Source of the DNA: Methanofollis ethanolicus
GTDB taxonomy: Archaea > Halobacteriota > Methanomicrobia > Methanomicrobiales > Methanofollaceae
NCBI RefSeq assembly: GCF_001571385.1
Contig: NZ_BCNW01000001.1
Location: 62,001-126,000 of the forward strand
Length of the DNA: 64,000 nt
Direction of reading: 5' to 3'
Shown here: positions 1 through 64,000 of the stretch, piece after piece
Position numbering within the stretch: position 1 is the stretch's first letter
Layout: every line of letters starts with the position of its first letter
Made by a program: the position numbers and the translations under genes
Notes under the pieces: generated by a model
Databases searched by the model: none
The model's input: the letters and a program-made list of their open reading frames with translations, nothing else
What the model was told of the DNA's origin: nothing

Positions 1-775
1 CGGCCTTCAGGGTGCTCCTGACGATGAGGTGAACCGTCCGCGCGATCTTCGCCATTTCGAGCGCTGCGGTCACCGCGGAGTTGCCGCCGCCGACGACGGC
101 GACGGCTTTGCCCCTGAAGAGGGGGCCGTCGCAGGTGGAGCAGACCGAGACGCCCCGGCCCCAGAACCTCTCTTCACCCTCGACACCGAGGCGGCGGGAG
201 CTGCGGCCGGTAGCGACGATGATGCTCCTCGCCCTGACAGTCCGGTCGCCATAGGTGGTGACGACGAAGCGGTCGTCCTCCCTCCTGACGCCGATAGCCC
301 GGTCGAGTTCGAGGCTGATGTTCAGGCCCCGCGCCTGCTCCTCGAACTTTGCCATCAGGTCCTCGCCCGAGACCACCCGGTAGCCCATATAGTTCTCGAC
401 CGCCCAGCTCTCCATCGCCTGTCCACCGATGTTCTCCGAGATTATCAGGGTGGAGAGGAGTTTCCGCGTCGTGTACACCCCGGCGGTGAGGCCGGCGGGG
501 CCGGCACCCAGGATGACAACATCGTAGAGTTCGTCCTTTTTCTCGGTCCCGAAGAGGGCGTTGAGGCGCGGGGCGTCGAAGCCGACGATCACGTCCTCCC
601 CCACCACCGTCACCGGCACGCCGAGTTGCTTCGAGACCCGGAAAAGTTCCCGTACCGCCTCCTCGTCCTCGCCGACGTCGATAGTCTCGTATTCTATCCC
701 GTGTTTCTCCAGGAAGGCCTTGACCATCCGGCAGTACGGGCACTGCTTCGTGGAGTAGACTTTCACCTCCGGCAT
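1..775 (-). CDS. Glutaredoxin-thioredoxin reductase fusion protein (3' end beyond window)
   Basis: The reading frame starts with ATG at 775 and runs off the left edge, so about 258 N-terminal residues are visible. The first ~75 residues are a glutaredoxin-like domain with the redox motif CPYC at residues 12-15. An FAD-binding GAGPAG motif follows near residue 90, then the thioredoxin-reductase redox motif CSTCDG, then an NADPH-binding GGGNSA motif close to the edge. The protein should pass electrons from a reduced nicotinamide cofactor through FAD and the CxxC pair to its own glutaredoxin domain and cytosolic disulfides. Fusion of a glutaredoxin to a TrxR is unusual but known in anaerobes. 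The neighbouring rubrerythrin and peroxiredoxin genes support a redox-defence role. Substrate and cofactor preference cannot be read from the sequence. Confidence 0.9.
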   Translation of the reverse strand, partial: MPEVKVYSTKQCPYCRMVKAFLEKHGIEYETIDVGEDEEAVRELFRVSKQLGVPVTVVGEDVIVGFDAPRLNALFGTEKKDELYDVVILGAGPAGLTAGVYTTRKLLSTLIISENIGGQAMESWAVENYMGYRVVSGEDLMAKFEEQARGLNISLELDRAIGVRREDDRFVVTTYGDRTVRARSIIVATGRSSRRLGVEGEERFWGRGVSVCSTCDGPLFRGKAVAVVGGGNSAVTAALEMAKIARTVHLIVRSTLKA

Positions 776-1280
776 AAGGGGGGGTTGGAAGGCCGGGATA
801 AAAGGGTTGTGCAGGTCGGGGATCGATGGCGACCCTTCCACCTTCGCGCCAGATTTGCACCGGGGTGGTGGAAACGATGCGGCGGCAGAAGGGGACCGTT
901 CCTGACAGGTATGTGCGTACAGAGTACAGTATGAGAAGTGTGTACAGGTACCCGGGATAATTTGCACACGATCCGGAGAACATACGGCACGCCCGCGGGG
1001 GTGGTGTGTGCCGGTCTGTGAAACGCGGGGTGGTGCAAACGTCGGCGAGCACCCGGCGTGCACGGCCCAGTTGCCGGATCGGCGGCTGCCGGCGACGGAT
1101 TTCCCCGGTGCAAAACCGGCGCGAAGGAGAGAAAAGGGGTGCAACGGTGCAAAAGACAGGGGGCCGCAGTCTCCGCTTTACAATCTCTGTATGATGTATC
1201 CGATCCACTATTCCCGACGTTTTTCAAAAACCGCCGGGAACGAATGTTTCACGGGCGGTTTTCCAGAAAAAAAGAGAGGT
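776..1280. other. Intergenic region with repeated GGTGCAAA octamers
   Basis: I see no credible gene in these 505 bases; the open frames have no recognisable protein features. The octamer GGTGCAAA occurs at 1032-1039, 1107-1114 and 1146-1153, and inverted at 854-861; a near copy (GGTGCAAC) starts at 1138. This region should also hold the promoter of the thioredoxin reductase gene, near 780-810. The meaning of the octamers is unknown. Confidence 0.4.
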
Positions 1281-1781
1281 TTATTCAACCTTGATGAAGT
1301 TCTTCCCGGCCTCACCGCAGATCGGGCACTTCTCCGGCGCTTTCCCGATCTCGATGTTCCCGCACCAGGGGCAGAGGAAGACCTCGGCGCCCTCGAAGTC
1401 CTTCCCGGCGAGGACGGCCTCAAGGGCCTTCGTATAGAGGCCTGCATGGACCTGCTCGGCCTTCATCGCGTGGGTGAAGATAGCGACGGCCTCGGGCTTG
1501 CCCTCTGTCTTCGCCTCTTCGACGAAAGCCGGATACATCTCGGTGAACTCGTCGGTCTCCCCTTCGATGCTCTCCTGGAGGTTCTCGGCCGTCTTTTTGA
1601 TCCCGCCCATCACGGAGAGTTCGCGCTTCGCGTGGATCGCCTCGGCCTGCGATGCGGCGCGGTACAGGCGTGCCACGTTCTTGAAACCTTCTTTGTCCGC
1701 CTTCTCCGAGAAGGAAAGGTACTTGCGGTTCGCCTGCGACTCGCCGGCAAATGCTGCCTTGATATTCTCCAGTGTTGCCAT
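1281..1781 (-). CDS. Rubrerythrin
   Basis: A 166-residue protein of normal rubrerythrin length. The N-terminal four-helix ferritin-like domain carries the diiron glutamates (GESQANRKYL near residue 12 and QAEAIHAKRE near residue 55). The C-terminal rubredoxin domain has the two CxxC knuckles CPWC and CPIC around residues 134-150. Rubrerythrin reduces hydrogen peroxide in the cytosol of anaerobes using electrons from rubredoxin or similar donors. I chose the ATG at 1781 because it gives the canonical MATLENI start; an in-frame ATG two codons upstream (1787) is possible. An AT-rich stretch around 1805-1815 on the minus strand is a likely TATA box. The gene is divergent from radC. Confidence 0.95.
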   Translation of the reverse strand: MATLENIKAAFAGESQANRKYLSFSEKADKEGFKNVARLYRAASQAEAIHAKRELSVMGGIKKTAENLQESIEGETDEFTEMYPAFVEEAKTEGKPEAVAIFTHAMKAEQVHAGLYTKALEAVLAGKDFEGAEVFLCPWCGNIEIGKAPEKCPICGEAGKNFIKVE

Positions 1782-1911
1782 GACCATCACTTCGACAGGC
1801 ATCCATAAAAAAATATTCCCGCCCCTCCCCGCCGGGCCGGGCATAAAGGAGCACATCTGTCCATTCAAGCACCCATATGACACCGATCCAGAAGAGGAGA
1901 GTATTCGAAGA

Positions 1912-1919
1912 TTTATATA
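1912..1919 (+). promoter_or_regulatory. TATA box of radC
   Basis: TTTATATA lies with its centre about 27 bases before the ATG at 1943. That is the usual archaeal TATA-to-transcription-start distance, so the radC mRNA probably begins at or next to its start codon (leaderless). The position lies inside the longer open frame, which argues against the upstream ATG at 1877. Confidence 0.65.
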
Positions 1920-1942
1920 CTGCGAGGGCGGATCACCCCCTG

Positions 1943-2599
1943 ATGAAACAGATGCGGGAGGTGCCCGCCCGCGAGCGGCCACGGGAGAAGATCGCGGCGA
2001 AGGGTGCGACGGCCCTCACCGACCGCGAACTCATCGCCGCGATCATCGGGAGCGGTGTGGCCGGGCGCGACGTGCTGGAGGTCGCCCGTGAGATCGAGGG
2101 GGTGATCGCGGACTCGTGCGTCCCGGCGTACGACGCCCTTGTCAGGGTGCCGGGCGTCGGCGAGGCCAGGGCCTGCCAGATCACCGCCGCCTTCGAACTT
2201 GCCCGGCGCCGCTTCCTCCCGGCGGAGACGCGGGTCGCCTGCCCGGCCGACGTCCTCCCCCTCGTGAAGTACCTCGCCGACAGGCAGCAGGAGTATTTTA
2301 TCTGTATCTCCTTGAACGGCGCCGGCGAGGTCGTCGGCAACAGGGAGGTCACGAAAGGGCTCATCAATTACAGCCCCGTCCACCCGCGGGAGGTCTTCGC
2401 GGATGTGATCACCGACCGGGCGACCTCGGTGATCTTCGTGCACAACCACCCCTCGGGAAGCCTCCAGCCGAGCAGGGAGGACATCACCATGACGAAACAA
2501 CTCGTGGCCGCCGCCGAGATCCTCGGCATCAGGGTACTCGACCACCTCATCGTCACAAAGAAGGGCCACCTCTCTATGCGGGAGGCGGGGCTCCTCTGA
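1943..2599 (+). CDS. radC: RadC family JAB/MPN domain protein
   Basis: The N-terminal part (ERPREKIAAKGA, TDRELIAAIIGSG) and a helix-hairpin-helix region (LVRVPGVGEARACQI) match RadC. The C-terminal JAB domain carries the metal-binding signature HNHPSG followed by S-x-x-D (residues ~155-167). It was named after a DNA-repair phenotype, but the biochemical role of the family is still unsettled; a metal-dependent hydrolase activity is plausible. I chose the ATG at 1943, giving 218 residues, because it matches the usual family N-terminus and a TATA box sits 27 bases upstream. An in-frame ATG at 1877 would add 22 residues. It is followed 10 bases later by the cation transporter gene and is probably co-transcribed with it. 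Confidence 0.9.
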   Translation: MKQMREVPARERPREKIAAKGATALTDRELIAAIIGSGVAGRDVLEVAREIEGVIADSCVPAYDALVRVPGVGEARACQITAAFELARRRFLPAETRVACPADVLPLVKYLADRQQEYFICISLNGAGEVVGNREVTKGLINYSPVHPREVFADVITDRATSVIFVHNHPSGSLQPSREDITMTKQLVAAAEILGIRVLDHLIVTKKGHLSMREAGLL

Positions 2600-2609
2600 G
2601 GGGGAGAGG

Positions 2610-3488
2610 ATGGAGTACGACCGGGTCAGGCGGACTCTCTGGCTCATCCTCGCCCTGAACATTATCGTAGCCGTCGCGAAGGCGGTCTTCGGCCTCATGG
2701 CCGGTTCGATGTCCATGGTCGCCGACGCCCTCCACTCCTCCTTCGACTCGGCCTCGAACATCATCGGCCTTGCCGCCACCGGCATCGCCGCCCGCCCGCC
2801 CGACAGGGACCACCCGTACGGCCACGCAAAGTTCGAGACTTTCGGGACACTCCTCGTCGGCGGGATGCTCCTCCTGACTGCATACTGGGTGATCAGCGAG
2901 GGCGTCGTCCGCCTCACCACCGGCACCGTCCCCCACATCACCGCCCTGACAGTCGGGGTGATGGTCGCCACGACTGTCATCAACATCTTCGTCGCCGTCT
3001 ACGAAAGGCGGGTGGGCGAGGAACTCGGGAGCAATTTTCTCATCGCCGATTCGGAGCACACGAAGAGCGACGTCTTCGTCTCCCTCTCCGTCCTCGGGGG
3101 TTTCGTCGTCGTGTACCTCGGCTACCCCCTGGCCGACCCCTTTATCGCCCTTGCCATCGGGGCGCTCATCGGCAGGATGGGCCTCTCCATCATACGGGAG
3201 GCCGGTATGGTCCTCACCGACGCCGCCACCGTGCAATGCGAGGAGAATGTCAGGGAGATCGTCGCCGCAATCCCGGGCGTCCTCGGGTCGCACGAGTTCA
3301 GGTGCCGGGGCGCTCCCGGCGAAATGATGGCCGACATCCATATCACCGTCGACCCCGGCATGACCGTCGAGGAGGCGCACAGGATCGCGGAGGAGGCGGA
3401 GGCCGCGATCAGGGGTGGCGTCCCCGGCATGAAGGAGGTGATCGTCCATATCGAACCGGGGGAGAAAGACGGGAGGGAGAAGATCTGA
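2610..3488 (+). CDS. Cation diffusion facilitator family transporter
   Basis: A 292-residue membrane protein of the CDF family, which exports divalent metals such as Zn, Fe, Mn or Co in exchange for protons. The first transmembrane helix and the metal-site motif HSSFDSASN (about residues 42-50) are present, as is DRDHPYGHAKFE after helix 2. The metal-binding Asp/His of TM5 sit in the ADSEHTKSDVF segment. The C-terminal ~80 residues form the cytosolic ferredoxin-like dimerisation domain, ending with MKEVIVHIEP. A GGGGAGAGG ribosome-binding site precedes the ATG. The nearby redox-defence genes make iron or manganese export plausible, but the metal cannot be assigned. Confidence 0.92.
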   Translation: MEYDRVRRTLWLILALNIIVAVAKAVFGLMAGSMSMVADALHSSFDSASNIIGLAATGIAARPPDRDHPYGHAKFETFGTLLVGGMLLLTAYWVISEGVVRLTTGTVPHITALTVGVMVATTVINIFVAVYERRVGEELGSNFLIADSEHTKSDVFVSLSVLGGFVVVYLGYPLADPFIALAIGALIGRMGLSIIREAGMVLTDAATVQCEENVREIVAAIPGVLGSHEFRCRGAPGEMMADIHITVDPGMTVEEAHRIAEEAEAAIRGGVPGMKEVIVHIEPGEKDGREKI

Positions 3489-3873
3489 GGGTGTGGCTCG
3501 ATAGTATTCCGGGTCTGGGTGGCCTTTACCGGAGGAATCCCTCGAAAACCTACGGCCAACGGCAAATCAGAGATTTGCCAGAACAGAAAAATCTTCGATT
3601 TTCCCATATTTCTCGAAATCGCTGACGCTCGTCCCCTTTTCCGGATTGGGACAGGGCGACAAGTTCCCTCCTCAGAACCTCTGCTCTATCTTCCCCGGTC
3701 CAATCCTAATTTTGGGGGTCCGGGGGTTGTGAGCGTCAGCGAGCTTGAGAAGACCATTAGGTCTTCGATGAAACCCCCGGCAGACTGTATGGGGAAGGCA
3801 GTGGATCTGCATTCCGATCCGGGGGAATGATTGAAGGGAGTCGAGAAAATCTTTGATTTTCAGAGCCTCGACA
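3489..3873. repeat. Intergenic GC-rich foldback repeat related to the miniature element family
   Basis: No gene is supported here. Several inverted repeats are visible: GCAAATCAGAGATTTGC at 3560-3576, and 12-base arms TCGCTGACGCTC (3619-3630) and its complement at 3731-3742, about 100 bases apart. A module of GGGGGTCCGGGGG, then GAAGAC with its inverted partner GTCTTC, then AAACCCCCGG (about 3713-3780) also occurs inside the miniature element at 61866-62333. The terminal repeats of that element are absent, so this is a decayed or differently bounded relative. Confidence 0.55.
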
Positions 3874-4473
3874 TCACTCCCTCTTCCCGACCACCCGGCA
3901 GAGCTCCTTCCCCTTCTCGTAGGCGGCCGCGACGACCTCGGGCCGCATCCTGATGTCCCGCACATGGTCCATGTCCTTCTGGAAGACCCCCTCCCAGTAC
4001 GGGCAGTCGATGATCTCGCAGAAGGTCCGGGTCGCCTGGAGGGCGCCGTCGAAGTTGTCGGGCCGGTTCATGCCGGAGATGCAGATGAAGAGAGTTTTTC
4101 TCTCTTTCCGGCGCTCTTTCGAGATGAAAGGCTCTTTTCGCATGTACTTCGCCATATAAAAGACCTGAAAGCGGTCCATGAAGGACTTCAACTTTCCCGG
4201 GATGCCCATCGTCATGATCGGGGTGGCGATGATCAGGCCGTCCATCTCCCTGAACTTCCGGTAATATGGTGTCAGGTCGTCCTGCATCTGGCAGTCCTCA
4301 TGGGCCATGCAGTGGAGGATCTCCATGCAGGGCTGAAAATTGAGGTACGGCACCATCACCTTCTCGACCTCGCACCCCGCTTCCTCCGCACCCTCCACCG
4401 CCTTATTGAAGAGGTACGCGGTGTTTCCTCCCCGCACCGGGCTTCCAAGGAGTGCGATGATCTTTTTCGCCAT
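3874..4473 (-). CDS. NADPH-dependent FMN reductase / flavodoxin-fold protein
   Basis: A 199-residue protein with the flavodoxin-like N-terminus IALLGSPVRGGNT, which binds the FMN phosphate, and the flavin-contact segment ATPIMTMGIPGKLKSFMDR. Cysteines at CMEILHCMAHEDC resemble the compact cysteine cluster of iron-sulfur flavoproteins, which carry FMN and a [4Fe-4S] centre and can reduce oxygen or peroxide in methanogens. Spacing differs from the two classical copies at 8225-9455. The start at 4473 was chosen because it begins directly before the first beta strand; the longer frame upstream would overlap the promoter. It is divergent from a redox-defence operon. Confidence 0.85.
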   Translation of the reverse strand: MAKKIIALLGSPVRGGNTAYLFNKAVEGAEEAGCEVEKVMVPYLNFQPCMEILHCMAHEDCQMQDDLTPYYRKFREMDGLIIATPIMTMGIPGKLKSFMDRFQVFYMAKYMRKEPFISKERRKERKTLFICISGMNRPDNFDGALQATRTFCEIIDCPYWEGVFQKDMDHVRDIRMRPEVVAAAYEKGKELCRVVGKRE

Positions 4474-4493
4474 GCAATCGACCTCGGCATGCC

Positions 4494-4558
4494 GCTCTAT
4501 ATAGTTATGCCCGACCCGGGAAGGCGGGACCAGAAAATGAGCAAAGAATATATAAAAC
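4494..4558. promoter_or_regulatory. Divergent promoter pair between flavoprotein and zinc-ribbon operon
   Basis: On the minus strand a TATA-like CTATATAG lies about 4496-4503, some 25 bases before the ATG at 4473. On the plus strand AATATATAAAA lies at 4548-4557, followed by a GGTGA ribosome-binding site at 4579-4583 and the ATG at 4590. Two short transcripts therefore diverge from this 65-base segment. Confidence 0.6.
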
Positions 4559-4589
4559 GTGATTATAATACATCGCTGGTGAAACAGTG

Positions 4590-4814
4590 ATGGCAGAAAA
4601 ACCAAGAGACGTGAAAGCAGGCCAGAAGGTCGGGCCCGGAACCTATGTCTGCATCGACTGCGGTCGTGAACTGAAAGTGACCGAGGCAGAGAGAGACCTG
4701 GTCAAGTGCCCGAGTTGCGCCTGCGAGAACTACCAGTGCTTCCCGATGACCCATATCAGGCCCGACATCAAGACGCCGGAAGACGCCGTTCACCCGCCGA
4801 AACGGAAGACGTAG
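4590..4814 (+). CDS. Zinc-ribbon / rubredoxin-like small protein
   Basis: A 74-residue protein with a CIDC knuckle near residue 21 and a second CPSC-A-C knuckle near residue 43. This matches a zinc ribbon or rubredoxin-type metal site. I recognise the fold but not a specific function. A GTG codon lies directly before the chosen ATG, and GGTGA sits seven bases upstream of the ATG. It heads a four-gene set with desulforedoxin, an AhpD-like protein and peroxiredoxin, so a role in electron delivery or metal handling under oxidative stress is likely by association only. Confidence 0.75.
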
Positions 4815-4831
4815 ATCCGGGGGCGAGGACG

Positions 4832-4957
4832 ATGGTCAATGTGGAGGAAGTGGGGCAGGTCTTCATGTGCGAGATCTGCGGCAACGTCGTTGAAGTGAAA
4901 GAAGTAGGCGGAGGAGAACTGGTCTGCTGCGGCGAACCGATGGTCCTCCGGGAGTAA
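4832..4957 (+). CDS. Desulforedoxin-like small iron protein
   Basis: Only 41 residues, which is the usual size of desulforedoxin or of the isolated N-terminal domain of desulfoferrodoxin. Metal ligands are CEIC (residues 11-14) and the adjacent pair VCCGEP near residue 33. The adjacent Cys-Cys pair is the hallmark that separates desulforedoxin from rubredoxin. It would bind one iron by four cysteines and act as a cytosolic electron carrier. No superoxide reductase catalytic domain follows. It lies 17 bases after the zinc-ribbon gene and 4 bases before the AhpD-like gene, so it is almost certainly in the same operon. Confidence 0.85.
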
Positions 4958-4961
4958 GAAT

Positions 4962-5303
4962 ATGGAGCAAAAACTGAAGGAACTGGAAGAGAAGATCGGG
5001 AAGGTCCCGAAGATCTTCGCCGAACTGAAGACTGTCGAACCTGATCTCTACGAGAAGGTGATGGGCCTCGACCAGATGGTCTGGGCCGACGGCGCACTCT
5101 CGAAGCAGACGAAGAAAGTGCTTGCCATTGCCATCGCCGCCGCACTCAGGGACCGTCACGCGGTCAGGGCCCAGATGGCAGGGGCGAAGAGCCTCGGGGT
5201 CAAGAAGGAGCAGATCGAGGAGGGCCTCAGGGTCGCATTCCTCCTTGCCGGCATGCCTGCGTACGTCTACGGCAAGACGGCCCTCGAGGAGTTCATGGGA
5301 TAG
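4962..5303 (+). CDS. Carboxymuconolactone decarboxylase (AhpD-like) family protein lacking the CxxC pair
   Basis: A 113-residue all-helical protein of the AhpD/CMD family (DGALSKQTKKVLAIAIAAAL, then AGAKSLGVKKEQIEE, then GMPAYVYGKTALEEF). In AhpD the segment after the first conserved helix carries CxxC and a histidine for peroxide-linked disulfide reduction. Here the equivalent stretch reads RDRHAVRAQM and has no cysteine at all, so classic disulfide chemistry is excluded. Position between desulforedoxin and peroxiredoxin suggests a partner role. What it now does is unknown. Confidence 0.8.
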   Translation: MEQKLKELEEKIGKVPKIFAELKTVEPDLYEKVMGLDQMVWADGALSKQTKKVLAIAIAAALRDRHAVRAQMAGAKSLGVKKEQIEEGLRVAFLLAGMPAYVYGKTALEEFMG

Positions 5304-5315
5304 GGGGGAGCAGAG

Positions 5316-5954
5316 ATGGAAGATGCACCCTGCCTTCCCATCATCGGCGAGGCAGCACCCGACTTCGAGGCGGTCACGACACAGGGGCCCCTCAAACTCT
5401 CCGAACTCCGGGGGAAATGGGTCGTCCTCTTCTCCCACCCTGCAGACTTCACGCCGGTCTGCACCACCGAGTTCGTCGCTCTTGCGCAGGCAAACCCCGA
5501 ACTCGAAGCCCTGAACGTGAAGTTGATCGGACTCTCCATCGACAGCGTCCACTCGCACCTCGCCTGGGTGAAGAACATCGAGGAGAAGATGGGCGTGAAG
5601 ATCCCCTTCCCGGTCATCGCCGATCTCGACATGAGCGTCGCAAAGAAGTTCGGCATGATCCATTCGGGTTCCAGCAGCACGGCAACGGTCAGGACCGTCT
5701 TCTTCATCGACCCGGAGGGGACGATGCGGGCGATGATCTACTACCCGCTCACGAACGGCCGGTACATTCCCGAGATCGTGAGGCTGGTGAAGGCCCTCCA
5801 GACGACCGACCGACACAAGGTCTCGACGCCGGCAAACTGGCAGCCGGGCGAAAAAGTCGTCGTTCCGCCGCCAAAGACCGCCGCGGAGATGGAGAAGCGG
5901 GCCAGCGAGGGTTACGAGTGCAAGGACTGGTATCTCTGCTTCAAGACGATCTGA
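5316..5954 (+). CDS. Peroxiredoxin (Prx6-type, archaeal)
   Basis: A 212-residue thioredoxin-fold peroxidase that reduces hydrogen peroxide and organic peroxides in the cytosol. The active-site motif PADFTPVC is at residues ~42-49 with the peroxidatic cysteine at its end. The catalytic arginine lies in the TVRTVFFIDPEG segment. The long C-terminal arm of the Prx6 class is present, and two cysteines near the C-terminus (YECKDWYLC) could serve as resolving cysteines, as in archaeal thermophile homologues. GGGGGAG lies eight bases before the ATG. It is the last gene of the redox operon and is followed by a T-tract. Confidence 0.95.
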   Translation: MEDAPCLPIIGEAAPDFEAVTTQGPLKLSELRGKWVVLFSHPADFTPVCTTEFVALAQANPELEALNVKLIGLSIDSVHSHLAWVKNIEEKMGVKIPFPVIADLDMSVAKKFGMIHSGSSSTATVRTVFFIDPEGTMRAMIYYPLTNGRYIPEIVRLVKALQTTDRHKVSTPANWQPGEKVVVPPPKTAAEMEKRASEGYECKDWYLCFKTI

Positions 5955-5955
5955 C

Positions 5956-5962
5956 TTTTTTT
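5956..5962 (+). terminator. Oligo-T terminator after peroxiredoxin
   Basis: Seven T residues follow the peroxiredoxin stop codon directly. Euryarchaeal RNA polymerase terminates at oligo-U tracts, so this probably ends the redox operon. Confidence 0.5.
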
Positions 5963-6062
5963 CTGGACAGGACAAAAACCGTCCTGTCTTCTTCCACACC
6001 TCCGGCCACGGGCGAACGGATCAGAACACTAATACCAGATAGCGCCTGTCATTGAGAATGAT

Positions 6063-8216
6063 ATGGAGGGCATATCCGAACCGAGGCGGCAACTCGCCAC
6101 CCTGATGAGCAACCTTCCCGGCATGGTGTACCGGTGCAGGAACGATCCCGCCTACCCGATGGAGTTCGTGAGCGAAGGCGCGTATGACCTTCTCGGTTAC
6201 CCTCCCGCCGACCTCACGGGCGGCGACGTCATGTACGGCAGCCTGATCCATAAGGAGGACAGGGACCATGTCTGGAAAGAGATCCAGGAGGCCGTCAGGA
6301 CGGGCGGCCCCTTCAGGGCGACCTACCGCGTTAAGACGGCCAGCGGGAGGGAAAGATGGGTCTGGGAGCAGGGCAGAGGTGTTTTTGACGAGAAAGGCCG
6401 CCTTGTAGCCCTCGAAGGGTTCATCGCCGACATCACCAGGCAGGTGGAACTCCAGGAAGACCTCAGGCAACGCGAACTGCAACAGAAGGCGATCCTGGAC
6501 AACATACCCGACATCGCCTGGCTCAAGGACGGGGATGGTCGTTTCGTCGCTGTCAACCGGGCATTTGAAACCTCCACAGGCCGGGCTGCCGGGGAGGTCA
6601 TCGGCAAGACCGATGCCGCGGTCTGGCCGCCCGATATCGCGGCAAAGCACCAGGCGGAAGACGAGATGGTGATGACCTCCGGGAGGAGGATCTCTATCGT
6701 GGAGCCGCTCAGGAGGGCCGACGGCTCTGAAAGGTGGGTGGAAACGATCAAGACACCCGTCGCGGACGGCGCCGGCCGGGCGGCCGGGACCGCCGGGATC
6801 TCACGGGACATCACCGACAGGAAGGTGATGGAGGCGGCCCTGCGCGAGAGCGAAGAACGGTACCGGCTCTTCCTCCAGAACTTTCCGGGCATCGCCTTCA
6901 GGACAGACGCCGACCTGAACCCGGTCTTTCTCCACGGCAACGTCGAGGGGGTCACCGGGTATTCTGCCGGAGAGATCCTTGCCCGGACAGAGAAGGGAGA
7001 CACCATCATCCAGCCGGCAGACAGGGAGGCCTATGCGGTGTGTTTTCAGGGCGCTCTCACAACCGGCATGCCGGCGGCGGCCGACATCAGGATCCTCAGA
7101 AAGGACGGAGAGGGCCGGTGGCTGCACCTCCAGGCCCAGCCTGTCCCCGGCCCTGACGGTCGTCCGACAGGGGTCCAGGGCGCGGCCTATGACATCACCA
7201 AACGGATACAGGCCGAAGAGGAGATCAGGAACCTTGCAAAGTTTCCGGAGGAGAACCCGGGTCCGGTCATCAGGGTGAGCGGGACCGGCCGGGTCCTCTA
7301 TGCCAACGGGGCGAGCAAGATCCTTCTTGAGACGTGGGGAACCGGGGTGGACGGCATCATCCCGGAATCATGGCAGGAGATCGTCGCCGAGACGCTGGAG
7401 ACCGGACGAAAGAGGAGCAGGGACGCGGCGGCGGACGGGACCGACTACACGCTCACCTGCGTCCCGGTGGCTGAGGGGGGATATGCAAACCTCTACGGCG
7501 TCGACATCACAGAGAGGAAGGCGATGGAGTGCGCCGCACAGGAGGCGAACCGGAAGCTCAACCTCCTCAACTCCATCATCCGCCACGACCTCCTCAACCA
7601 GATCACCGTCCTCCAGGGCTACCTCGAACTGTCCGGGCTCGGCGACACCGCTTTTCCCTATCTCGGGAGGCTCGTCGAGACCTCGGAAAGGCTCAGGCGT
7701 CTCGCCGAGTTCACGCGTGATTACCAGGAACTCGGGGTCAGGGGACCGACCTGGCAGGCGGTCGGGGAGGGGATCAGACATGCCTTTACCCAGCGCTCTC
7801 CCCGGGGGATCGCCTTCGAGGCGGAGATTGATCCGGCACTCCATATCCTCGCCGACCCCCTCCTCGAACGGGTCTTCTACAACCTGGTGGATAACACCGC
7901 CGTGCATGGCGAAGACGCAACGAGGATCCGTTTCGGCGTTGCGATGGCGGAGAGTGGGATCACCCTCATCTATGAGGACAACGGCATCGGCGTGCCTGCT
8001 GTGGATAAGGAGGAGATATTCAGGCGCGGGGCCGGGAAGCACAGTGGTCTCGGGCTCTTCCTCTCGCGCGAGATCCTCTCCCTCACCGGTCTTGCGATCC
8101 GGGAGACGGGTGTGCCGGGCGAAGGGGTGCGCTTTGAGATCGCCGTCCCGAAAGGGCGATACAGATATGCGAAGACGGCGCCGGACCGCCAACCTTTTTG
8201 TGACGCCGGACGATAG
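6063..8216 (+). CDS. Multi-PAS sensor histidine kinase (soluble)
   Basis: A 717-residue kinase without transmembrane helices. Three clear PAS domains with PAC tails occupy about residues 12-130, 143-255 and 268-385 (tails GFIADITRQ, GISRDITDRK, GAAYDITKR). A fourth, degenerate PAS (about 392-490, tail LYGVDITERK) follows. The phosphoacceptor segment IIRHDLLNQ carries His508. The ATPase domain has an N-box (NLVDNTAVHG), a G1 box (DNGIGVP) and a G2 box (GLGLFLSREI). It would autophosphorylate in response to a cytosolic redox or ligand signal. No response regulator is adjacent, so its partner is encoded elsewhere. Two flavoprotein genes follow 8 bases downstream, hinting at a redox theme. Confidence 0.92.
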   Translation: MEGISEPRRQLATLMSNLPGMVYRCRNDPAYPMEFVSEGAYDLLGYPPADLTGGDVMYGSLIHKEDRDHVWKEIQEAVRTGGPFRATYRVKTASGRERWVWEQGRGVFDEKGRLVALEGFIADITRQVELQEDLRQRELQQKAILDNIPDIAWLKDGDGRFVAVNRAFETSTGRAAGEVIGKTDAAVWPPDIAAKHQAEDEMVMTSGRRISIVEPLRRADGSERWVETIKTPVADGAGRAAGTAGISRDITDRKVMEAALRESEERYRLFLQNFPGIAFRTDADLNPVFLHGNVEGVTGYSAGEILARTEKGDTIIQPADREAYAVCFQGALTTGMPAAADIRILRKDGEGRWLHLQAQPVPGPDGRPTGVQGAAYDITKRIQAEEEIRNLAKFPEENPGPVIRVSGTGRVLYANGASKILLETWGTGVDGIIPESWQEIVAETLETGRKRSRDAAADGTDYTLTCVPVAEGGYANLYGVDITERKAMECAAQEANRKLNLLNSIIRHDLLNQITVLQGYLELSGLGDTAFPYLGRLVETSERLRRLAEFTRDYQELGVRGPTWQAVGEGIRHAFTQRSPRGIAFEAEIDPALHILADPLLERVFYNLVDNTAVHGEDATRIRFGVAMAESGITLIYEDNGIGVPAVDKEEIFRRGAGKHSGLGLFLSREILSLTGLAIRETGVPGEGVRFEIAVPKGRYRYAKTAPDRQPFCDAGR

Positions 8217-8224
8217 GAGATGCG

Positions 8225-8842
8225 ATGGCAATTCATATCCTTGCAATCGCCGGGAGCCCCCGCCGACACGGGAACTCGGAGACACTCCTCGACTGGTTGG
8301 TCGCCGCCATGGAGGCGGAAGGGGCCGACGTCGAGAAGGTCGCCCTTGACGAGGTGGACGTCAACCCCTGCCGCGGCTGCAATGCCTGCGAGACCCTGAA
8401 CAAATGTGTCCAGAGGGACGACCTCGACTGGCTCGGCGAAAAACTCCTCGACGCCGATTGCGTCGTCCTCGCCGCCCCGATCTACTGCATGGGGATCTGC
8501 TCGCAGGTGAAGGCCCTCATCGACCGTGCGCAGGTCTTCAGGTCGAGGAAATATGTCCTCAAACTCCCGGTCGTCCCGCCCGAACGGAAGGGAAAACGGC
8601 TCGGCGTCTTTCTCTCGACGGCCGGGCAGAAATGGGATCATGTCTTCGATGCGGCGGTCCCGAGCGTGAAGTGTTTCTACCACGTGATGGAGATCAGGGA
8701 CAGCGACATCTCCTATCTGATGGTGAACGGTGTCGATTATGCCGGCGAGATCGAGGGCCACCCGACGGCGAGGGCCGACGCGGAGGCCCTCGGCAGGAAT
8801 CTCATGCAGGAACTGAAGGAGCGATTTGGCGATGACAGTTAA
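8225..8842 (+). CDS. Iron-sulfur flavoprotein (first of tandem pair)
   Basis: A 205-residue flavodoxin-fold protein with the phosphate-binding loop AGSPRRHGNSET and the compact cysteine motif CRGCNAC-x5-C at residues ~48-59 that ligates a [4Fe-4S] cluster in Methanosarcina-type iron-sulfur flavoproteins. FMN contacts lie in the APIYCMGICSQVK segment. Such proteins shuttle electrons from ferredoxin and can detoxify oxygen or peroxide. GGAGATGCG precedes the ATG. The gene overlaps the next, related gene by 11 bases, so the two arose by tandem duplication and are translated together. Confidence 0.9.
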   Translation: MAIHILAIAGSPRRHGNSETLLDWLVAAMEAEGADVEKVALDEVDVNPCRGCNACETLNKCVQRDDLDWLGEKLLDADCVVLAAPIYCMGICSQVKALIDRAQVFRSRKYVLKLPVVPPERKGKRLGVFLSTAGQKWDHVFDAAVPSVKCFYHVMEIRDSDISYLMVNGVDYAGEIEGHPTARADAEALGRNLMQELKERFGDDS

Positions 8843-9455
8843 GGTCCTCGGCATCTCGGGAAGCCCGCACAGGCACGGGAACACCGAGACACTCCTCGAC
8901 GCCTTCCTCGACGGGGCCGGGGAGGCAGGTGCGGAGGTCAGGAAGGTGGTGCTGAGAGAACTCTCGTACACGGCGTGCCGCGGCTGCAATGCCTGCCACA
9001 AGAAAGGGGACTGCATCGTGAAGGACGACCTGACCTGGCTTTTCGAGCAGATCCTGGAGGCCGACGTCCTCGCCCTCGCCTCGCCGATCTACTCGATGGG
9101 GATCACGGCCGAGATGAAGGGACTCATCGACCGCGGGCAATTCCTCTGGGCGCAGAAGTTTGTCTTGAAGACGCTGTTCTTCCCTGACGAGCATATCAGG
9201 CGGCACAAGGGGGTCTTCATATCGACGGCCGGGCAGAGCTGGGACAATGTCTTCGATTCGGCGTACCCGATGGTAACGGCCTTTTTCAACGGGACCGGAT
9301 TTGAATATTACGACAATATCATCGCAAACAACATGGACGAGTACGGCGGGATCAGGGGGCACCCGACCGCTCTTGCCGATGCAAAAAAGAAGGGGGAGGA
9401 GGTTGTCGCCGAGGTGCTTTCCCTGATCTCTACAGGTACGTCAATGCGGCGATGA
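8832..9455 (+). CDS. Iron-sulfur flavoprotein (second of tandem pair)
   Basis: A 207-residue paralogue of the preceding gene with the same order of motifs: GSPHRHGNTET, CRGCNAC followed by KKGDC, and ASPIYSMGITAEMK. The two differ widely outside the motifs, so the duplication is old and they may use different donors. The ATG at 8832 gives the usual MTVKVLGISGSP start; TTG at 8826 is also in frame but unlikely. The 3' end overlaps the convergent protease gene by 26 bases. Confidence 0.9.
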   Translation: MTVKVLGISGSPHRHGNTETLLDAFLDGAGEAGAEVRKVVLRELSYTACRGCNACHKKGDCIVKDDLTWLFEQILEADVLALASPIYSMGITAEMKGLIDRGQFLWAQKFVLKTLFFPDEHIRRHKGVFISTAGQSWDNVFDSAYPMVTAFFNGTGFEYYDNIIANNMDEYGGIRGHPTALADAKKKGEEVVAEVLSLISTGTSMRR

Positions 9456-10032
9456 GGGCGGCGAAGGCGGCGACGAAGAGCACCGCAAAGACCCGCATAT
9501 CCCAATCCAGAACTTTTCTTCCGTCGAGGACGCTCACCGGCAGCATGTTGAAGGCTGCGAGCATCGCGTTGATCTGGACGCCCATGATGCCGATCAGCCA
9601 GAGGAGCATGTTTTCGAGAGCGCCCCCCGCGAGAAAGACGCCGAAGAAAACGCCGCAGAGGGCGAGATTCGTTACCGGCCCGGCCGCCGAGATGATCCCG
9701 TTCTCCCTTTTCGTGGTGGAGCCGTAGATCATGGTGGCGCCGGGTGCGGCGAAGACGACGCCGACGAGGGCCGCGAGGACGACAGCAACGACGAGCATGG
9801 TGTTGTCCTTCTCGAACTCTGCCCAGTAGCCGAAGTGCATGGCCGCGAACTTGTGGGCGAGTTCGTGGAGGACGAAGCCGACTCCGACGGTGAGGAGGGA
9901 GACGACGAAGTAGAGCAGGAAGCTGGAGAGCGCGATCCCGCCCCTGACATAGAGGAGGCTGAAGGCGACGGCGATGGCGACCCAGGCGATGAGGAGGTCA
10001 CGCCGTTCCCGCCGCGGGATTCTTTCGAGCAT
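9430..10032 (-). CDS. M50 family intramembrane zinc metalloprotease (site-2 protease type)
   Basis: A 200-residue integral membrane protein with about six hydrophobic segments. The zinc motif HELAH, within an HELAHKFAAMHFG helix, is at residues ~57-61. The second active-site motif NMLPVSVLDGRKVLDW lies in a later membrane segment and provides the third ligand (LDG). Proteases of this type cut membrane-bound substrates within the bilayer, often to release regulators; the substrate here is unknown. No PDZ or CBS domain is attached. I chose ATG 10032; the longer frame would run into the promoter region of the divergent chorismate mutase gene. Confidence 0.9.
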   Translation of the reverse strand: MLERIPRRERRDLLIAWVAIAVAFSLLYVRGGIALSSFLLYFVVSLLTVGVGFVLHELAHKFAAMHFGYWAEFEKDNTMLVVAVVLAALVGVVFAAPGATMIYGSTTKRENGIISAAGPVTNLALCGVFFGVFLAGGALENMLLWLIGIMGVQINAMLAAFNMLPVSVLDGRKVLDWDMRVFAVLFVAAFAALIAALTYL

Positions 10033-10108
10033 AGAGGATCGTGCGCCTTCCGGAGGTATATCCCTGTGGGTCGGCACGGTTTTGAACCAGGACAGCAATC
10101 CAACAGGC

Positions 10109-10393
10109 ATGACAATCGAGGAGATCAGGAAAGAGGTGGATGCCGTGGATTCCCGGATCATCGACCTTATCGCCGAAAGGCAGGCGATCGCCGGGCGGAT
10201 GGCTCACGAGAAGTACCTTGCCGGGGCCCCGGTCAGGGACGAGGGGAGGAGACGGGCGCTGCTCGAACGGGTCTTCAACGAGGCAGTGGAAAAGAACATC
10301 AACCCGGTGCAGGTGCGGACGATCTTCGAGATCCTCGTCGAGATGAGCGAGGAGAGGCAGCGGGAGTGTACGGGGGAGGGGAACCTCCCCTGA
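10109..10393 (+). CDS. aroQ: Chorismate mutase (AroQ type)
   Basis: A 94-residue all-helical protein that converts chorismate to prephenate, the first step toward Phe and Tyr. The N-terminal helix IRKEVDAVDSRIIDLIAERQ carries the conserved Arg and Asp-Arg pair. The second active-site cluster K-x-x-x-x-APVRDEGRRRALLERV includes the usual Lys and Arg side chains. The length is typical of free-standing archaeal AroQ. It lies about 9 kb from the operon holding the prephenate dehydratase and dehydrogenase, neither of which carries a fused mutase domain here, so this free gene supplies that step. Confidence 0.9.
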   Translation: MTIEEIRKEVDAVDSRIIDLIAERQAIAGRMAHEKYLAGAPVRDEGRRRALLERVFNEAVEKNINPVQVRTIFEILVEMSEERQRECTGEGNLP

Positions 10394-10394
10394 A

Positions 10395-12950
10395 TCATTC
10401 TGTGCCGTGGACGAAGGCCCCGGCGGTGATCCCGCCCAGGGAGAGGGCCTTCGCACGAGCCTTCAGGTCCGCGGTGACGCGGCCGTCGAGGGCCTCGCGG
10501 TAGATGCCGGACATCTCCCTGGCATAGGCCGGCCCGCGCCGACGGGCGTCGACGGCGATACCGCCGACACCGGCGGCGAGGAGGGCAGAGAGGCGGTCGA
10601 GGAGGCAGGTCTCGACAGCGTTGCCGATGGAGGTCCGGCACTCCCCGGCGGGCCAGAGGGGGAAGGTCATCCCCTTCTCGTCCCTGATGCCGAAGGCGGC
10701 GCCCCCGCACCCGGCAGGGCAGCCGAGGGCGGTTGCAGGGGGGCAGTCCTCGGTGACCATCGCCTCGGCGACGCCCTGCACGAGGACTTCGACCGCAGGG
10801 GCCCCGGCGGGGAGGCGGGCGACAAGGGCCCTGATATCGTCTCCCGAGAGTTCAGGGGAGAGTGTGAGGAGTGCGAAGTCGTCGTGGGCGGCGGCGGCCT
10901 CGGCGTTCCAGATGTTGAGGCCCGATGCCCCGTACAGGGGGATGTCGGGCAGGGCCGTCCTGACCGCAGGGGCACAGCCGTGCCCTTCGACCATGACGCC
11001 GGCGACGCCGGCCGCCGCGGCCTGGTCGAGGAGGGGGAGGGCGACGTCAAGGAAAGTGCGCCGCACGATCTTCGGCCACTTCCAGATGAGGGGGACGCCG
11101 GCCGCAGCCCTGACGGCAGAGGCAAGCGTCTCCGCAGTGCACTCCGCGGGCTCGAAATAGATCCGTCCCGCACCGGCGGCCGCGGCGGCCTCGACGCCTG
11201 CGGCTATGTCCGTGTAGACGGAGAGGACCAGCTTTTTTTCTGCCGCAGTCTTCCCTCCGGCCTTCAGAGCGGGGAGGAGGGTGGAAAGCCGCGCACGGGC
11301 GGCGGCGATCTCGTCGGCAGGCGGCCGTTCCACCTCGCAGAGGGCCTCTCCGACCGCCTCAAGGAGGCTCCGCCGCAGGGCGTTGAGGTACGAGGGAGGG
11401 GCAAAGAGCCCGCCAGGGTAGGCGAGGTCGAGGTCGCCGACGACGTAGGGCGTCCCGCCGGTGCGGCGGAGTTGCTCCGCGATCTGGTCCGCGGTCAGCG
11501 GCCGCGTCCTGGCCGCCCCCATCGGCCCGTCGCCCCGCACGGCGACCCGCACCGGGGAACCCCTGATCGGCGTGCAAACGGCCTCGATGACCGGCGTGCC
11601 GTCCTCCTCCCAGTTGACAGAGGCGTCGACCCTGACAGCCTGCCTCTCCTGCCGCATGACCTCGTCTGCCCATGACTCGAAGGCGGCGCGGCGGGTGATG
11701 GAGACGACCGCACCTATCGGCGCAGGTTGCGGCAGTCTGACCAGCACGCCGTCCCTCCCGCTCTTCGGTGTCCCCCGCACCAGGCAGCCGAACTCCCCTT
11801 CAGGGGAGGAGACCGCGATGCCGTCCCCGTTCTCCGGGGCAAGCGACCCGGAAAGGGCGACCGTCGCCTCCATCCTGGCATTCGAGAAGGCGACGACCCT
11901 GCCGATCCGAACGCCCCGGTTGTCCGGGCGCTCCGGGCCGATCACGCCGCGGTGCCTCTCGCCGCAGAGGTACCCGGTCGTGAAGCCGCGGGTGAAGGCG
12001 AAGGCGAGGGCCTCTTCGTCATGGGGCGAGGGAGTCCAGCGGCCTTCTGCGATGGCGTCGAGGGCGCGGCGGTAAATGGCGGTGACGACCGCCACATAGG
12101 CCGGCGCCTTCATCCTCCCCTCGATCTTCAGGGAGGAGACGGGCGCCGCGACGACGCGGTCGAGGACCGGATACAGGCAGATATCCTTTGTCGAGAGGAG
12201 GTAGCGGTGGGGGAGGCGGACGGGTTTCATCCGCACCGGCCTGCCGTACCGGTCGTACTCCCCCTTCATCAGGGCATAGGGTTTCCGGCAGGGCTGGGCG
12301 CACGCCCCCCTGTTCCCGCTCCGGCCGCCGATCACCGAGGAGAGGAGGCACTGGCCAGAGTAGGCGTAGCAGAGCGCACCGTGGAGGAAGACCTCCAGTT
12401 CGCACCCTGTCTCCTCAAGGACAGGTCGCATCGCCTCGATCTCGGCGAGACTCACCTCGCGGGCGAGGACGACGCGGGAGCACCCCGCCTCTGCGGCCCA
12501 CCTGACGCCCTCCGCTGTGGTGACCGTCATCTGCGTCGAGGCATGGACGACAAGGCCGGGGACGAGAGCGCGGGCAAGACGGAGGAGCCCGATGTCCTGG
12601 ACCAGGACGGCGTCGACGCCGGTCTCATAGAGAAAGAGGAGATAGTCGGCAAGGGCCGGGAGTTCGGCGTCGTGGACCAGGGTGTTGACGGTCACGTGCA
12701 CGGCGACGCCTCGGATATGGGCGTAGTCCACGGCCTCCCGCAGGGCATCGTCGTCGAAGTTCGCCGCGAAACGCCGGGCCGAGAAACGCGTCCCGCCGAG
12801 GTACACGGCGTCGGCTCCCGCGGCGACGGCTGCCTTCAACGCCTCCATCGAGCCAGCAGGGGCGAGGAGTTCGGGGATCTGTACAGGATTCGTGGGAAGA
12901 GATGGGGGCGGCCGGGATATAGCATTTTCAGAGTTAACAGGAGGAGGCAA
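10395..12950 (-). CDS. U32 family peptidase (PrtC/YhbU-like)
   Basis: A protein of about 850 residues. The N-terminal U32 domain begins with PELLAPAGSMEALK and includes the family signature EVFLHGALCYAYSGQCLLS, followed by a cysteine-rich stretch with NRGACAQPCR. A second related domain occupies the C-terminal third (CPAGCGGAAFGI). U32 members include collagenase-like peptidases and radical-independent hydroxylation factors such as TrhP/RlhA for tRNA or rRNA. The conserved cysteines suggest the RNA-modification group, but this is inference. The start is uncertain. No ATG or GTG precedes the conserved PELLAPAGS except far upstream. TTG at 12950 is the nearest alternative to ATG 12848, which would cut off the conserved segment. 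Confidence 0.85.
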   Translation of the reverse strand: MPPPVNSENAISRPPPSLPTNPVQIPELLAPAGSMEALKAAVAAGADAVYLGGTRFSARRFAANFDDDALREAVDYAHIRGVAVHVTVNTLVHDAELPALADYLLFLYETGVDAVLVQDIGLLRLARALVPGLVVHASTQMTVTTAEGVRWAAEAGCSRVVLAREVSLAEIEAMRPVLEETGCELEVFLHGALCYAYSGQCLLSSVIGGRSGNRGACAQPCRKPYALMKGEYDRYGRPVRMKPVRLPHRYLLSTKDICLYPVLDRVVAAPVSSLKIEGRMKAPAYVAVVTAIYRRALDAIAEGRWTPSPHDEEALAFAFTRGFTTGYLCGERHRGVIGPERPDNRGVRIGRVVAFSNARMEATVALSGSLAPENGDGIAVSSPEGEFGCLVRGTPKSGRDGVLVRLPQPAPIGAVVSITRRAAFESWADEVMRQERQAVRVDASVNWEEDGTPVIEAVCTPIRGSPVRVAVRGDGPMGAARTRPLTADQIAEQLRRTGGTPYVVGDLDLAYPGGLFAPPSYLNALRRSLLEAVGEALCEVERPPADEIAAARARLSTLLPALKAGGKTAAEKKLVLSVYTDIAAGVEAAAAAGAGRIYFEPAECTAETLASAVRAAAGVPLIWKWPKIVRRTFLDVALPLLDQAAAAGVAGVMVEGHGCAPAVRTALPDIPLYGASGLNIWNAEAAAAHDDFALLTLSPELSGDDIRALVARLPAGAPAVEVLVQGVAEAMVTEDCPPATALGCPAGCGGAAFGIRDEKGMTFPLWPAGECRTSIGNAVETCLLDRLSALLAAGVGGIAVDARRRGPAYAREMSGIYREALDGRVTADLKARAKALSLGGITAGAFVHGTE

Positions 12951-13060
12951 AAGAGATGCCTGTCCCGGCTTCGTTCCCTTCCTCCAGGAGGGAGAAAGAT
13001 AAGCACTCCGAAAACATTTCCGAATTCTTATCGGTGAGGAGGCCCAGACGCATAGGATAC

Positions 13061-13402
13061 ATGACCGATGCAAACACGTATCTGACGCAGGTCCTCCAGA
13101 CGAACAGGGAGATCGAGGAGTCTAACCCCGAGGTCTGGAAAACCTTCCTCGCCTTCGTCCACCAGGTCTGCAAGGACGGCGCCCTCCCGTCGAAGTTCAA
13201 GGAGATCATCCTCATCGCCCTCGCGGTCGCGGACCACTCCCCCTTCTGCATCACCCTCCACACCAAACTGGCGATCGAGGCCGGGGCATCGAAGGCCGAG
13301 ATCATGGAGGGCGCCCTGATGGCTGCGGCGATGGCCGGCGGACCGGGCATGGCGTTCATGCGCTACGTCCTCGACGCCTGCGAGGAATACGGGGCAGAAT
13401 AA
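13061..13402 (+). CDS. Carboxymuconolactone decarboxylase (AhpD-like) family protein
   Basis: A 113-residue helical protein of the AhpD/CMD family (KDGALPSKFKEIILIALAVA, then AIEAGASKAEIMEGALMAAAMAGGP). The catalytic region reads SPFCITLHTK: the second cysteine and the histidine of the CxxC-x3-H pattern are kept, while the first cysteine is replaced. It could form a mixed disulfide but not an internal one. It is transcribed divergently from the U32 gene, and I see no partner peroxiredoxin next to it. A different member with no cysteine lies at 4962-5303. Confidence 0.8.
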   Translation: MTDANTYLTQVLQTNREIEESNPEVWKTFLAFVHQVCKDGALPSKFKEIILIALAVADHSPFCITLHTKLAIEAGASKAEIMEGALMAAAMAGGPGMAFMRYVLDACEEYGAE

Positions 13403-13801
13403 ACCAGGAAAAGTCTCTGTAGGATTCCGATTCTGGCGGACCTGTGCCGGGGGACTACGCCGAAAATCAGAGATTTTTTTGTGCTCACTCCGCTCGCACC
13501 CGGCTCAGGATAGGCAGGGATATGACACGTTCTCTCCTCTGAATGTCCTGTTCGCTCTTCCCGGGGCCAATCACAATGGGGGGTCCGGGGGCAACGAGAA
13601 GACGAAGTCTTCGAGGAGCCCCCGGCGACCACTACGGGGAAGGCGGTGTTCTTCCCCCGCACCCGAATATCAGGAAGGGCACATCAACCAGAGCAGAGGA
13701 TAATCTCCAGGGCCAAAAAACATTTTCCGTCGCCACCCCCGGACCCCGCGCAGGGCCGGAGAGACAGACATATAACAGGTGACGATGTGATACCTGAGAG
13801 T
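13403..13801. repeat. Intergenic region holding a relative of the miniature element interior
   Basis: About 13446-13495 (CCGGGGGACT, then CGCCGAAAATCAGAGATTTT, then TTGTGCTCACTCCG) matches the interior of the element copy at 18598-18646 almost base for base. Further on, GGGGGTCCGGGGG, the GAAGAC/GTCTTC hairpin and AGCCCCCGG (about 13578-13628) match the module at 3713-3780. The 17-base element ends are missing. The last ~40 bases before aroD hold its promoter, with CATATAAC near 13771-13778. No gene is supported. Confidence 0.55.
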
Positions 13802-14437
13802 ATGAAGATCGTCGTCTCGCTGACGAGTCCTGACGAGATCCCGAAAGCGGTGGCACTCGGCGCTGATTTCATCGAACTCAGGCTCGATCTCATGGGAGAG
13901 GACCTTTCGTCGGCGATGGCCGGTTGTAGCGGTGACTGCGCGGCCCCCATCATCGCCACCCTCAGGAGCAGGGAAGAGGGCGGCAGATTCACCGGCGACC
14001 CGGAACAATGGTTCTCGACCATCCAGCCCTTCCTCGATCTCGTGGACTACGTGGACGTGGAGCGGAAGTTCAGAAAGTTTGCCCCGATGATCCGCTACCA
14101 GCACACCATGGTCATCGCCTCGGCGCATATCAGGTACATGCCCTCTCCCGACGACCTGCGGGCCATCGAGCGGGACCTCAGGTCGTACGGCGACATCCCG
14201 AAGATCGCCGTCACTCCGGCGTCCGCGCACGACCTCCTCGACCTCCTCTCCTTCACCCTCGATGCGGAGAAGCCCATCATCACGACCGTGATGGGCGGGG
14301 AGTTCAGGTACGCCCGCACCTTCCTCCCCTTCTTCGGGTCGGAGACGGTCTACTGCCACATCGGCACCCCGACGGCCGAGGGGCAGTACGACATCAGGGT
14401 ACTGGAGCAGTTGCAGGAGTTGCTCGCCTACAGGTGA
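13802..14437 (+). CDS. aroD: 3-dehydroquinate dehydratase, type I
   Basis: A 211-residue TIM-barrel enzyme, of normal archaeal length, that dehydrates 3-dehydroquinate to 3-dehydroshikimate through a Schiff base. Strand 2 reads FIELRLDLM. The catalytic histidine is in IASAHIRYMPS and the Schiff-base lysine in PKIAVTP. Substrate-binding residues near the C-terminus include the MGGEFRYAR segment. The ATG at 13802 is preferred because the frame upstream runs through repeat sequence. The gene is separated from the rest of the aro genes by about 4.6 kb of unrelated DNA; a fragment of it recurs at 17241-17338. Confidence 0.93.
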   Translation: MKIVVSLTSPDEIPKAVALGADFIELRLDLMGEDLSSAMAGCSGDCAAPIIATLRSREEGGRFTGDPEQWFSTIQPFLDLVDYVDVERKFRKFAPMIRYQHTMVIASAHIRYMPSPDDLRAIERDLRSYGDIPKIAVTPASAHDLLDLLSFTLDAEKPIITTVMGGEFRYARTFLPFFGSETVYCHIGTPTAEGQYDIRVLEQLQELLAYR

Positions 14438-14517
14438 ACTTGTTTGGGGATCATATCTTCAAGAGCCCCGAGAGGGCGATAGACAAGCGGATGAATCGAA
14501 GGTACAGACCCATCATA

Positions 14518-15012
14518 TCATCTGAAGAAGAGAGTCGAAAAATTCATCCTGCTCTCATAAATAGTCGATGTGAGTAAAAACCGGCCCTCTCCGGGTTCAT
14601 GAGGGGAAAAGGATACGCTCAGTGTTCCTGAAGAGACCTCTCGTGACTCCCGGGTGATGCTGTGCGGCACCCCTGCGGGATCCCAGACCGTAAGGGTAAA
14701 GACGGCCGTCTTTGCGCTGCCGAGTTCATTTTTCCCACCCATTTTCCAGGAGGTGGTGAAGGTACTGCTTCCTCCTATTCCGGTATCGATTGAAGAAACA
14801 GAGTTTGAAAAAACTCTATTTCCCCTGAAATCGGCATAAGTACCGCCGAGGGTGAAGGTACCTTGGGAGTCATTGTCCAGAAAGACGACCCTGCCCCCTG
14901 AATCAGTGGCATCCACGATAACGTCCTCCCAGGCGTACGACATCACATATGCTAGGGCACCGGCAAGGACGAGAATCAGGGCGATGCTGCACCACATGAT
15001 TTTCTTATTCAC
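14518..15012 (-). CDS. Membrane-anchored or secreted protein of unknown function
   Basis: A 164-residue protein with a single hydrophobic N-terminal segment (residues ~5-24), followed by a Ser/Thr/Gly-rich, beta-strand-like exterior domain. I do not recognise a family. The segment DPAGVPHSITRE with SGTLSVSFSPHE is clearly similar to DANGVPHTAEKK with SGTISVSFNSQG in the next gene upstream on this strand, so the two are paralogues. No cysteine pair or catalytic motif is visible after the anchor. It is probably a cell-surface protein controlled together with its paralogue. Confidence 0.7.
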   Translation of the reverse strand: MNKKIMWCSIALILVLAGALAYVMSYAWEDVIVDATDSGGRVVFLDNDSQGTFTLGGTYADFRGNRVFSNSVSSIDTGIGGSSTFTTSWKMGGKNELGSAKTAVFTLTVWDPAGVPHSITRESREVSSGTLSVSFSPHEPGEGRFLLTSTIYESRMNFSTLFFR

Positions 15013-15067
15013 ACAAGATCACTCCTCTCTTTCAAAAAGAGTGCATCCTCAAGGGATGCACCGCCAT

Positions 15068-15535
15068 TCAGACGTAGTCGAGATCACCGTAGTCGGTTGC
15101 TGTTGCCTTTGTCGTATCGAACCAGTCGTGCGTCTCGCACCACAGTTCATACTGAGCATCGCCACTCCCCTGTGAATTGAAACTCACACTGATTGTACCG
15201 CTGGTTGCCCAGTCAACCTTTTTCTCGGCCGTGTGCGGCACACCATTCGCGTCGTAGACTTTCAGACGATAGATTGCTCCCTGTCCATCATTATCTACGT
15301 CATTAACATTTCTGTACGTCGCTGTGAAGGTGTTTTGTCCGGCCGGAGCAGTAACAGAACCCACAACAGACACGCTTGCCGTATCGCCGGTGCCGTCCGT
15401 ATACATACTCCCCAGAGATATTGTGGACAGAATCCCAATGTCATCTGAGTCTCCAGGCACAGCGCTCGCCAGACATATGATGCCTGCAAGCAGCAGTGCC
15501 GCCAGTGCAAAGCCAAAACCATAGTTTTTTTTCAT
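15068..15535 (-). CDS. Secreted protein of unknown function, paralogue of 14518-15012
   Basis: A 155-residue protein with a clear signal peptide (KKNYG, then FALAALLLAGIICLASA, likely cut after ASA). The mature part is Asp/Thr/Gly-rich and predicted to be beta-stranded, with the motif DANGVPHTAEKK and SGTISVSFNSQG shared with the neighbouring gene. I chose ATG 15535 because a strong GAGGTG ribosome-binding site lies eight bases before it; ATG 15556 is also in frame. Expression probably starts in the intergenic region that carries a large palindrome. Confidence 0.72.
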   Translation of the reverse strand: MKKNYGFGFALAALLLAGIICLASAVPGDSDDIGILSTISLGSMYTDGTGDTASVSVVGSVTAPAGQNTFTATYRNVNDVDNDGQGAIYRLKVYDANGVPHTAEKKVDWATSGTISVSFNSQGSGDAQYELWCETHDWFDTTKATATDYGDLDYV

Positions 15536-15731
15536 GTTCAACACCTCTTTTTTCATCTACCGGGAAGAGCGACGGACAGCAACGGCCATCCCCGATGACA
15601 CCGGGCAATCCGATCGCCTTCGGGCCGATGCAAGAGGCCGGGCATGCATGCAGATTCGGGTGCCCGGCCTCTCTCGGGACACCCATTCTGGTATCCACGG
15701 CCAATAGTATATTCAATGATATATATCAGGC

Positions 15732-15784
15732 TTATGAGCAGATCATTTAACAATCGAACGGACAGTTAAACGATCTGCTCATAA
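15732..15784. promoter_or_regulatory. Large inverted repeat, candidate operator between divergent secreted-protein genes
   Basis: The left arm TTATGAGCAGATCATTTAAC (15732-15751) and right arm (15765-15784, the reverse complement with a single mismatch) are separated by 13 bases. The site lies between the secreted-protein genes on the minus strand and the signal-peptide/regulator pair on the plus strand, some 40 bases before the plus-strand ATG. The size and symmetry suit binding by a dimeric winged-helix protein, such as the one encoded at 16342-17112. Confidence 0.6.
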
Positions 15785-15824
15785 AGGTTAAGTCTCCGGA
15801 CGCAGAGTCGATCACGGTGCAAAC

Positions 15825-16307
15825 ATGCATGCAGAAAGAATTGTCCTCAGCCTCCTGATTGCCGCCGCGCTCCTCTTCGTCCCCTGTGCGGCAGCAACCG
15901 GCGATGCAGGATACGCCGACCGGATCATCGTCTCCCCCGACGACGACCGGTACGACATAGCCGGACTCGACAACGCCATCCGGTCGATCGGCGGGCGGAT
16001 CTATCCAGATGAAAAAGATCTTATAACCAAGAACATCCCCTCAGGTATGAAAAGGGTTAGCGTCCGTCTTGACTGGAGCGGCCATTCCCACGCCGGCACG
16101 GACTCGGTCTCCCTCATCATCTGTACCCCCGACAAGAGCATTCTCGGACAGTACGAGGACAGTTCCGACGGGACGATCGACGAAAAGATCTCGATGGGCC
16201 TCTCAGATTCGCCATCATTGCCTGCTGGAACATGGTACTTTTATGTGATCGGCGATTCCGTGCCCGAAGAAGGAGATGCATACACCCTGAATGTATTATA
16301 TTCCTGA
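15825..16307 (+). CDS. Secreted protein of unknown function
   Basis: A 160-residue protein with a signal peptide (ERIVLSLLIAAALLFVPCAAA, cut after about residue 24). The rest looks like a beta-sandwich, with VSVRLDWSGHSHAGTDSVSLIIC in the middle and LPAGTWYFYVIGD near the end, which resembles pre-peptidase C-terminal (PPC-type) domains. This resemblance is by pattern only. Its end nearly abuts the membrane regulator gene, with the new ATG 34 bases later, so both are probably one transcript. Confidence 0.7.
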   Translation: MHAERIVLSLLIAAALLFVPCAAATGDAGYADRIIVSPDDDRYDIAGLDNAIRSIGGRIYPDEKDLITKNIPSGMKRVSVRLDWSGHSHAGTDSVSLIICTPDKSILGQYEDSSDGTIDEKISMGLSDSPSLPAGTWYFYVIGDSVPEEGDAYTLNVLYS

Positions 16308-16341
16308 CGAGACACCTCTGATCATCCGCGATGGTTGCGTG

Positions 16342-17112
16342 ATGCAAAAAACACCCACTATCTTCTTTACAGGCATGCTCGTCCTGCTCCTCTTCCTGAA
16401 TCCGGCAACGGCAAAGATCACCGTTGAACCAGAGCCAGCAGAACTACCCAGCGATATGATCAATGTAGATGACGAAGAGTTCATGCCGATCTGGCAGGGC
16501 CCTCCCACGCAGACTCTTGCCGTTTTTATTATGATATATTGCCCCCTCCTCGCCTTCCCTGCCGACCTGATCTATTCTTCCGGTCTCCTGGCATACCTGG
16601 GTTACCGTATCGCCCCCCGCACGGTCCCGGAGAACAGGAAAAAGATCCATGCGTGCATCAGGGACCAGCCGGGCATCTCCGCCTCGCGGATAGCAGGGAT
16701 AACCGGGATCAGCCGCGGGACGGTGACATATCACCTCTCCCGCCTGCAAGCGGGAGGGATGATCAAAAAAGTACAGAACAGGGGCAATGTCGGTTTCTTC
16801 ATCCAGGTCGAGGACAACACCGGAGATAAAGAGTGCACTCTCCTCCACATGCAGAACTCGACGGAGAAAGAGATCCTTTTTCTTCTTCTCGACACGCCCG
16901 GCCTCTCGCAGTCCGAGATCGCGGATTCGATCGGCATATCCCGGCCGGCGGCATCCTGGCATATGAAAAGACTCGATTCCGACGGTATTGTCGGATCGTC
17001 CAGAAACGGTCGGAGTACATACTACCGCCTCATGCCTGGCATCCCGGACATTCTCACAAAAGAAGTCAATGACCAGGCCATTACCCGGGATTCTGGCAGG
17101 GCATCTGCCTGA
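16342..17112 (+). CDS. Membrane-bound transcriptional regulator with two winged-helix domains
   Basis: A 256-residue protein. Residues 1-24 form a signal peptide or first membrane helix. A short outside loop follows, then a membrane segment around residues 58-88. Two consecutive winged-helix DNA-binding domains fill the cytosolic part: about residues 95-150 (SASRIAGITGISRGTVTYHLSRL) and about 168-225 (SQSEIADSIGISRPAASWHMKRL). Such two-wing membrane regulators are common in Methanomicrobia; their signals are mostly unknown. I chose ATG 16342 because the hydrophobic leader starts right after it. The adjacent secreted genes and palindrome suggest it senses the envelope and controls them. Confidence 0.85.
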   Translation: MQKTPTIFFTGMLVLLLFLNPATAKITVEPEPAELPSDMINVDDEEFMPIWQGPPTQTLAVFIMIYCPLLAFPADLIYSSGLLAYLGYRIAPRTVPENRKKIHACIRDQPGISASRIAGITGISRGTVTYHLSRLQAGGMIKKVQNRGNVGFFIQVEDNTGDKECTLLHMQNSTEKEILFLLLDTPGLSQSEIADSIGISRPAASWHMKRLDSDGIVGSSRNGRSTYYRLMPGIPDILTKEVNDQAITRDSGRASA

Positions 17113-17200
17113 CCATCCCGGAGCCAGGCGCCGGTCACACCCGGAAAATAAGATGATCCGATTATCCGGAGATCCGTCCGGCAAGGCCAGCATATACCGC

Positions 17201-17338
17201 CTGCTCCAGCACCGCATCGACGAGCACCAGGGCGAGCACCGCCTCGGCGCATATCAGGTACATGCCCTCTCCCGACGACCTCGGGGCAATCGAGCGGAAC
17301 CTCAGGTCGTACGGCGACATCCCGAAGATCGCCGTCAC
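17201..17338. pseudogene. Chimeric relic: 3' end of aroC joined to an internal piece of aroD
   Basis: Bases 17201-17245 match the 3' part of aroC at 19041-19085 with three differences, in the same orientation. Bases 17241-17338 match aroD at 14117-14214 with about five differences. The two homologies meet at a shared GCCTC. The piece cannot encode either enzyme. A junction from the aroC end to the aroD interior in this order is what a tandem duplication of the aroD-aroC interval would leave. Flanking bases (17113-17200, 17339-17446) hold no gene that I can support. Confidence 0.85.
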
Positions 17339-17446
17339 CATCACTTTCTCCCGCTCGCCCGATCCCCCACGGGACAGAAAAAGAGAGGGGGGTGAGGAAG
17401 CCGGAGAATTTTCATCTCCCTACCGCACTCACCGCTGCAATGGTCT

Positions 17447-18406
17447 TCAAACATCCTGCATGGCGGCGACCATCGCATCGACGCCCACCAGACCGACGAA
17501 GGCGCCGCTGGAGTTTTTGATGGGCGCGTACGCAACGGTTTCTGTGTACATCCCGGCGCAGGGCTTCACGAAGCCGGTGAGGATGACGGCGTCCGCCGAA
17601 CTCAGGGTGTACGGATCGCCGATCGCAGCTGCATACTTGCTGCTGCCATATTCTACATCCACGACATACTCGATGGCATCCCCCGCTTTCCGCATCGTAT
17701 AGGCGTAGGTGATGTTGTTGTTGGACGCCCGGACGGCATCGAGCTGGTCCCGGATGGCGATGAACGCCGTTGTGTTTTCATCTCCCGGCTGAAGCGCCGC
17801 CATGGCGTCGCCGTCGATACGGGCCGCAGTATCCGCGGCAAGGGCCTTCATGTCGGCCGGCGCGACCGCGCTCCACGTGTCGATACCCACCAGCCCGACG
17901 ACGGTACCGCTGGAGTTCTTGACAGGAGCGTACCCGGAGATGCCGGGGTACGTTTCAGCGGAGGGTTCCATAAAGCCGGAGAGAAACACGGTGTCATTCT
18001 CCGTCGGGACGTACACATCGCCGATCGCAGTCGCATAACTATTGCTGCCGTAGTTTGCATCCACAACGTACTCGGTGGCATTCTCGGTTTTTCGCATCGT
18101 ACAGACGTAGACGATGTTGGGGTTGGACGCCCGGACGGCATCGAGCTGGTCGCGGATGGCGATGAACGCCGTCGTGTTTTCATCTCCCGGCTGAAGCGCC
18201 GCCATGGCGTCGCCGTCGATCCTGGCCGCAATATCCCCTGCAAGGGCCTTCATGTCGTCCTGCGAGAATTCCACGGACGCAGGTCCCGTCTCCCCGGATG
18301 CCGATTTCGTCTCACCGGAGGGGAATAGGGTCACAAGCGCTGCCGCAATGATGATCAGGGCGAGAGCGCCGACGATCAATCCGACGAGAAGATTCTGGCG
18401 GGTCAT
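17447..18406 (-). CDS. Anchored protein with two tandem Cache-like sensor domains
   Basis: A 319-residue protein with an N-terminal membrane anchor (residues ~6-29) and two extracellular copies of a ~134-residue PDC/Cache-like domain. Each copy starts with a helix (ALAGDIAARIDGDAMAAL or ALAADTAARIDGDAMAAL), continues with AFIAIRDQLDAVRASN and ends with APVKNSSGTVVGLVGID or a close variant. No kinase, HAMP or chemoreceptor part follows, so any signal output must go through a partner. The copies are nearly identical over about 85 bases (17721-17820 versus 18123-18220), which suggests a recent duplication or gene conversion. Confidence 0.78.
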   Translation of the reverse strand: MTRQNLLVGLIVGALALIIIAAALVTLFPSGETKSASGETGPASVEFSQDDMKALAGDIAARIDGDAMAALQPGDENTTAFIAIRDQLDAVRASNPNIVYVCTMRKTENATEYVVDANYGSNSYATAIGDVYVPTENDTVFLSGFMEPSAETYPGISGYAPVKNSSGTVVGLVGIDTWSAVAPADMKALAADTAARIDGDAMAALQPGDENTTAFIAIRDQLDAVRASNNNITYAYTMRKAGDAIEYVVDVEYGSSKYAAAIGDPYTLSSADAVILTGFVKPCAGMYTETVAYAPIKNSSGAFVGLVGVDAMVAAMQDV

Positions 18407-18461
18407 ACCGCAGACTCCATCAAAGACATGTCGCAGATATGCTAGTTAAACCGATTTAAAC

Positions 18462-18862
18462 ATAGAGCATATCCCAAAACTCTCGTTCATTCCCCTTTCC
18501 CCGCATGCTGAACTCGGGAGAAAAGATCATGATCGGGTCGATGTCTTCCCGAATACCATGAAAAATCGTGCGAAACCACCGCCTTCCCCCAGATCTCTAC
18601 CGGGGGACTGACGCCGAAAATCAGAGATTTTCTTGTGCTCACTCCGTTCCCAGCCCCCGAACCCCCTAAACAGGATAGGGTCGGGGAAGAGAGACCAGAG
18701 ATCTTGATGAAGGAGATTGCCCTCCACCCCCTATCGCAATGATGGGGGGACCGGGGGATGAAACCCCCCGGACAAGACGCCAGAACAGGATTTTTCAGAA
18801 CCACATACCGATCATTCCATCGACAGGAGAGAGGGTATGATCAGTTTTGGGATGACCTCATA
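18462..18862. mobile_element. Miniature inverted-repeat element, copy A, with ATA target duplication
   Basis: The element proper spans 18465-18859 (395 bp). It begins GAGCATATCCCAAAACT and ends with the complement of GAGGTCATCCCAAAACT; 14 of 17 terminal positions match. The trinucleotide ATA flanks both ends (18462-18464 and 18860-18862). It has no coding capacity and contains GC-rich foldbacks, including GGGGGACCGGGGG opposite AACCCCCCGG near 18745-18772. It sits between the double-sensor gene and the end of the aro operon. The GAG...CTC ends and short duplication resemble IS5-type transposons, which is an inference. Confidence 0.85.
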
Positions 18863-19010
18863 ATGTGGCTATAAATTCCAATATTGAGATTTACCCGTAT
18901 AATTTAGGATCATTTAGAAAATTCCATGAGCATATGGCCGAATAACAGACGAATCTACCGGGCGTCACCTCAATCCGGGGGTGGAGCGAGAAGAGATGGT
19001 CAAAAAAAGA

Positions 19011-20009
19011 TTATTCCGGGGCCTGCCCGCCATACATCTCCTGCTCCAGCACCGCATCCACAAGCACCAGGGCGAGCATCGCCTCCGCGACCGGGACGAG
19101 ACGGAAGGCGATGCAGGGGTCGTGCCGTCCGGCGATGATGATCTCCCTCTCCTCTCCATGGATGTCCACGGTCCTCTGGGGGAGGGCGATAGAGGGCGTC
19201 GGTTTCACCGCCAGGCGGACGACGATCTCCTGGCCTGTCGAGATGCCGCCGAGGACGCCGCCGGCATGGTTGGAGAGGAAGCCCGAGGCGTCCATGGCAT
19301 CGTTGTTCTCCGAACCATAGAAACGTGCTGCGGCAAAACCTTCGCCGATCTCGACACCCTTCACCGCCCCGATCCCCATCAATGCCCCGGCGATGGCGGC
19401 GTCGAGTTTGTCGAAGACCGGACTCCCGAGGCCGGGCGGGACGCCCGAGGCCCGGACCTCGACAATGCCACCGACAGAGTCGCCGCGGGCCTGCGCCGCC
19501 CGCACCTCGGCCTCCATCTCGGCGGGGTCGGTCTTCCCGTGCACCTCGCGGACCGACCCGGCGACCGCGGTCCCGTGTGTCTTCAGGACTGCAACCGCCA
19601 CCGCGCCGGCCGCGACCCGCGCCGCCGTCTCCCGTCCCGAACTCCGACCGCCGCCCCGGTGGTCACGGAGGCCGTACTTCTGCAGGTACGTATAGTCTGC
19701 GTGGCCGGGGCGGAAGACATCGCGGAGGGCGTCGTAGTCGCCGCTCCGCACGTCCCTGTTCCGGATCAGCAGGGCGATGGGCGTGCCGGTGGTCCTCCCC
19801 TCGAAGACGCCGGAGAGGATCTCGACGGCGTCGGGCTCCTTCCGCGGCGATGCGAGGGGGCCGCCGGGACGGCGGCGGTCGAGCATCGGCTGAATATCTC
19901 CCGCGGAGAGGGGGAGGCCCGGCGGGACGCCGTCGACGACGGCGCCGATCGCGGGGCCGTGGCTCTCCCCGAAGGTCGTCACCCTGAAGAACCGCCCGAA
20001 GGTGTTCAT
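19011..20009 (-). CDS. aroC: Chorismate synthase
   Basis: A 332-residue enzyme that makes chorismate from EPSP with reduced FMN as cofactor. Family signatures are [18 protein letters not shown] near the N-terminus, [20 protein letters not shown] (residues ~118-137) and the C-terminal [16 protein letters not shown]. The length is slightly below the usual 350-390 residues, but all signatures are present. ATG 20009 overlaps the stop codon of aroKE by four bases (ATGA), so it is translationally coupled. It is the last gene of the operon. Part of its 3' end recurs at 17201-17245. Confidence 0.95.
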
Positions 20010-21355
20010 TCGCCGAGCACCTCCCACATGGTCAGATCATCCACCCTGATCCCGGTCATATGGAGGAACTGTTCGCAGGCCTGGTACACAAACATCTCGG
20101 TCCCCGGGATGGTGCGGCAGCCGCGGGCCGCCGCCGTCCTGAGAAGAGGGGTCTCCTTCGGGGTATAGACGAGGTCGAAGACCGTCGTGCCGGGTCGCAG
20201 GTCTTCGGGCGCCAGGAGGGAGCGGGGGTCGCCGGCCATGCCGACTGGCGTGGCGTGGACGACGACCTCGGGGCGGACGCGGTCGATGTCGCGGATAGCC
20301 CCGGCCTCGCAGCCGAAGCGGGCGGCAAGGGCCTCTGCCTTCCCGGCGTCGCGGGCAAGAACCGTCACCCCGTATCCCAGACTCAGGAGGGCATAGACCG
20401 CTGCGGCGGCCGCACCGCCCGCACCGAGGACGACGGCCCTCTCCGCCGCGACCCCTTCGAGGGGGCGGCGCACGCCGACCCAGTCGGTGTTCGAGACCCG
20501 GACATGGTCCCCGCAGAGGATGAGGGTGTTGGCGGCGCCGATCGCCGCCGCGTGCCTGTCGGCCTCGTCCGAGGCAGCGAGGGCCGCCTCCTTGTGCGGG
20601 ATGGTGACCGAGAGGCCGCGGACGCCGAGGAGGCGGGCGGCATTGAGGACCGCCCCGAAGTCGGGGTGGTCGAAGAAGGTGTACGCGGCGTCCATGCCGT
20701 ACCTTGCAAAGAGGGCATTGTACAGCAGGGGACTCCTGCTGTGGAGAGCCGGGTGGCCGGCGATCCCGTACAGGCCTGTCGCCGGGCCGAGAGTGGCGAG
20801 ACGTTCGGCCTCGCCGGACGGGAGGGAGAAGCCCGCGGGGAGGGAGACGGGGCCTGGCCGCCCGGCACATCTGGCGATGATCTCGTCTGCGACCCCGTCA
20901 GGCCTGCGGCCCCCCGTCCTGACACAGATGTCCGCGGCCGCGAGGTAGAAGGGCCGCCGCGTCCGGAGGAGGGATTGCACCTCCTCCTCAGGCTGAAGGC
21001 CGGTGAGGGAGGGGCGGTCCGAGCCCGCGATCCGCGTGACGACCTCCTCCGGGTCCGCTTCCAGGAGGACGACGGTCCCCCCCGTCCTGAGGGCGCGGAC
21101 ATTCTCCGGGTCGAGGACAGCACCGCCGCCCGTGGCGATGACGCCGCGGAAATCGGCGAGGCTGGCGATCACCTCCCTCTCCAGGGGGCGGAAGGCCGCC
21201 TCCCCGGCAGAGGCGAAGATCGTCGGGATCGAGATCCCGGTCATCTCCTCGACCAGGGCGTCGGTGTCCAGGAAGGGGAGAGAGAGTCTCCGCGCCACCA
21301 TCTTTCCGACCGTCGTCTTGCCCGTGCCGCGGTAGCCTATCAGGACGACCTTCAC
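20006..21355 (-). CDS. aroKE: Bifunctional shikimate kinase / shikimate dehydrogenase
   Basis: A 449-residue fusion. Residues ~1-165 are a bacterial-type shikimate kinase: P-loop [19 protein letters not shown], and GGGAVLD. Residues ~175-449 are shikimate dehydrogenase: HSRSPLLYN, the catalytic lysine in VTIPHKEAA, the glycine-rich NADP loop [10 protein letters not shown], and the substrate motif NTDWVG. It would reduce dehydroshikimate and then phosphorylate shikimate. Most archaea use an unrelated GHMP-type shikimate kinase, so the P-loop kinase is notable. Translation probably starts at GTG 21355, which overlaps the aroA stop by four bases (GTGA). Confidence 0.92.
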
Positions 21356-22611
21356 AGCAGCCCCGCCCCCTGCAGAGTATCCCAGAAACCGGGGAAGGAC
21401 TTGTCCACGCATTCAGCATGGAGGATCTTCACGTTTCCAGCGCCGAGGCCGATCACGGCCGCGCTCATCGCTGTCCTGTGGTCGTTCGCCGGGTCCACGA
21501 CGCCGCCCCGCAGGGGAGCGGGGGTGATGGTCAGGGCGTCCTCCGCGACGGCGACGCGGCCGCCGAGGCCCCGCAACACCCGCACGACCGCCGCGATCCT
21601 GTCGCTCTCCTTGTACCTCAGGTGAGCGATGCCGGTGATCGTCGTCGGCCCGCGGGCAAATGCCGCCACTGCCGCGAGGGTCTGAACAGTGTCGGGGGAG
21701 GAGGCCATGTCGATCGCGGTCCCGTCGAGGTCGCCGTCAGATTCAAGGACGACAGCGTCTCCGTCGGCACGGACCCGGCAGCCCATCCTCACAAGGGCGT
21801 CGAGAAAGAGGCGGTCGCCCTGGAGGGAGGCGGGGTCGAGGTTCTTCACCGTCACCCGCCCACCGCAGACGGCGGCGATGGCAAAGAAGTACGAGGCCGA
21901 GGACCAGTCGCCCTCGACCGAATAGGGACGACTCCCGTACAGGCCGGGCCTGACGATGAAACGGTCCTCCCCCTCCTCCTCCACAGGGACACCGAAGGCC
22001 CCCATCACCGCGGCCGTGAGATCGAGGTACGACGCCGAGACCGGAGGGGTGGTGAGAGAGAGGTCGAGGCCCTCCGCATAGCAGGGGGAGGCGATGAGGA
22101 GGGCCGAGATAAACTGGCTGGAGACGTCGCCCCGTATCGCCGCGGCGCCACCCCGCACGGGCCCCGTGACCGTCACGGGCGGACAACCCGGCGTCTTCTC
22201 GTAGGCAACCCTGCCGCCGAGGGCGGCAATGGCGTCGCCGAGGGGGCCGACAGGCCTCTCCTGCATACGCAGACTCCCGGTGAGGGTGACAGGCCAGGGG
22301 GAGAGGGTGGCGAGGCCGGCGAGGAAACGGAGACTCGTCCCCGAGTCTCCGGCGTCCACCATGGCGGGGCCGGCAAGGGGGAGGACGCCTCCACAGCCGC
22401 GGACGAGGAGGTCGTCGCCGTCGTCGGTAGTTATGATGCCGAGGGCGGCGAGGCCATCCCGCGTCCTGACGGTGTCTCCCGACCTGAGGGATCCGATGAT
22501 GCGGGACTCCCCCTCCGCGAGGGTGGCGGTGACGAGGGCGCGGTGGGTGATACTCTTCGAGGGCGGGGCCGTGACGGTGACGTCGACGCCCCGGCGGCGG
22601 GAGAGGGTCAT
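21352..22611 (-). CDS. aroA: 3-phosphoshikimate 1-carboxyvinyltransferase (EPSP synthase)
   Basis: A 419-residue two-domain enzyme that joins PEP to shikimate-3-phosphate. Signatures include PPSKSITHRAL near residue 18, DAGDSGTSLRFLAGL (about 90), GDVSSQFISALL (about 165), and RYKESDRIAAV near residue 340. ATG 22611 overlaps the pheA stop as ATGA, which favours it over the in-frame ATG at 22617. It is in the middle of the aro operon, coupled to its neighbours on both sides. Confidence 0.95.
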   Translation of the reverse strand: MTLSRRRGVDVTVTAPPSKSITHRALVTATLAEGESRIIGSLRSGDTVRTRDGLAALGIITTDDGDDLLVRGCGGVLPLAGPAMVDAGDSGTSLRFLAGLATLSPWPVTLTGSLRMQERPVGPLGDAIAALGGRVAYEKTPGCPPVTVTGPVRGGAAAIRGDVSSQFISALLIASPCYAEGLDLSLTTPPVSASYLDLTAAVMGAFGVPVEEEGEDRFIVRPGLYGSRPYSVEGDWSSASYFFAIAAVCGGRVTVKNLDPASLQGDRLFLDALVRMGCRVRADGDAVVLESDGDLDGTAIDMASSPDTVQTLAAVAAFARGPTTITGIAHLRYKESDRIAAVVRVLRGLGGRVAVAEDALTITPAPLRGGVVDPANDHRTAMSAAVIGLGAGNVKILHAECVDKSFPGFWDTLQGAGLL

Positions 22612-23417
22612 CTCCATCCTGCCGCCTCCAGGCGCGGGTAGCACCCGAACTCCTTCACGACGGCAAGGGAAGAGAGTTCGGCAACAGCCCCGGTCCATGC
22701 CGGGCCGGACTCGCCGTCGATGAAGAAGACGTACCGTCCCATCCCCCTCTTTGAAGGCCTGGACTCGATCCGGGTCAGGTTGATCCTCAGGCGTGCGAAG
22801 ACTGCGAGCAGGTCGGCGAGGAGGCCGGCCCGGTCTGCCTTCGGGTCGAGGAGGACGGAACATTTTCCGGCACCAGGACCCCGGTACGGCTCTGTCGAGA
22901 TGACGACGAAGCGGGTGGTGTTGTCCTCCGCGTCCTGCACATTTTCAGCGACGATAGGGATCCCGCACAGTGCGGCGGCCTCGGCGGTGGTGACCGCCGC
23001 CGCGGCCGTGCCCGGACGCACAGCCCTGGCACTCGCCGCGTTCGAGGGGGTGTGGACCACAGGCACGCCGAGGGCGTCGACACGGGCCGAGCACTGTTCA
23101 TGGGCCTGCGGGTGGGCGTAGATGGTGTCGACCTCCGTGATTTTGACGAAAGAGGCGAGGTGGAACCTGATCGGCACGTACACCTCCGCTGTGATGAAGA
23201 CGGGATTCCTCAGCAGGCCGTCGAGGGCGGGGCCGACACCTCCGGCCTCGCTGTTCTCGATAGGGACGAGGCCGTCGCCCTTTCCTGCGGCGACATGCGC
23301 GAAGACGGCACCGATGGTCGGCAGGAGCACGACCTCCTCGGCGAGACATCGGGCAAGGGCATGGGAGAAGGTGCCCTCGGGCCCGAGGGCCGCAAGCCTC
23401 ACTTTTCCGCCAGGCAT
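22608..23417 (-). CDS. pheA: Prephenate dehydratase
   Basis: A 269-residue enzyme that turns prephenate into phenylpyruvate. The catalytic domain begins with ALGPEGTFSHALA, continues through IENSEAGGV, and has the family motif NTTRFVVIS near residue 170. The C-terminal ACT domain carries the ESRPSKRGMGRYVFF signature that binds phenylalanine for feedback control. No chorismate mutase domain is attached. Its start overlaps the end of tyrA by 19 bases. Confidence 0.93.
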   Translation of the reverse strand: MPGGKVRLAALGPEGTFSHALARCLAEEVVLLPTIGAVFAHVAAGKGDGLVPIENSEAGGVGPALDGLLRNPVFITAEVYVPIRFHLASFVKITEVDTIYAHPQAHEQCSARVDALGVPVVHTPSNAASARAVRPGTAAAAVTTAEAAALCGIPIVAENVQDAEDNTTRFVVISTEPYRGPGAGKCSVLLDPKADRAGLLADLLAVFARLRINLTRIESRPSKRGMGRYVFFIDGESGPAWTGAVAELSSLAVVKEFGCYPRLEAAGWR

Positions 23418-24223
23418 CGTATCAGCGCCTCCGAGTCTTCGGTCGCACGCGGGATGTAGTCGGCAAAGAAGGCGGCGTCCTCACGGAAGAGGCGGGCGAA
23501 CACTTCGTCGTCACCGGACTCCACCGCCCCGCGGACTTCGGCCGCGGCGGCCCCGAAGGCGTCGAGGACTTCGGGGACGGCAGGGTTCTCCCCGAGAATC
23601 GGGCCGTACAGGCCCGGGTCCTGCCCGAGTATCCGCCCGATCACCGCCATCTCGATCTGGTAAACCGGACTCGTGACAGAGAGGAGGGCCGGGAGGTCCA
23701 CGGAGAGGCGCCGCATCGCCCCGGCAAGGGAGAGAGTGGTGAAGTGGGTGAGGCCCTGGACAACAGCCATCAGTCTGTCGTGCTCCAGGGGGTCCATCGT
23801 CGTCACCTTCGCCCCTGCCCCCCTGAAGACCCCAAGAACCGCGTCAGCCCGTTCAGGCGCGACCCGCGCCGGGCAGGCGACGACAGTCTGGTTCTGGAGG
23901 GAGGACACGGACGGCCCGAACATCGGGTGGAGGCCGAGGACGCCGGCCTTCGTCTCCAGCATCGCCGCCACGGGCGCCGCCTTGAGGGAGGTGACGTCGC
24001 AGAGGAGCTGGTCCCTGGAGAGGAGAGGGGCGATCTCCCGGATCACCGGGACGGTGCTCCTGATCGGGACGGAGACGATGACGACCTCGGAGGCCCGTGC
24101 CAGGTCGGCGTTCGAGAGAGGGGTCGCCCTCCCCGAGACGAGCACCTCGTGGCCGGCGTCTGAGAAGATCCGGGAGAAGAGAGTGCCCATCCCACCCGTT
24201 CCGCCGATGATCCCGATGCGCAT
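23399..24223 (-). CDS. tyrA: Prephenate dehydrogenase
   Basis: A 274-residue enzyme that oxidises and decarboxylates prephenate to 4-hydroxyphenylpyruvate for tyrosine. The N-terminal Rossmann fold has GIIGGTGGMG. The prephenate site is represented by DVTSLKAAP and GLHPMFGPSV with the catalytic histidine, and by QGLTHFTT further on. Neither a chorismate mutase nor an ACT domain is fused. It follows the dehydroquinate synthase gene with one base between them. Confidence 0.92.
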   Translation of the reverse strand: MRIGIIGGTGGMGTLFSRIFSDAGHEVLVSGRATPLSNADLARASEVVIVSVPIRSTVPVIREIAPLLSRDQLLCDVTSLKAAPVAAMLETKAGVLGLHPMFGPSVSSLQNQTVVACPARVAPERADAVLGVFRGAGAKVTTMDPLEHDRLMAVVQGLTHFTTLSLAGAMRRLSVDLPALLSVTSPVYQIEMAVIGRILGQDPGLYGPILGENPAVPEVLDAFGAAAAEVRGAVESGDDEVFARLFREDAAFFADYIPRATEDSEALIRCLAEK

Positions 24224-24224
24224 C

Positions 24225-25199
24225 TCAGGTCTCCGTGATCGTCTCTTCGACGGCCATGCCGAAGTGCCGGCCGCCGGAGAGGGAGAGACCGAGGATACGG
24301 TCGCCCTCCTTCAGGGCGGCGACCGAGACCGGGCCGTCAGGCCCCATCAACCGTACAGTCTCCGCGTTCTGGAGGACGAGCCCGGCCTTCTCCCCGCCCT
24401 TTCCCTCCGATTCAACGAGGAGGAGGGGGCGGCGCTCGGTCTTCACCCGCCCGACCGCGGCCCCGGCCGTGGCGCCGGCACCGTCGGCGACGAGGACGGC
24501 GTCCCCGGCACGCACCTCGGAGAGGTAGGCGGTCTTCCCGTCAGGGCCGAGGAGGTAGGCGTGGACCGCACCCGCGTTCACCCGGAAGGGCCGCGGCGAG
24601 ACATACGGGTTCTCGGCCGTCTCGGCAAGCACGAGGAGGAATCCCGAGGAGGTGTTGCCGACGAGCATTCCCTGCCCCTCGGCAAGGAGGGAGCAGGTGT
24701 CGATGCAGGCGCGGTCGCCCATCCCGATGGGGCGCACCCGCGTGACCGTGAAGGGAGAGAGGGCGAGGGCTGGCATCGCCGCCTGCACGACGGCCGCCAC
24801 CCTGCCGACCTCCGCGGCATCGTCGGTCTTGAGCACGACGCCGGCGACACCTTTTTCGAGGATGCCGAGGGCGAGCTTCGCCTCGTCGGCATTCCTGACG
24901 ATGGCAAAGACCTCCTCTGAGGCGGCGACCAGGTTTTCAAGGGGGATCACCGTCCAGTCGGGAGTGGAGACGACAAGGCGGGCGCCTTTAGCCTGCGGGA
25001 GCGGCGAGTCGGGCGTCGCCGCAGCGAAGACGACGTCTGTGCCCGGCACCAGGTCGCCGTCAGGGGCGACCGCGGCGATCCGCCCGAGGGCGCGGGCATC
25101 GCCGGCCTTCTCCACCACCAGGGCATCGGCCCCGGCCTCGATCGCCGCCGTGGCGATCTCCTTTCGCCACGGCCGCACGTCAACCCAGAACCGTTTCAT
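24225..25199 (-). CDS. aroB': 3-dehydroquinate synthase II (AroB')
   Basis: A 324-residue archaeal enzyme that oxidatively deaminates ADTH (2-amino-3,7-dideoxy-threo-hept-6-ulosonate) with NAD and cyclises it to 3-dehydroquinate. It replaces the bacterial AroB route from DAHP. Family marks include [13 protein letters not shown] at the N-terminus, RVRPIGMGDRACIDTCSLL in the middle, and NAGAVHAYL. It overlaps the upstream ADTH synthase stop by four bases (ATGA), which fits its use of that enzyme's product. Confidence 0.95.
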   Translation of the reverse strand: MKRFWVDVRPWRKEIATAAIEAGADALVVEKAGDARALGRIAAVAPDGDLVPGTDVVFAAATPDSPLPQAKGARLVVSTPDWTVIPLENLVAASEEVFAIVRNADEAKLALGILEKGVAGVVLKTDDAAEVGRVAAVVQAAMPALALSPFTVTRVRPIGMGDRACIDTCSLLAEGQGMLVGNTSSGFLLVLAETAENPYVSPRPFRVNAGAVHAYLLGPDGKTAYLSEVRAGDAVLVADGAGATAGAAVGRVKTERRPLLLVESEGKGGEKAGLVLQNAETVRLMGPDGPVSVAALKEGDRILGLSLSGGRHFGMAVEETITET

Positions 25200-25978
25200 C
25201 TCCCCTCCAGGGCGTCCTTCGGATCGGCGCCGCCGTGGACGACCTTGCAGAGCGCCCTGACAAAGGCTGCCGGGTCGTCGCGCTGGAAAGCGTTCCTCCC
25301 GATGGCGACGCCTGCCGCCCCGGCACCGACCGCGTCCCGGATCGCCGTCAGGGTGGCGAGGTCGCCGGCCTTCTCACCGCCCGCGATGAGGACAGGGACA
25401 GAGCAGGCGGCGCAGATCTCCGCGAAGGAGGCGGGGTCGCCGGTGTAACTCGTCTTGATCAGGTCGGCGCCGATCTCCTCCGCGACACGCACGCAGTGGC
25501 CGACGGCCGACGGCGAGCGCGGGTCGATCCCCTTGCCCCGCGGGTAGATCATCACCAGGAGAGGCATACCCCAGCGGATGCACTCCTTCGAGACCATGCC
25601 CGCGGCCTCGATCATCCTGGACTCGTGCACCGCCCCGAGGTTGATGTGGATGGAGACCGCGTCGGCCCCGAGGGCGACCGCCTCCTCGACGGTGCAGACG
25701 AGCACTTTGTCGTCGGGGTCCGGGTTCAGGGAGGTCGAGGCAGAGAGGTGGACGATGAGCCCGATGTCCCGGCCCTTGCCGCGGTGACCGGCCTTCACCA
25801 TCCCCTTGTGCATCACGATCGCATTCGCCCCGCCCTCGGAGACAGCGGAAACCGCCTCGGGCATCTTCTTCAGCCCCTCGATCTGCCCCATCGTGAAACC
25901 GTGGTCCATCGGGACGATGACAGTCCTCCCGGTGTTCCGGTCCATGATCCTCTCCAGCCTGATCGCCTTTCCAATCAT
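25196..25978 (-). CDS. 2-amino-3,7-dideoxy-threo-hept-6-ulosonate (ADTH) synthase, copy 2
   Basis: A 260-residue class I aldolase-type TIM barrel. The first motif is [15 protein letters not shown], with the catalytic aspartate. The Schiff-base lysine lies in [10 protein letters not shown], and IYPRG is present between them. ADTH synthase condenses a 6-deoxy-5-ketofructose phosphate with aspartate semialdehyde to start the archaeal aromatic route. The adjacent paralogue has the same motifs, so which of the two makes ADTH and which makes or handles the ketosugar cannot be decided here. ATG 25978 overlaps the stop of that paralogue as ATGA. Confidence 0.88.
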
Positions 25979-26766
25979 TCCTTCATCATCTCCATCGCTT
26001 CTTCCGCGCTCTTGCCGCCGTGCACGATCGCCGCCGCCGCCCGGACAAAGCGGTCGGGGTGCGGGTGCTGGAAGGCGTTCCTCCCTATCGAGATCCCGGC
26101 GGCCCCGCCCTCCATCGCCCCCTCGATGAGGGCGAGAGTCGCGGCGTCGTCCGTCTTCGACCCGCCGGCCACGACGACCGGCACCGGGCACCCCAGGGTC
26201 ACCTCCTTGAAGGTGTCGGGGTCGCCGGTGTACACCGTCTTGATGATGTCGGCCCCGAGTTCGGCGCCGGCGCGGGCGGCAAGACTCACCATCTCGACGC
26301 TCTTCTCGTCGTCTATCTTCGGCCCGCGGGGGTACATCATCGCGAGGAGAGGCATCCCCCACTCCATGCACTCGACCGCGACCCTCCCGAGGTCGGCGAG
26401 CATCTTTGCCTCAGAGGCAGCCCCGATATTGATGTGTACCGAGACCGCGTCCGCACCCATCTTCAGGGCGTTCGTGACCGTGTTGACGATCACCTTCTCG
26501 TTCGGGTCCGGCCCCGCAGACGTCGAGGCCGAGAGGTGGAGGATCAACCCGATGTCCCTCCCCCACCGGCGGTGGCCGTACAGGGGAAGGCCGAGGTGGC
26601 CGAGCACTGCGTTTGCGCCGCCTTCGGCGACGAGGTCGACGGTCCGTCCCATATCGATGAGCCCTGGCATGGGCCCGGCCGTAACACCATGGTCCATCGG
26701 GACGATGATCGTCCTGCCGGTGTTACGATCCATAATACGTTCCAACCTAATCTGTTTTCCTCTCAT
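25975..26766 (-). CDS. ADTH synthase / class I fructose-bisphosphate aldolase family protein, copy 1
   Basis: A 263-residue TIM-barrel paralogue of the next gene, and the first gene of the aro operon. It has [21 protein letters not shown] and the lysine motif [10 protein letters not shown]. Archaeal genomes often hold two such proteins: one ADTH synthase and one thought to help form 6-deoxy-5-ketofructose-1-phosphate. Co-transcription with aroB' makes this division of labour attractive but unproven. The ATG at 26766 gives [10 protein letters not shown], aligned with the start of the paralogue. An AT-rich element around 26810-26822 is a possible TATA box for the operon. Confidence 0.87.
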
Positions 26767-27080
26767 GAACACGCACCTCCGCAGATTCCTGTGACTGCGG
26801 GGTTTTAGAAGAGATAAAAATAGCTAAAAGAGACGCCGTGCAGCGCCGCCGCTCCGGGGGAGACGGTCAGAGAAATGTCTGTGTGCGTGGTTTCGCGAGG
26901 GCTAGTGAAGATAAAGACATTCACTGGCGAAAAAACATTCACCACACATTATCTCTAGAATAGTCATCGACGGTATTTAATAATGTAGGTGGGGCCGGAT
27001 CGACCCACCGGGAGAGGGTCTGGCACACGAAAAAATCGACCGGTTCAAATAATCTCCCTTCGATTTTCTGATGACCATAC
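26767..27080. promoter_or_regulatory. Divergent intergenic region of aro operon and MFS gene
   Basis: This 314-base segment has no supported gene. On the left, AAAAATAG around 26815-26826 could be the minus-strand TATA element of the aro operon. On the right, TATTTAATAAT near 26972-26982 may be the promoter of the MFS gene, which would give it a leader of roughly 80 bases. A repeat of ACATTCACTGG (26918-26928) and ACATTCACCAC (26936-26946) is visible and could be a regulator site. Confidence 0.4.
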
Positions 27081-28505
27081 ATGCAGACCCCGCCGGCCCC
27101 CACTGCCCATCAGCAACGCCTGATCATTTTCATCATCGCCCTTGCAGCATTCATGGGCGCCCTCGACACCAGCATCGTGAACATCTCCCTCCCGTCCATC
27201 GCCGCCTACTTCCACGAGGACATCGGCGACGTCTCCTGGGTGGTGATGGGCTACGGCCTCGTCATCGCCTGCCTCCTCCTCATCTTCGGGAAACTCGGCG
27301 ACAGGCACGGGTTCAGGAAGGTGTACATCGGAGGCTTCGCTGTTTTCACCATCGGATCCCTCCTCTGCGGTCTCTCCATGACCCTCGGCCACCTCATCGG
27401 TTTCCGCCTCATTCAGGGCCTCGGAGCCGCCGCACTCGAGGCCGTCGGCCCGGCGATGATCGCCCTGTACCTCCCGCAGACAGTCCGCGGCCGGGCCCTC
27501 GGCACCCTGGCCACCGCCGTCTCGGTCGCCATCGCGATCGGCCCGGTGCTCGGCGGCCTGCTGACAGAGTTCATCTCCTGGCACTGGATCTTCTTCGTGA
27601 ACATTCCGGTCGGGGTCATGGCAATCGTCCTCGGCAGAAAACTCCTCCCGGAAACCGAACCCCGCGGGACCAGCGGTTCATTCGACATCCCGGGCACCGC
27701 CTTCATCGTCGCCGCCCTCTTCTTCCTCATCTACCCTCTCAACATGGGGCTGAAGATGGGGTGGACCTCACCGTTCATCCTCGGTTCCTTCCTCCTCTCG
27801 GTCATCTTCTGGGTCGCCTTCGTCCGGCGGGAGTGCACCTGCGAGGACCCTCTCCTCAACCTCGCCCTCTTCAGGAACAGCGCCTTCTCGGCAGGGACCG
27901 TCGCCGGCGCCCTGGTCATGCTCGCCTTCGCGGGCGCCACCTTCATCTTCCCCTTCTACCTGGAAGGGGTGAAAGGCCTCTCCACCGCTGTCGCCGGCAT
28001 CGTCCTCACTGTCCCTGCGGTCACCCTGATGATCTTCGGCCCCCTCGCGGGCAGAATCTCAGACAGGCAGGGGACACGCCGCCTCACCACCGGGGCGGCG
28101 GCTCTGACCGCCGCAGTCTTTCTCCTGTACGCCTCCCTCACGATGGAGAGCAGTATCTTCGTCATCGTCATCGGCCTTGCCCTCCTCGGGGTGACGAGCG
28201 GCCTGTACTTCCCGCCGAACATGAACCAGGTCCTCGGCCAGAGCCCGAAAGGGGAGGAGGGTGTCGCTTCGAGCGTGATGCAGACCGCGAAAAACATCGG
28301 CGACGTCCTCGGGGTCGCCGTCTTCGGGACCGTCTTCGTCCAGGCGATCGTCAGCGCCTTCGCCCACAACCCCGAGACCCCGCACACCGAGATCGCGGCC
28401 GCAATGCTCATCCCTGGCTTCCATGCCGCCTTCTTTGCCGGGGCGGCGGCCTGCGCAATCGCCGCCGCTCTCTCCCTCATGGCGAGAGACAGGCAGAGAG
28501 TATGA
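27081..28505 (+). CDS. MFS transporter, DHA2 (14-helix drug:proton antiporter) type
   Basis: A 474-residue membrane protein. The first helix bears ALDTSIVNISLPSI, typical of the EmrB/QacA (DHA2) group. The loop motif GKLGDRHGFRKVY between helices 2 and 3 and the antiporter motif AIGPVLGGLL in helix 5 are present. About 14 hydrophobic stretches can be counted. Such proteins expel hydrophobic or cationic compounds with proton influx; the substrate cannot be predicted. It stands alone, with no membrane fusion partner nearby. Confidence 0.9.
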   Translation: MQTPPAPTAHQQRLIIFIIALAAFMGALDTSIVNISLPSIAAYFHEDIGDVSWVVMGYGLVIACLLLIFGKLGDRHGFRKVYIGGFAVFTIGSLLCGLSMTLGHLIGFRLIQGLGAAALEAVGPAMIALYLPQTVRGRALGTLATAVSVAIAIGPVLGGLLTEFISWHWIFFVNIPVGVMAIVLGRKLLPETEPRGTSGSFDIPGTAFIVAALFFLIYPLNMGLKMGWTSPFILGSFLLSVIFWVAFVRRECTCEDPLLNLALFRNSAFSAGTVAGALVMLAFAGATFIFPFYLEGVKGLSTAVAGIVLTVPAVTLMIFGPLAGRISDRQGTRRLTTGAAALTAAVFLLYASLTMESSIFVIVIGLALLGVTSGLYFPPNMNQVLGQSPKGEEGVASSVMQTAKNIGDVLGVAVFGTVFVQAIVSAFAHNPETPHTEIAAAMLIPGFHAAFFAGAAACAIAAALSLMARDRQRV

Positions 28506-28508
28506 AAG

Positions 28509-28880
28509 TCACCCCTCTTTTTTCTCGATCGGGCACTGTGCGACGTACTCGATATTGAATTTGTAGAAGTGCGTATACCCGCAGGCGTGGCACCGGGTGG
28601 TGAACTGGTTGCAGCCGACGATCAGGTCGTGCGGCCCCTCTGCACCGCAGTGCTTGCAGGGAGCGATCGCCTCCAGGTGCCAGATGTCATAGCAGCTGAT
28701 CGGAGTGTACGTGCCCTCGGCACTGACGTCCTCCAGACGCGGGAGAAAAATCCGGGTCGCACCGCAGTGTGCGCACGCCACCTGTGCCTGCGAAGAGACC
28801 GCCTTGATCACCTGGTCGGCGTCCTCGTGGCAGTGGTAGCAGATGGTCCGGTGTGTTGTGAAGATGAACCGCTCGCCCAT
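28509..28880 (-). CDS. Multi-zinc-ribbon protein of unknown function
   Basis: A 123-residue protein with four CxxC-type knuckles: CYHC near residue 14, CAHC (~36), CKHC (~75) and CHAC (~98). They probably form two zinc ribbons. I do not recognise the family. The start at 28880 is supported by GAGGGGAAG directly upstream and by a TATA-like TATTATAG about 25 bases before it; a longer frame to 28922 would cover that promoter. It is convergent with the MFS gene, 3 bases apart. A DNA- or RNA-binding or electron-carrier role is possible. Confidence 0.72.
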   Translation of the reverse strand: MGERFIFTTHRTICYHCHEDADQVIKAVSSQAQVACAHCGATRIFLPRLEDVSAEGTYTPISCYDIWHLEAIAPCKHCGAEGPHDLIVGCNQFTTRCHACGYTHFYKFNIEYVAQCPIEKKEG

Positions 28881-29094
28881 GCCTTCCCCTCGGGGGACGA
28901 ACCTATAATACTTACCGGCCACCCCATTTTGAAAAATAACCTTTCATAATTGCCCCATATTAAATATAACAAATTTTAAACCAGACAATATAAAAATATC
29001 AATAATGGTTCTGAAAACTAAAAGAGAAAGGAATATAAATTAATTCATTAAAGCAACTATACATCAGAATTATAACAGAAGAGGGATTCAGAGA

Positions 29095-31071
29095 ATGGCA
29101 AACGGAAAACAGGACAAGATTGAGGCAATCCTGGAACGCGCACTCGACGGGGATTTTTCGGCCCGCGTCGACATCGACCAGGTGCCTGACGAGTTCAAAC
29201 CTCTGGGAAAAATGGTGAACCGTGCCATCATAAAGATGGAAGAGGCAGAAAAACTGAAGAGACGGGCCGACGCCTTCGTAAAAGACAACCCGCAGGCGAT
29301 CGCCGTCCTTGCCGGCGACAAGCACCGCCTCGACCTCAACAAGCAGTACGAGAAGGCATGGCGCGGCACCTACGACGAACTGATGGCAAAGAAACTCTAC
29401 GACTTCAATATCAAGACCTCGGGAGACGACTTCTACGCCTCCTTCGAGACGAAGAAACTCGCCGTCTCAGACATGGAGATCACCTGGGAAGACAATACAA
29501 AGTCATACCTCCGCCTTTTCCAGGTACCCATCCTCGATGAGAACGGGGAGATCGACGTCAACTACTACATCTACCAGGACCTCACCGAGCAGACGGCAGA
29601 GTTGAAGACGGTCCATGCCCTCCAGCGCCGCGCCGACGCCTTCGTGAAAGACAACCCGCAGGCGATCGCCGTCCTTGCCGGCGACAAGCACCGCCTCGAC
29701 CTCAACAAGCAGTACGAGAAGGCCTGGCACGGCACCTACGACGAACTGATGGCGAAGAAACTCTATGACTTCAATATCAAGACGTCCGGGGACGACTTCT
29801 ATGCCTCCTTCGAGACCAGGAAACTCGCCATCTCTGACATGGAGATCACCTGGGAAGACACGACAAAGTCGTACCTCCGCCTCTTCCAGGTACCCATCCT
29901 CGACGAGAACGGGGAGATCGACGTCAACTACTACATCTACCAGGACAACACGCAGCTTATCAACAAGGAACTGGAGGCCAAGGAGAGGGCACGCCTCCTT
30001 GCCGAAAGTGCCGAGGAACTGAAGCATGCAATGAATGAGATGGCGAAGGGCGACCTCACGGCCAGGGTCTCGATCGAGGAGAACGACCCGATCCGCGACC
30101 TCAAACTCAACTACCGGAACTCCCGCGAGGGAGTCAGGGCAGTCCTGCAGCAGATCGCCGGTGTCGGCGAGAAGGTCACGGCCAACACCGAGGAGACAAG
30201 CAGGAGTGCCGAGGAGATTGCACGGGCGATCGAGCAGGTGGCCTCCAAGAGCCAGCAGACCTCAGAGGGCGCAAAAACTCAGCTCGAAAATCTCGAAGAG
30301 GTCGCCAGGGCGATGTCAGACCTCTCCGCCTCGATCGAGGAGATCGCAAGCACCTCCCAGGAGGTACTCGCAACGACCGAGTCCGCAGTGCAGATCGGCG
30401 ACGAGGCAGAGGGCCTCGGCCGTGAGGCGACCACCAAGATGCAGGCGGTCGAGAGGATCACAAAGGAGGGAGTCGAAGAGTTCTCGCGGCTGAACGAGGA
30501 GATGCGCGAGATCTCCAAGATCGTGAAACTCATCAACGACATCTCCAACCAGACGAACCTTCTCGCCCTGAACGCCGCGATCGAAGCGGCACGGGCAGGC
30601 GAACATGGGCGGGGCTTTGCCGTCGTCGCAGGCGAGGTCAGAAACCTCGCCGGTGAGTCGAAGACCGCCACCAACCACATCGAAGACCTCATCTCCTCCA
30701 TCCAGACCAAGAGCGAGAAGACTGCAAAAGATCTCCAGGCCGCCTTCGACGAGATCCAGGGCGGGATTGAGAGCGTGGACCGGACGATCGGGGCACTGAA
30801 CCGTATCATCGCCGCCTCCAACGAGGCGCACGGGAGCGTCTCCGAGATCGCCAAGGCGACCGAGGACCAGGCGACATCCACGAACAAGGTGATGGAGAGG
30901 ATGGACCGGACGACCGGCATGACCAAGGAGACGATGTCCCGGATCGAAGACATGGCCGCGCTTGCCGAGGAGGTCTCGGCCTCGGCCGAGGAGGTCGGCA
31001 GCGGCGCACAGGAGGTCGCCACCATGGCGGCAGAGATGAAAGGCGCACTCGACGGCTTCAAGCTGGCATAA
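29095..31071 (+). CDS. Soluble methyl-accepting chemotaxis protein with duplicated PAS domain
   Basis: A 658-residue chemoreceptor without membrane helices. Residues ~1-50 are HAMP-like ([14 protein letters not shown]). Two PAS-like domains follow at about 58-170 and 180-290; over some 108 residues they differ at only about four positions. Another HAMP-like stretch ([13 protein letters not shown]) precedes the long coiled-coil signalling domain, with the conserved hairpin tip [28 protein letters not shown]. The tip would bind CheW and CheA. The PAS domains may sense a cytosolic redox state or ligand. It is followed 11 bases later by cheW. Confidence 0.93.
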
Positions 31072-31082
31072 GGTGAAGAAAC

Positions 31083-31553
31083 GTGGCAAACGTGGATGTA
31101 GTGGAATTCGAGTTTACCGGGGAACGCTATGCCCTCGACATCGCGCTCGCCCGCGAGATCGTCGAGATGGTGCCGATCACACCGGTGCCGCGGGCCCCCC
31201 CGCACATCGCCGGGATCATCAACCTGAGAGGAGAGATCACGACCGTCCTGAACCTCTCGACCATCCTCGGCATCCCCGAGGGTGAGAAGCAAGAACACCA
31301 GAAGATCATCATCCTCGTCGCCGAGGCCGCAGGCGGGTCAAATGTCGGGATCATCGTCGACGATGTCCTCGCAGTGATGCAGGTCTCCGAGGATGAGGTC
31401 GAGAAAATGGACGAGTCCCTTGCACGCGATGCCTACGTGAAGGGGATCATCAAGGTGACAGACAGGACGGCAGAGGACGAGGCTGTCAAGAACCTGATCA
31501 TCTGGGTCGACATGGCAAAGGTGCTCGAACAGATAAACGGGCACGGGGCCTGA
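31083..31553 (+). CDS. cheW: CheW-like chemotaxis coupling protein
   Basis: A 156-residue CheW that links the chemoreceptor tip to the CheA kinase. It has the SH3-like double barrel pattern YALDIALAREIVEM, then RAPPHIAGIINLRGEI with the receptor-contact arginine, and NVGIIVDDVLAVMQV. The start is GTG at 31083, preceded by AAGGTGAAG. It forms a two-gene unit with the receptor; CheA, CheY and the methylation enzymes are not in the window. Confidence 0.92.
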   Translation: MANVDVVEFEFTGERYALDIALAREIVEMVPITPVPRAPPHIAGIINLRGEITTVLNLSTILGIPEGEKQEHQKIIILVAEAAGGSNVGIIVDDVLAVMQVSEDEVEKMDESLARDAYVKGIIKVTDRTAEDEAVKNLIIWVDMAKVLEQINGHGA

Positions 31554-32013
31554 CCTCTCCTTTTTTAAAACCGGACCATGCCCGGTGGCGGAACACATTC
31601 CAAATGGAGCGATCGAAAGAGAGGGAACTCTCCTGAAAAACTGCATCTCGAAAAATAGGAACCCTTCACACGCCCTCAACGATAGAGGCTGCAACCTGCA
31701 CCCTCCCATCGCCGCCCACGGGGTACGACGCATCTTCTTTCTGATCCCCCACACCTGCCAGAGCGACCCCCGGAATTCGTCATCTCATCGACACCATAGC
31801 CCTGCTGATCCGGATCTTTTTTTCCCATGGACCCCTCCGGGCCCGGACTCTCCCGAGACAGGAGTCCCGAGATCTGGAAATCCTGGAGATCTTCAGGACA
31901 CGTCTGCGTCAACCCTTCAGACAGAGGTCGCAGAAACGTCTGGCAAAAGCCCCCGGAGATCCGGGCTGGCTCGTTCCGACTACCGGGAACGGCTATTTCA
32001 ACGGTCTATTCAC
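31554..32013. other. Non-coding segment between cheW and miniature element copy B
   Basis: Six T residues at 31561-31566, directly after the cheW stop, look like an oligo-T terminator. The remaining ~445 bases show open frames without recognisable features or ribosome-binding sites. I see nothing else that I can name. Confidence 0.4.
31561..31566 (+). terminator. Oligo-T terminator after cheW
   Basis: A T6 tract lies 7 bases after the cheW stop codon, as expected for archaeal transcription termination. Confidence 0.45.
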
Positions 32014-32376
32014 ACGGAGCATATCCCAAAACTCTGGTTCACTCCCTCCATCCGTGCATGGAAACTCGGGAGAAAAGATCATGATCGGGTCGATGTCTTC
32101 CCGAATTTCATGAAGGATCGTGCGAAACCACCGCCTTCCCTCAGATCTCTGCCGGGAGACTGACGCCCCCGGACCCCCGAAACAGGATAGGGTCGGGGAA
32201 GAGAGACCAGAGATCCTGATGAAGGAGATTGCCCTCCACCCCCTATCGCAATGATGGAGGGATCGGGGGCGTGAAACCCCCCGGACAAGACGCCAGAACA
32301 GGAGTTTTCAGAACCGAATGTGAGTCCTTTCATCGGCGTGAATGAAGGTTCGGATCAGTTTTGGGATGACCTCACG
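32014..32376. mobile_element. Miniature inverted-repeat element, copy B, with ACG target duplication
   Basis: The element spans 32017-32373 (357 bp), with the same start GAGCATATCCCAAAACT and the same end as copy A. It is flanked by ACG on both sides (32014-32016 and 32374-32376). It lacks the AAAATCAGAGATTTT stretch seen in copy A. Its right third (about 32301-32373) matches copy C more closely than copy A. It lies in the convergent gap between cheW and the thermosome gene. Confidence 0.85.
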
Positions 32377-32418
32377 AAAAAAAGGTGGCCTTTTTTGGCC
32401 AGGGATAAAAATTCAGGT

Positions 32419-34068
32419 TTACATCGGGGGCATGCCGCCCATTCCACCCATGCCGCCGCCCATGGCTGCCATTTCCTCAGGGGAGGGGCCGGCAGACTTG
32501 GAGGAGGCGATGACGTCGTCGATCCTGAGGATCATGACGGCCGCCTCGGCGGCTGAGTTGAGTGCCTGGGTCTTCACGCGCAGGGGCTCGACGACGCCCA
32601 TTTTGAGCATGTCGCCGGCCTTGCCGGAGTAGACATCGAGGCCCGCGGTCTTCTGGCCCTTCTCATGGGCCGCACGGAGTTCGACAAGGATGTCGATCGG
32701 ATCGAGACCGGCGTTCTCGGCAAGGGTCCTCGGGATGATCTCGAGGGCGTTCGCAAAGGACTCAATGGCGAGCTGGGCCCGGCCACCGACGGTCGCGGCG
32801 TACTCGCGGAGCCGCAGGGAGAGTTCGACCTCGGGGGAGCCGCCGCCAGCGACGAACTTCTTGTCGCGAAGAGCGACTTCGACGACACGGAGGGCATCTT
32901 CCATAGCGCGGTCAAGCTCGTCGACGACGTGCTCGGTGCCGCCCTTGATGATGATGGAGACCGCCTTCGGGTTCTTGCACTTCTCGACGAAGGTCATGTC
33001 CTCACCAGAGACCTTCCTCTCCTCGACGATACCGGCAAAGCCGAGTTCATCGGGGGTGATGGCGTCGATGGAGGAGACAAGGTTCGCACCGGTTGCACGG
33101 GAGAGCTTCTCCATGTCGGACTTCTTCACGCGGCGAGCGGCAAAGACACCGGCCTTCGCAAGGTAGTGCTGGGCGATGTCGTCAATGCCCTTCTGGCAGA
33201 AGAGGACGTTTGCACCGGAGGCGACGATCTTGTCGACGATGTTCCGGATCATCCGCTCTTCCTCGTCGAGGAACATCTGGAGCTGGTCGGGGCTCGTGAT
33301 GTTGATCTCGGCGTCGACTTCGGTCTTCTTGAACTCGACCGCGGCGTTGAGGAGGAGGATCTTTGCGTCTTCGACCTTCTTCGGCATCGCCGGGTGGACG
33401 CGCTCCTTGTCGATGAGCACGCCCTCGACGATCTTGGAGTCCTCGATGGAACCGCCGACCTTCTTCTCAACCTTCACGTAGTCGAGGTCGATGGTGCCGT
33501 CTTCGTCGGCGACCATGGTGACGGCCCTGACAACGAGGTCACAGAGCTTGTCCTTTGCGGCCTCTGCGCCCTTGCCCGTCATGGCGGTACCAGCGATCTT
33601 CATCAGGATCTCGGAGTCGCCGGGCTTGACGTCGATGGCAAGTTCTCTGACGATCTCGATCGCCTTCTCGGCCGCCATCCGGTAACCGTGGGCAATGACC
33701 GTCGGGTGGACGTCCTGCTCGAGGAGGTCCTCGGCGCGCTTGAGAAGCTCGCCGGCCACGACGACTGCGGTGGTGGTACCGTCGCCGACCTCGTCGTCCT
33801 GAGTCTTTGCGACCTCGACCATCATCTTGGCGGCCGGGTGCTCGATGTCCATTTCCTTGAGGATGGTCACGCCATCGTTCGTGATGACGACATCGCCGAT
33901 GGTGTCGACGAGCATCTTATCCATGCCCTTCGGACCAAGAGTCGTCCTGACAGCGCCGGCAACGGCCTTGGCTGCGGCGATGTTGATGCTCTGCGCGTCC
34001 CTCCCGCGGGTGCGGGAACTTCCCTCTTTAAGAATAAGGATTGGTTGTCCTCCCATCTGCTGCGACAT
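32419..34068 (-). CDS. thsA: Thermosome subunit (group II chaperonin)
   Basis: A 549-residue chaperonin subunit that assembles into double rings and refolds proteins using ATP. ATP-site motifs are [37 protein letters not shown] and, in the C-terminal equatorial part, [17 protein letters not shown]. The C-terminus ends in the Gly-Gly-Met repeats typical of chaperonins. GGTGA lies five bases before ATG 34068; ATG 34080 is also in frame. A strong TATA box is present upstream. Confidence 0.97.
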
Positions 34069-34113
34069 GTGAATCACCATATAGTGTAGCGCTAGAATAG
34101 TTGGTTTGTAGTT

Positions 34114-34123
34114 CTATATATAA
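34114..34123 (-). promoter_or_regulatory. TATA box of the thermosome gene
   Basis: Read on the minus strand this is TTATATATAG, about 46 bases before ATG 34068. It would place the transcription start near 34090 and give a ~22-base leader containing the GGTGA ribosome-binding site. It abuts the end of the upstream HTH regulator gene. Confidence 0.65.
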
Positions 34124-34127
34124 TTTG

Positions 34128-35039
34128 TTACTGGTGGATCATCTCGATGAGGTCGGAACCGTCTTCAAGAGTGCGTAACTGCTCTTCTCCGATAACAAGG
34201 GTCCTACCGATCCTCTTTTTCTTCGTATAGTCTGAAATGACGCACATCGCATAGGCTCCGGCGACCTGGGATATGTTCCCGATGAGGGCAGCGCGCTTGA
34301 CCGTCTTCTGGGCCGTGCCGAAACAGGTCAGGATCCGTTCTTCCTGGATGACGGCGAGCGCCTGGAAAGGGGCGCGGCGCATCTGGTGGATCTCGATGCC
34401 CATCCGCTCGAAATCAGCAGGGACCGATGCGGTCGCCGGGTCCCGGGCCTCCGGTGGAGCAGGGATATAGGAGAGAAGATCGATCGCCTCGACCACGGCC
34501 TCGTCGAAGAGTTCCTCAAGCTGGATCGCGACGTCCAGGGTCGTGGACATACCATCTTCGTACTTGCTGATCGTCCGGCGGGAGACGCCGAGGTGGCGGG
34601 CGAGGTCTCCGAGGGAGAGCTGGCTCCTCTCCCTGAGACCCTTGAGCATGTCCCCGTTGATGTTCACGTACAGCCCGCCGGGCTGGGCATAGATGAGGGG
34701 GGGCACGCTCTCCACCAGGAAGTCGTACAGGGTCGCCGGGCTGATCGCGTAGATGCCGTAGCGCACATAGACGGTGCCGCGTTCAAGGTCGGCGTCACGT
34801 GCTCTCTCACCGATAATGAGGGGAGAGGCGCCGAGGTGGCGGGCGATGGCGTCGAGATCACAGGAGATCTCCTCCGACACAGAATCGATGTGGGAGACAA
34901 CTTTGATGACAAGAAGGACGCCCCTTTTTCCTGCAATAAGGTCGAAAGAGCGAGGGCGGAGGCTGCACCGCTCGGAGACCTCATAGCCTGCCGTCAGCAT
35001 GACGCTGATGACCATATCGAGGAGACGTTCCTGTGACAT
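34128..35039 (-). CDS. Archaeal HTH-type transcriptional regulator (COG1395-like)
   Basis: A 303-residue protein with an N-terminal nuclease-fold-like domain (RSFDLIAGKRGVLLVIKV) followed by a Cro/C1-type helix-turn-helix at about residues 132-175 (LRERSQLSLGDLARHLGVSRRTISKYEDG). The C-terminal domain is unassigned. This architecture is conserved across euryarchaea as a putative regulator of unknown targets. It lies directly upstream of the thermosome gene, 60 bases from its ATG, and divergent from tiaS. Confidence 0.85.
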   Translation of the reverse strand: MSQERLLDMVISVMLTAGYEVSERCSLRPRSFDLIAGKRGVLLVIKVVSHIDSVSEEISCDLDAIARHLGASPLIIGERARDADLERGTVYVRYGIYAISPATLYDFLVESVPPLIYAQPGGLYVNINGDMLKGLRERSQLSLGDLARHLGVSRRTISKYEDGMSTTLDVAIQLEELFDEAVVEAIDLLSYIPAPPEARDPATASVPADFERMGIEIHQMRRAPFQALAVIQEERILTCFGTAQKTVKRAALIGNISQVAGAYAMCVISDYTKKKRIGRTLVIGEEQLRTLEDGSDLIEMIHQ

Positions 35040-35091
35040 AGGTACTCGTTAAAGGTGGATATAGTACGACATCCTAATAAATAATCGCTTC

Positions 35092-36315
35092 ATGTTCATA
35101 GGGATTGACGACACCGACTCGCCTGCAGGCATGTGCACCACCTACCTGGGGGCGCGGCTGATCAGGGCCCTCGGTCAGGCCGGAATGAGAGTCTTCGAGA
35201 CAAGGCTGGTCAGGCTCAACCCGAACGCACCCTTCAAGACGCGGGGAAACGCGGCGGTCTGCATTGAGGTCGAAGGCGACAGGGACGAGGCATTCTCCCT
35301 CGCGTCGGGGCTTGTCGAGGATCTCGCGGACTTCTCCTGCACAAACACCAACCCCGGTCTTGTCGTGGCAGAGCACCGCCCTGACCCGGCCTTCTACTGG
35401 AAAGCGGCGCAGGACTTCTGCACTATCGAGGAGGCGCGGGCCATCCTCGATAGGGAGGGGGCGCTGTACCGCGGCTGGAAAAACGGGCGGGGCCTCATCG
35501 GGGCGACCGCGGCGGTCGCAAGCGTCCTCCCAGACAGGACATGGGAACTCCTGGCGTACCGGCGCGCGGCGTCCTGGGGGACGCCGCGTGACGTCGAGAG
35601 GGCGTCGGTCTTTGCTGCCGAGGCGGCGACCTGGCCGCACACCTGGGATTCGGTGGACCGGACACAGGATGTCGTCGTCTGCGTCCCCCACACTCCTGAC
35701 CCGGCCCTCTTCGGTATCCGCGGCGAGAGCCCGGAATGGGTGACGCGGGCGCGGGCCCTGATCCGGGCGGAAGAGACCGAAATCGAGCAGGTGTGGGTAA
35801 CGAACCAGGGCACGGACGCCCACCTGGTCAACGGGAGGATCGGGTCCCTGCTGGAGGGGAGGTCATACCGCGTCCCCGGGAGAGTTGTGGAAAGGCCGGT
35901 GACCGGCGAAGGCGGGCATGTCATGCTCGTCATGGAAGAGGAGGACCGGCGTCTCACCTGCATGGCCTTTGAACCGACGAAGGGGTTCAGGGATATCGTG
36001 CGGGCACTTGTGCCCGGTGACACACTCCTCGTCTGCGGGAGTTACAAGAACGGGACCCTCAACCTTGAAAAAATTCACATCGACGCCCTTGCAGAGGACA
36101 CGATGGTCAGGTCACCGATCTGCCCGGACTGCGGCACGCGGATGACATCTGCCGGAAAAGAAAAGGGATATAAGTGCCGGACCTGCGGGGCGAGATCACA
36201 GGAACCGGAGATCTCCACGAGACCGCGGGCCATACAGACGGGGTGGTTCGAGGTGCCGCCGACGGCGCGGAGGCACCTCTCCAGACCGCTCGTGCGGGGG
36301 GACGTGCAGGCATAG
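35092..36315 (+). CDS. tiaS: tRNA(Ile2) 2-agmatinylcytidine synthetase
   Basis: A 407-residue archaeal enzyme that attaches agmatine to C34 of tRNA-Ile (CAU anticodon), using ATP, so that it reads AUA codons. The N-terminal kinase-like domain starts with FIGIDDTDSPAGMCTTYLG. A central FLD-like domain, an OB fold (about residues 270-335) and a C-terminal zinc ribbon (CPDCGTRMTS, CRTCGARS) follow in the expected order. An AT-rich CTAATAAATAAT lies just before the ATG, consistent with a short or absent leader. Confidence 0.95.
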   Translation: MFIGIDDTDSPAGMCTTYLGARLIRALGQAGMRVFETRLVRLNPNAPFKTRGNAAVCIEVEGDRDEAFSLASGLVEDLADFSCTNTNPGLVVAEHRPDPAFYWKAAQDFCTIEEARAILDREGALYRGWKNGRGLIGATAAVASVLPDRTWELLAYRRAASWGTPRDVERASVFAAEAATWPHTWDSVDRTQDVVVCVPHTPDPALFGIRGESPEWVTRARALIRAEETEIEQVWVTNQGTDAHLVNGRIGSLLEGRSYRVPGRVVERPVTGEGGHVMLVMEEEDRRLTCMAFEPTKGFRDIVRALVPGDTLLVCGSYKNGTLNLEKIHIDALAEDTMVRSPICPDCGTRMTSAGKEKGYKCRTCGARSQEPEISTRPRAIQTGWFEVPPTARRHLSRPLVRGDVQA

Positions 36316-36390
36316 GGCGGCGCGGGGAAGCACTATGTGGTTTCAGGCCCCAGTATAAAGGGACTGTTGAACACTAAAACCCCGCAAAAC

Positions 36391-37830
36391 ATGTTATTTA
36401 ACCATAAAAACAAGAATACACCCCCTTATCCATGGATGCTCCTCGCCCTCCTCTGTACCGCCGCCATGGTGGTCATGGCAGGCGAGGCAATGCTTATCGC
36501 CGCATTTCCGGTTATTGAAGCCGAATTCGGCGTATCTTCTGTCTTCACCGCCTGGATACTCCCGGCCATGATGATCGTCGGGGCGATGACAATCCCGGCC
36601 ATCGGCGTCCTCGGCGACAGGTACGGAAAAAAGCGCCTCCTTATCATCTGCCTCTCGATCTATGCCGCAGGGGCAATCGGCGGCGGCTTTGCAGAGGACA
36701 TGCTCTCTCTTCTCTGTTGCAGGGCCCTTCAGGGCGCCGGACTTGCAGTCGGCCCTATCGCCTGTGCTCTCATCGCAGAACAGGTCCCCGAACGTCTGGT
36801 CCCGTCCGCGATCGGGCTTGTCGCCGCGACAGACGGCGCCGGGACTTTTGCCGGTGTGCTCGCCGGCGCCTATATCGTCGAGCAGTACAGCTGGCAGACC
36901 TGCTACCACGGGATGGCACCGGTGGCCGTGCTCCTCGTCCTCGCGGCCGCGATTATTGTCAGACCTTCTCCTGTGAGAGGGGGGCGCGGCGTCGACCTTG
37001 CAGGCACGGCCCTCTTCTCTCTCGCCATCCTCGGCGGGATGATCGCCCTCTCCCTCTGGGACCCCTCCGGACTCCCCGGACCGACAGTGGCGGCACTCTT
37101 CGCTCTTGCTCTCGGCGCTCTCATCCTCTTCCTGCACAGGGAAGGGCAGGCCGACGACCCCATCTTCAATGCCGGATTCTTCCTTAAATCCCCGGTCAGA
37201 ACCGTCTGCATCAACGACATGGTCGTGATGCTCCTCTTCTTCCTCCTCCTCCAGTCGATGCCCTACATCATAGAGAGTCCGGCAGGACTCGGCCTCACCG
37301 CCTTCTCAGTCGGCCTCATCATGGTCCCGGGGACAGTGGCCGACATGATCTCCGGTGTGGTTGCAGGCAAAATCGTGCAGAAAAAGGGTTTTCAGTTCGC
37401 GTTCGCCATCGGTGCCCTGGAGATCGCTATCGGGTGCGGCGCACTCATTGTCTTCCCCCTCTCGGTGCCTGTCCTGGTCCTGGTGTGGACAGCCATCTCT
37501 GCAGGGATGTCGGTCCTCCTGACTGTCGACAATATCGTCGTCGTCGCCGCCGCTCCGCGGGATACGTTGACGACGGCCTCGGCCCTCATCCACACCCTCC
37601 AGAGCGTCGGCGGCACCCTCGGCCCCCTGATAACCGGCATCGCCCTTGTCGGCCATAGTGGTGCACCCGCGGGGACAGCGTTCGCCACAATATTTGCCAT
37701 AGGCGGAGCCATTGCGGTGCTTGTCCTCGTCCAGGCAGGCATTGTCCAGGGAACGGTCGTGGAATCACGGAATACTGAGAGAAGTACCCGGGAAAAGCCG
37801 GCGTTCTTCTCCTGTTCAGGCAGGGATTGA
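36391..37830 (+). CDS. MFS transporter
   Basis: A 479-residue membrane protein of the drug:proton antiporter group. The first helix reads MVVMAGEAMLIAAFPVI. The loop motif GVLGDRYGKKRLL follows helix 2, and ALQGAGLAVGPIACALI follows further on. Around 14 hydrophobic stretches can be counted. ATG 36391 is chosen because TATAAAG at 36354-36360 lies about 33 bases upstream; an earlier in-frame ATG at 36337 would precede that promoter. Location just before the ethanol module suggests, without proof, a link to metabolite export. Confidence 0.87.
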   Translation: MLFNHKNKNTPPYPWMLLALLCTAAMVVMAGEAMLIAAFPVIEAEFGVSSVFTAWILPAMMIVGAMTIPAIGVLGDRYGKKRLLIICLSIYAAGAIGGGFAEDMLSLLCCRALQGAGLAVGPIACALIAEQVPERLVPSAIGLVAATDGAGTFAGVLAGAYIVEQYSWQTCYHGMAPVAVLLVLAAAIIVRPSPVRGGRGVDLAGTALFSLAILGGMIALSLWDPSGLPGPTVAALFALALGALILFLHREGQADDPIFNAGFFLKSPVRTVCINDMVVMLLFFLLLQSMPYIIESPAGLGLTAFSVGLIMVPGTVADMISGVVAGKIVQKKGFQFAFAIGALEIAIGCGALIVFPLSVPVLVLVWTAISAGMSVLLTVDNIVVVAAAPRDTLTTASALIHTLQSVGGTLGPLITGIALVGHSGAPAGTAFATIFAIGGAIAVLVLVQAGIVQGTVVESRNTERSTREKPAFFSCSGRD

Positions 37831-37937
37831 AGAGGATGCAGAAAAAGGCAACTGCCAGTCCACCTCATCAAAAAACCTGCAAGATATTCAGAGAGCTCCC
37901 ATCAGGGGCGGTTCGCCGGTCCAAAAAAAGAAAAAGA

Positions 37938-39749
37938 TCAGGAGGCCAGGTGGCTCAGCCCCAGTTCGGTGAGTTTCTCCTTTTTCGGTACGCCGTGTTT
38001 GTCCCAGCCGCGGATCTCATAGTACTTCGGGAGCATCTCGGGAAGCCTGCTGACCTGCCCCTTGGCCGGCCCGGTCGGGATCGGGTCGTTGAGGAGCCTC
38101 GGCGGCAGGGTGTCGTCCTTCTCCGAGTAGCCGTTTTTGATGTTGAACATCCTCTCCAGATTCCAGATCCTCTCCCCGATCTGCATCACCTTCTCGGTGG
38201 TGTAGTCGACGCCTGTCGCCGCCTTCAGTTCGGCCGCGATCTCGTCGGCGCCGATCGCAAAAGACGAGAACAGGCAGGTCCCCGAGGCGGAGAGGGCACC
38301 TGTGAGGTCCTGGAAGATCTTGAGGATCTCGGGCTTCCCTTCGATGACAGAGGGGTCCATCTTCATGGGCAGGCCGAGCACCTCGGGCGAGATGGTGTAG
38401 CCCCGTACATGGCAGCCGCCGCGGTTCGAGGTGGCGTACTCCAGGCCGATGCCCTGCACGGCACGCGGGTCGTAGGCAGGCATCTCCTGCTTCTTGACGG
38501 TCATCGAGAGTTCGGGATGACCGTACTTCGTGGCAAGCCTGAAAGAGCCCTCGGCAAGATCGTTCCCGAAGCCCTCCCTGTAGGCGGTTGCGCGAGTCAG
38601 GGCGACCATCGCATCGGCATTGCCAAACCGCAGGTCATAGCCGGTCTTCTTCTGGTCGACAGCCCCGATCTCGTAGAGTTCCATCGCACAGGCGACCGTC
38701 GAGCCCATCGAGATGGTGTCCAGCCCGAGTTCGTTACAGAGGAAGTTCGCCTTCAGCACAGCGTCCATGTCGAAGATCCCGCAGTCGGCGCCGAAGGCCC
38801 AGGCGGTCTCGTACTCGGGCCCCTCGCCGACCTCGTTGTACTTCCCCCTCGCCTTCGCGACCCGGCCGCAGCCGACGACGCAACTCCCGCAGCCCTTGCC
38901 GTGGAGGAGGTGCGCACCGGTGAGGGTCTCGCCCGAGATTTTGTCTGCCTCCTCCGTGTAGGCCTCCTGCCAGTTCCGCGTCGGGAAGGCCCCGGTCTGG
39001 TTGATGATGTTGACCAGAATGTTTGACCCGTAGGTCGGCAGACCCGCGGAGGTGACCGGATTTTCAGCGATCTTTTTGCGGGCCGCCCTGACAATTTTGA
39101 GATACTCATCTCTGTCGGCGACCTTGATCCCGCCTGTGCCGCGGATAGCGATCGCCTTCAGGTTCTTCGAGCCCATCACCGCACCGATGCCGGTCCGCCC
39201 GGCCGCACGGTGCTTGTCGTTCATGATGCAGCCGAACCGGACGAGTTTCTCGCCGGCCGGGCCGATACAGGCGACCTCGGCCTCGAGGTCGGTCGCGGCC
39301 CTGATGGCGTCGTCGGTCTCGTACACCGTCTTCCCCCAGAGGTGCGAGGCGTCGCGGATCTCGACATGACCGTTGTTGATCCAGAGGTACACCGGTTTTG
39401 CCGCCTTGCCCTCGAAGATGATCAGGTCGTATCCGGCATACTTTACCTCAGCCCCGAAATACCCGCCTGAGTTCGAGGAAGCGAGGGTGTCGTTCAGCGG
39501 TCCCTTGGCGACGACATCGTAGCGCCCTGTCGAGATGCCCATCGTGCCCGTCAGTGGTCCGGTCGCAAAGATAAGTTTGTTCGCGGGCGAGAGGGCGTCC
39601 ACCTTCGGGTCGACCTCGTCCATGAAATACTTCTCGCCAAGGCCCCGGCCCCCGATGTAGTTCTCGGCGGCGTCCTTCTTCAGGGCCTCCTTCGTGACGG
39701 TGCCCTCGGTCAGGTTGACCCTGAGCACCGTGCCGATCCATCCGTGCAT
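37938..39749 (-). CDS. aor: Tungsten-containing aldehyde:ferredoxin oxidoreductase, module 1
   Basis: A 603-residue enzyme of the AOR family, with [11 protein letters not shown] at the N-terminus and tungsto-bispterin contacts through [17 protein letters not shown] and [18 protein letters not shown]. The [4Fe-4S] ligands are CGSCVVGC (residues ~289-296) plus a later cysteine in SGTCLFSSF. It would oxidise acetaldehyde to acetate and hand two electrons to ferredoxin. Its start overlaps the stop of a ferredoxin-like gene by one base, as in AorAB systems. A second copy lies at 45883-47691. Acetaldehyde as substrate is inferred from the neighbouring alcohol dehydrogenase. Confidence 0.93.
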
Positions 39750-40237
39750 TATATCTCCACCTCCGCGATGCCCGCGGCGATCTTTGCCGAGAAGGCCTTC
39801 TTCCTCTGGACTGTCGCCGTGTCTGCGGGCAGGTATTCGATCGCGTTCGTCGGGCAGAACTCGGCGCACAGCGGTTTGCCGCCACACTGGTCACATTTCA
39901 AGGGCTGTTTCTCTGCCATGCTATAGGAGATGTTGCCGAAGGGGCAGGCCATCACGCACATCCGGCAGCCGATGCACTTCGCAGCATTGACGCCGACAAG
40001 CCCGGTCAGGGCGTCCTTCTCCAGGGCCCCGGTGGTACAGGCCGCCACGCAGGCGGGTTTGTCGCACTGCAGGCAGGCCATCGGCACGTTCACACCGGCC
40101 TCGAACCGGTGGACAGAGATCCGCGAGACCGCGGGTCTGAACTCGCCTTCGTGCCCGATCGAGCATGCGAGTTCGCACGTTCCGCAGCCGATACACCGCT
40201 CCGGGGTGATCAGCAGCAAGTTTTCAGTCTTTTCCAT
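39749..40237 (-). CDS. Four-cluster ferredoxin-like electron transfer subunit, module 1
   Basis: A 162-residue protein with 16 cysteines in the order [20 protein letters not shown]-x4-[12 protein letters not shown] and [10 protein letters not shown]-x3-C, enough for four [4Fe-4S] clusters. It resembles the HycB/CooF/AorA group of electron wires. The one-base overlap with aor says it is the electron exit of that enzyme. A strong AGGGGGGAAGAAG precedes the ATG. A 127-base gap separates it from the NuoG-like gene, so aor and this gene may have their own promoter. Confidence 0.92.
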
Positions 40238-40364
40238 CTTCTTCCCCCCTTATGATCGGGATGTGTATGCAATTCTGGTTTAAGAATTTTCACGTCAGAC
40301 ATCCGCATTTTACAGGCGAATCGCCAGAAACCTGAAATATTGCGGAGATCGGGGCGACACCCCA

Positions 40365-41129
40365 TCAGTCTTTCTCCTTCGTCCCGAGGCCTGTTCCGGC
40401 CCCCCTCGCCTCCGCGATCCGCCGGCACCGCGGGCAGAGTATTCTTCCTTCTTTCAGCTCGAACTCCGGCTTTCCTGCCGCAATCTGCTCCTTCGTCGCA
40501 AAGCGTTCCCCGCACATCTCGCAGGCGACGAGCTCGAAGGTCCGCCCCCAGATCGTGCGTGTGTCTTCCTTCTCTGTCACCAGGATCGCACCTGTGGGGC
40601 AGACCTCGGCACAGGCACCGCAGCCGGTGCAGTCCATAGAGGGTTCCCTGAAGGGGGTGTCCACCTCCTTCTCCCAGCCGCGGGAGACGAAGTCGATGCA
40701 GTCGGTGCCGAGCAGGGCGCAGGCCCGGACGCATCTGCCGCACCTGATGCAGAGGTCAACCTCCCCTTTCTGCACGAAACGCTCGTCGAGAGGTTCGACG
40801 CCGTACGTCTCCGCAAGTTTCTGGAGGACCGGGGACTTCGGGGAACGGGCGAGGAGGAGCTGGATGACGAAGCTTCTCGCCCTCCTCACGTCCTCGGTAT
40901 CGGTGAGGATCTCGACCGGCCCCCTGATCGGGTACATGCACGATATGACGAGGCTCCTCCTCCCGCGGTCGACGACCTCGACCTGGCAGAGGCGGCAGTT
41001 GCCGTCAGCCGGCAGACCCTCATGGTAGCAGAGGGTCGGCACCTCGATCCCGAGGGCCTTCGCCGCTTCAAGGGCGGTCGTCCCCTCTTCGACCGCGGCC
41101 TTCCTGCCGTCTATCGTGACGTCAATCAT
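40365..41129 (-). CDS. NuoG/HoxU-like iron-sulfur subunit, module 1
   Basis: A 254-residue subunit. The N-terminal 2Fe-2S domain has [19 protein letters not shown] and a further cysteine in SCMYP. Two [4Fe-4S] clusters follow ([11 protein letters not shown] near residue 127, [11 protein letters not shown] near residue 170). The C-terminal tail carries a rubredoxin-like pair CEMC and CPRC. The protein ends before any hydrogenase H-cluster domain or molybdopterin domain, so it is not an HndD-type hydrogenase. It should connect the NuoF-like flavoprotein with an external ferredoxin. It overlaps the NuoF-like gene by eight bases. Confidence 0.9.
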
Positions 41130-42993
41130 GTTTCTCCCTCCTCACGACCTTGATCGCCCTGAAGCGGCAGGCGTCCAGACACGAACCACAGGTGATGCAG
41201 GTTCCCATATCGATGTGGTGGGTCTGTTTCTTCTCGCCTGTTGCCGCATTGACAGGGCAGACCTTTGCGCAGAGGGTGCAGCCCGTGCAGAACTCGGGGT
41301 CGATCTCCAGCGCATAAAGGCCGCTGCAGACCCCGGCACGGCAGAACCCCTCCGTCTCGTGCTCCTCGTACTCTTCGGGGAACCAGTGCATCGTCGAGAT
41401 GACCGGGTTTGCCGCGGTCTTCCCGAGGCCGCAGAGCGCCGTGTCCCGCACATTCTCCGCGATCCCCTTCAGGAGTGCGGTGTCGCCGGCCCGTGCCGTC
41501 CCCGAGGTAAGGCCGTGGAGGAGAGTCTGCATCGCCTTCAGGCCCTCGCGGCAGGGCGTGCACTTGCCGCACGACTCCTCGACCAGGAAATCGATGAAGT
41601 ACTGGGCGACATTCACCATGCAGGTGTGGTCGTCCATCACGATCATGCCGCCAGAACCCATCATCGACCCGGCCTTCACCAGTTCGTCGAAGTCCACCGG
41701 CAGGTCGAGTTTTTCTTCAGGGAGGCATCCCCCTGACGGCCCGCCTGTCTGCACGGCCTTGAAGGCGCGGTCATTCATGACGCCGCCGCCGATATCGAAG
41801 ATCATCGTGCGCAGGGTCGTGCCCATCGGGACCTCGACAAGGCCAGAGTTCTTCACCTTGCCGACAAGGGAGAAGACCTTCGTGCCCGTGCTCTTCGGCG
41901 TGCCCATGCTCCTGTACCACTCGGCGCCGCGGAGGACGATCTCCGGCACATTCCCCCAGGTCTCAACATTGTTGAGGACGGTCGGGACGTCCCAGAGGCC
42001 CTTCTCTGTGGAGCGGATGTACTTCACCCGCGGCACGCCGGCACGCCCCTCGATTGAGGTCATCAGGGCCGTGGACTCACCGCAGACGAAGGCCCCCCCG
42101 CCCCGGAAGATCTCGATATCGAAGTTAAATCCACTGCCGAGAATGTCCTTGCCGAGGAGGCCGTACTCCCGCGCCTGCTCGATCGCCCGCGAGAGGTGCC
42201 TGACCGCGAGCGGATACTCATTCCTCACATAGATGACGCCGGCATCGCCTTCAATCGCATAGCCGCCGATGATCATCCCCTCGACGACGCTGTGCGGGTC
42301 GCCCTCCATGAGGCTCCTGTCCATGAAGGCGCCGGGGTCGCCTTCGTCGCCGTTCGCAACGACATATTTTTTCTCCGCCTCGACAACGGCCGCCGACTCC
42401 CACTTCACGCCGGTCGGAAAACCGCCGCCGCCCCGGCCGCGGAGGCCCGAGTCCTTCACGGCCTGCACGACATCGGCCGGCGCCATCGAGAGAGCCTTTG
42501 CAAGACCGGCATAGCCGCCGACCCTGATGTAGTCGTCGATCTCGAAGGGGTTGACGTGCCCCGTGTTCCGCAGGACGACCCGCTTCTGGTGAGCATAGAA
42601 GGGGATCTTCTCCGCGGTCTGGTAGCGGTTCTTCGTGACAGGATCGCGATACAGCAGGCGGTCCACGACCTCTCCCTTCTCGATCGTCCGATCAAATATT
42701 TCGGGGACGTCCTTCACCTTCACCTGCTGGTAGAAGACGTGTCCGGGCTGGACGACCACGAGAGGCCCTCTCTCGCAGAAACCGTGACAGCCGGTGGTAT
42801 CGGCCATGAAGGTGACACCGAGTTTCAGGCCGCGTTTCTCCGCCTCATCTTCGAAGGCCTGGCGCACACCGGCGCTGCCGAAGGCAAGGCACCCGGTGCC
42901 CGCGCAGACCTGCACCCACCCGGCGGCGCTTCCCCCCTTCTGCGGAAGGGAGGCGCGGTAGGTCTCCAGTGCCTGGCTACTCGTCAGTCTCAT
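41122..42993 (-). CDS. NuoF-like FMN/NAD(P)-binding subunit, module 1
   Basis: A 623-residue subunit. Residues ~1-115 are a thioredoxin-like 2Fe-2S domain (CAGTGC, CHGFC). The core has the nucleotide/FMN loops [14 protein letters not shown] and [13 protein letters not shown], and the cluster motif [11 protein letters not shown]. Two extra [4Fe-4S] sites lie at the C-terminus ([22 protein letters not shown]). This domain order equals the flavoprotein of electron-bifurcating hydrogenases and related NAD(P)H:ferredoxin enzymes. It would exchange electrons between NAD(P)H and iron-sulfur carriers. It overlaps the NuoE-like gene by 17 bases. Confidence 0.93.
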
Positions 42994-43462
42994 CCTTCCG
43001 CTCCGTTTCGATCATGCCGGGTACCTCGGCCGGCCCGAGTTTCCCGTACACCTTCTCGTTCACCATGACGACCGGCGCCATCGCGCAGGCACCGACGCAG
43101 TTGACGGTCTGGATGGTAAAGAGGCCGTCGGCGGTGGTCTCACAGTTCTTGATGCCAAGCGCCCCCTCGACGGCCTTCACGACGCCGGGCGCACCCCTCA
43201 GGTGACATGCCGTCCCGGTGCAGACCTTGATGACTTTCTTCCCCTGCGGGACAAGGCTCAGGGCCTTATAGAATGTGGCGACACTGAAGACCTGGCTTTC
43301 AGGGACGCCGAGATAGTCGGCGACCGTTTTCATCGATTCGATGGACAGGTACCGCTCATGCGCCTGGATATCCTGCAGCGCCGCGAGCAGATACCTGGCC
43401 TCCCTCGGATAGACCCCGACGATCTTCTGCACTGATGCTAAATGCTCCTCGGTTTCTGCCAT
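42977..43462 (-). CDS. NuoE-like 2Fe-2S subunit, module 1
   Basis: A 161-residue subunit with a helical N-terminus and a thioredoxin-like 2Fe-2S domain. The cluster ligands are CTGTAC and CVGAC, spaced as in NuoE/HndA. It partners the NuoF-like subunit and is the first gene of the three-gene unit. The ATG at 43462 is preceded by GGGGGG at a suitable distance. A short stem-loop, CCCCCC opposite GGGGG, sits at 43470-43486 in the leader. Confidence 0.92.
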
Positions 43463-43559
43463 ATCAACCCCCCGTGACAGGGGGTGAACAGAGTTCCAGA
43501 GACAAAAAAGTTTCGAGAGACGGGGACGGGAGATCCTGCCGGCACGACTGTCGAAAAAT

Positions 43560-43575
43560 AATGAGATATCTCATT
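43560..43575. promoter_or_regulatory. Perfect 16-base palindrome between nuoE-like and fno, module 1
   Basis: AATGAGATATCTCATT reads the same on both strands. It lies about 98 bases before the NuoE-like ATG and 96 bases before the fno ATG, almost exactly midway in the divergent promoter region. This is the expected place for a site that controls both transcripts. I did not find the same palindrome in the matching region of module 2. Confidence 0.5.
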
Positions 43576-43670
43576 TATCCCGATGAACACACGCACGGGT
43601 AAATTCTGACGGTCATTGAAAATATCTCCTGCACAAAATATTAAAAGTTCGGAGAGGATATGCACCGACC

Positions 43671-44318
43671 ATGAACGTAGGAATCATTGGTGGCACCGGT
43701 GGCATAGGGCAGGGGATGGCGCTGCGCCTTTCGCAGAATCACACCGTCTATATCGGGTCCAGGCTTGAGGAGAAGGCGCAGGCGGCCTGTGAAATGTGCA
43801 GTTACGCACTCAAAGTGCTCGGCCTCCCCTTCGACCTCGTCCCGACGACAAACCAGGGGGCGGTTGACCTGGCTGAGGTCGTCGTCTTCTCGATCCCGAC
43901 CGAGAACCTTGAAAAGACCATCGAATCGGTCAAGGGACTTGAGGGGAAGGTCATCATCAGCCTGATGAACCCGATGGTCAAGACCGACTTCTTCAAGTAC
44001 AACCCGCCGGCCGAGGGTTCGGCCGCCCAGCAGCTCCAGAAACTTCTGCCGCAGTCGAAGGTGGTCGCCGCCTTCAACAACATCCCGGCCGGCAAGTGGC
44101 AGAAACTCTCCGAACCCCTCGACTACACGGTCTGCGTCTGTTCCGATCATGCCGACGCCAAGGCGGTGGTCATAGAACTCGTCAATTCGATCTCGAAGTT
44201 GAAGGCACTGGACGCGGGGCCCCTCGCCGTATCCCCGTACATCGAGGCGATCACACCCCTCGTCATCAACATTGCACGCTTCAGCAAGATGCGAGATGTC
44301 GGCGTCTATTTCAGGTAA
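43671..44318 (+). CDS. fno: NADPH-dependent F420 reductase, module 1
   Basis: A 215-residue enzyme that moves hydride between NADPH and coenzyme F420. The N-terminal nucleotide-binding motif GIIGGTGGIGQG and the following SRLEEKA, whose arginine selects the NADPH phosphate, are typical. The C-terminal LKALDAGPLAVSPYIE helps bind F420. It differs from the module 2 copy at about 14 positions. A TATA-like AAATATTAAAAG at 43636-43647 lies some 25-30 bases before the ATG, so the leader is very short. In this setting it would turn NADPH from alcohol oxidation into reduced F420 for methanogenesis. Confidence 0.95.
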   Translation: MNVGIIGGTGGIGQGMALRLSQNHTVYIGSRLEEKAQAACEMCSYALKVLGLPFDLVPTTNQGAVDLAEVVVFSIPTENLEKTIESVKGLEGKVIISLMNPMVKTDFFKYNPPAEGSAAQQLQKLLPQSKVVAAFNNIPAGKWQKLSEPLDYTVCVCSDHADAKAVVIELVNSISKLKALDAGPLAVSPYIEAITPLVINIARFSKMRDVGVYFR

Positions 44319-44633
44319 AGGCATTCATCAACCCTTTTTTTCAGACAGGCCATCGACCCAGGAAAAGCCAGAGAATCGGGCGCCGGTTCCTCCAGACAGC
44401 ACGAACTACCCACAGATTCAGGGGCACCCCACAGAATTAAACCACGAAAACAGGCCAAATTAAAAAAAATAGTCACAATATTCCAATAACCGATCATACG
44501 GAGATTTATGCCCATAACATAATGGGAAATTCTGCAAAATTACCCGCCAACCAACAAAATGATATATTTGTGGAGACATTTGGTCACCAATCGCAGGGCA
44601 CCCCGCGGGGTGCCTGTGAGGGGGGAAAAAGAG
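44319..44633 (+). promoter_or_regulatory. fno-adh intergenic region with terminator and promoter, module 1
   Basis: T7 at 44335-44341 probably ends the fno transcript. AT-rich DNA follows, and GATATATTTG at 44561-44570 is a likely TATA box for adh, with transcription starting near 44590. No gene is supported in this stretch. Confidence 0.5.
44597..44614 (+). promoter_or_regulatory. Stem-loop in the 5' leader of adh, module 1
   Basis: GGCACCCCGCGGGGTGCC is an 18-base perfect palindrome. It should sit near the 5' end of the adh mRNA and is followed by GAGGGGGG and the ATG at 44634. A related though imperfect stem (CACTCC opposite GGAGTG) lies in the leader of the second adh, at 53005-53033. 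Confidence 0.6.
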
Positions 44634-45782
44634 ATGACATCCACCTATCTGAACCCGCCGGTCGCCCTCATGGGTGCCGGAGCGGTAAAAGATATCGGAA
44701 CCTGGGCAAAGATGCTTGGGGCAAAGAAGGCATTCATTGTCTGCGGGATCGGGAAACACGGCAAAGAACTCGCAGAGGAGGTAGGCGCCCTTCTCAAGGG
44801 GGCAGGCGTCAATTTCGTGATCTATCCGGGCGCCGAGCCGAACCCGACCGACAACGCCGTCCACAAGGGCGCCGAGATGTACAAGAAAGAGGGCTGTGAC
44901 ATGATCGTCGCCACCGGCGGCGGGTCCCCGATAGACTGCGCCAAGGGCATCGGGATCATCGTCACCAACGGCGGAGAGATATACGACTACGAAGGCGGCG
45001 GAAAGGTCCCCAAAGCCCTGCCGCCCTTCATCGCCATCAACACCACCGCGGGCACCGCCTCGGAGATGACCAACTTCGCTGTCATCACCGACACCCGCCG
45101 GCACATCAAGATGGCCCTCGTCGACTGGAAGATGACCCCGAAGGTCGCGATCAACGACCCCGAACTGATGGTCAGCATGCCGCCCGCACTCACCGCCGCC
45201 ACCGGCATGGACGCCCTCACCCACGCGGTCGAGGCCTATGTCTCCACCATCGCCACGCCGACGACGGACGCAGCCGCCATTGCCGCGATCCAGCTCATCG
45301 GCAAGTATCTCAGGCCGGCCGTCGCAAACGGCGACGATATCCATGCCCGCGACATGATGGCACACGCCGAATACCTCGCAGGCATCGCCTTCAACAATGC
45401 CAGCCTCGGCTACGTCCACTCGATGGCGCACCAGCTCGGCGGCTTCTACAACCTGCCGCACGGCGTCTGCAACGCCATCCTCCTGCCGCACGTCGAGAAG
45501 TTCAACCTCATCGCAGCACCCGACCGCTTCGTCGACATCGCCAAGGCGCTCGGCGAGAACGTCGAGGGGCTCTCCACCATCGAGGCAGCAAACAAGGCCA
45601 TCGACGCCATACGGACGCTCTCCGCGGACATCGGCATCCCGGCAGGCGTGAAGCAACTCGGCGCACAGGAGAAGGACATCCCGACCCTGGCCGAGAACGC
45701 GATGAAGGACATCTGCAACCTGACCAACCCACGGAAAGCGACCAAAGAAGACGTCATGGCGATTTATAAAGAGGCGATGTGA
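44634..45782 (+). CDS. adh: Iron-containing (group III) alcohol dehydrogenase, module 1
   Basis: A 382-residue enzyme of the Fe-dependent ADH family, which oxidises primary alcohols with NAD(P). The nucleotide site has GGGSPIDCAKG and the stretch NTTAGTASEMT. Metal ligands are the Asp and His of MDALTHAVEAYVS and the two histidines of HQLGGFYNLPHG. Ethanol is the likely substrate, since the rest of the module handles acetaldehyde, ferredoxin and NADPH/F420; other short alcohols are possible. ATG 44634 is preceded by GAGGGGGG. It is convergent with the second aor. Confidence 0.93.
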   Translation: MTSTYLNPPVALMGAGAVKDIGTWAKMLGAKKAFIVCGIGKHGKELAEEVGALLKGAGVNFVIYPGAEPNPTDNAVHKGAEMYKKEGCDMIVATGGGSPIDCAKGIGIIVTNGGEIYDYEGGGKVPKALPPFIAINTTAGTASEMTNFAVITDTRRHIKMALVDWKMTPKVAINDPELMVSMPPALTAATGMDALTHAVEAYVSTIATPTTDAAAIAAIQLIGKYLRPAVANGDDIHARDMMAHAEYLAGIAFNNASLGYVHSMAHQLGGFYNLPHGVCNAILLPHVEKFNLIAAPDRFVDIAKALGENVEGLSTIEAANKAIDAIRTLSADIGIPAGVKQLGAQEKDIPTLAENAMKDICNLTNPRKATKEDVMAIYKEAM

Positions 45783-45882
45783 GACGAGGCACACCCTGAG
45801 GCCGGGAGAGGACGGGAGGAATTGCACCATCCCGGGCGGAAAAATACGGACGAGAAAAAGTTTCGCAGATAAAAAAAAGAGT

Positions 45883-47691
45883 TCAGGCCAGGTCGGCCAG
45901 GCCGAGCTCTTCCAGTTTTTCCTTTTTCGGGATGCCGTCTGCGTCCCAGCCGCGGATCTCGTAGTAGTGCGGCAACATCTCGCCAAGGTGGTTGACACCG
46001 CCCTTTGCCGGCCCTGCCGGGATCGGGTCGTTGAGGAGCCTCGGGGGGAGGTTGTCGTCCTTCCCGGAGTAGCCGTTCTTCACGATGAACATCCGCTCCA
46101 GGTTGTAGATCCGCTCGCCGATATCCATGATCTTCCCGGGCGTGTAGTCGATGCCTGTCGCCGCCTTCAGTTCTGCGGCGATCTCGTCGGCGCCGATCGC
46201 AAAGGATGCAAAGAGACAGGTGCCTGAGGCGGAGAGGGCACCGGTGAGGTCCTGGAAGACCTTCAGGATCTCGGGCTTGCCCTCGATGACCGAGGGGTCC
46301 ATCTTCATCGGGAGGCCGAGGATCTCGGGTGATATGGTGTAGCCCCGCACATGGCAGCCGCCGCGGTTCGAGGTGGCGTATTCCAGGCCGATGCCCTGAA
46401 TCGCACGCGGGTCGTAGGCTGGCATCTCCTGCTTCTTGACGGTCATCGAGAGTTCGGGGTGACCGTACTTCGTGGCCAGCCTGAATGAGCCCGCGGCGAG
46501 TTCGTCGCCGAAGCCCTCACGATAGGCGGTAGCGCGGGTCAGCTCGACCATCGCATCGGCGTTGCCGAATTTGAGGTCGTAGCCGGCCTTTGCCGGGTCC
46601 AGGGCACCGATGTCGACGAGTTCCATCGCACAGGCGATCGTCGAGCCCATCGTAATGGTGTCCAGCCCAAGTTCGTTGCAGAGGAAGTTCGCCTTCAGCA
46701 CGGCGTCCATATCGTCGATGCCGCAGTCGGATCCGAAACACCAGGCTGATTCGTATTCAGGTCCTTCGCCGATCTCCTTGTATTTGCCCCGGGCCCGGGC
46801 AACACGTCCGCACCCGATGACACAGGCCGAACAACCCTTGTTGTGGAGGAGATGGTTCTTGGTGAGGGTCTCGCCGGAGATCCTGTCGGCATTGGGATCA
46901 TAGGCCTCGCGCCAGTTCCGGGTCGGGAGCGCCCCGGACTCGTTGATGATATTGACCAGGATGTTCGAACCGTAGGTCGGCAGGCCCGCGGATGTGACCG
47001 GGTTGTCGTTGATCTTCTTCCGTGCAGCACGCACCGCCGTAAGGAAGCCTTCTTTGTCGGCGACCTTGATCCCGCCTGTGCCGCGGACGGCGATCGCCTT
47101 CAGGTTCTTCGAGCCCATCACCGCACCGATGCCGGTCCGCCCGGCCGCACGGTGCTTGTCGTTCATGATACAGGAGTAGAGGACGAGTTTCTCGCCTGCC
47201 GGGCCGATACAGGCGACCTCCGCGTCGGGGTCGGTTTCGGCCTTCACGGCGTCGTCAGTCTCGTAGACAGTCTTCCCCCAGAGGTGCGAGGCGTCGCGGA
47301 GTTCGACGCGGTCGTTGTTGATCCAGAGATAGACCGGTTTTTCGGCCTTCCCCTCGAAGATGATCAGGTCGTATCCGGCATATTTGATCTGCGGGCCAAA
47401 ATAGCCGCCCGAGTTCGAGGAGGCGAGGGTGTCGTTCAGCGGTCCCTTGGCGACGACATCGTAGCGCCCTGTCGAGATGCCCATCGTGCCTGTCAGGGGT
47501 CCGGTCGCAAAGATCAGTTTGTTCGCGGGCGAGAGGGCGTCCACCTTCGGGTCGACCTCGTCCATGAAGTACTTTTCGCCAAGGCCCCGGCCACCGATGT
47601 AGTTCTCGGCGGCGTCCTTCTTCAGGGCCTCCTTTTTGATGGTGCCCTCGGCCAGGTTGACCCTGAGCACTCTTCCAATCCAGCCGTACAT
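45883..47691 (-). CDS. aor: Tungsten-containing aldehyde:ferredoxin oxidoreductase, module 2
   Basis: A 602-residue close paralogue of the module 1 enzyme with the same pterin-binding loops ([26 protein letters not shown]). The cluster motif here is CSACVIGC, and the later cysteine is in SGTCLFASF. Differences cluster in the region of residues 230-300 and at the C-terminus, which may change substrate use. It directly abuts its ferredoxin-like partner: that gene's stop codon starts one base after the aor ATG. Confidence 0.93.
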
Positions 47692-48180
47692 TTACACCTT
47701 CACCTCTGAGATGCCCGCGGCGATCTTCGCCGAGAAAGCCTTCTTCCTCTGGACCGTCGCCGTGTCGGCAGGCAGGTACTCGATCGCCTTTGCCGGGCAG
47801 AACTCGGCGCACATCGGCGTGCCGCCACACTGGTCGCACTTCAGCGGCTGCCTGGCCGTGGCGCTGTACGTGATGTTGCCGAAGGGACAGGCCATCACGC
47901 ACATCCGGCAGCCGATGCACTTCGCAGCATTGACGCCGACGAGCCCGGTCTTCGTGTCCTTCTGGAGGGCGGCAGTCTTGCAGGCGGCGACACAGGCAGG
48001 TTTGTCGCACTGCAGGCAGGTCATGGGGATGGTCACGCCGGCTTCAAATCGGAGGACGGATATTCGGGAGGATGAAGGGCGGAACTCCCCTTCATGCCCA
48101 AAAGAACAGGCCAGTTCACAGGTCCCGCAACTGATGCACCTCTCCGGGGTGATCAGGAGCAGGTTCTCATTTGTTTCCAT
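47692..48180 (-). CDS. Four-cluster ferredoxin-like electron transfer subunit, module 2
   Basis: A 162-residue paralogue of the module 1 ferredoxin with the same four-cluster cysteine pattern ([41 protein letters not shown]). It is expected to take electrons from the second AOR. A TATA-like ATAATTATATGATA at about 48208-48221 on the minus strand lies 28-41 bases before the ATG, giving this pair its own promoter. Confidence 0.92.
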   Translation of the reverse strand: METNENLLLITPERCISCGTCELACSFGHEGEFRPSSSRISVLRFEAGVTIPMTCLQCDKPACVAACKTAALQKDTKTGLVGVNAAKCIGCRMCVMACPFGNITYSATARQPLKCDQCGGTPMCAEFCPAKAIEYLPADTATVQRKKAFSAKIAAGISEVKV

Positions 48181-48326
48181 TCTTGTACACTCCTTCGATT
48201 GACCATATAATTATATGATACTTAAACATTCCGACATTAAAAACATGTTTTTGAGAGGTATTTTCAATTTTTAATGATAAATAGTGTTGATTGTGTTAAT
48301 CGGGTATGCTCGGATTACCCGAATAG

Positions 48327-48353
48327 GTGAGGGAGTTTCATTAACCCCTCACT
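48327..48353 (-). terminator. Stem-loop at the end of the NuoEFG-like transcript, module 2
   Basis: GTGAGGG and CCCTCAC form a seven-base stem around the stop codon of the NuoG-like gene, with an A/T-rich loop. A second hairpin, CGGGTA opposite TACCCG, lies at 48300-48321. Together they separate this transcript from the ferredoxin-aor unit downstream. Confidence 0.45.
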
Positions 48354-49116
48354 GGCCATCGCCATGCGCTCCCGCCGTGCCGGCAATTGCCTGTGCCTCA
48401 ACACGGCGCCGACACGCGGGGCAGAGAAGTCTTGCGTCCACCGACTCCACCTCTGGTTTTGCCGCCGCAATCTGCTCCTTCGTTGCAAAACGCGCCCCGC
48501 AGATCTCGCAGGCGACGAGATCGAAGGTCCGCCCCCAGATCGTGCGTGTGCCCCCCTCCTCTGTCACCAGGACCGCACCCGTCGGGCAGACCTCAGCACA
48601 GGCACCACAGCCGATACAGGTCTTCGAAGGTTCTCCGAAAGGTGGCTTTACCTCTTTCTCCCAGCCGCGGGAGACAAAGTCGATGCACTCGTTACCAAGT
48701 TCGGCACAGGCGCGGACGCAGCGGCCGCACCTGATGCAGAGGTCGACCTCTCCTTTCTGCACGAAACGTTCGTCAGGAAGTTCGACGCCGTACTCCTTCG
48801 CAAGTTTCTGCATGGTCGGAGACCGGGGTGAGCGGGCAAGGAGGAGGCGGATGACGAATTTCCTTGCCTTCCTGACCGATGGCGTGTCGGTGAGAATTTC
48901 GACCGGCCCTCTGATCGGGTACATGCACGAAATGGCAAGGCTCTTCCTCCCCCTGTCAATGATCTCGACCTGACAGAGGCGGCAGTTGCCGTCGGGCGGC
49001 AGACCCGGATGGTAACAGAGAGTCGGGATCTCGATCCCGAGGGACTTCGCCGCCTCAAGGGCGGTCGTCCCCATCTCAACCTCGATTTTCTGCCCGTCGA
49101 TCGTCACTTCAACCAT
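48349..49116 (-). CDS. NuoG/HoxU-like iron-sulfur subunit, module 2
   Basis: A 255-residue paralogue of the module 1 subunit with [19 protein letters not shown] for the 2Fe-2S site, [11 protein letters not shown] and [11 protein letters not shown] for two [4Fe-4S] sites, and a C-terminal CEIC/CPAC pair. Again no H-cluster domain is present. It follows the NuoF-like gene with a gap of two bases. Confidence 0.9.
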   Translation of the reverse strand: MVEVTIDGQKIEVEMGTTALEAAKSLGIEIPTLCYHPGLPPDGNCRLCQVEIIDRGRKSLAISCMYPIRGPVEILTDTPSVRKARKFVIRLLLARSPRSPTMQKLAKEYGVELPDERFVQKGEVDLCIRCGRCVRACAELGNECIDFVSRGWEKEVKPPFGEPSKTCIGCGACAEVCPTGAVLVTEEGGTRTIWGRTFDLVACEICGARFATKEQIAAAKPEVESVDARLLCPACRRRVEAQAIAGTAGAHGDGQ

Positions 49117-49118
49117 GA

Positions 49119-50993
49119 TTACTCACTCCTCCGCACAACCTTGATCGCCTTGAAACGACACACGTCCAGGCACGAACCACAGGTGACACAGGCCTTTTTG
49201 TCGATGACATGAGGCCGTTTCTTCTCGCCTGAGGCTGCCCCGACAGGGCAGACCTTCTCGCAGAGGGTGCAGCCGGTGCAGACCTCAGGGTCGATCTCCA
49301 GCGCATAAAGGCCGCTGCAGACCCCGGCACGGCAGAACCCTTCTGTCTCGTGCTCTTCGTACTCTTCGGGGAACCAGTGCATCGTCGAGATGACCGGGTT
49401 TGCCGCGGTCTTCCCGAGGCCGCAGAGCGCCGTGTCCCGCACATTCTCCGCGATCTCCTTCAGAAGAGCGACATCTCCGGGTTTTGCCCTCCCCGAGGTA
49501 AGGCCGTGAAGGAGAGTCTGCATCTCTTTGAGGCCCTCGCGGCAGGGCGTGCACTTGCCGCACGACTCCTCGACCAGAAAGTCGATGAAGTACTGGGCGA
49601 CATTCACCATGCAGGTGTGGTCGTCCATCACGATCATGCCGCCAGAACCCATCATCGAGCCTGCAGCTTTGAGCTGGTCAAAGTCCACAGGACGGTCGAG
49701 TTCGCTTACCGGCAGACAACCGCCCGATGGGCCGCCTGTCTGCACTGCCTTGAACTCTCGGTCGTTCATGACGCCGCCGCCGATGTCGAAGATCATGGTG
49801 CGCAGGGTCGTGCCCATCGGGACCTCGACAAGGCCGCTGTTCTTCACCTTGCCGACAAGGGAGAAGACCTTCGTGCCCGTGCTCTTCGGCGTGCCCATGC
49901 TCTTGAACCACCCGGCACCGTTGACGATGATCTGCGGGATATTCGCCCATGTCTCGACATTGTTGAGGACTGCGGGGAGGTCCCAGAGGCCCTTCTCTGT
50001 GGAGCGGATGTACTTCACCCGCGGCACGCCGGCACGCCCCTCGATCGAGGTCATCAGGGCCGTGGATTCACCGCAGACGAAGGCCCCCCCGCCCCGTACG
50101 ATCTCGATCTCGAAGTCAAAACTGCTGCCGAAAATGTCTTTTCCGAGGAGACCGGCTTCGTGTGCCTGCTCAATGGCAAGGCGCAGGTGGTCGACGGCGA
50201 TGGGGTACTCGTTCCTCACATAGATGATGCCCCGTGTGGCGCCGATCGCATAACCGCCAATGGCAAGGCCTTCGAGCATCGTGTGGGGGTCGCCCTCCAT
50301 GACTGCACGGTCCATGAAGGCGCCGGGATCACCCTCGTCGCCATTCACGACGACGAACTTCTGCGGAGCGTCGACGACGGCCGCCGACTCCCACTTCACC
50401 CCCGTGGGGAAACCGCCGCCGCCGCGGCCGCGGAGGCCCGAGTCCTTCACGGCCTGCACGACATCGGCCGGGGCCATCGACAGTGCCTTTGCAAGCCCGG
50501 CATAGGCACCGGCCATGATCGCGTCGTCGAGGGAGAGCGGATTGGTCCGCCCGAGATTTTTGAGGACGACATGTCTCTGGTGAGAGTAGAACGGAATGCC
50601 GCCGGGCGAAACGACGGTCTGCTTCCTTGCGGGGTCGCGGTACAGGAGTTTCTGGACGAGTTCACCGCTCAGTACAGTTTTTTCCAGGATCTCGGGGACG
50701 TCCTTCTCCCGGACATGCTGGTAGAAGATCTCGTCGCCATCTTTTTTCAGCCTCAGGATGACCAGCGGCCCGCGTTCGCAGAAGCCCTGGCATCCGGTCG
50801 CCTCGGCCTTCAGGTCCACATCCACCATCAGCCCCTTCTCCTCTGCACAGGCGAGGAAGGTGCGGTAGACGTTCATGCTCCCGTTCGCAAGGCAACCCGG
50901 CCCTGCGCAGACCCAGACATGAGGGATGTCAGGTTCCCCGGCGACGAGGTGGACACGATGATCGTCAAGGTCTTTAATCGTTGTGAAGTGCAT
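49119..50993 (-). CDS. NuoF-like FMN/NAD(P)-binding subunit, module 2
   Basis: A 624-residue paralogue with the same architecture: thioredoxin-like 2Fe-2S domain (CAGPGC, CQGFC), nucleotide and FMN loops, [11 protein letters not shown], and two C-terminal [4Fe-4S] motifs ([22 protein letters not shown]). The N-terminal ~140 residues differ strongly from module 1, while the FMN core is almost identical, a pattern that suggests gene conversion of the core. ATG 50993 is chosen over 51011 because it matches the homologous length; it overlaps the NuoE-like stop by 20 bases. Confidence 0.92.
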
Positions 50994-51507
50994 CTTTCCT
51001 CTCCTCCTCAAGGATTTCCGGGATCTGGGAGAGGGTCACCTTCCCATAGACCCGGTCGTTGATCATGATGACCGGCGCCATCGCACACGCGCCAAGGCAG
51101 TTCACGGTCTGGATGGTAAAGATCCCGTCAGGGGTTGTCTCACCGTTCTTGATACCAAGCGCCTTTTCCAGTGCCCCGACAAGGCCGGGAGCCCCACGCA
51201 GATGGCACGCGGTCCCGTTGCAGACCTTGACGACCTTCTTCCCCTGGGGAACGAGGCTCAGGGCCTTGTAGAATGTGGCGACGCTGAAGACACGGCTTTC
51301 AGGGACACTGAGATGTTCAGCAACCGACCGCATCGATTCGACCGAGATATAACTGTAGTGAGCCTGAATATCCTGCAACGCCGCAAGCAGATGCCTGGGT
51401 TCCCGGGGGTAGGCCCCGACGATCTGCTGCACCGCCGGTATATGTTCCTGTGTCTCTGTCGTTTCAAACCCTCCGTGTATCAGTATGAAATGGGTATAAT
51501 TACTCAA
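50974..51507 (-). CDS. NuoE-like 2Fe-2S subunit, module 2
   Basis: A paralogue of the module 1 subunit with ligands CNGTAC and CLGAC. The start is unusual. By alignment the module 1 ATG (after GGGGGGTTGAT) corresponds to an ACG codon at 51460-51462, which also follows a good ribosome-binding site, GGAGGG. The only in-frame ATG is 15 codons upstream at 51507, and a TATA-like element at about 51493-51502 lies downstream of it. Translation from ACG (162 residues) or from ATG (177 residues) are both possible. Confidence 0.88.
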
Positions 51508-51941
51508 AAAATGCCCAAGTATTTAGGCCTGTTGATTTAACCCCATATTCCAGCATTTTTCATGATTAAACAGTAAGAATGAAATATTACATTTATTTAA
51601 TAAATAAAAAAATTAAAACAACGAACAGATGTTTTTCGCCGAGACCTCCAAGGAGGGACCACACAAACACCCCCGGAAGGGGGAGCGCAGCGGATTCAAG
51701 CCCAATATAGGCGCAATTCCAGAGACATGGCCTGACAGAGAGGGTCAGGCGAGCGGGGACCAGGAGTACGGAGATATAAGTAATTCGGATTGAATCGCAG
51801 AGATATTTCACTCCCGATTGCCGATAAAAGACCCGATTCGATTTAAAATGAATCCTTCACAATTTTTACGATATATTTAGCCATATTGGAAAAATTGCTG
51901 ATAGAAAATATTAATTACAAACGATAGGATACGCACCGACC
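51508..51941. promoter_or_regulatory. Divergent intergenic region between nuoE-like and fno, module 2
   Basis: This 434-base region is AT-rich at both ends and has a GC-rich centre (51640-51760) with no recognisable gene. AAATATTAATT at 51905-51915 lies 27-37 bases before the fno ATG and is its likely TATA box. The last bases, GGATACGCACCGACC before the ATG, match the same position in module 1. Confidence 0.5.
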
Positions 51942-52589
51942 ATGAAAGTAGGAATCATCGGTGGTACCGGTGGCATCGGACAGGGCATGGCATTGCGGCT
52001 CTCCCAGAACCATACGGTCTATATCGGGTCCAGGCTTGAGGAGAAGGCGCAGGCGGCCTGCGAGATGTGCAGTTACGCACTCAAAGTTCTCGGTCTCCCC
52101 TTCGATCTCGTCCCGACCACGAACCAGGGCGTCGTCGACCAGGCCGATGTCGTCGTGTTCTCGATCCCGGCAGAGAACCTGGAGAGGACGATCGAGTCCC
52201 TCCAGGGCCTCGAGGGCAAGACGATCATCAGCCTGATGAACCCGATGGTCAAGACCGACTTCTTCAAGTACAACCCTCCAGCAGAGGGTTCGGCCGCCCA
52301 GCAGCTCCAGAAACTTCTGCCGCAGTCAAAGGTGGTCGCCGCCTTCAACAACATCCCGGCCGGCAAGTGGCAGAAACTCTCCGAACCCCTCGACTACACG
52401 GTCTGTGTCTGTTCCGACCATGCCGATGCCAAGGCGGTGGTCATGGAACTCGTCAACTCGATCTCCGAGTTGAAGGCACTGGATGCCGGGCCCCTCGCCG
52501 TCTCCCCGTACGTCGAGGCGATCACACCTCTCGTCATCAACATCGCACGCTTCAGTAAAAAGCGGGATGTTGGCGTCTACTTCAAATAA
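51942..52589 (+). CDS. fno: NADPH-dependent F420 reductase, module 2
   Basis: A 215-residue copy of the module 1 enzyme with GIIGGTGGIGQG and the F420-side segment near the C-terminus. About 201 of 215 residues are identical. Differences are concentrated in residues 64-100, on the surface of the nucleotide domain. A T6 tract follows at 52597-52602. Having two such genes is unusual, since one Fno normally suffices for NADPH supply. Confidence 0.95.
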   Translation: MKVGIIGGTGGIGQGMALRLSQNHTVYIGSRLEEKAQAACEMCSYALKVLGLPFDLVPTTNQGVVDQADVVVFSIPAENLERTIESLQGLEGKTIISLMNPMVKTDFFKYNPPAEGSAAQQLQKLLPQSKVVAAFNNIPAGKWQKLSEPLDYTVCVCSDHADAKAVVMELVNSISELKALDAGPLAVSPYVEAITPLVINIARFSKKRDVGVYFK

Positions 52590-53039
52590 TCCTCTCTTTT
52601 TTGTCGCTCTCTCTCGCACAGCAAAAAAGGATCTTTTTTCCGGCAGAAAAATGCCACCAGCATACCGGATCCTCCCCACCAGTCCCGGGAGGCGCTGGAC
52701 AGGGAGAGGGGGAGCGCAGGACATCACTCACACACCCACCATAATTCTGACATTTTCATGCCGAAATGGGGCATCGATAATGATTTATCATGGGAAATGC
52801 GGCAGCACACGAGATATTTTCATGAACATCCATTATGATTTAAATCTGGCATATCTGGCACAACATCAATAATCAGACCCCATTATACAATTCTATTGAA
52901 AAATCAAGGATTAATAATTATAAATAAACAATATAAAAGCGTATAGACCTGGAATTAAATCTTCCCCCTTTATATCAACCAAACATAAGGGTTCATGCAT
53001 AGGGCACTCCTGAAGGAGGGCCCCCATGGAGTGGTAAAT
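52590..53039 (+). promoter_or_regulatory. fno-adh intergenic region, module 2, with adh promoter and leader stem
   Basis: T6 at 52597-52602 probably ends fno. The middle, about 52740-52960, is AT-rich without a supported gene. TTTATATC at 52969-52976 is a likely TATA box. The leader then contains CACTCC (53005-53010) opposite GGAGTG (53028-53033), forming a stem shortly before the ATG at 53040. Confidence 0.5.
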
Positions 53040-54188
53040 ATGGTTTACACATATCTGAACCCGGCAGTCGCCCTCATGGGCGCTGGAGCAGTGAAAGAGA
53101 TCGGTACCTGGGCAAAGATGCTCAACGCCAAGAAGGCTCTGATCGTTTCAGGGAAAGGTCGCCACGGCAAGGCACTCGCCGAGGACATCGGCGCCTACCT
53201 CAAGGAAGCCGGCGTCGACTTCGCCATCTTCGCAGGCGCCGAGCCAAACCCGACCGACATCTCGGTCCACGAGGGCGCCGCAGTCTACAAGAAGGAAGCC
53301 TGTGACATGATCGTCGCTGTCGGCGGGGGATCCCCGATGGACTGCGCCAAGGGCATCGGCATCGTCGCCACCAACGGCGGAGAGATCTACGACTACGAAG
53401 GCGCCGGAAAGGTTCCCAAAGCCCTGCCGCCCTTCATCACCGTCAACACCACCGCGGGTACCGCCTCTGAGATGACCAACTTCGCCGTCATCACCGACAC
53501 CCGCCGGCACGTCAAGATGGCCCTCGTCGACTGGAAGACGACCGCCAATGTCGCGATCAACGACCCCGAACTGATGAAAAGCATGCCGCCCGCACTCACC
53601 GCCGCCACCGGCATGGACGCCCTCACCCACGCGGTCGAGGCCTATGTCTCTACCATCGCAACACCGACCACAGATGCCGCAGCCCTGATGGCTATCCAGC
53701 TCATCAGTAAGTGGCTCCGCCCGGCCGTCGCAAACGGCGACGACATGGTCGCCCGCGACATGATGGCCCATGCCGAGTACCTCGCAGGCATCGCCTTCAA
53801 CAACGCAAGCCTCGGTTATGTCCACGCAATGGCCCACCAGCTCGGCGGCTTCTACAACCTGCCGCATGGTGTCTGCAACGCCGTTCTCCTGCCGCACGTC
53901 GAGAAGTTCAACCTCATTGCAGCACCCGACCGCTTCGTCGACATCGCCAAGGCACTCGGTGAGAACGTCGAAGGACTCTCCACCATTGAGGCAGCAAACA
54001 AGGCCATTGACGCCATCAAGACACTTTCGGTCGACGTCGGGATCCCGGCAGGGGTGAAGGAACTCGGCGCACAGGAGAAGGACATCCCGACCCTGGCAGA
54101 CAATGCCATGAAGGACATCTGCGGCCTGACCAACCCGCGTCGGGCCACAAAAGACGAGATCATCGCGATCTACCGGTCTGCGATGTAA
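53040..54188 (+). CDS. adh: Iron-containing (group III) alcohol dehydrogenase, module 2
   Basis: A 382-residue paralogue of the module 1 enzyme, with GGGSPMDCAKG, MDALTHAVEAYVS and HQLGGFYNLPHG carrying the nucleotide and metal-binding residues. Changes relative to module 1 lie mainly in the first 100 residues. ATG 53040 aligns with the other copy; an earlier in-frame ATG at 52995 lies within the predicted leader. The ribosome-binding site GGAGTGG is part of the leader stem, so folding could limit translation. Confidence 0.92.
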   Translation: MVYTYLNPAVALMGAGAVKEIGTWAKMLNAKKALIVSGKGRHGKALAEDIGAYLKEAGVDFAIFAGAEPNPTDISVHEGAAVYKKEACDMIVAVGGGSPMDCAKGIGIVATNGGEIYDYEGAGKVPKALPPFITVNTTAGTASEMTNFAVITDTRRHVKMALVDWKTTANVAINDPELMKSMPPALTAATGMDALTHAVEAYVSTIATPTTDAAALMAIQLISKWLRPAVANGDDMVARDMMAHAEYLAGIAFNNASLGYVHAMAHQLGGFYNLPHGVCNAVLLPHVEKFNLIAAPDRFVDIAKALGENVEGLSTIEAANKAIDAIKTLSVDVGIPAGVKELGAQEKDIPTLADNAMKDICGLTNPRRATKDEIIAIYRSAM

Positions 54189-54504
54189 GGCACGCACGCC
54201 TCACCACCACCATCTTCAGTTCGTACCTGAGAGGCACCAGCATGGACACCAGGGGCCGGCACGGACCCGGCCCTGTACAGGAAGGACATACATCATAGGG
54301 GGAAAGGGGCTTCACCTCCCCGGACTCCCCATATAGATACTGCACAATGCGGGACGTCGCCGCCCGACACCGCAGAAACGTGGGGGATCGGAAATATAAC
54401 CCCATATTTTTTTGAATCCACCTCACAGCCTCTTTTCATGACATTGTCCCGGGTCAAAACTGTTAATGGATTGCAGGACAAGATCATAAGGAATCTGGTG
54501 TCCT
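54189..54504. other. Intergenic region after module 2
   Basis: GGGCCGG opposite CCGGCCC (54253-54274) forms a stable stem that may terminate adh. The A/T-rich ATATAACCCCATA around 54392-54404 may be a promoter for deoxyhypusine synthase, about 100 bases ahead of its start. I see no gene. Confidence 0.4.
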
Positions 54505-55452
54505 ATGGAATGCAACTGGGATGAATGCGGCGATCCTGTCAGACAGGTCAGGCTTTCGGCAGGGATGACAGCAAACGAACTTGTCCGCGCAATCGGCGGA
54601 GCAGGAGCCTATAACGGCGGAGCACTCGCAAAAGCGGTCGACATATACGAAAAAATGCTCCGCGACGAGAAGGCGACAAAGTACTTCGGGCTCGCCGGGG
54701 CGATGGTCCCTGCCGGCATGGGCGGGATCGTCAGCGAGCTCATCGAGAAAGGGCACATCGACATCCTCGTTTCGACCGGGGCAAACCTCACCCACGATAC
54801 CATCGAAGCGATCGGTTGCCACCACTACCACGGCACCTCGACCTGCGATGACATCAAACTGAGAGAAGAGGAGATCAACCGCATCTATGACATCTTCCTC
54901 CCTGACGAGGCCTTCATACGATTCGAGGAGTTCATGCAGGACTGCCTCTCCAATATCCCCGATAAATCGGTGATCACCATCTCGGGCCTTCTCCGCCACA
55001 TCGGCGAGCACCTCGACCACGGCATCCTCGCAACCGCGGCAAAGAACGACGTCCCCGTCTTCTGCCCCGCGGTCCAGGACTCGATGCTCGGCATGCAGTT
55101 CTGGTTCTACAACCAGAGCCACCACATCGTCGTCGACACCTTCGGCGACATGCACGACATCATCGACCGCTGCTATGCAGCAGAACACGCCGGCGCGTTC
55201 CTTGTCGGCGGCGGCGTCCCGAAGAACTTCATCTTCCAGAACAAGATGATCACCCCCTCGGGCTTCGACTACGCGATCCAGCTCACCGGCGACCGCCCGG
55301 ACCTCGGCGGCCTCTCCGGCGCCACACTCTCCGAAGCGCAGTCCTGGGGCAAGATCAACGAAGACGCGGCCGCAATCACCGTCTATGGCGATGCGACGAT
55401 CAACCTCCCCCTCATCGCCGCGGCGGTCCTGGAGAGGCTGGAACATGACTGA
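54505..55452 (+). CDS. dys: Deoxyhypusine synthase
   Basis: A 315-residue enzyme that transfers the aminobutyl group of spermidine, using NAD, to a lysine of the translation factor aIF5A. The central Rossmann-like fold shows LAGAMVPAGMGGIV, VSTGANLTHD and LVGGGVPKNF. The catalytic lysine lies in SEAQSWGKI near the C-terminus. The start could also be an internal ATG at 54565. It overlaps pyrF by eight bases, giving a two-gene unit. Confidence 0.93.
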   Translation: MECNWDECGDPVRQVRLSAGMTANELVRAIGGAGAYNGGALAKAVDIYEKMLRDEKATKYFGLAGAMVPAGMGGIVSELIEKGHIDILVSTGANLTHDTIEAIGCHHYHGTSTCDDIKLREEEINRIYDIFLPDEAFIRFEEFMQDCLSNIPDKSVITISGLLRHIGEHLDHGILATAAKNDVPVFCPAVQDSMLGMQFWFYNQSHHIVVDTFGDMHDIIDRCYAAEHAGAFLVGGGVPKNFIFQNKMITPSGFDYAIQLTGDRPDLGGLSGATLSEAQSWGKINEDAAAITVYGDATINLPLIAAAVLERLEHD

Positions 55453-56080
55453 CCTCGTCCTCTCCCTCGACGTCACCAACCGGGCATCTGCGCTCACCAT
55501 CGCAGCGGCCTGCGCAAGGGAAGTCGATGCGATCAAGATCGGTTACCCCCTCGTCCTCGCGGCCGGCCTCGGGATCGCCCGCGACCTCGCGGGCCTCGGG
55601 CTGCCCCTCATCGCTGACTTCAAGGTCGCAGACATCCCGAATACCAACACCCTCATCTGCGACCAGATCTTCGCTGCCGGTTTCTCCGCGGTGATCGCCC
55701 AGGGCTTTCCGGGCCCGGACTCTGTCGCCGCCTGTGTCGACACCGCCCATGCCCACGACGGGGAGTGCTATGTCGTCGCCGAGATGAGCCACCCCGGCGC
55801 GCTCACTTTCTTCTCCGAGGGCGTGCCCGAGCATCTCTGCGAGGTCGTCGCACAGACCGGCGCCGACGGCATCATCGCCCCGGCGACCCGCCCCGAAAGG
55901 GTGAAGGCCCTCCGCGCCCTCATCGGAAAAAAGAAGATCCTCTCCCCGGGCATCGGGGCGCAGGGCGGCGACCCCGCGGAGGTCGCACCCCTCGTCGACG
56001 GCATGATCGTCGGCCGGGCCATCTACGGGGCGGCAGACCCGGCGGCGGCCGCCCGGACCTACGCACCCTACCGCCGATGA
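55445..56080 (+). CDS. pyrF: Orotidine 5'-phosphate decarboxylase
   Basis: A 211-residue TIM-barrel enzyme that forms UMP from OMP. The first strand is LVLSLDVT and the catalytic Asp-Lys-x-x-Asp cluster appears as DFKVADIPNT with the lysine of KIGYPL before it. The C-terminal phosphate-binding loop is MIVGRAIYGAADP. Length is normal for archaeal PyrF. It is coupled to dys by an eight-base overlap. Confidence 0.94.
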   Translation: MTDLVLSLDVTNRASALTIAAACAREVDAIKIGYPLVLAAGLGIARDLAGLGLPLIADFKVADIPNTNTLICDQIFAAGFSAVIAQGFPGPDSVAACVDTAHAHDGECYVVAEMSHPGALTFFSEGVPEHLCEVVAQTGADGIIAPATRPERVKALRALIGKKKILSPGIGAQGGDPAEVAPLVDGMIVGRAIYGAADPAAAARTYAPYRR

Positions 56081-56145
56081 TGAGAACGACCGTTCCGAGC
56101 CGGACCATCCGGCGCTGACGAACCCTATGAGTCCTCTGAGGCGGC

Positions 56146-56166
56146 AGGCAGGGCCCGGCCCTGCCT
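56146..56166. terminator. GC-rich perfect hairpin between pyrF and the convergent surface-protein gene
   Basis: AGGCAGGGCC and its exact complement are separated by a single C. It lies in the ~210-base gap between the ends of two convergent genes and may stop transcription from one or both sides. Confidence 0.5.
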
Positions 56167-56291
56167 GACCACCATTACTTTTGCCATCAATTCGTACCAC
56201 CCGGGCAGAACACTTCTCCCGCTCCCGGCGCCCGGCGACGGCCGGGTGTGCGAAAAATGTCAAAAAAGAATAGTATTTTTTGAGGAAATGG

Positions 56292-57917
56292 TCAGCCCAG
56301 TCTCCAGATGGGAGAACCACCCTTGCCGAGGTTTGCCTGAAGATATCCAGACGCAGGGTCAGAGGCGATCGGGATCTCATAGACGAGATAGCCGATGGTA
56401 CGGTCTTTCCTTTTGAGAGTCACATCAGAGTAAACAGAACCGACACACTCGATATATGCTTCAGGCTGTTTCGGGACATACTTGTCGCCACCGAGAAGGA
56501 GAGTAAAACCTGATGCTTTCGGCGTCCTGAATGTCTGGCTCCCCTTTCCACCGTATCCAAGGTGGTTGATCTCCACGAGCACACAGAGGAACTCCTTCCC
56601 GTACGGCGGCAGGTGCTCGGTCACTGTATCACCCATCTCTGTGGTGTACCGGTCCATCTGCGTGACCGGGCCGACCTTCACCGAGATCGTGTTCCCCTCG
56701 GAAGCGTCCTTGAACTTGTACCGGCCCAGGGGAGCGAGGGCATCAGGGTATAGAGACTGCGCGGCGATCACCTGGACTCCGAGCGCCGGGGCAGATAGGG
56801 AAAGTTTTTCCAGGGCACTGCCGATCCTGGCCTGGCCCTGGACAAGGCACTCATTCCCGCGGGCAAACGCGTCGGCATCACTGAAGGTCGCACCGTACCA
56901 GAGGAGAGACCCCGCCTCCTGATACGTCCCGAGCCCGGCACCGTATTCACTGAAGGCAGGGGCACATCCAGAAGGGACGGTGCAGGACCGAAGATCCTTT
57001 TCCCGCGTCCGGGCAATGCCAATAAGTTCATCAGAGAACCGGGCAACGGCAGCATAGTCGTTCCTGTCTGCTGCGCGGGATATCTCATCTATCTTCACGT
57101 TCATTGTGTTCGTGCCGTCGGCAACCTCGGCCTTCAGGACATCCAGAGGGATGGCCCGTGTCGATCCACCATTCCCGGCCTTCACAGGCCCCCGTGCCGC
57201 AGATCCCGGCGGTTCATAGCCGGCAATCGACACACCCTTCGCGATCTCCACACCTGACCAGTCAATATTCCGGATATAGGCGGTATCATTACCTGAGATA
57301 GCCAGGGAAGAATCGGCCGCATTCAGGACAAATTTGAGGGAGGTGGCCTTCCCGTCAACTTTCCTGAAGACGACGGTGACAAAGCCGAGTCTGTCCTTTA
57401 TCTCCCCCGAATAGAGAGCCCGGACAATCGCCGTCGCGTCCTTCTCGTACCACCAGAGAGTATTCTGGAGGCGGTCGCCTTCGGCCGGGCAGACTACCAC
57501 GACCTTCACACCCATCGGACGCCCCAGATAGCCGGTATCGGCAAGGTCAGGGTCGGTGATGAGGGGAAAGGCCGTAACATCGGTCACGCCTGTATTATTC
57601 CCGGCAGACGCAAGAGAACCCGAGATCTCGTCCACGGCCTCCCGGGCCTGTGCGGCATACAGGGAGAGGGGATCCATCTCTTCAACGGCCGCGGCCAGCA
57701 CAGGGGCAGGTTCCTCGTTTCCTGAAGCCGGCCCCAGCAGGGATGGCAGGCCAGGGACGCCCGATCCGTTCTCCTCATGAAAAAATACGGCGGCAGAGGC
57801 CGTGACACCACACCCCAGGAGAAGAAGGAGGACGGCGAGCAGGAAGTATCGTGTACAACTCCTGCCACCCCCATTCTCCCCTGAAAAATGGGAGACAAGG
57901 GAATTTACTGAATGCAT
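56292..57917 (-). CDS. Membrane-anchored surface protein with C-terminal DUF4352-like domain
   Basis: A 541-residue protein with one hydrophobic N-terminal segment (residues ~25-45), so most of it is outside the cell. The middle part is Ala/Asp-rich and I do not recognise it. The last ~130 residues, with FLCVLVEINHLGYGGKGSQTF and later YLVYEIP, look like the immunoglobulin-like DUF4352 domain of surface proteins. Two cysteines, around CTVPSGC, may form a disulfide. Start is ATG 57917; ATGs further inside would lose the anchor. No functional partner is adjacent. Confidence 0.75.
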   Translation of the reverse strand: MHSVNSLVSHFSGENGGGRSCTRYFLLAVLLLLLGCGVTASAAVFFHEENGSGVPGLPSLLGPASGNEEPAPVLAAAVEEMDPLSLYAAQAREAVDEISGSLASAGNNTGVTDVTAFPLITDPDLADTGYLGRPMGVKVVVVCPAEGDRLQNTLWWYEKDATAIVRALYSGEIKDRLGFVTVVFRKVDGKATSLKFVLNAADSSLAISGNDTAYIRNIDWSGVEIAKGVSIAGYEPPGSAARGPVKAGNGGSTRAIPLDVLKAEVADGTNTMNVKIDEISRAADRNDYAAVARFSDELIGIARTREKDLRSCTVPSGCAPAFSEYGAGLGTYQEAGSLLWYGATFSDADAFARGNECLVQGQARIGSALEKLSLSAPALGVQVIAAQSLYPDALAPLGRYKFKDASEGNTISVKVGPVTQMDRYTTEMGDTVTEHLPPYGKEFLCVLVEINHLGYGGKGSQTFRTPKASGFTLLLGGDKYVPKQPEAYIECVGSVYSDVTLKRKDRTIGYLVYEIPIASDPASGYLQANLGKGGSPIWRLG

Positions 57918-58054
57918 CGGTATAAGGTAACAGGATTAGGTTATAATATCTTACGATTCGGGATAAGGGAAGTAAGACGGGTCTTTTCATGGGTTCCCGC
58001 CGGCAACCGGCCGAAAGAAGTACCCTTTAATAATTTCAGCAGGAAGGATTAAGC

Positions 58055-58417
58055 ATGCAATGGAGCGACGAGCAACTGGCGCTGGCAAAAAAATACAGGA
58101 AGTTATCTGACATCCCGGTCGAAGAGCGCAGGTACAAGTGCCACACCTGCAACCATGTGGTCGGAACCGATCCCTGCCCGGTCTGCGGCGAGACCCAGCT
58201 TGAGATCATGTGCCCCCTCGACCACACCCACTGTGCTCACGAGATCGTCTCGGGGATCGAGTACTGCCCGCTGTGCGGTGCCCCGGTCTGCCCGGAATGC
58301 GGCTCCCATGACGTCACCCAGATCAGCCGGGTCACCGGATACCTTCAGGACGTCTCCGGCTGGAATGCCGGAAAACAGCAGGAACTCAAAGACAGAGTCA
58401 GGTACACCGTTGCATGA
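58055..58417 (+). CDS. Stand-alone protein resembling the C-terminal glycyl-radical domain of NrdD
   Basis: Only 120 residues, whereas anaerobic ribonucleotide reductase has 600-800. The second half (CPLCG, CPECG, then SRVTGYLQDVSGWNAGKQQE) matches the zinc site and glycyl-radical loop at the very C-terminus of NrdD; RVTGY contains the radical glycine. An additional pair of cysteine knuckles (CHTC, CPVC) is at the N-terminus. The gene begins with its own AGGAAGG site, so it is not a simple truncation artefact. No catalytic nrdD or nrdG lies nearby. It overlaps cbiZ by four bases. Confidence 0.82.
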   Translation: MQWSDEQLALAKKYRKLSDIPVEERRYKCHTCNHVVGTDPCPVCGETQLEIMCPLDHTHCAHEIVSGIEYCPLCGAPVCPECGSHDVTQISRVTGYLQDVSGWNAGKQQELKDRVRYTVA

Positions 58418-59319
58418 GATATTACCACACCCGTGACACCCTCTTTGTGCGGGGGTTCTTCCGGGCGGCGAGCACCGGGATCGGCGGCGGGGTCAGGGGA
58501 GTGTCGACGATCTTCAATCACACGGTCCCGGAAAATTTCGACCATGCCGATCCCCCGCGCTATCTTCAGGAGATCGCGGCCTCGGCCGGGATCGGCGGCG
58601 ACTTTTTCGGCCTCCTGACCGCTGTCCCGATGCAGTACCTCTGTGTCCTGCAGTACGACTTTATCACGGCTTTCGTCACGGCGGGCGTCACGAACCCGAA
58701 CCCCGACCCTGACCCCGGGCACCCCCACACGATCAATATCATCGTCACCTCGCGGGAGGGCCTCACCGACGGCGCCCTCCTGGAGACGATCATCACCGCC
58801 ACGGAGGCAAAGGCGCAGGCGCTCAGGGTGATGGGGTACGACTTCACCGGCACGACCACCGATGCGGTGGCAGTTGCCTGCGAGGGGGAGGTGGCCCACA
58901 CCTATGCAGGCACCTTTACCGGGATCGGCAGGCGGGTCTATGCCGCCGTTCTCCAGGGAGTCCAGGAGGCGCTTGCCCGCCAGCAGGGGAAGGTCACACG
59001 GGATAAACCATCATTTTTCATTTTTTCCCGGTACGGGGGGGACCACTGGGTCGAGTGGCGGCCTGAAGGGTGTCCCTATTATCCCTGTCACTTCCCGGGT
59101 CAGGCCTGCGACTTCTGTTACTGCCCGTTCTACCCCTGCGGGGACATGGACCTCGGCGATGAGGTCGAAAGTTCGTCATGCGGGACTGTCTGGAGTTGCA
59201 GCCGCTGCACCCTCCTCCACGAGCCCGCGGTCGCGGCGTACCTGCGGCGGAACCCCGAGGCTTCGCTCGGAGAACTGAAAAAATACCGGACTTCCCTCAG
59301 AGGGAAGCCGGAAAAATAA
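58414..59319 (+). CDS. cbiZ: Adenosylcobinamide amidohydrolase (CbiZ) with C-terminal cysteine-rich domain
   Basis: A 301-residue protein. Residues 1-200 form the CbiZ domain (FFRAASTGIGGGVRGVST, FNHTVPENFDHADPPRYL, GYDFTGTTTDAVAVAC), which cleaves adenosylcobinamide to adenosylcobyric acid for salvage of external corrinoids. Residues ~210-275 are a compact cysteine-rich domain with CPYYPCHF, CDFCYCPFYPC and CSRC, which may bind a metal cluster. The ATG overlaps the preceding NrdD-like stop as ATGA. Methanogens need cobamides for methyl transfer. Confidence 0.92.
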   Translation: MRYYHTRDTLFVRGFFRAASTGIGGGVRGVSTIFNHTVPENFDHADPPRYLQEIAASAGIGGDFFGLLTAVPMQYLCVLQYDFITAFVTAGVTNPNPDPDPGHPHTINIIVTSREGLTDGALLETIITATEAKAQALRVMGYDFTGTTTDAVAVACEGEVAHTYAGTFTGIGRRVYAAVLQGVQEALARQQGKVTRDKPSFFIFSRYGGDHWVEWRPEGCPYYPCHFPGQACDFCYCPFYPCGDMDLGDEVESSSCGTVWSCSRCTLLHEPAVAAYLRRNPEASLGELKKYRTSLRGKPEK

Positions 59320-59321
59320 TT

Positions 59322-59513
59322 TTACTCCTGGATGCCGAGCGCGGCAACGAGTTCTTCGAGCGGGATGCCATGAGCGTCCGCGGCCTGCCGGATACTCTCG
59401 CCTCTGCCGATGGCACAGCCAAGGCACCCCATGCCGAAACGCATCAGGACTTCCGCAGCTTCGGGCTTTGCCTGGAGGAGTTCCAGGATCGTACTGTCAG
59501 CGGTGATCGCCAT
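59322..59513 (-). CDS. DUF1858 domain redox protein
   Basis: A 63-residue protein that is entirely a DUF1858 domain: STILELLQAKPEAAEVL, then GMGCLGC, then a helix ending ELVAALGI. Members occur next to hybrid-cluster and other redox enzymes and carry a CxxC that probably forms a disulfide or binds a metal. ATG 59513 gives the standard start; the longer frame has no supporting site. It is convergent with cbiZ, two bases apart. Confidence 0.85.
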   Translation of the reverse strand: MAITADSTILELLQAKPEAAEVLMRFGMGCLGCAIGRGESIRQAADAHGIPLEELVAALGIQE

Positions 59514-59629
59514 ACCCAGAGGTTGGTCGCTCCAGTACTTAAAAGTGCAACAGGAAGCCAGTATCAACTTTCACCCTCCGCCCCTCACATTTTATATCGA
59601 GCGGTGACGATGCTCATCTGGAGATGTAG

Positions 59630-60865
59630 ATGGATCTATCCGAAGCAGCACAAAGAATCTCCCGAAAGTTCGAGTCGCAGAAGGTCAAAATCGACCCCGC
59701 AGAGGTGGAAAAGAAACTCCGAACCCTCGTCGAGGACTTCGGCGTCAACCTCACCGAGGCCGAGAAGACTGTCTCCGAGAACCTCGCACGCGATCACAAC
59801 CTCGCGTCCATGCCGGCCACGTCCTCAGAGATGCGCGAGATCGGGTCTCTTCTTCCTGGCGAATGGGCGACTGTAGAGGGGAAGATCGTCGGTGTCGCAA
59901 AGCCGGCCTCAGCCGCGATCAGCCAGAGCGGGACCATCGCCGACGCTACGGGCGCGATCCAGTTCACGGCCTGGGAAAGGGCAAAGGCGCCCCAGATGGA
60001 AGAGGGGCAGTGGTACAGGATCGAGTCCGCGGTCGTGGACGAGTACCGCGGCACGCCGAAACTGAACTTCCACAGCGGGACGACGATCACGGCGATCGAG
60101 AAGGAGGTCCCGATCATGCCGCAAATGGTCAGGATCTCCGACATGCGGCCGGGCGTCGCCAGCGTGAAGGTGAAGATGGTCCAGGAATGGGAAGCGCGGC
60201 ACGAGCGGATCCTCCAGACCGGCATCGTCGGCGACGAGTCGGGCACGATCAAGTTCACCATCTGGAAAGAGGAGGGCATGGAGCGGCTCGAACCGGGGAT
60301 GGTCTATAACATCTTCTACGCAGCTGTGGACGAGTACCAGGGGCGGCTTTCCATCACCCTCAACGGCGCAAAGTGTTTCCCTGACGAAGAGGCCGAGATC
60401 ACCGTCGGAACCGGCGCGGCCACCGTCACAGGGGCTATCGTGAATGTAGGTCCGGGATCGGGCCTTGTCAAGCGCTGCCCTGTGGAGGGGTGCAACCGCG
60501 TCCTCTCGAAGCGGAACTACTGCCCTGTCCACGAGGTCCAGGACAACTTCAGATATGATATCAGGATCAAGGGGGTGCTCGACGACGGGACGACGGCACA
60601 CAATATCCTCATGCAGAAGGATGTCGTCGAGGCGGTCACCGGGCTTTCTCTCGACGAGGCGGTAACGATCGCCCAGGAAAGCCCCCTCGGACTGGACGAC
60701 GTTTTCTACAAGATCAGGGATGCCGTGATGGGCCGCTACTTCGCCTGTTCAGGGAGCGACCTCGGCGACACTCTCCTTGTAAGGGAGTGCAGGCCCCTCT
60801 CCTTTGATACAGACCGGCATACAGAACTTCTCAACCAGATCGGAGGCGAGTCACATGCAGAGTGA
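59630..60865 (+). CDS. rpa: Single-stranded DNA-binding protein, replication protein A
   Basis: A 411-residue archaeal RPA that coats single-stranded DNA in replication and repair. Two to three OB folds are visible: around residues 75-165 (ATVEGKIVGVAKP, TAWERAKAP), 170-265 (ASVKVKMVQEWE, FTIWKEEG) and one near the C-terminus. A zinc finger with CPVEGC and CPVH lies at about residues 281-302. It overlaps the next gene by 11 bases, the usual RPA and RPA-associated pair of euryarchaea. Confidence 0.92.
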   Translation: MDLSEAAQRISRKFESQKVKIDPAEVEKKLRTLVEDFGVNLTEAEKTVSENLARDHNLASMPATSSEMREIGSLLPGEWATVEGKIVGVAKPASAAISQSGTIADATGAIQFTAWERAKAPQMEEGQWYRIESAVVDEYRGTPKLNFHSGTTITAIEKEVPIMPQMVRISDMRPGVASVKVKMVQEWEARHERILQTGIVGDESGTIKFTIWKEEGMERLEPGMVYNIFYAAVDEYQGRLSITLNGAKCFPDEEAEITVGTGAATVTGAIVNVGPGSGLVKRCPVEGCNRVLSKRNYCPVHEVQDNFRYDIRIKGVLDDGTTAHNILMQKDVVEAVTGLSLDEAVTIAQESPLGLDDVFYKIRDAVMGRYFACSGSDLGDTLLVRECRPLSFDTDRHTELLNQIGGESHAE

Positions 60866-61433
60866 AAGTCGTTTCACGCCGCGCTACCAGCGCGAGCCGG
60901 CACGCAGGGTCTTCGCGGCCGAACTGCGCGAGGCACATTACCATTTCAAGGACGGAGAGGACGAGAAGAGCCCGACCTATGTCCTCCTCCCGACAGGGGA
61001 GAGGTGCAACAGGGTCTTGATCATCGGGTCGATGACCCAGAAGGAAAAGCGGGGCGACCAGAACATCTTCTACCAGATCCGCGTCTCCGACCCGACAGGG
61101 ACCTTCTTCGTCTCCGCCAGTTCCTTCCAGCAGGAGGCGATGACGCAGGTCTCGAAGATCGATCCTCCGGCATTCGTTGCAGTCGTCGGAAAGCCGAGTG
61201 TCTACGAGGCGCCAGACGGCCGGGTCTTCGTCTCGGTGCGGGCCGAGTCGGTGACGGTCGTCGACAAGGAGATGAGGAACTGCTGGGTTCTTGACGCTGC
61301 CGAGAGAACCCTGAAGAGGCTCGAAACCTTCGGGACGACCGAAGACTCGAAGCTTGCCGGGGAGCACTACGCCACAAATCTCGACGTGTACCGCCGGATG
61401 GCCTACGAGGCGCTTGCCCAGATCACCATCTGA
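60855..61433 (+). CDS. RPA-associated OB-fold protein
   Basis: A 192-residue protein with a single OB-like domain (RCNRVLIIGSMTQKEKR, RVSDPTGTFFVSAS) and a short helical C-terminus. It belongs to the archaeal RPA-associated family (COG3390). Such proteins bind the partner RPA and modulate DNA binding. The ATG at 60855 lies inside the end of rpa, which implies coupled translation. Confidence 0.9.
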   Translation: MQSESRFTPRYQREPARRVFAAELREAHYHFKDGEDEKSPTYVLLPTGERCNRVLIIGSMTQKEKRGDQNIFYQIRVSDPTGTFFVSASSFQQEAMTQVSKIDPPAFVAVVGKPSVYEAPDGRVFVSVRAESVTVVDKEMRNCWVLDAAERTLKRLETFGTTEDSKLAGEHYATNLDVYRRMAYEALAQITI

Positions 61434-61862
61434 ACCCTTTTTTCGACCCTTTACACCCGGAGAGGCGCCGGGGGCCAACCCGGGATCCTGGCCGGACTGA
61501 AGAAAAAAGAATCTATTGAGTTTTTAGAAATCCCCGGATTCTGTGCCTGGGGTGCCTGCATGTCAGGAGGGTATGGTCCCTCGGGGCACAAATCGGGTTA
61601 GATACGCCCGCATATGCCTCCAATCAGGGGATCCTACCCACCGTTCGAGGCCATATCGGGGAGATCCGGAGATCCGGGCATAGCAGGGGCCGTGGGCAGA
61701 ACAGGATGAAATCCGGCAGGACTCAACGCCCCCAGGGCCCCGGTATGATTGCAGGTAATGACCTCCCTTTCCCGGCCCCCCTGGTGCCGGAGAGGAGGAG
61801 GGAAAGGGATTGGAAATTGCCCCGATCTGGACTCTGGAGATACCCTCAGTATGAGGGTTTAC
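61434..61862. other. Non-coding segment after the RPA genes
   Basis: T6 at 61438-61443 follows the stop codon and is a likely terminator. The remaining bases up to the miniature element hold no open frame with recognisable features. A GGAGATCCGGAGATCC repeat occurs at 61660-61675. Confidence 0.4.
61438..61443 (+). terminator. Oligo-T terminator of the RPA operon
   Basis: Six T residues start five bases after the stop codon of the RPA-associated gene. Confidence 0.45.
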
Positions 61863-62336
61863 CATGAGCATATCCCAAAACTCTCGTTCATTCCCCCCAT
61901 CTCTGCATGCAGGGACCGGGAGAGAATATCATGTTCTGGTCGATATCTTCCTGAATTCCCTGAAGAATCGTGCGAAACCGCCGCCTTCCCCTACCTCTCT
62001 GCCGGGGGACTACCTCGAAAACCCACAGTTTTCTCGACTCCCTCCGGTCGTTCCCCCGGACCCCCGAAACAGGATAGGGTTGGGGAAGAGAGATCCTGAT
62101 GAAGGAGATTGCCCTCCACCCCCTATCGCAATGATGGGGGATCGGGGGGAGGGAGCGATAGCGACCGTGAGAAAATCTCTGATTTTCGAGTGGCGAACGC
62201 AGGGAGCCAAGAAGACCCATCGGGTCTTCGCTGAAACCCCCCGGACAAGACGCCAGAACGGGATTTTTCAGAACCGAATGTGAGTCCTTTCATCGGCGTG
62301 CATGAAGGTTCGGATCAGTTTTGGGATGACCTCCAT
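61863..62336. mobile_element. Miniature inverted-repeat element, copy C, with CAT target duplication
   Basis: The longest copy, 61866-62333 (468 bp), has the same 17-base ends as copies A and B. It is flanked by CAT on both sides (61863-61865 and 62334-62336). Relative to copy B it holds an additional central block (about 62136-62237) with AAAATCTCTGATTTTC and a GAAGACCCATCGGGTCTTC hairpin. The corresponding blocks in copies A and B look deleted. It lies between the RPA operon and the recombinase-like gene. Confidence 0.87.
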
Positions 62337-62525
62337 GAAAACCACCAGGGTAGTTTTCAACGAACCGCCTCAAACTTCGTCTCATCAGCGGTTCTACAGA
62401 GCCAATTTTCTCAACGTCCTTCAGTCGTCCGGAAAGAATTGAATCAGGGAAGACAGAGCCCCAGACCCGACGGTGGAGAGTGCCTTCCCATTCTCGCACG
62501 GAAAGGTGACGCTCGAAAAAAAGTA
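62337..62525. other. Short non-coding segment before the recombinase-like gene
   Basis: This is the 3' flank of the convergent recombinase-like gene. I see no gene or clear signal in it. Confidence 0.3.
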
Positions 62526-63176
62526 TTACTCGCTCTCGGCACCTTCGGCCGGAGAGCGCTTCCCCTTCCACTCGCCCTTGAGTTCAGGATATTCTGCGAG
62601 GATCTTGGATACCGTGCTCCTGCTCACGCTGAACATCCGGCAGATCTGGGAGATACTCGTGCCGGAACGACGGACGGTGATCAGTGCCTCGATCTGTCCG
62701 TCGTTCAGGGCACGTGGCCGACCGATAGTGCCCCGAGATCCGGACTCCGGACGTACCGGAGTGCGGGCCGCTTTCTTCAGCGTCTCCATGCAGGGGGTCA
62801 TGTACTCGACAAAATTCCTGACAGCCATGATCCTGAGTGCGGGGTCGTCGGGGTAGCCGAAAAAGTCATCCTTCGCAAAGTAGGGGACAAAACCTTCTTC
62901 GACAAGGGCCCTCAACTCCTCAACCTCGAACTCCAGATTTTTTGCAAGAGCGGGGAGGTCGGGAAAAAGAAGGTGTTCAACCCTGTTTTCCCGTGCATAT
63001 TCAAGCATCTGCTGATAGCCTTCGCGCATCCTGGGAGCAGTGCCGGTCATTCGATGGTCACTGAAGAATTTATTAACGGTAAACCGATATTTGCAAAATT
63101 CATCAATGATCTCTTTTTGATGCTCCGGGTCGCCCCTTTTCCGCGTGGTAAGGTAGGCTACGGCATCCTTTTTCAT
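62526..63176 (-). CDS. Serine recombinase-like protein with altered catalytic residues and a C-terminal HTH
   Basis: A 216-residue protein that follows the resolvase layout: an N-terminal catalytic-like domain (residues ~1-105), a linker helix, and a C-terminal helix-turn-helix (RPRALNDGQIEALITVRRSG, then ISQICRMFSVSRSTVSKIL). In active resolvases the first strand has Y-x-R-x-S, with the serine nucleophile. Here it reads YLTTRKRG, so the arginine is replaced and threonine is where serine belongs. It may be an inactive DNA-binding relic or a regulator. It lies 190 bases from miniature element copy C, but I see no evidence that it moves that element. Confidence 0.72.
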   Translation of the reverse strand: MKKDAVAYLTTRKRGDPEHQKEIIDEFCKYRFTVNKFFSDHRMTGTAPRMREGYQQMLEYARENRVEHLLFPDLPALAKNLEFEVEELRALVEEGFVPYFAKDDFFGYPDDPALRIMAVRNFVEYMTPCMETLKKAARTPVRPESGSRGTIGRPRALNDGQIEALITVRRSGTSISQICRMFSVSRSTVSKILAEYPELKGEWKGKRSPAEGAESE

Positions 63177-63318
63177 ATGAAATATTCAAATTCGAGAACA
63201 TATAGTTTTTACGTTTTTCGATCAAGACCTGCCACAACTTTGGAACAATTTCAAAATGGTGAGGGGGGAGCATCCCCGTTTTCAGGCCCAATCAGGCAAA
63301 CAAGCAAAAACGCGGCGA

Positions 63319-63990
63319 TCAGGCAGATCTCTCTTCCCACTGTTCGAGAACCTCTTTTCCCTCGATGAAAACCAGACCGTGATCACGGGCATAGGCCCGT
63401 GCATCCTCCTTGGAAAGGGCAAGACCGGTCTCGTCATCAAGCATCTCACAGACGACAAGGGCCGGGGTCACCCCGGCCATAGCGGCGAGGGCGATCGAAA
63501 GCTCGGTCTGGCCCCTGCGGACATCGAGCAACCCTTCGGCGGCCCGGAGGAGGGCAACGTGGCCGGGAGTCCTGAACTCTGCCTTGAAGTCGTGCCCGCC
63601 GCCGTTGAGGGACTTGTGTACCTGGTCGGCGATGGCATTGATGGTCGTCGCACGGTCGCGGTCAGGGATGCCGGTATAGGTGCTCCGGTGGTTCACCCAG
63701 ATCGAGAAGGACGAGTGGTTCTTACGGTCGTACGGGATGTCGCCGAGGTGTTCGACGGCCTCGAAGTCGTGAAGCAGATCGGAGGCGAAGGGGAGGCCGA
63801 GCCTCTTTGCAGCTTCCGGGTGAACGGCGGTACAGATGAGGCCACCGCCATCTTTCCGCATCGTCAGCACGTCGTGCGGGGTGACGGCCTCGGCGCAGAT
63901 AACAAGGTCGGTCTCGCGTTCACGGTCGTCAAAGTCATAGAGCAGGATAAATTTGCCCGCCTTCAGGGCGGCACATGCGTCTTCAATCAT
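63319..63990 (-). CDS. ribB: 3,4-dihydroxy-2-butanone 4-phosphate synthase
   Basis: A 223-residue enzyme that makes the four-carbon precursor of riboflavin from ribulose 5-phosphate. The magnesium and substrate site is in the DFDDRERETDLV segment, and the second acidic/histidine motif is in FRTPGHVALLRA. The divergent ETD in place of the bacterial ENEGD is usual for archaeal RibB. In methanogens the product feeds flavin and F420 synthesis. The ATG at 63990 is 11 bases from the window edge, so its promoter is not visible. Confidence 0.93.
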   Translation of the reverse strand: MIEDACAALKAGKFILLYDFDDRERETDLVICAEAVTPHDVLTMRKDGGGLICTAVHPEAAKRLGLPFASDLLHDFEAVEHLGDIPYDRKNHSSFSIWVNHRSTYTGIPDRDRATTINAIADQVHKSLNGGGHDFKAEFRTPGHVALLRAAEGLLDVRRGQTELSIALAAMAGVTPALVVCEMLDDETGLALSKEDARAYARDHGLVFIEGKEVLEQWEERSA

Positions 63991-64000
63991 GGGTAACCTC

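Follow-up and report, generated by a model that had tools for sequence, protein, structure and literature searches.

The open reading frame at positions 58055-58417 of the forward strand encodes a protein that, with a probability of roughly 0.9, is the subunit bearing the radical in a class III ribonucleotide reductase (RNR) whose two chains are both obligatory. On the basis of the sequence comparisons presented here, the zinc-plus-glycine radical domain of this enzyme is shown to be encoded in the Methanomicrobiales by a conserved gene of its own, unlinked to nrdD, whose product has gained a zinc module at the N-terminus. The enzyme class is known, and what is new, so far as searched, is its division into two chains, one of them a free-standing radical subunit. 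No description of a split NrdD in archaea was found in the literature searched, the reach of which did not extend to most subscription papers. The established picture of class III RNR is of a single catalytic chain that NrdG activates. With a naturally divided enzyme, radical installation, docking, and transfer could be tested separately and without mutation, and both the installation and delivery of the radical in trans and the swapping of the radical piece after oxygen damage would become directly testable.

The window, which is the entire 64-kb stretch of DNA that was analysed (C1:62001-126000), belongs to a Methanofollis genome of 2.71 Mb (G000) that is contained in three contigs and is 99.7% complete. 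The protein itself is 120 residues in length. Its ATG start codon is preceded by a ribosome-binding-site-like stretch, GCAGGAAGGATTAAGCATG, at positions 58036-58046 (+), which contains AGGAAGG and was recognized by eye only. Residues 66-117 correspond to positions 506-562 of PF13597 (NRDD) with an E-value of 2.9e-15 and a score of 56.4 bits (cut-off 26.2), and residues 78-117 correspond to positions 542-581, the very C-terminus, of the 581-position profile TIGR02487 (NrdD) with an E-value of 6.2e-16. The best PDB relative is residues 697-738 of the P. copri NrdD (8p23). The glycyl-radical domain (GRD) proper, delineated by residues 78-120, is encoded at 58286-58414 (+), and the zinc knuckles, C71-x2-C74 and C79-x2-C82, at 58265-58300 (+). 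The knuckles lie inside the PF13597 match and are invariant in an order-wide alignment of the free protein (28 rows, hereafter A1). The radical glycine of the RVTGY motif is Gly 95 (codon at 58337-58339, +). The sequence-only reading had described a 120-residue protein with zinc knuckles and RVTGY, its own start and a ribosome-binding site, and each of these elements was recovered.

The radical glycine is invariant in all 158 free proteins, the motif being RVTGY in 146 and RITGY in 12; these 158 loci represent 125 distinct sequences, and some of them repeat one genome. The C-terminal radical loop of a class III RNR, with its invariant glycine, is thus found on the small protein. For the free protein the dN/dS values range from 0 to 0.13 (NG86, 16 usable pairs). 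Because every one of the 158 homologues keeps the glycine and dN/dS does not exceed 0.13, the open reading frame is not a chance occurrence.

Residues 1-65 have no counterpart in the fused NrdDs. They include an extra zinc ribbon, C29-x2-C32 and C41-x2-C44 (58139-58186, +), which is missing from fused NrdD and whose four cysteines are invariant in A1, and a second Cys/His cluster composed of C53, D56, C60, and H62 (58211-58240, +), also invariant in A1. Of the latter, C60 is present in the free proteins of Methanococcoides and the Alkanophagales as well. The zinc-ribbon profile matches of the small protein fall just below the cut-off. The extra cysteines probably bind metal, and the module formed by residues 1-65 may dock the subunit onto the barrel chain. 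In the Methanomicrobiales-type viral copies the zinc ribbon is retained and the N-terminal helix is mostly lost, and the minimal conserved unit is therefore taken to be approximately residues 26-120. An AlphaFold model of the protein, calculated with 28 sequences, displays a pLDDT of 71, with the radical loop below 50, and a Foldseek comparison of this low-confidence model with the PDB gave no match at E ≤ 0.001.

No NrdD barrel is encoded within the 64-kb window, in keeping with the earlier remark that a catalytic subunit is absent nearby. The only other PF13597 matches of the genome are two parts of one intein-interrupted gene (G000:C1:952140-955280), located ∼832 kb from the small-protein gene. 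This partner nrdD is a frame of 1213 codons with the intein, marked by LAGLIDADG and intein-splicing matches, positioned between RPF and the cysteine of the catalytic region. It matches the ATP-cone weakly (22.5 bits versus a cut-off of 25.8). The finger-loop SCYQCC and the cysteine of RPFCQDW are conserved and can be aligned with those of full-length NrdDs, which by sequence places the class III barrel with its finger-loop catalytic cysteines on this unlinked partner. The partner aligns to PF13597 only as far as position 510, where it ends ...YFAFTRDLTVSLKRFREYHGEPLTKGKLGV, and its C-terminus contains neither zinc knuckles nor a radical glycine. The barrel and the GRD do not, then, occur in one polypeptide. 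As can be seen from the nrdD genes of the Methanomicrobiales, the reading frame ends just past the last barrel strand (TRDLTVSL). When placed on 8p23, the truncated NrdD profile extends to residue 681 and the small chain occupies residues 697-738, such that the two tile without real overlap and the cut falls at a natural domain border. An AlphaFold model of a truncated NrdD is likewise of low confidence, with a pLDDT of 52. The C-terminus of the main NrdD, which the sequence-only reading had singled out for inspection, is accordingly not intact, and of the options it had offered, that of one half of a split NrdD fits the genome: an NrdD without a GRD accompanied by an unlinked GRD gene. A complete NrdD in the genome together with loss of the glycine among homologues would have pointed elsewhere; the NrdD stops at position 510, and the glycine is kept by 158 of 158. 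In a separate observation, the gene directly following the truncated nrdD (L004:9347-10375, +) matches PF08735 (DUF1786) with an E-value of 9.8e-78. This family is described as a "putative pyruvate formate-lyase activating enzyme", a possible activation link for the truncated NrdD.

Additional RNR components are encoded in the genome. The radical-SAM activase NrdG is present as an NrdG2 of 251 residues with the motif CPVRCHYC (TIGR02495, 151.6 bits versus a cut-off of 131.15) encoded away from nrdD, and the gene for an NrdH-like redoxin (CPHC) runs into the start of the nrdD gene, an order that is also observed in G155. There is no PF01228 match, the signature of PFL-type glycyl-radical enzymes, in the genome, and the small protein contains its only detected glycyl-radical site. 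Given the presence of NrdG and NrdH and the absence of a PFL-type enzyme, NrdD is the only plausible partner, and a PFL-type partner was rejected. A class II RNR is encoded independently, by a gene that gives matches of its own, and the class III enzyme therefore need not be the main RNR of the genome.

The two-chain arrangement extends across the order. Among the split-type NrdD matches listed in 199 genomes, all end near position 510 (500-524), and the translated NrdD tails diverge directly after TRDLTV. Both halves are present in 118 of the 132 Methanomicrobiales genomes that are at least 90% complete and neither is present in 12, all from genus g16 (probably Methanocorpusculum); the co-occurrence with a truncated NrdD that had been put forward as a check was thus observed. 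The two discordant genomes, one with the large half only (G085, 93% complete) and one with the small half only (G194, 90%), likely reflect assembly gaps. The split NrdDs form one clade with a support of 100/100, and their nearest relatives are the full-length NrdDs of families f24 (Alkanophagales) and f18. The simplest reading is a single origin of the split in the ancestor of the order.

The small gene is embedded in a block that is conserved across the families of the order, namely pyrF, the GRD gene, cbiZ-zf, DUF1858 (on the opposite strand), RPA41, and an RPA-associated gene. At 127 loci, many of which are short, cbiZ is a neighbor in 114, pyrF in 98, and RPA41 in 98. In the window, the gene at 55445-56080 (+), which we take from its sequence and general knowledge to be pyrF, encoding orotidine-5'-phosphate decarboxylase, is the conserved upstream neighbor (its start codon is inferred), and a 541-residue gene (56292-57917, -) sits between it and the GRD gene. 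Downstream, cbiZ-zf (58414-59319, +) encodes an adenosylcobinamide amidohydrolase with a Cys-rich domain. Its ATG overlaps the stop codon of the subunit by 4 nt, and such an ATGA overlap is observed at 98 of 123 small-gene loci. The conserved RPA-like ssDNA-binding protein, with OB-fold and Ssb-like OB matches, is encoded at 59630-60865 (+). Note that cbiZ functions in the salvage of B12, the cofactor of class II RNR, yet it is coupled order-wide to a part of a class III RNR.

If the small protein is indeed the radical subunit, it would dock onto the chain holding the ATP-cone and barrel, and the extra zinc module would stand in for the lost covalent tether. Gly 95 in the small subunit would lose a hydrogen to NrdG, the glycyl loop would enter the barrel and hand the radical to the finger-loop cysteine (SCYQCC), and the active site would be re-reduced by the NrdH redoxin encoded beside nrdD. 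Activation of the P. copri enzyme involves a flipping out of the GRD (PMC12662201). If oxygen cleaved the chain at its radical glycine, only a cheap, swappable subunit of 120 residues would be lost, and viruses could bring their own copy of the GRD to drive the host enzyme. The class III NrdDs from P. copri, S. thermophilus, T4, and T. maritima share with the present system the GRD sequence, the zinc knuckles, and the radical glycine, as well as the ATP-cone, the barrel, the finger-loop cysteines, NrdG, and NrdH. In those proteins, however, the GRD is the C-terminus of one chain (PMC11226230), whereas here it is a separate, unlinked gene with an N-terminal zinc module. The split class II RNR NrdJa/NrdJb likewise consists of a barrel chain and a chain with C-terminal zinc-finger domains (PMC9669993). 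That enzyme is B12-dependent and its NrdJb has no radical, whereas here the detached piece holds the radical site and the partner chain is a PF13597 protein rather than a class II barrel.

Relatives of the small protein outside of the order bear upon a different role, that of a GrcA/YfiD-like spare part, in which a free GRD would repair an otherwise complete NrdD after oxygen cleavage. A profile built from A1 finds free proteins of 117-131 residues in family f8 (Methanococcoides-like) and the Alkanophagales, with matches that extend past the GRD; the f8 proteins score ∼95 bits over residues 15-119, whereas fused NrdD reaches ∼60 bits over 43 residues. The genomes encoding them also contain complete NrdDs (L143-L150, L155-L159, L162), full-length with respect to the profile (1-562), and these free proteins could be spare parts or alternative donors. 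Such parts have been suggested to exist for other glycyl-radical enzymes (PMC8683613), and 16 viral contigs have the part by itself, much as T4 has one for PFL. For the protein under discussion, however, a repair function is improbable. No split-type NrdD in the genome or the order has a GRD of its own to damage, and the one full-length NrdD that the order yielded (G001, L066; 569 residues, RVSGYL) is a divergent extra enzyme that accompanies a split pair and was probably acquired separately. GrcA/YfiD and phage T4 Y06I, the spare parts for PFL, are likewise small free glycyl-radical proteins with versions in viruses. The GrcA/YfiD domain is of the PFL type (PF01228), whereas that described here is of the NrdD type in a genome devoid of PF01228. 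Furthermore, YfiD replaces a damaged GRD (PMC8683613), whereas here the subunit is obligate; coexistence with a complete target enzyme is seen in the Methanococcoides-like genomes and the Alkanophagales but not in this genome or order. The spare-part option raised by the sequence-only reading thus fails for this genome, which has no complete NrdD to repair, but suits these distant relatives. The Methanomicrobiales represent the obligate state and the other groups contain free and complete forms together, with the direction of change left unsettled. Genome G252 encodes a free GRD protein with an altered C-terminus and a degraded look (L151:4834-5160, +), its gene lying ∼240 nt upstream of that for a class II RNR.

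That the small protein is instead a zinc or regulatory protein reusing the GRD fold without a radical, and the truncated NrdD a relic, is highly improbable. Its ten conserved cysteines and zinc-ribbon-like matches, the presence of a class II RNR in the genome, and gene neighbors that are not RNR genes would agree with such a role, but the radical glycine and the surrounding loop are invariant, the catalytic cysteines of the strongly conserved partner are intact, and the two genes are jointly present or jointly absent. That an ordinary one-piece nrdD only seems divided through an error of assembly, a frameshift, or an intron, as the inteins and introns that often interrupt nrdD genes and the intein of the partner itself might suggest, has a negligible probability. 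This reading was rejected in that the halves lie ∼832 kb apart in a three-contig genome, the same layout is found throughout the order in a conserved and different neighborhood, and the intein has another position and does not account for where nrdD ends. In phages (the T-even intron, phiAS4, and Lactococcus phage 949) nrdD is likewise interrupted (PMC3653736), but by introns, inteins, or fragmentation into adjacent ORFs, whereas the pieces described here lie at unlinked loci throughout the order, are monophyletic, and have intact ends.

The survey beyond the phylum covered viral contigs and phage records only. Sixteen IMG/VR contigs of 5-70 kb carry the free GRD protein with no NrdD barrel in the record, although the records may be incomplete. 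Two of the sixteen, L240 and L241, are near-duplicates, and L259 contains an insertion directly after RVTG. Several of the contigs are confirmed as viral by genes for a terminase, portal, or baseplate, three of the sixteen (L265, L268, and L271) resemble the Methanococcoides type, and the hosts are inferred from sequence. The occurrence of the small protein alone on these contigs is most easily explained if it works in trans, and T4 Y06I provides a known viral parallel for PFL (PMC8683613). Virus-borne copies would constitute a new viral route to the control of host DNA precursor supply. We lean slightly toward the broader proposal that the class III RNR GRD is a tradeable part. It would be obligately separate in the Methanomicrobiales and kept in reserve by some Methanosarcinales and Alkanophagales, while archaeal viruses and many phages of rumen and gut bacteria would carry it without the rest of the enzyme and use it as a radical donor acting in trans, either to take over the host reductase or to repair it.

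Approximately 24 further viral contigs (L295, L303, L304, L307-L309, L312-L314, L316, L317, L319-L324, L326-L330, L332, and L333) contain ORFs of ∼50-195 residues whose C-terminus is a radical loop of the NrdD type, R[IV]TG[YF]...WNxGKxAELKDR, with no NrdD barrel in the record and, in most cases, without zinc knuckles. Their PHROGs matches are to NrdD C-termini only, and Eggerthella phage EL753P1 also contains a match, which has no annotation. These small ORFs could be phage-borne radical-loop donors. Finally, a phage NrdD on two contigs, L338:1123-3596 (-) (IMGVR_UViG_3300043084_000128) and L339:1123-3596 (+) (IMGVR_UViG_3300043102_000037), ends ...NECPCCHRKETEIRHTTIKRIEE just before the radical loop, and the adjoining ORF of 92 residues comprises its own N-terminal domain plus RRITGYLTGTVDRWNNGKRAELKDRVKH. 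This looks like an independent split at a different point.
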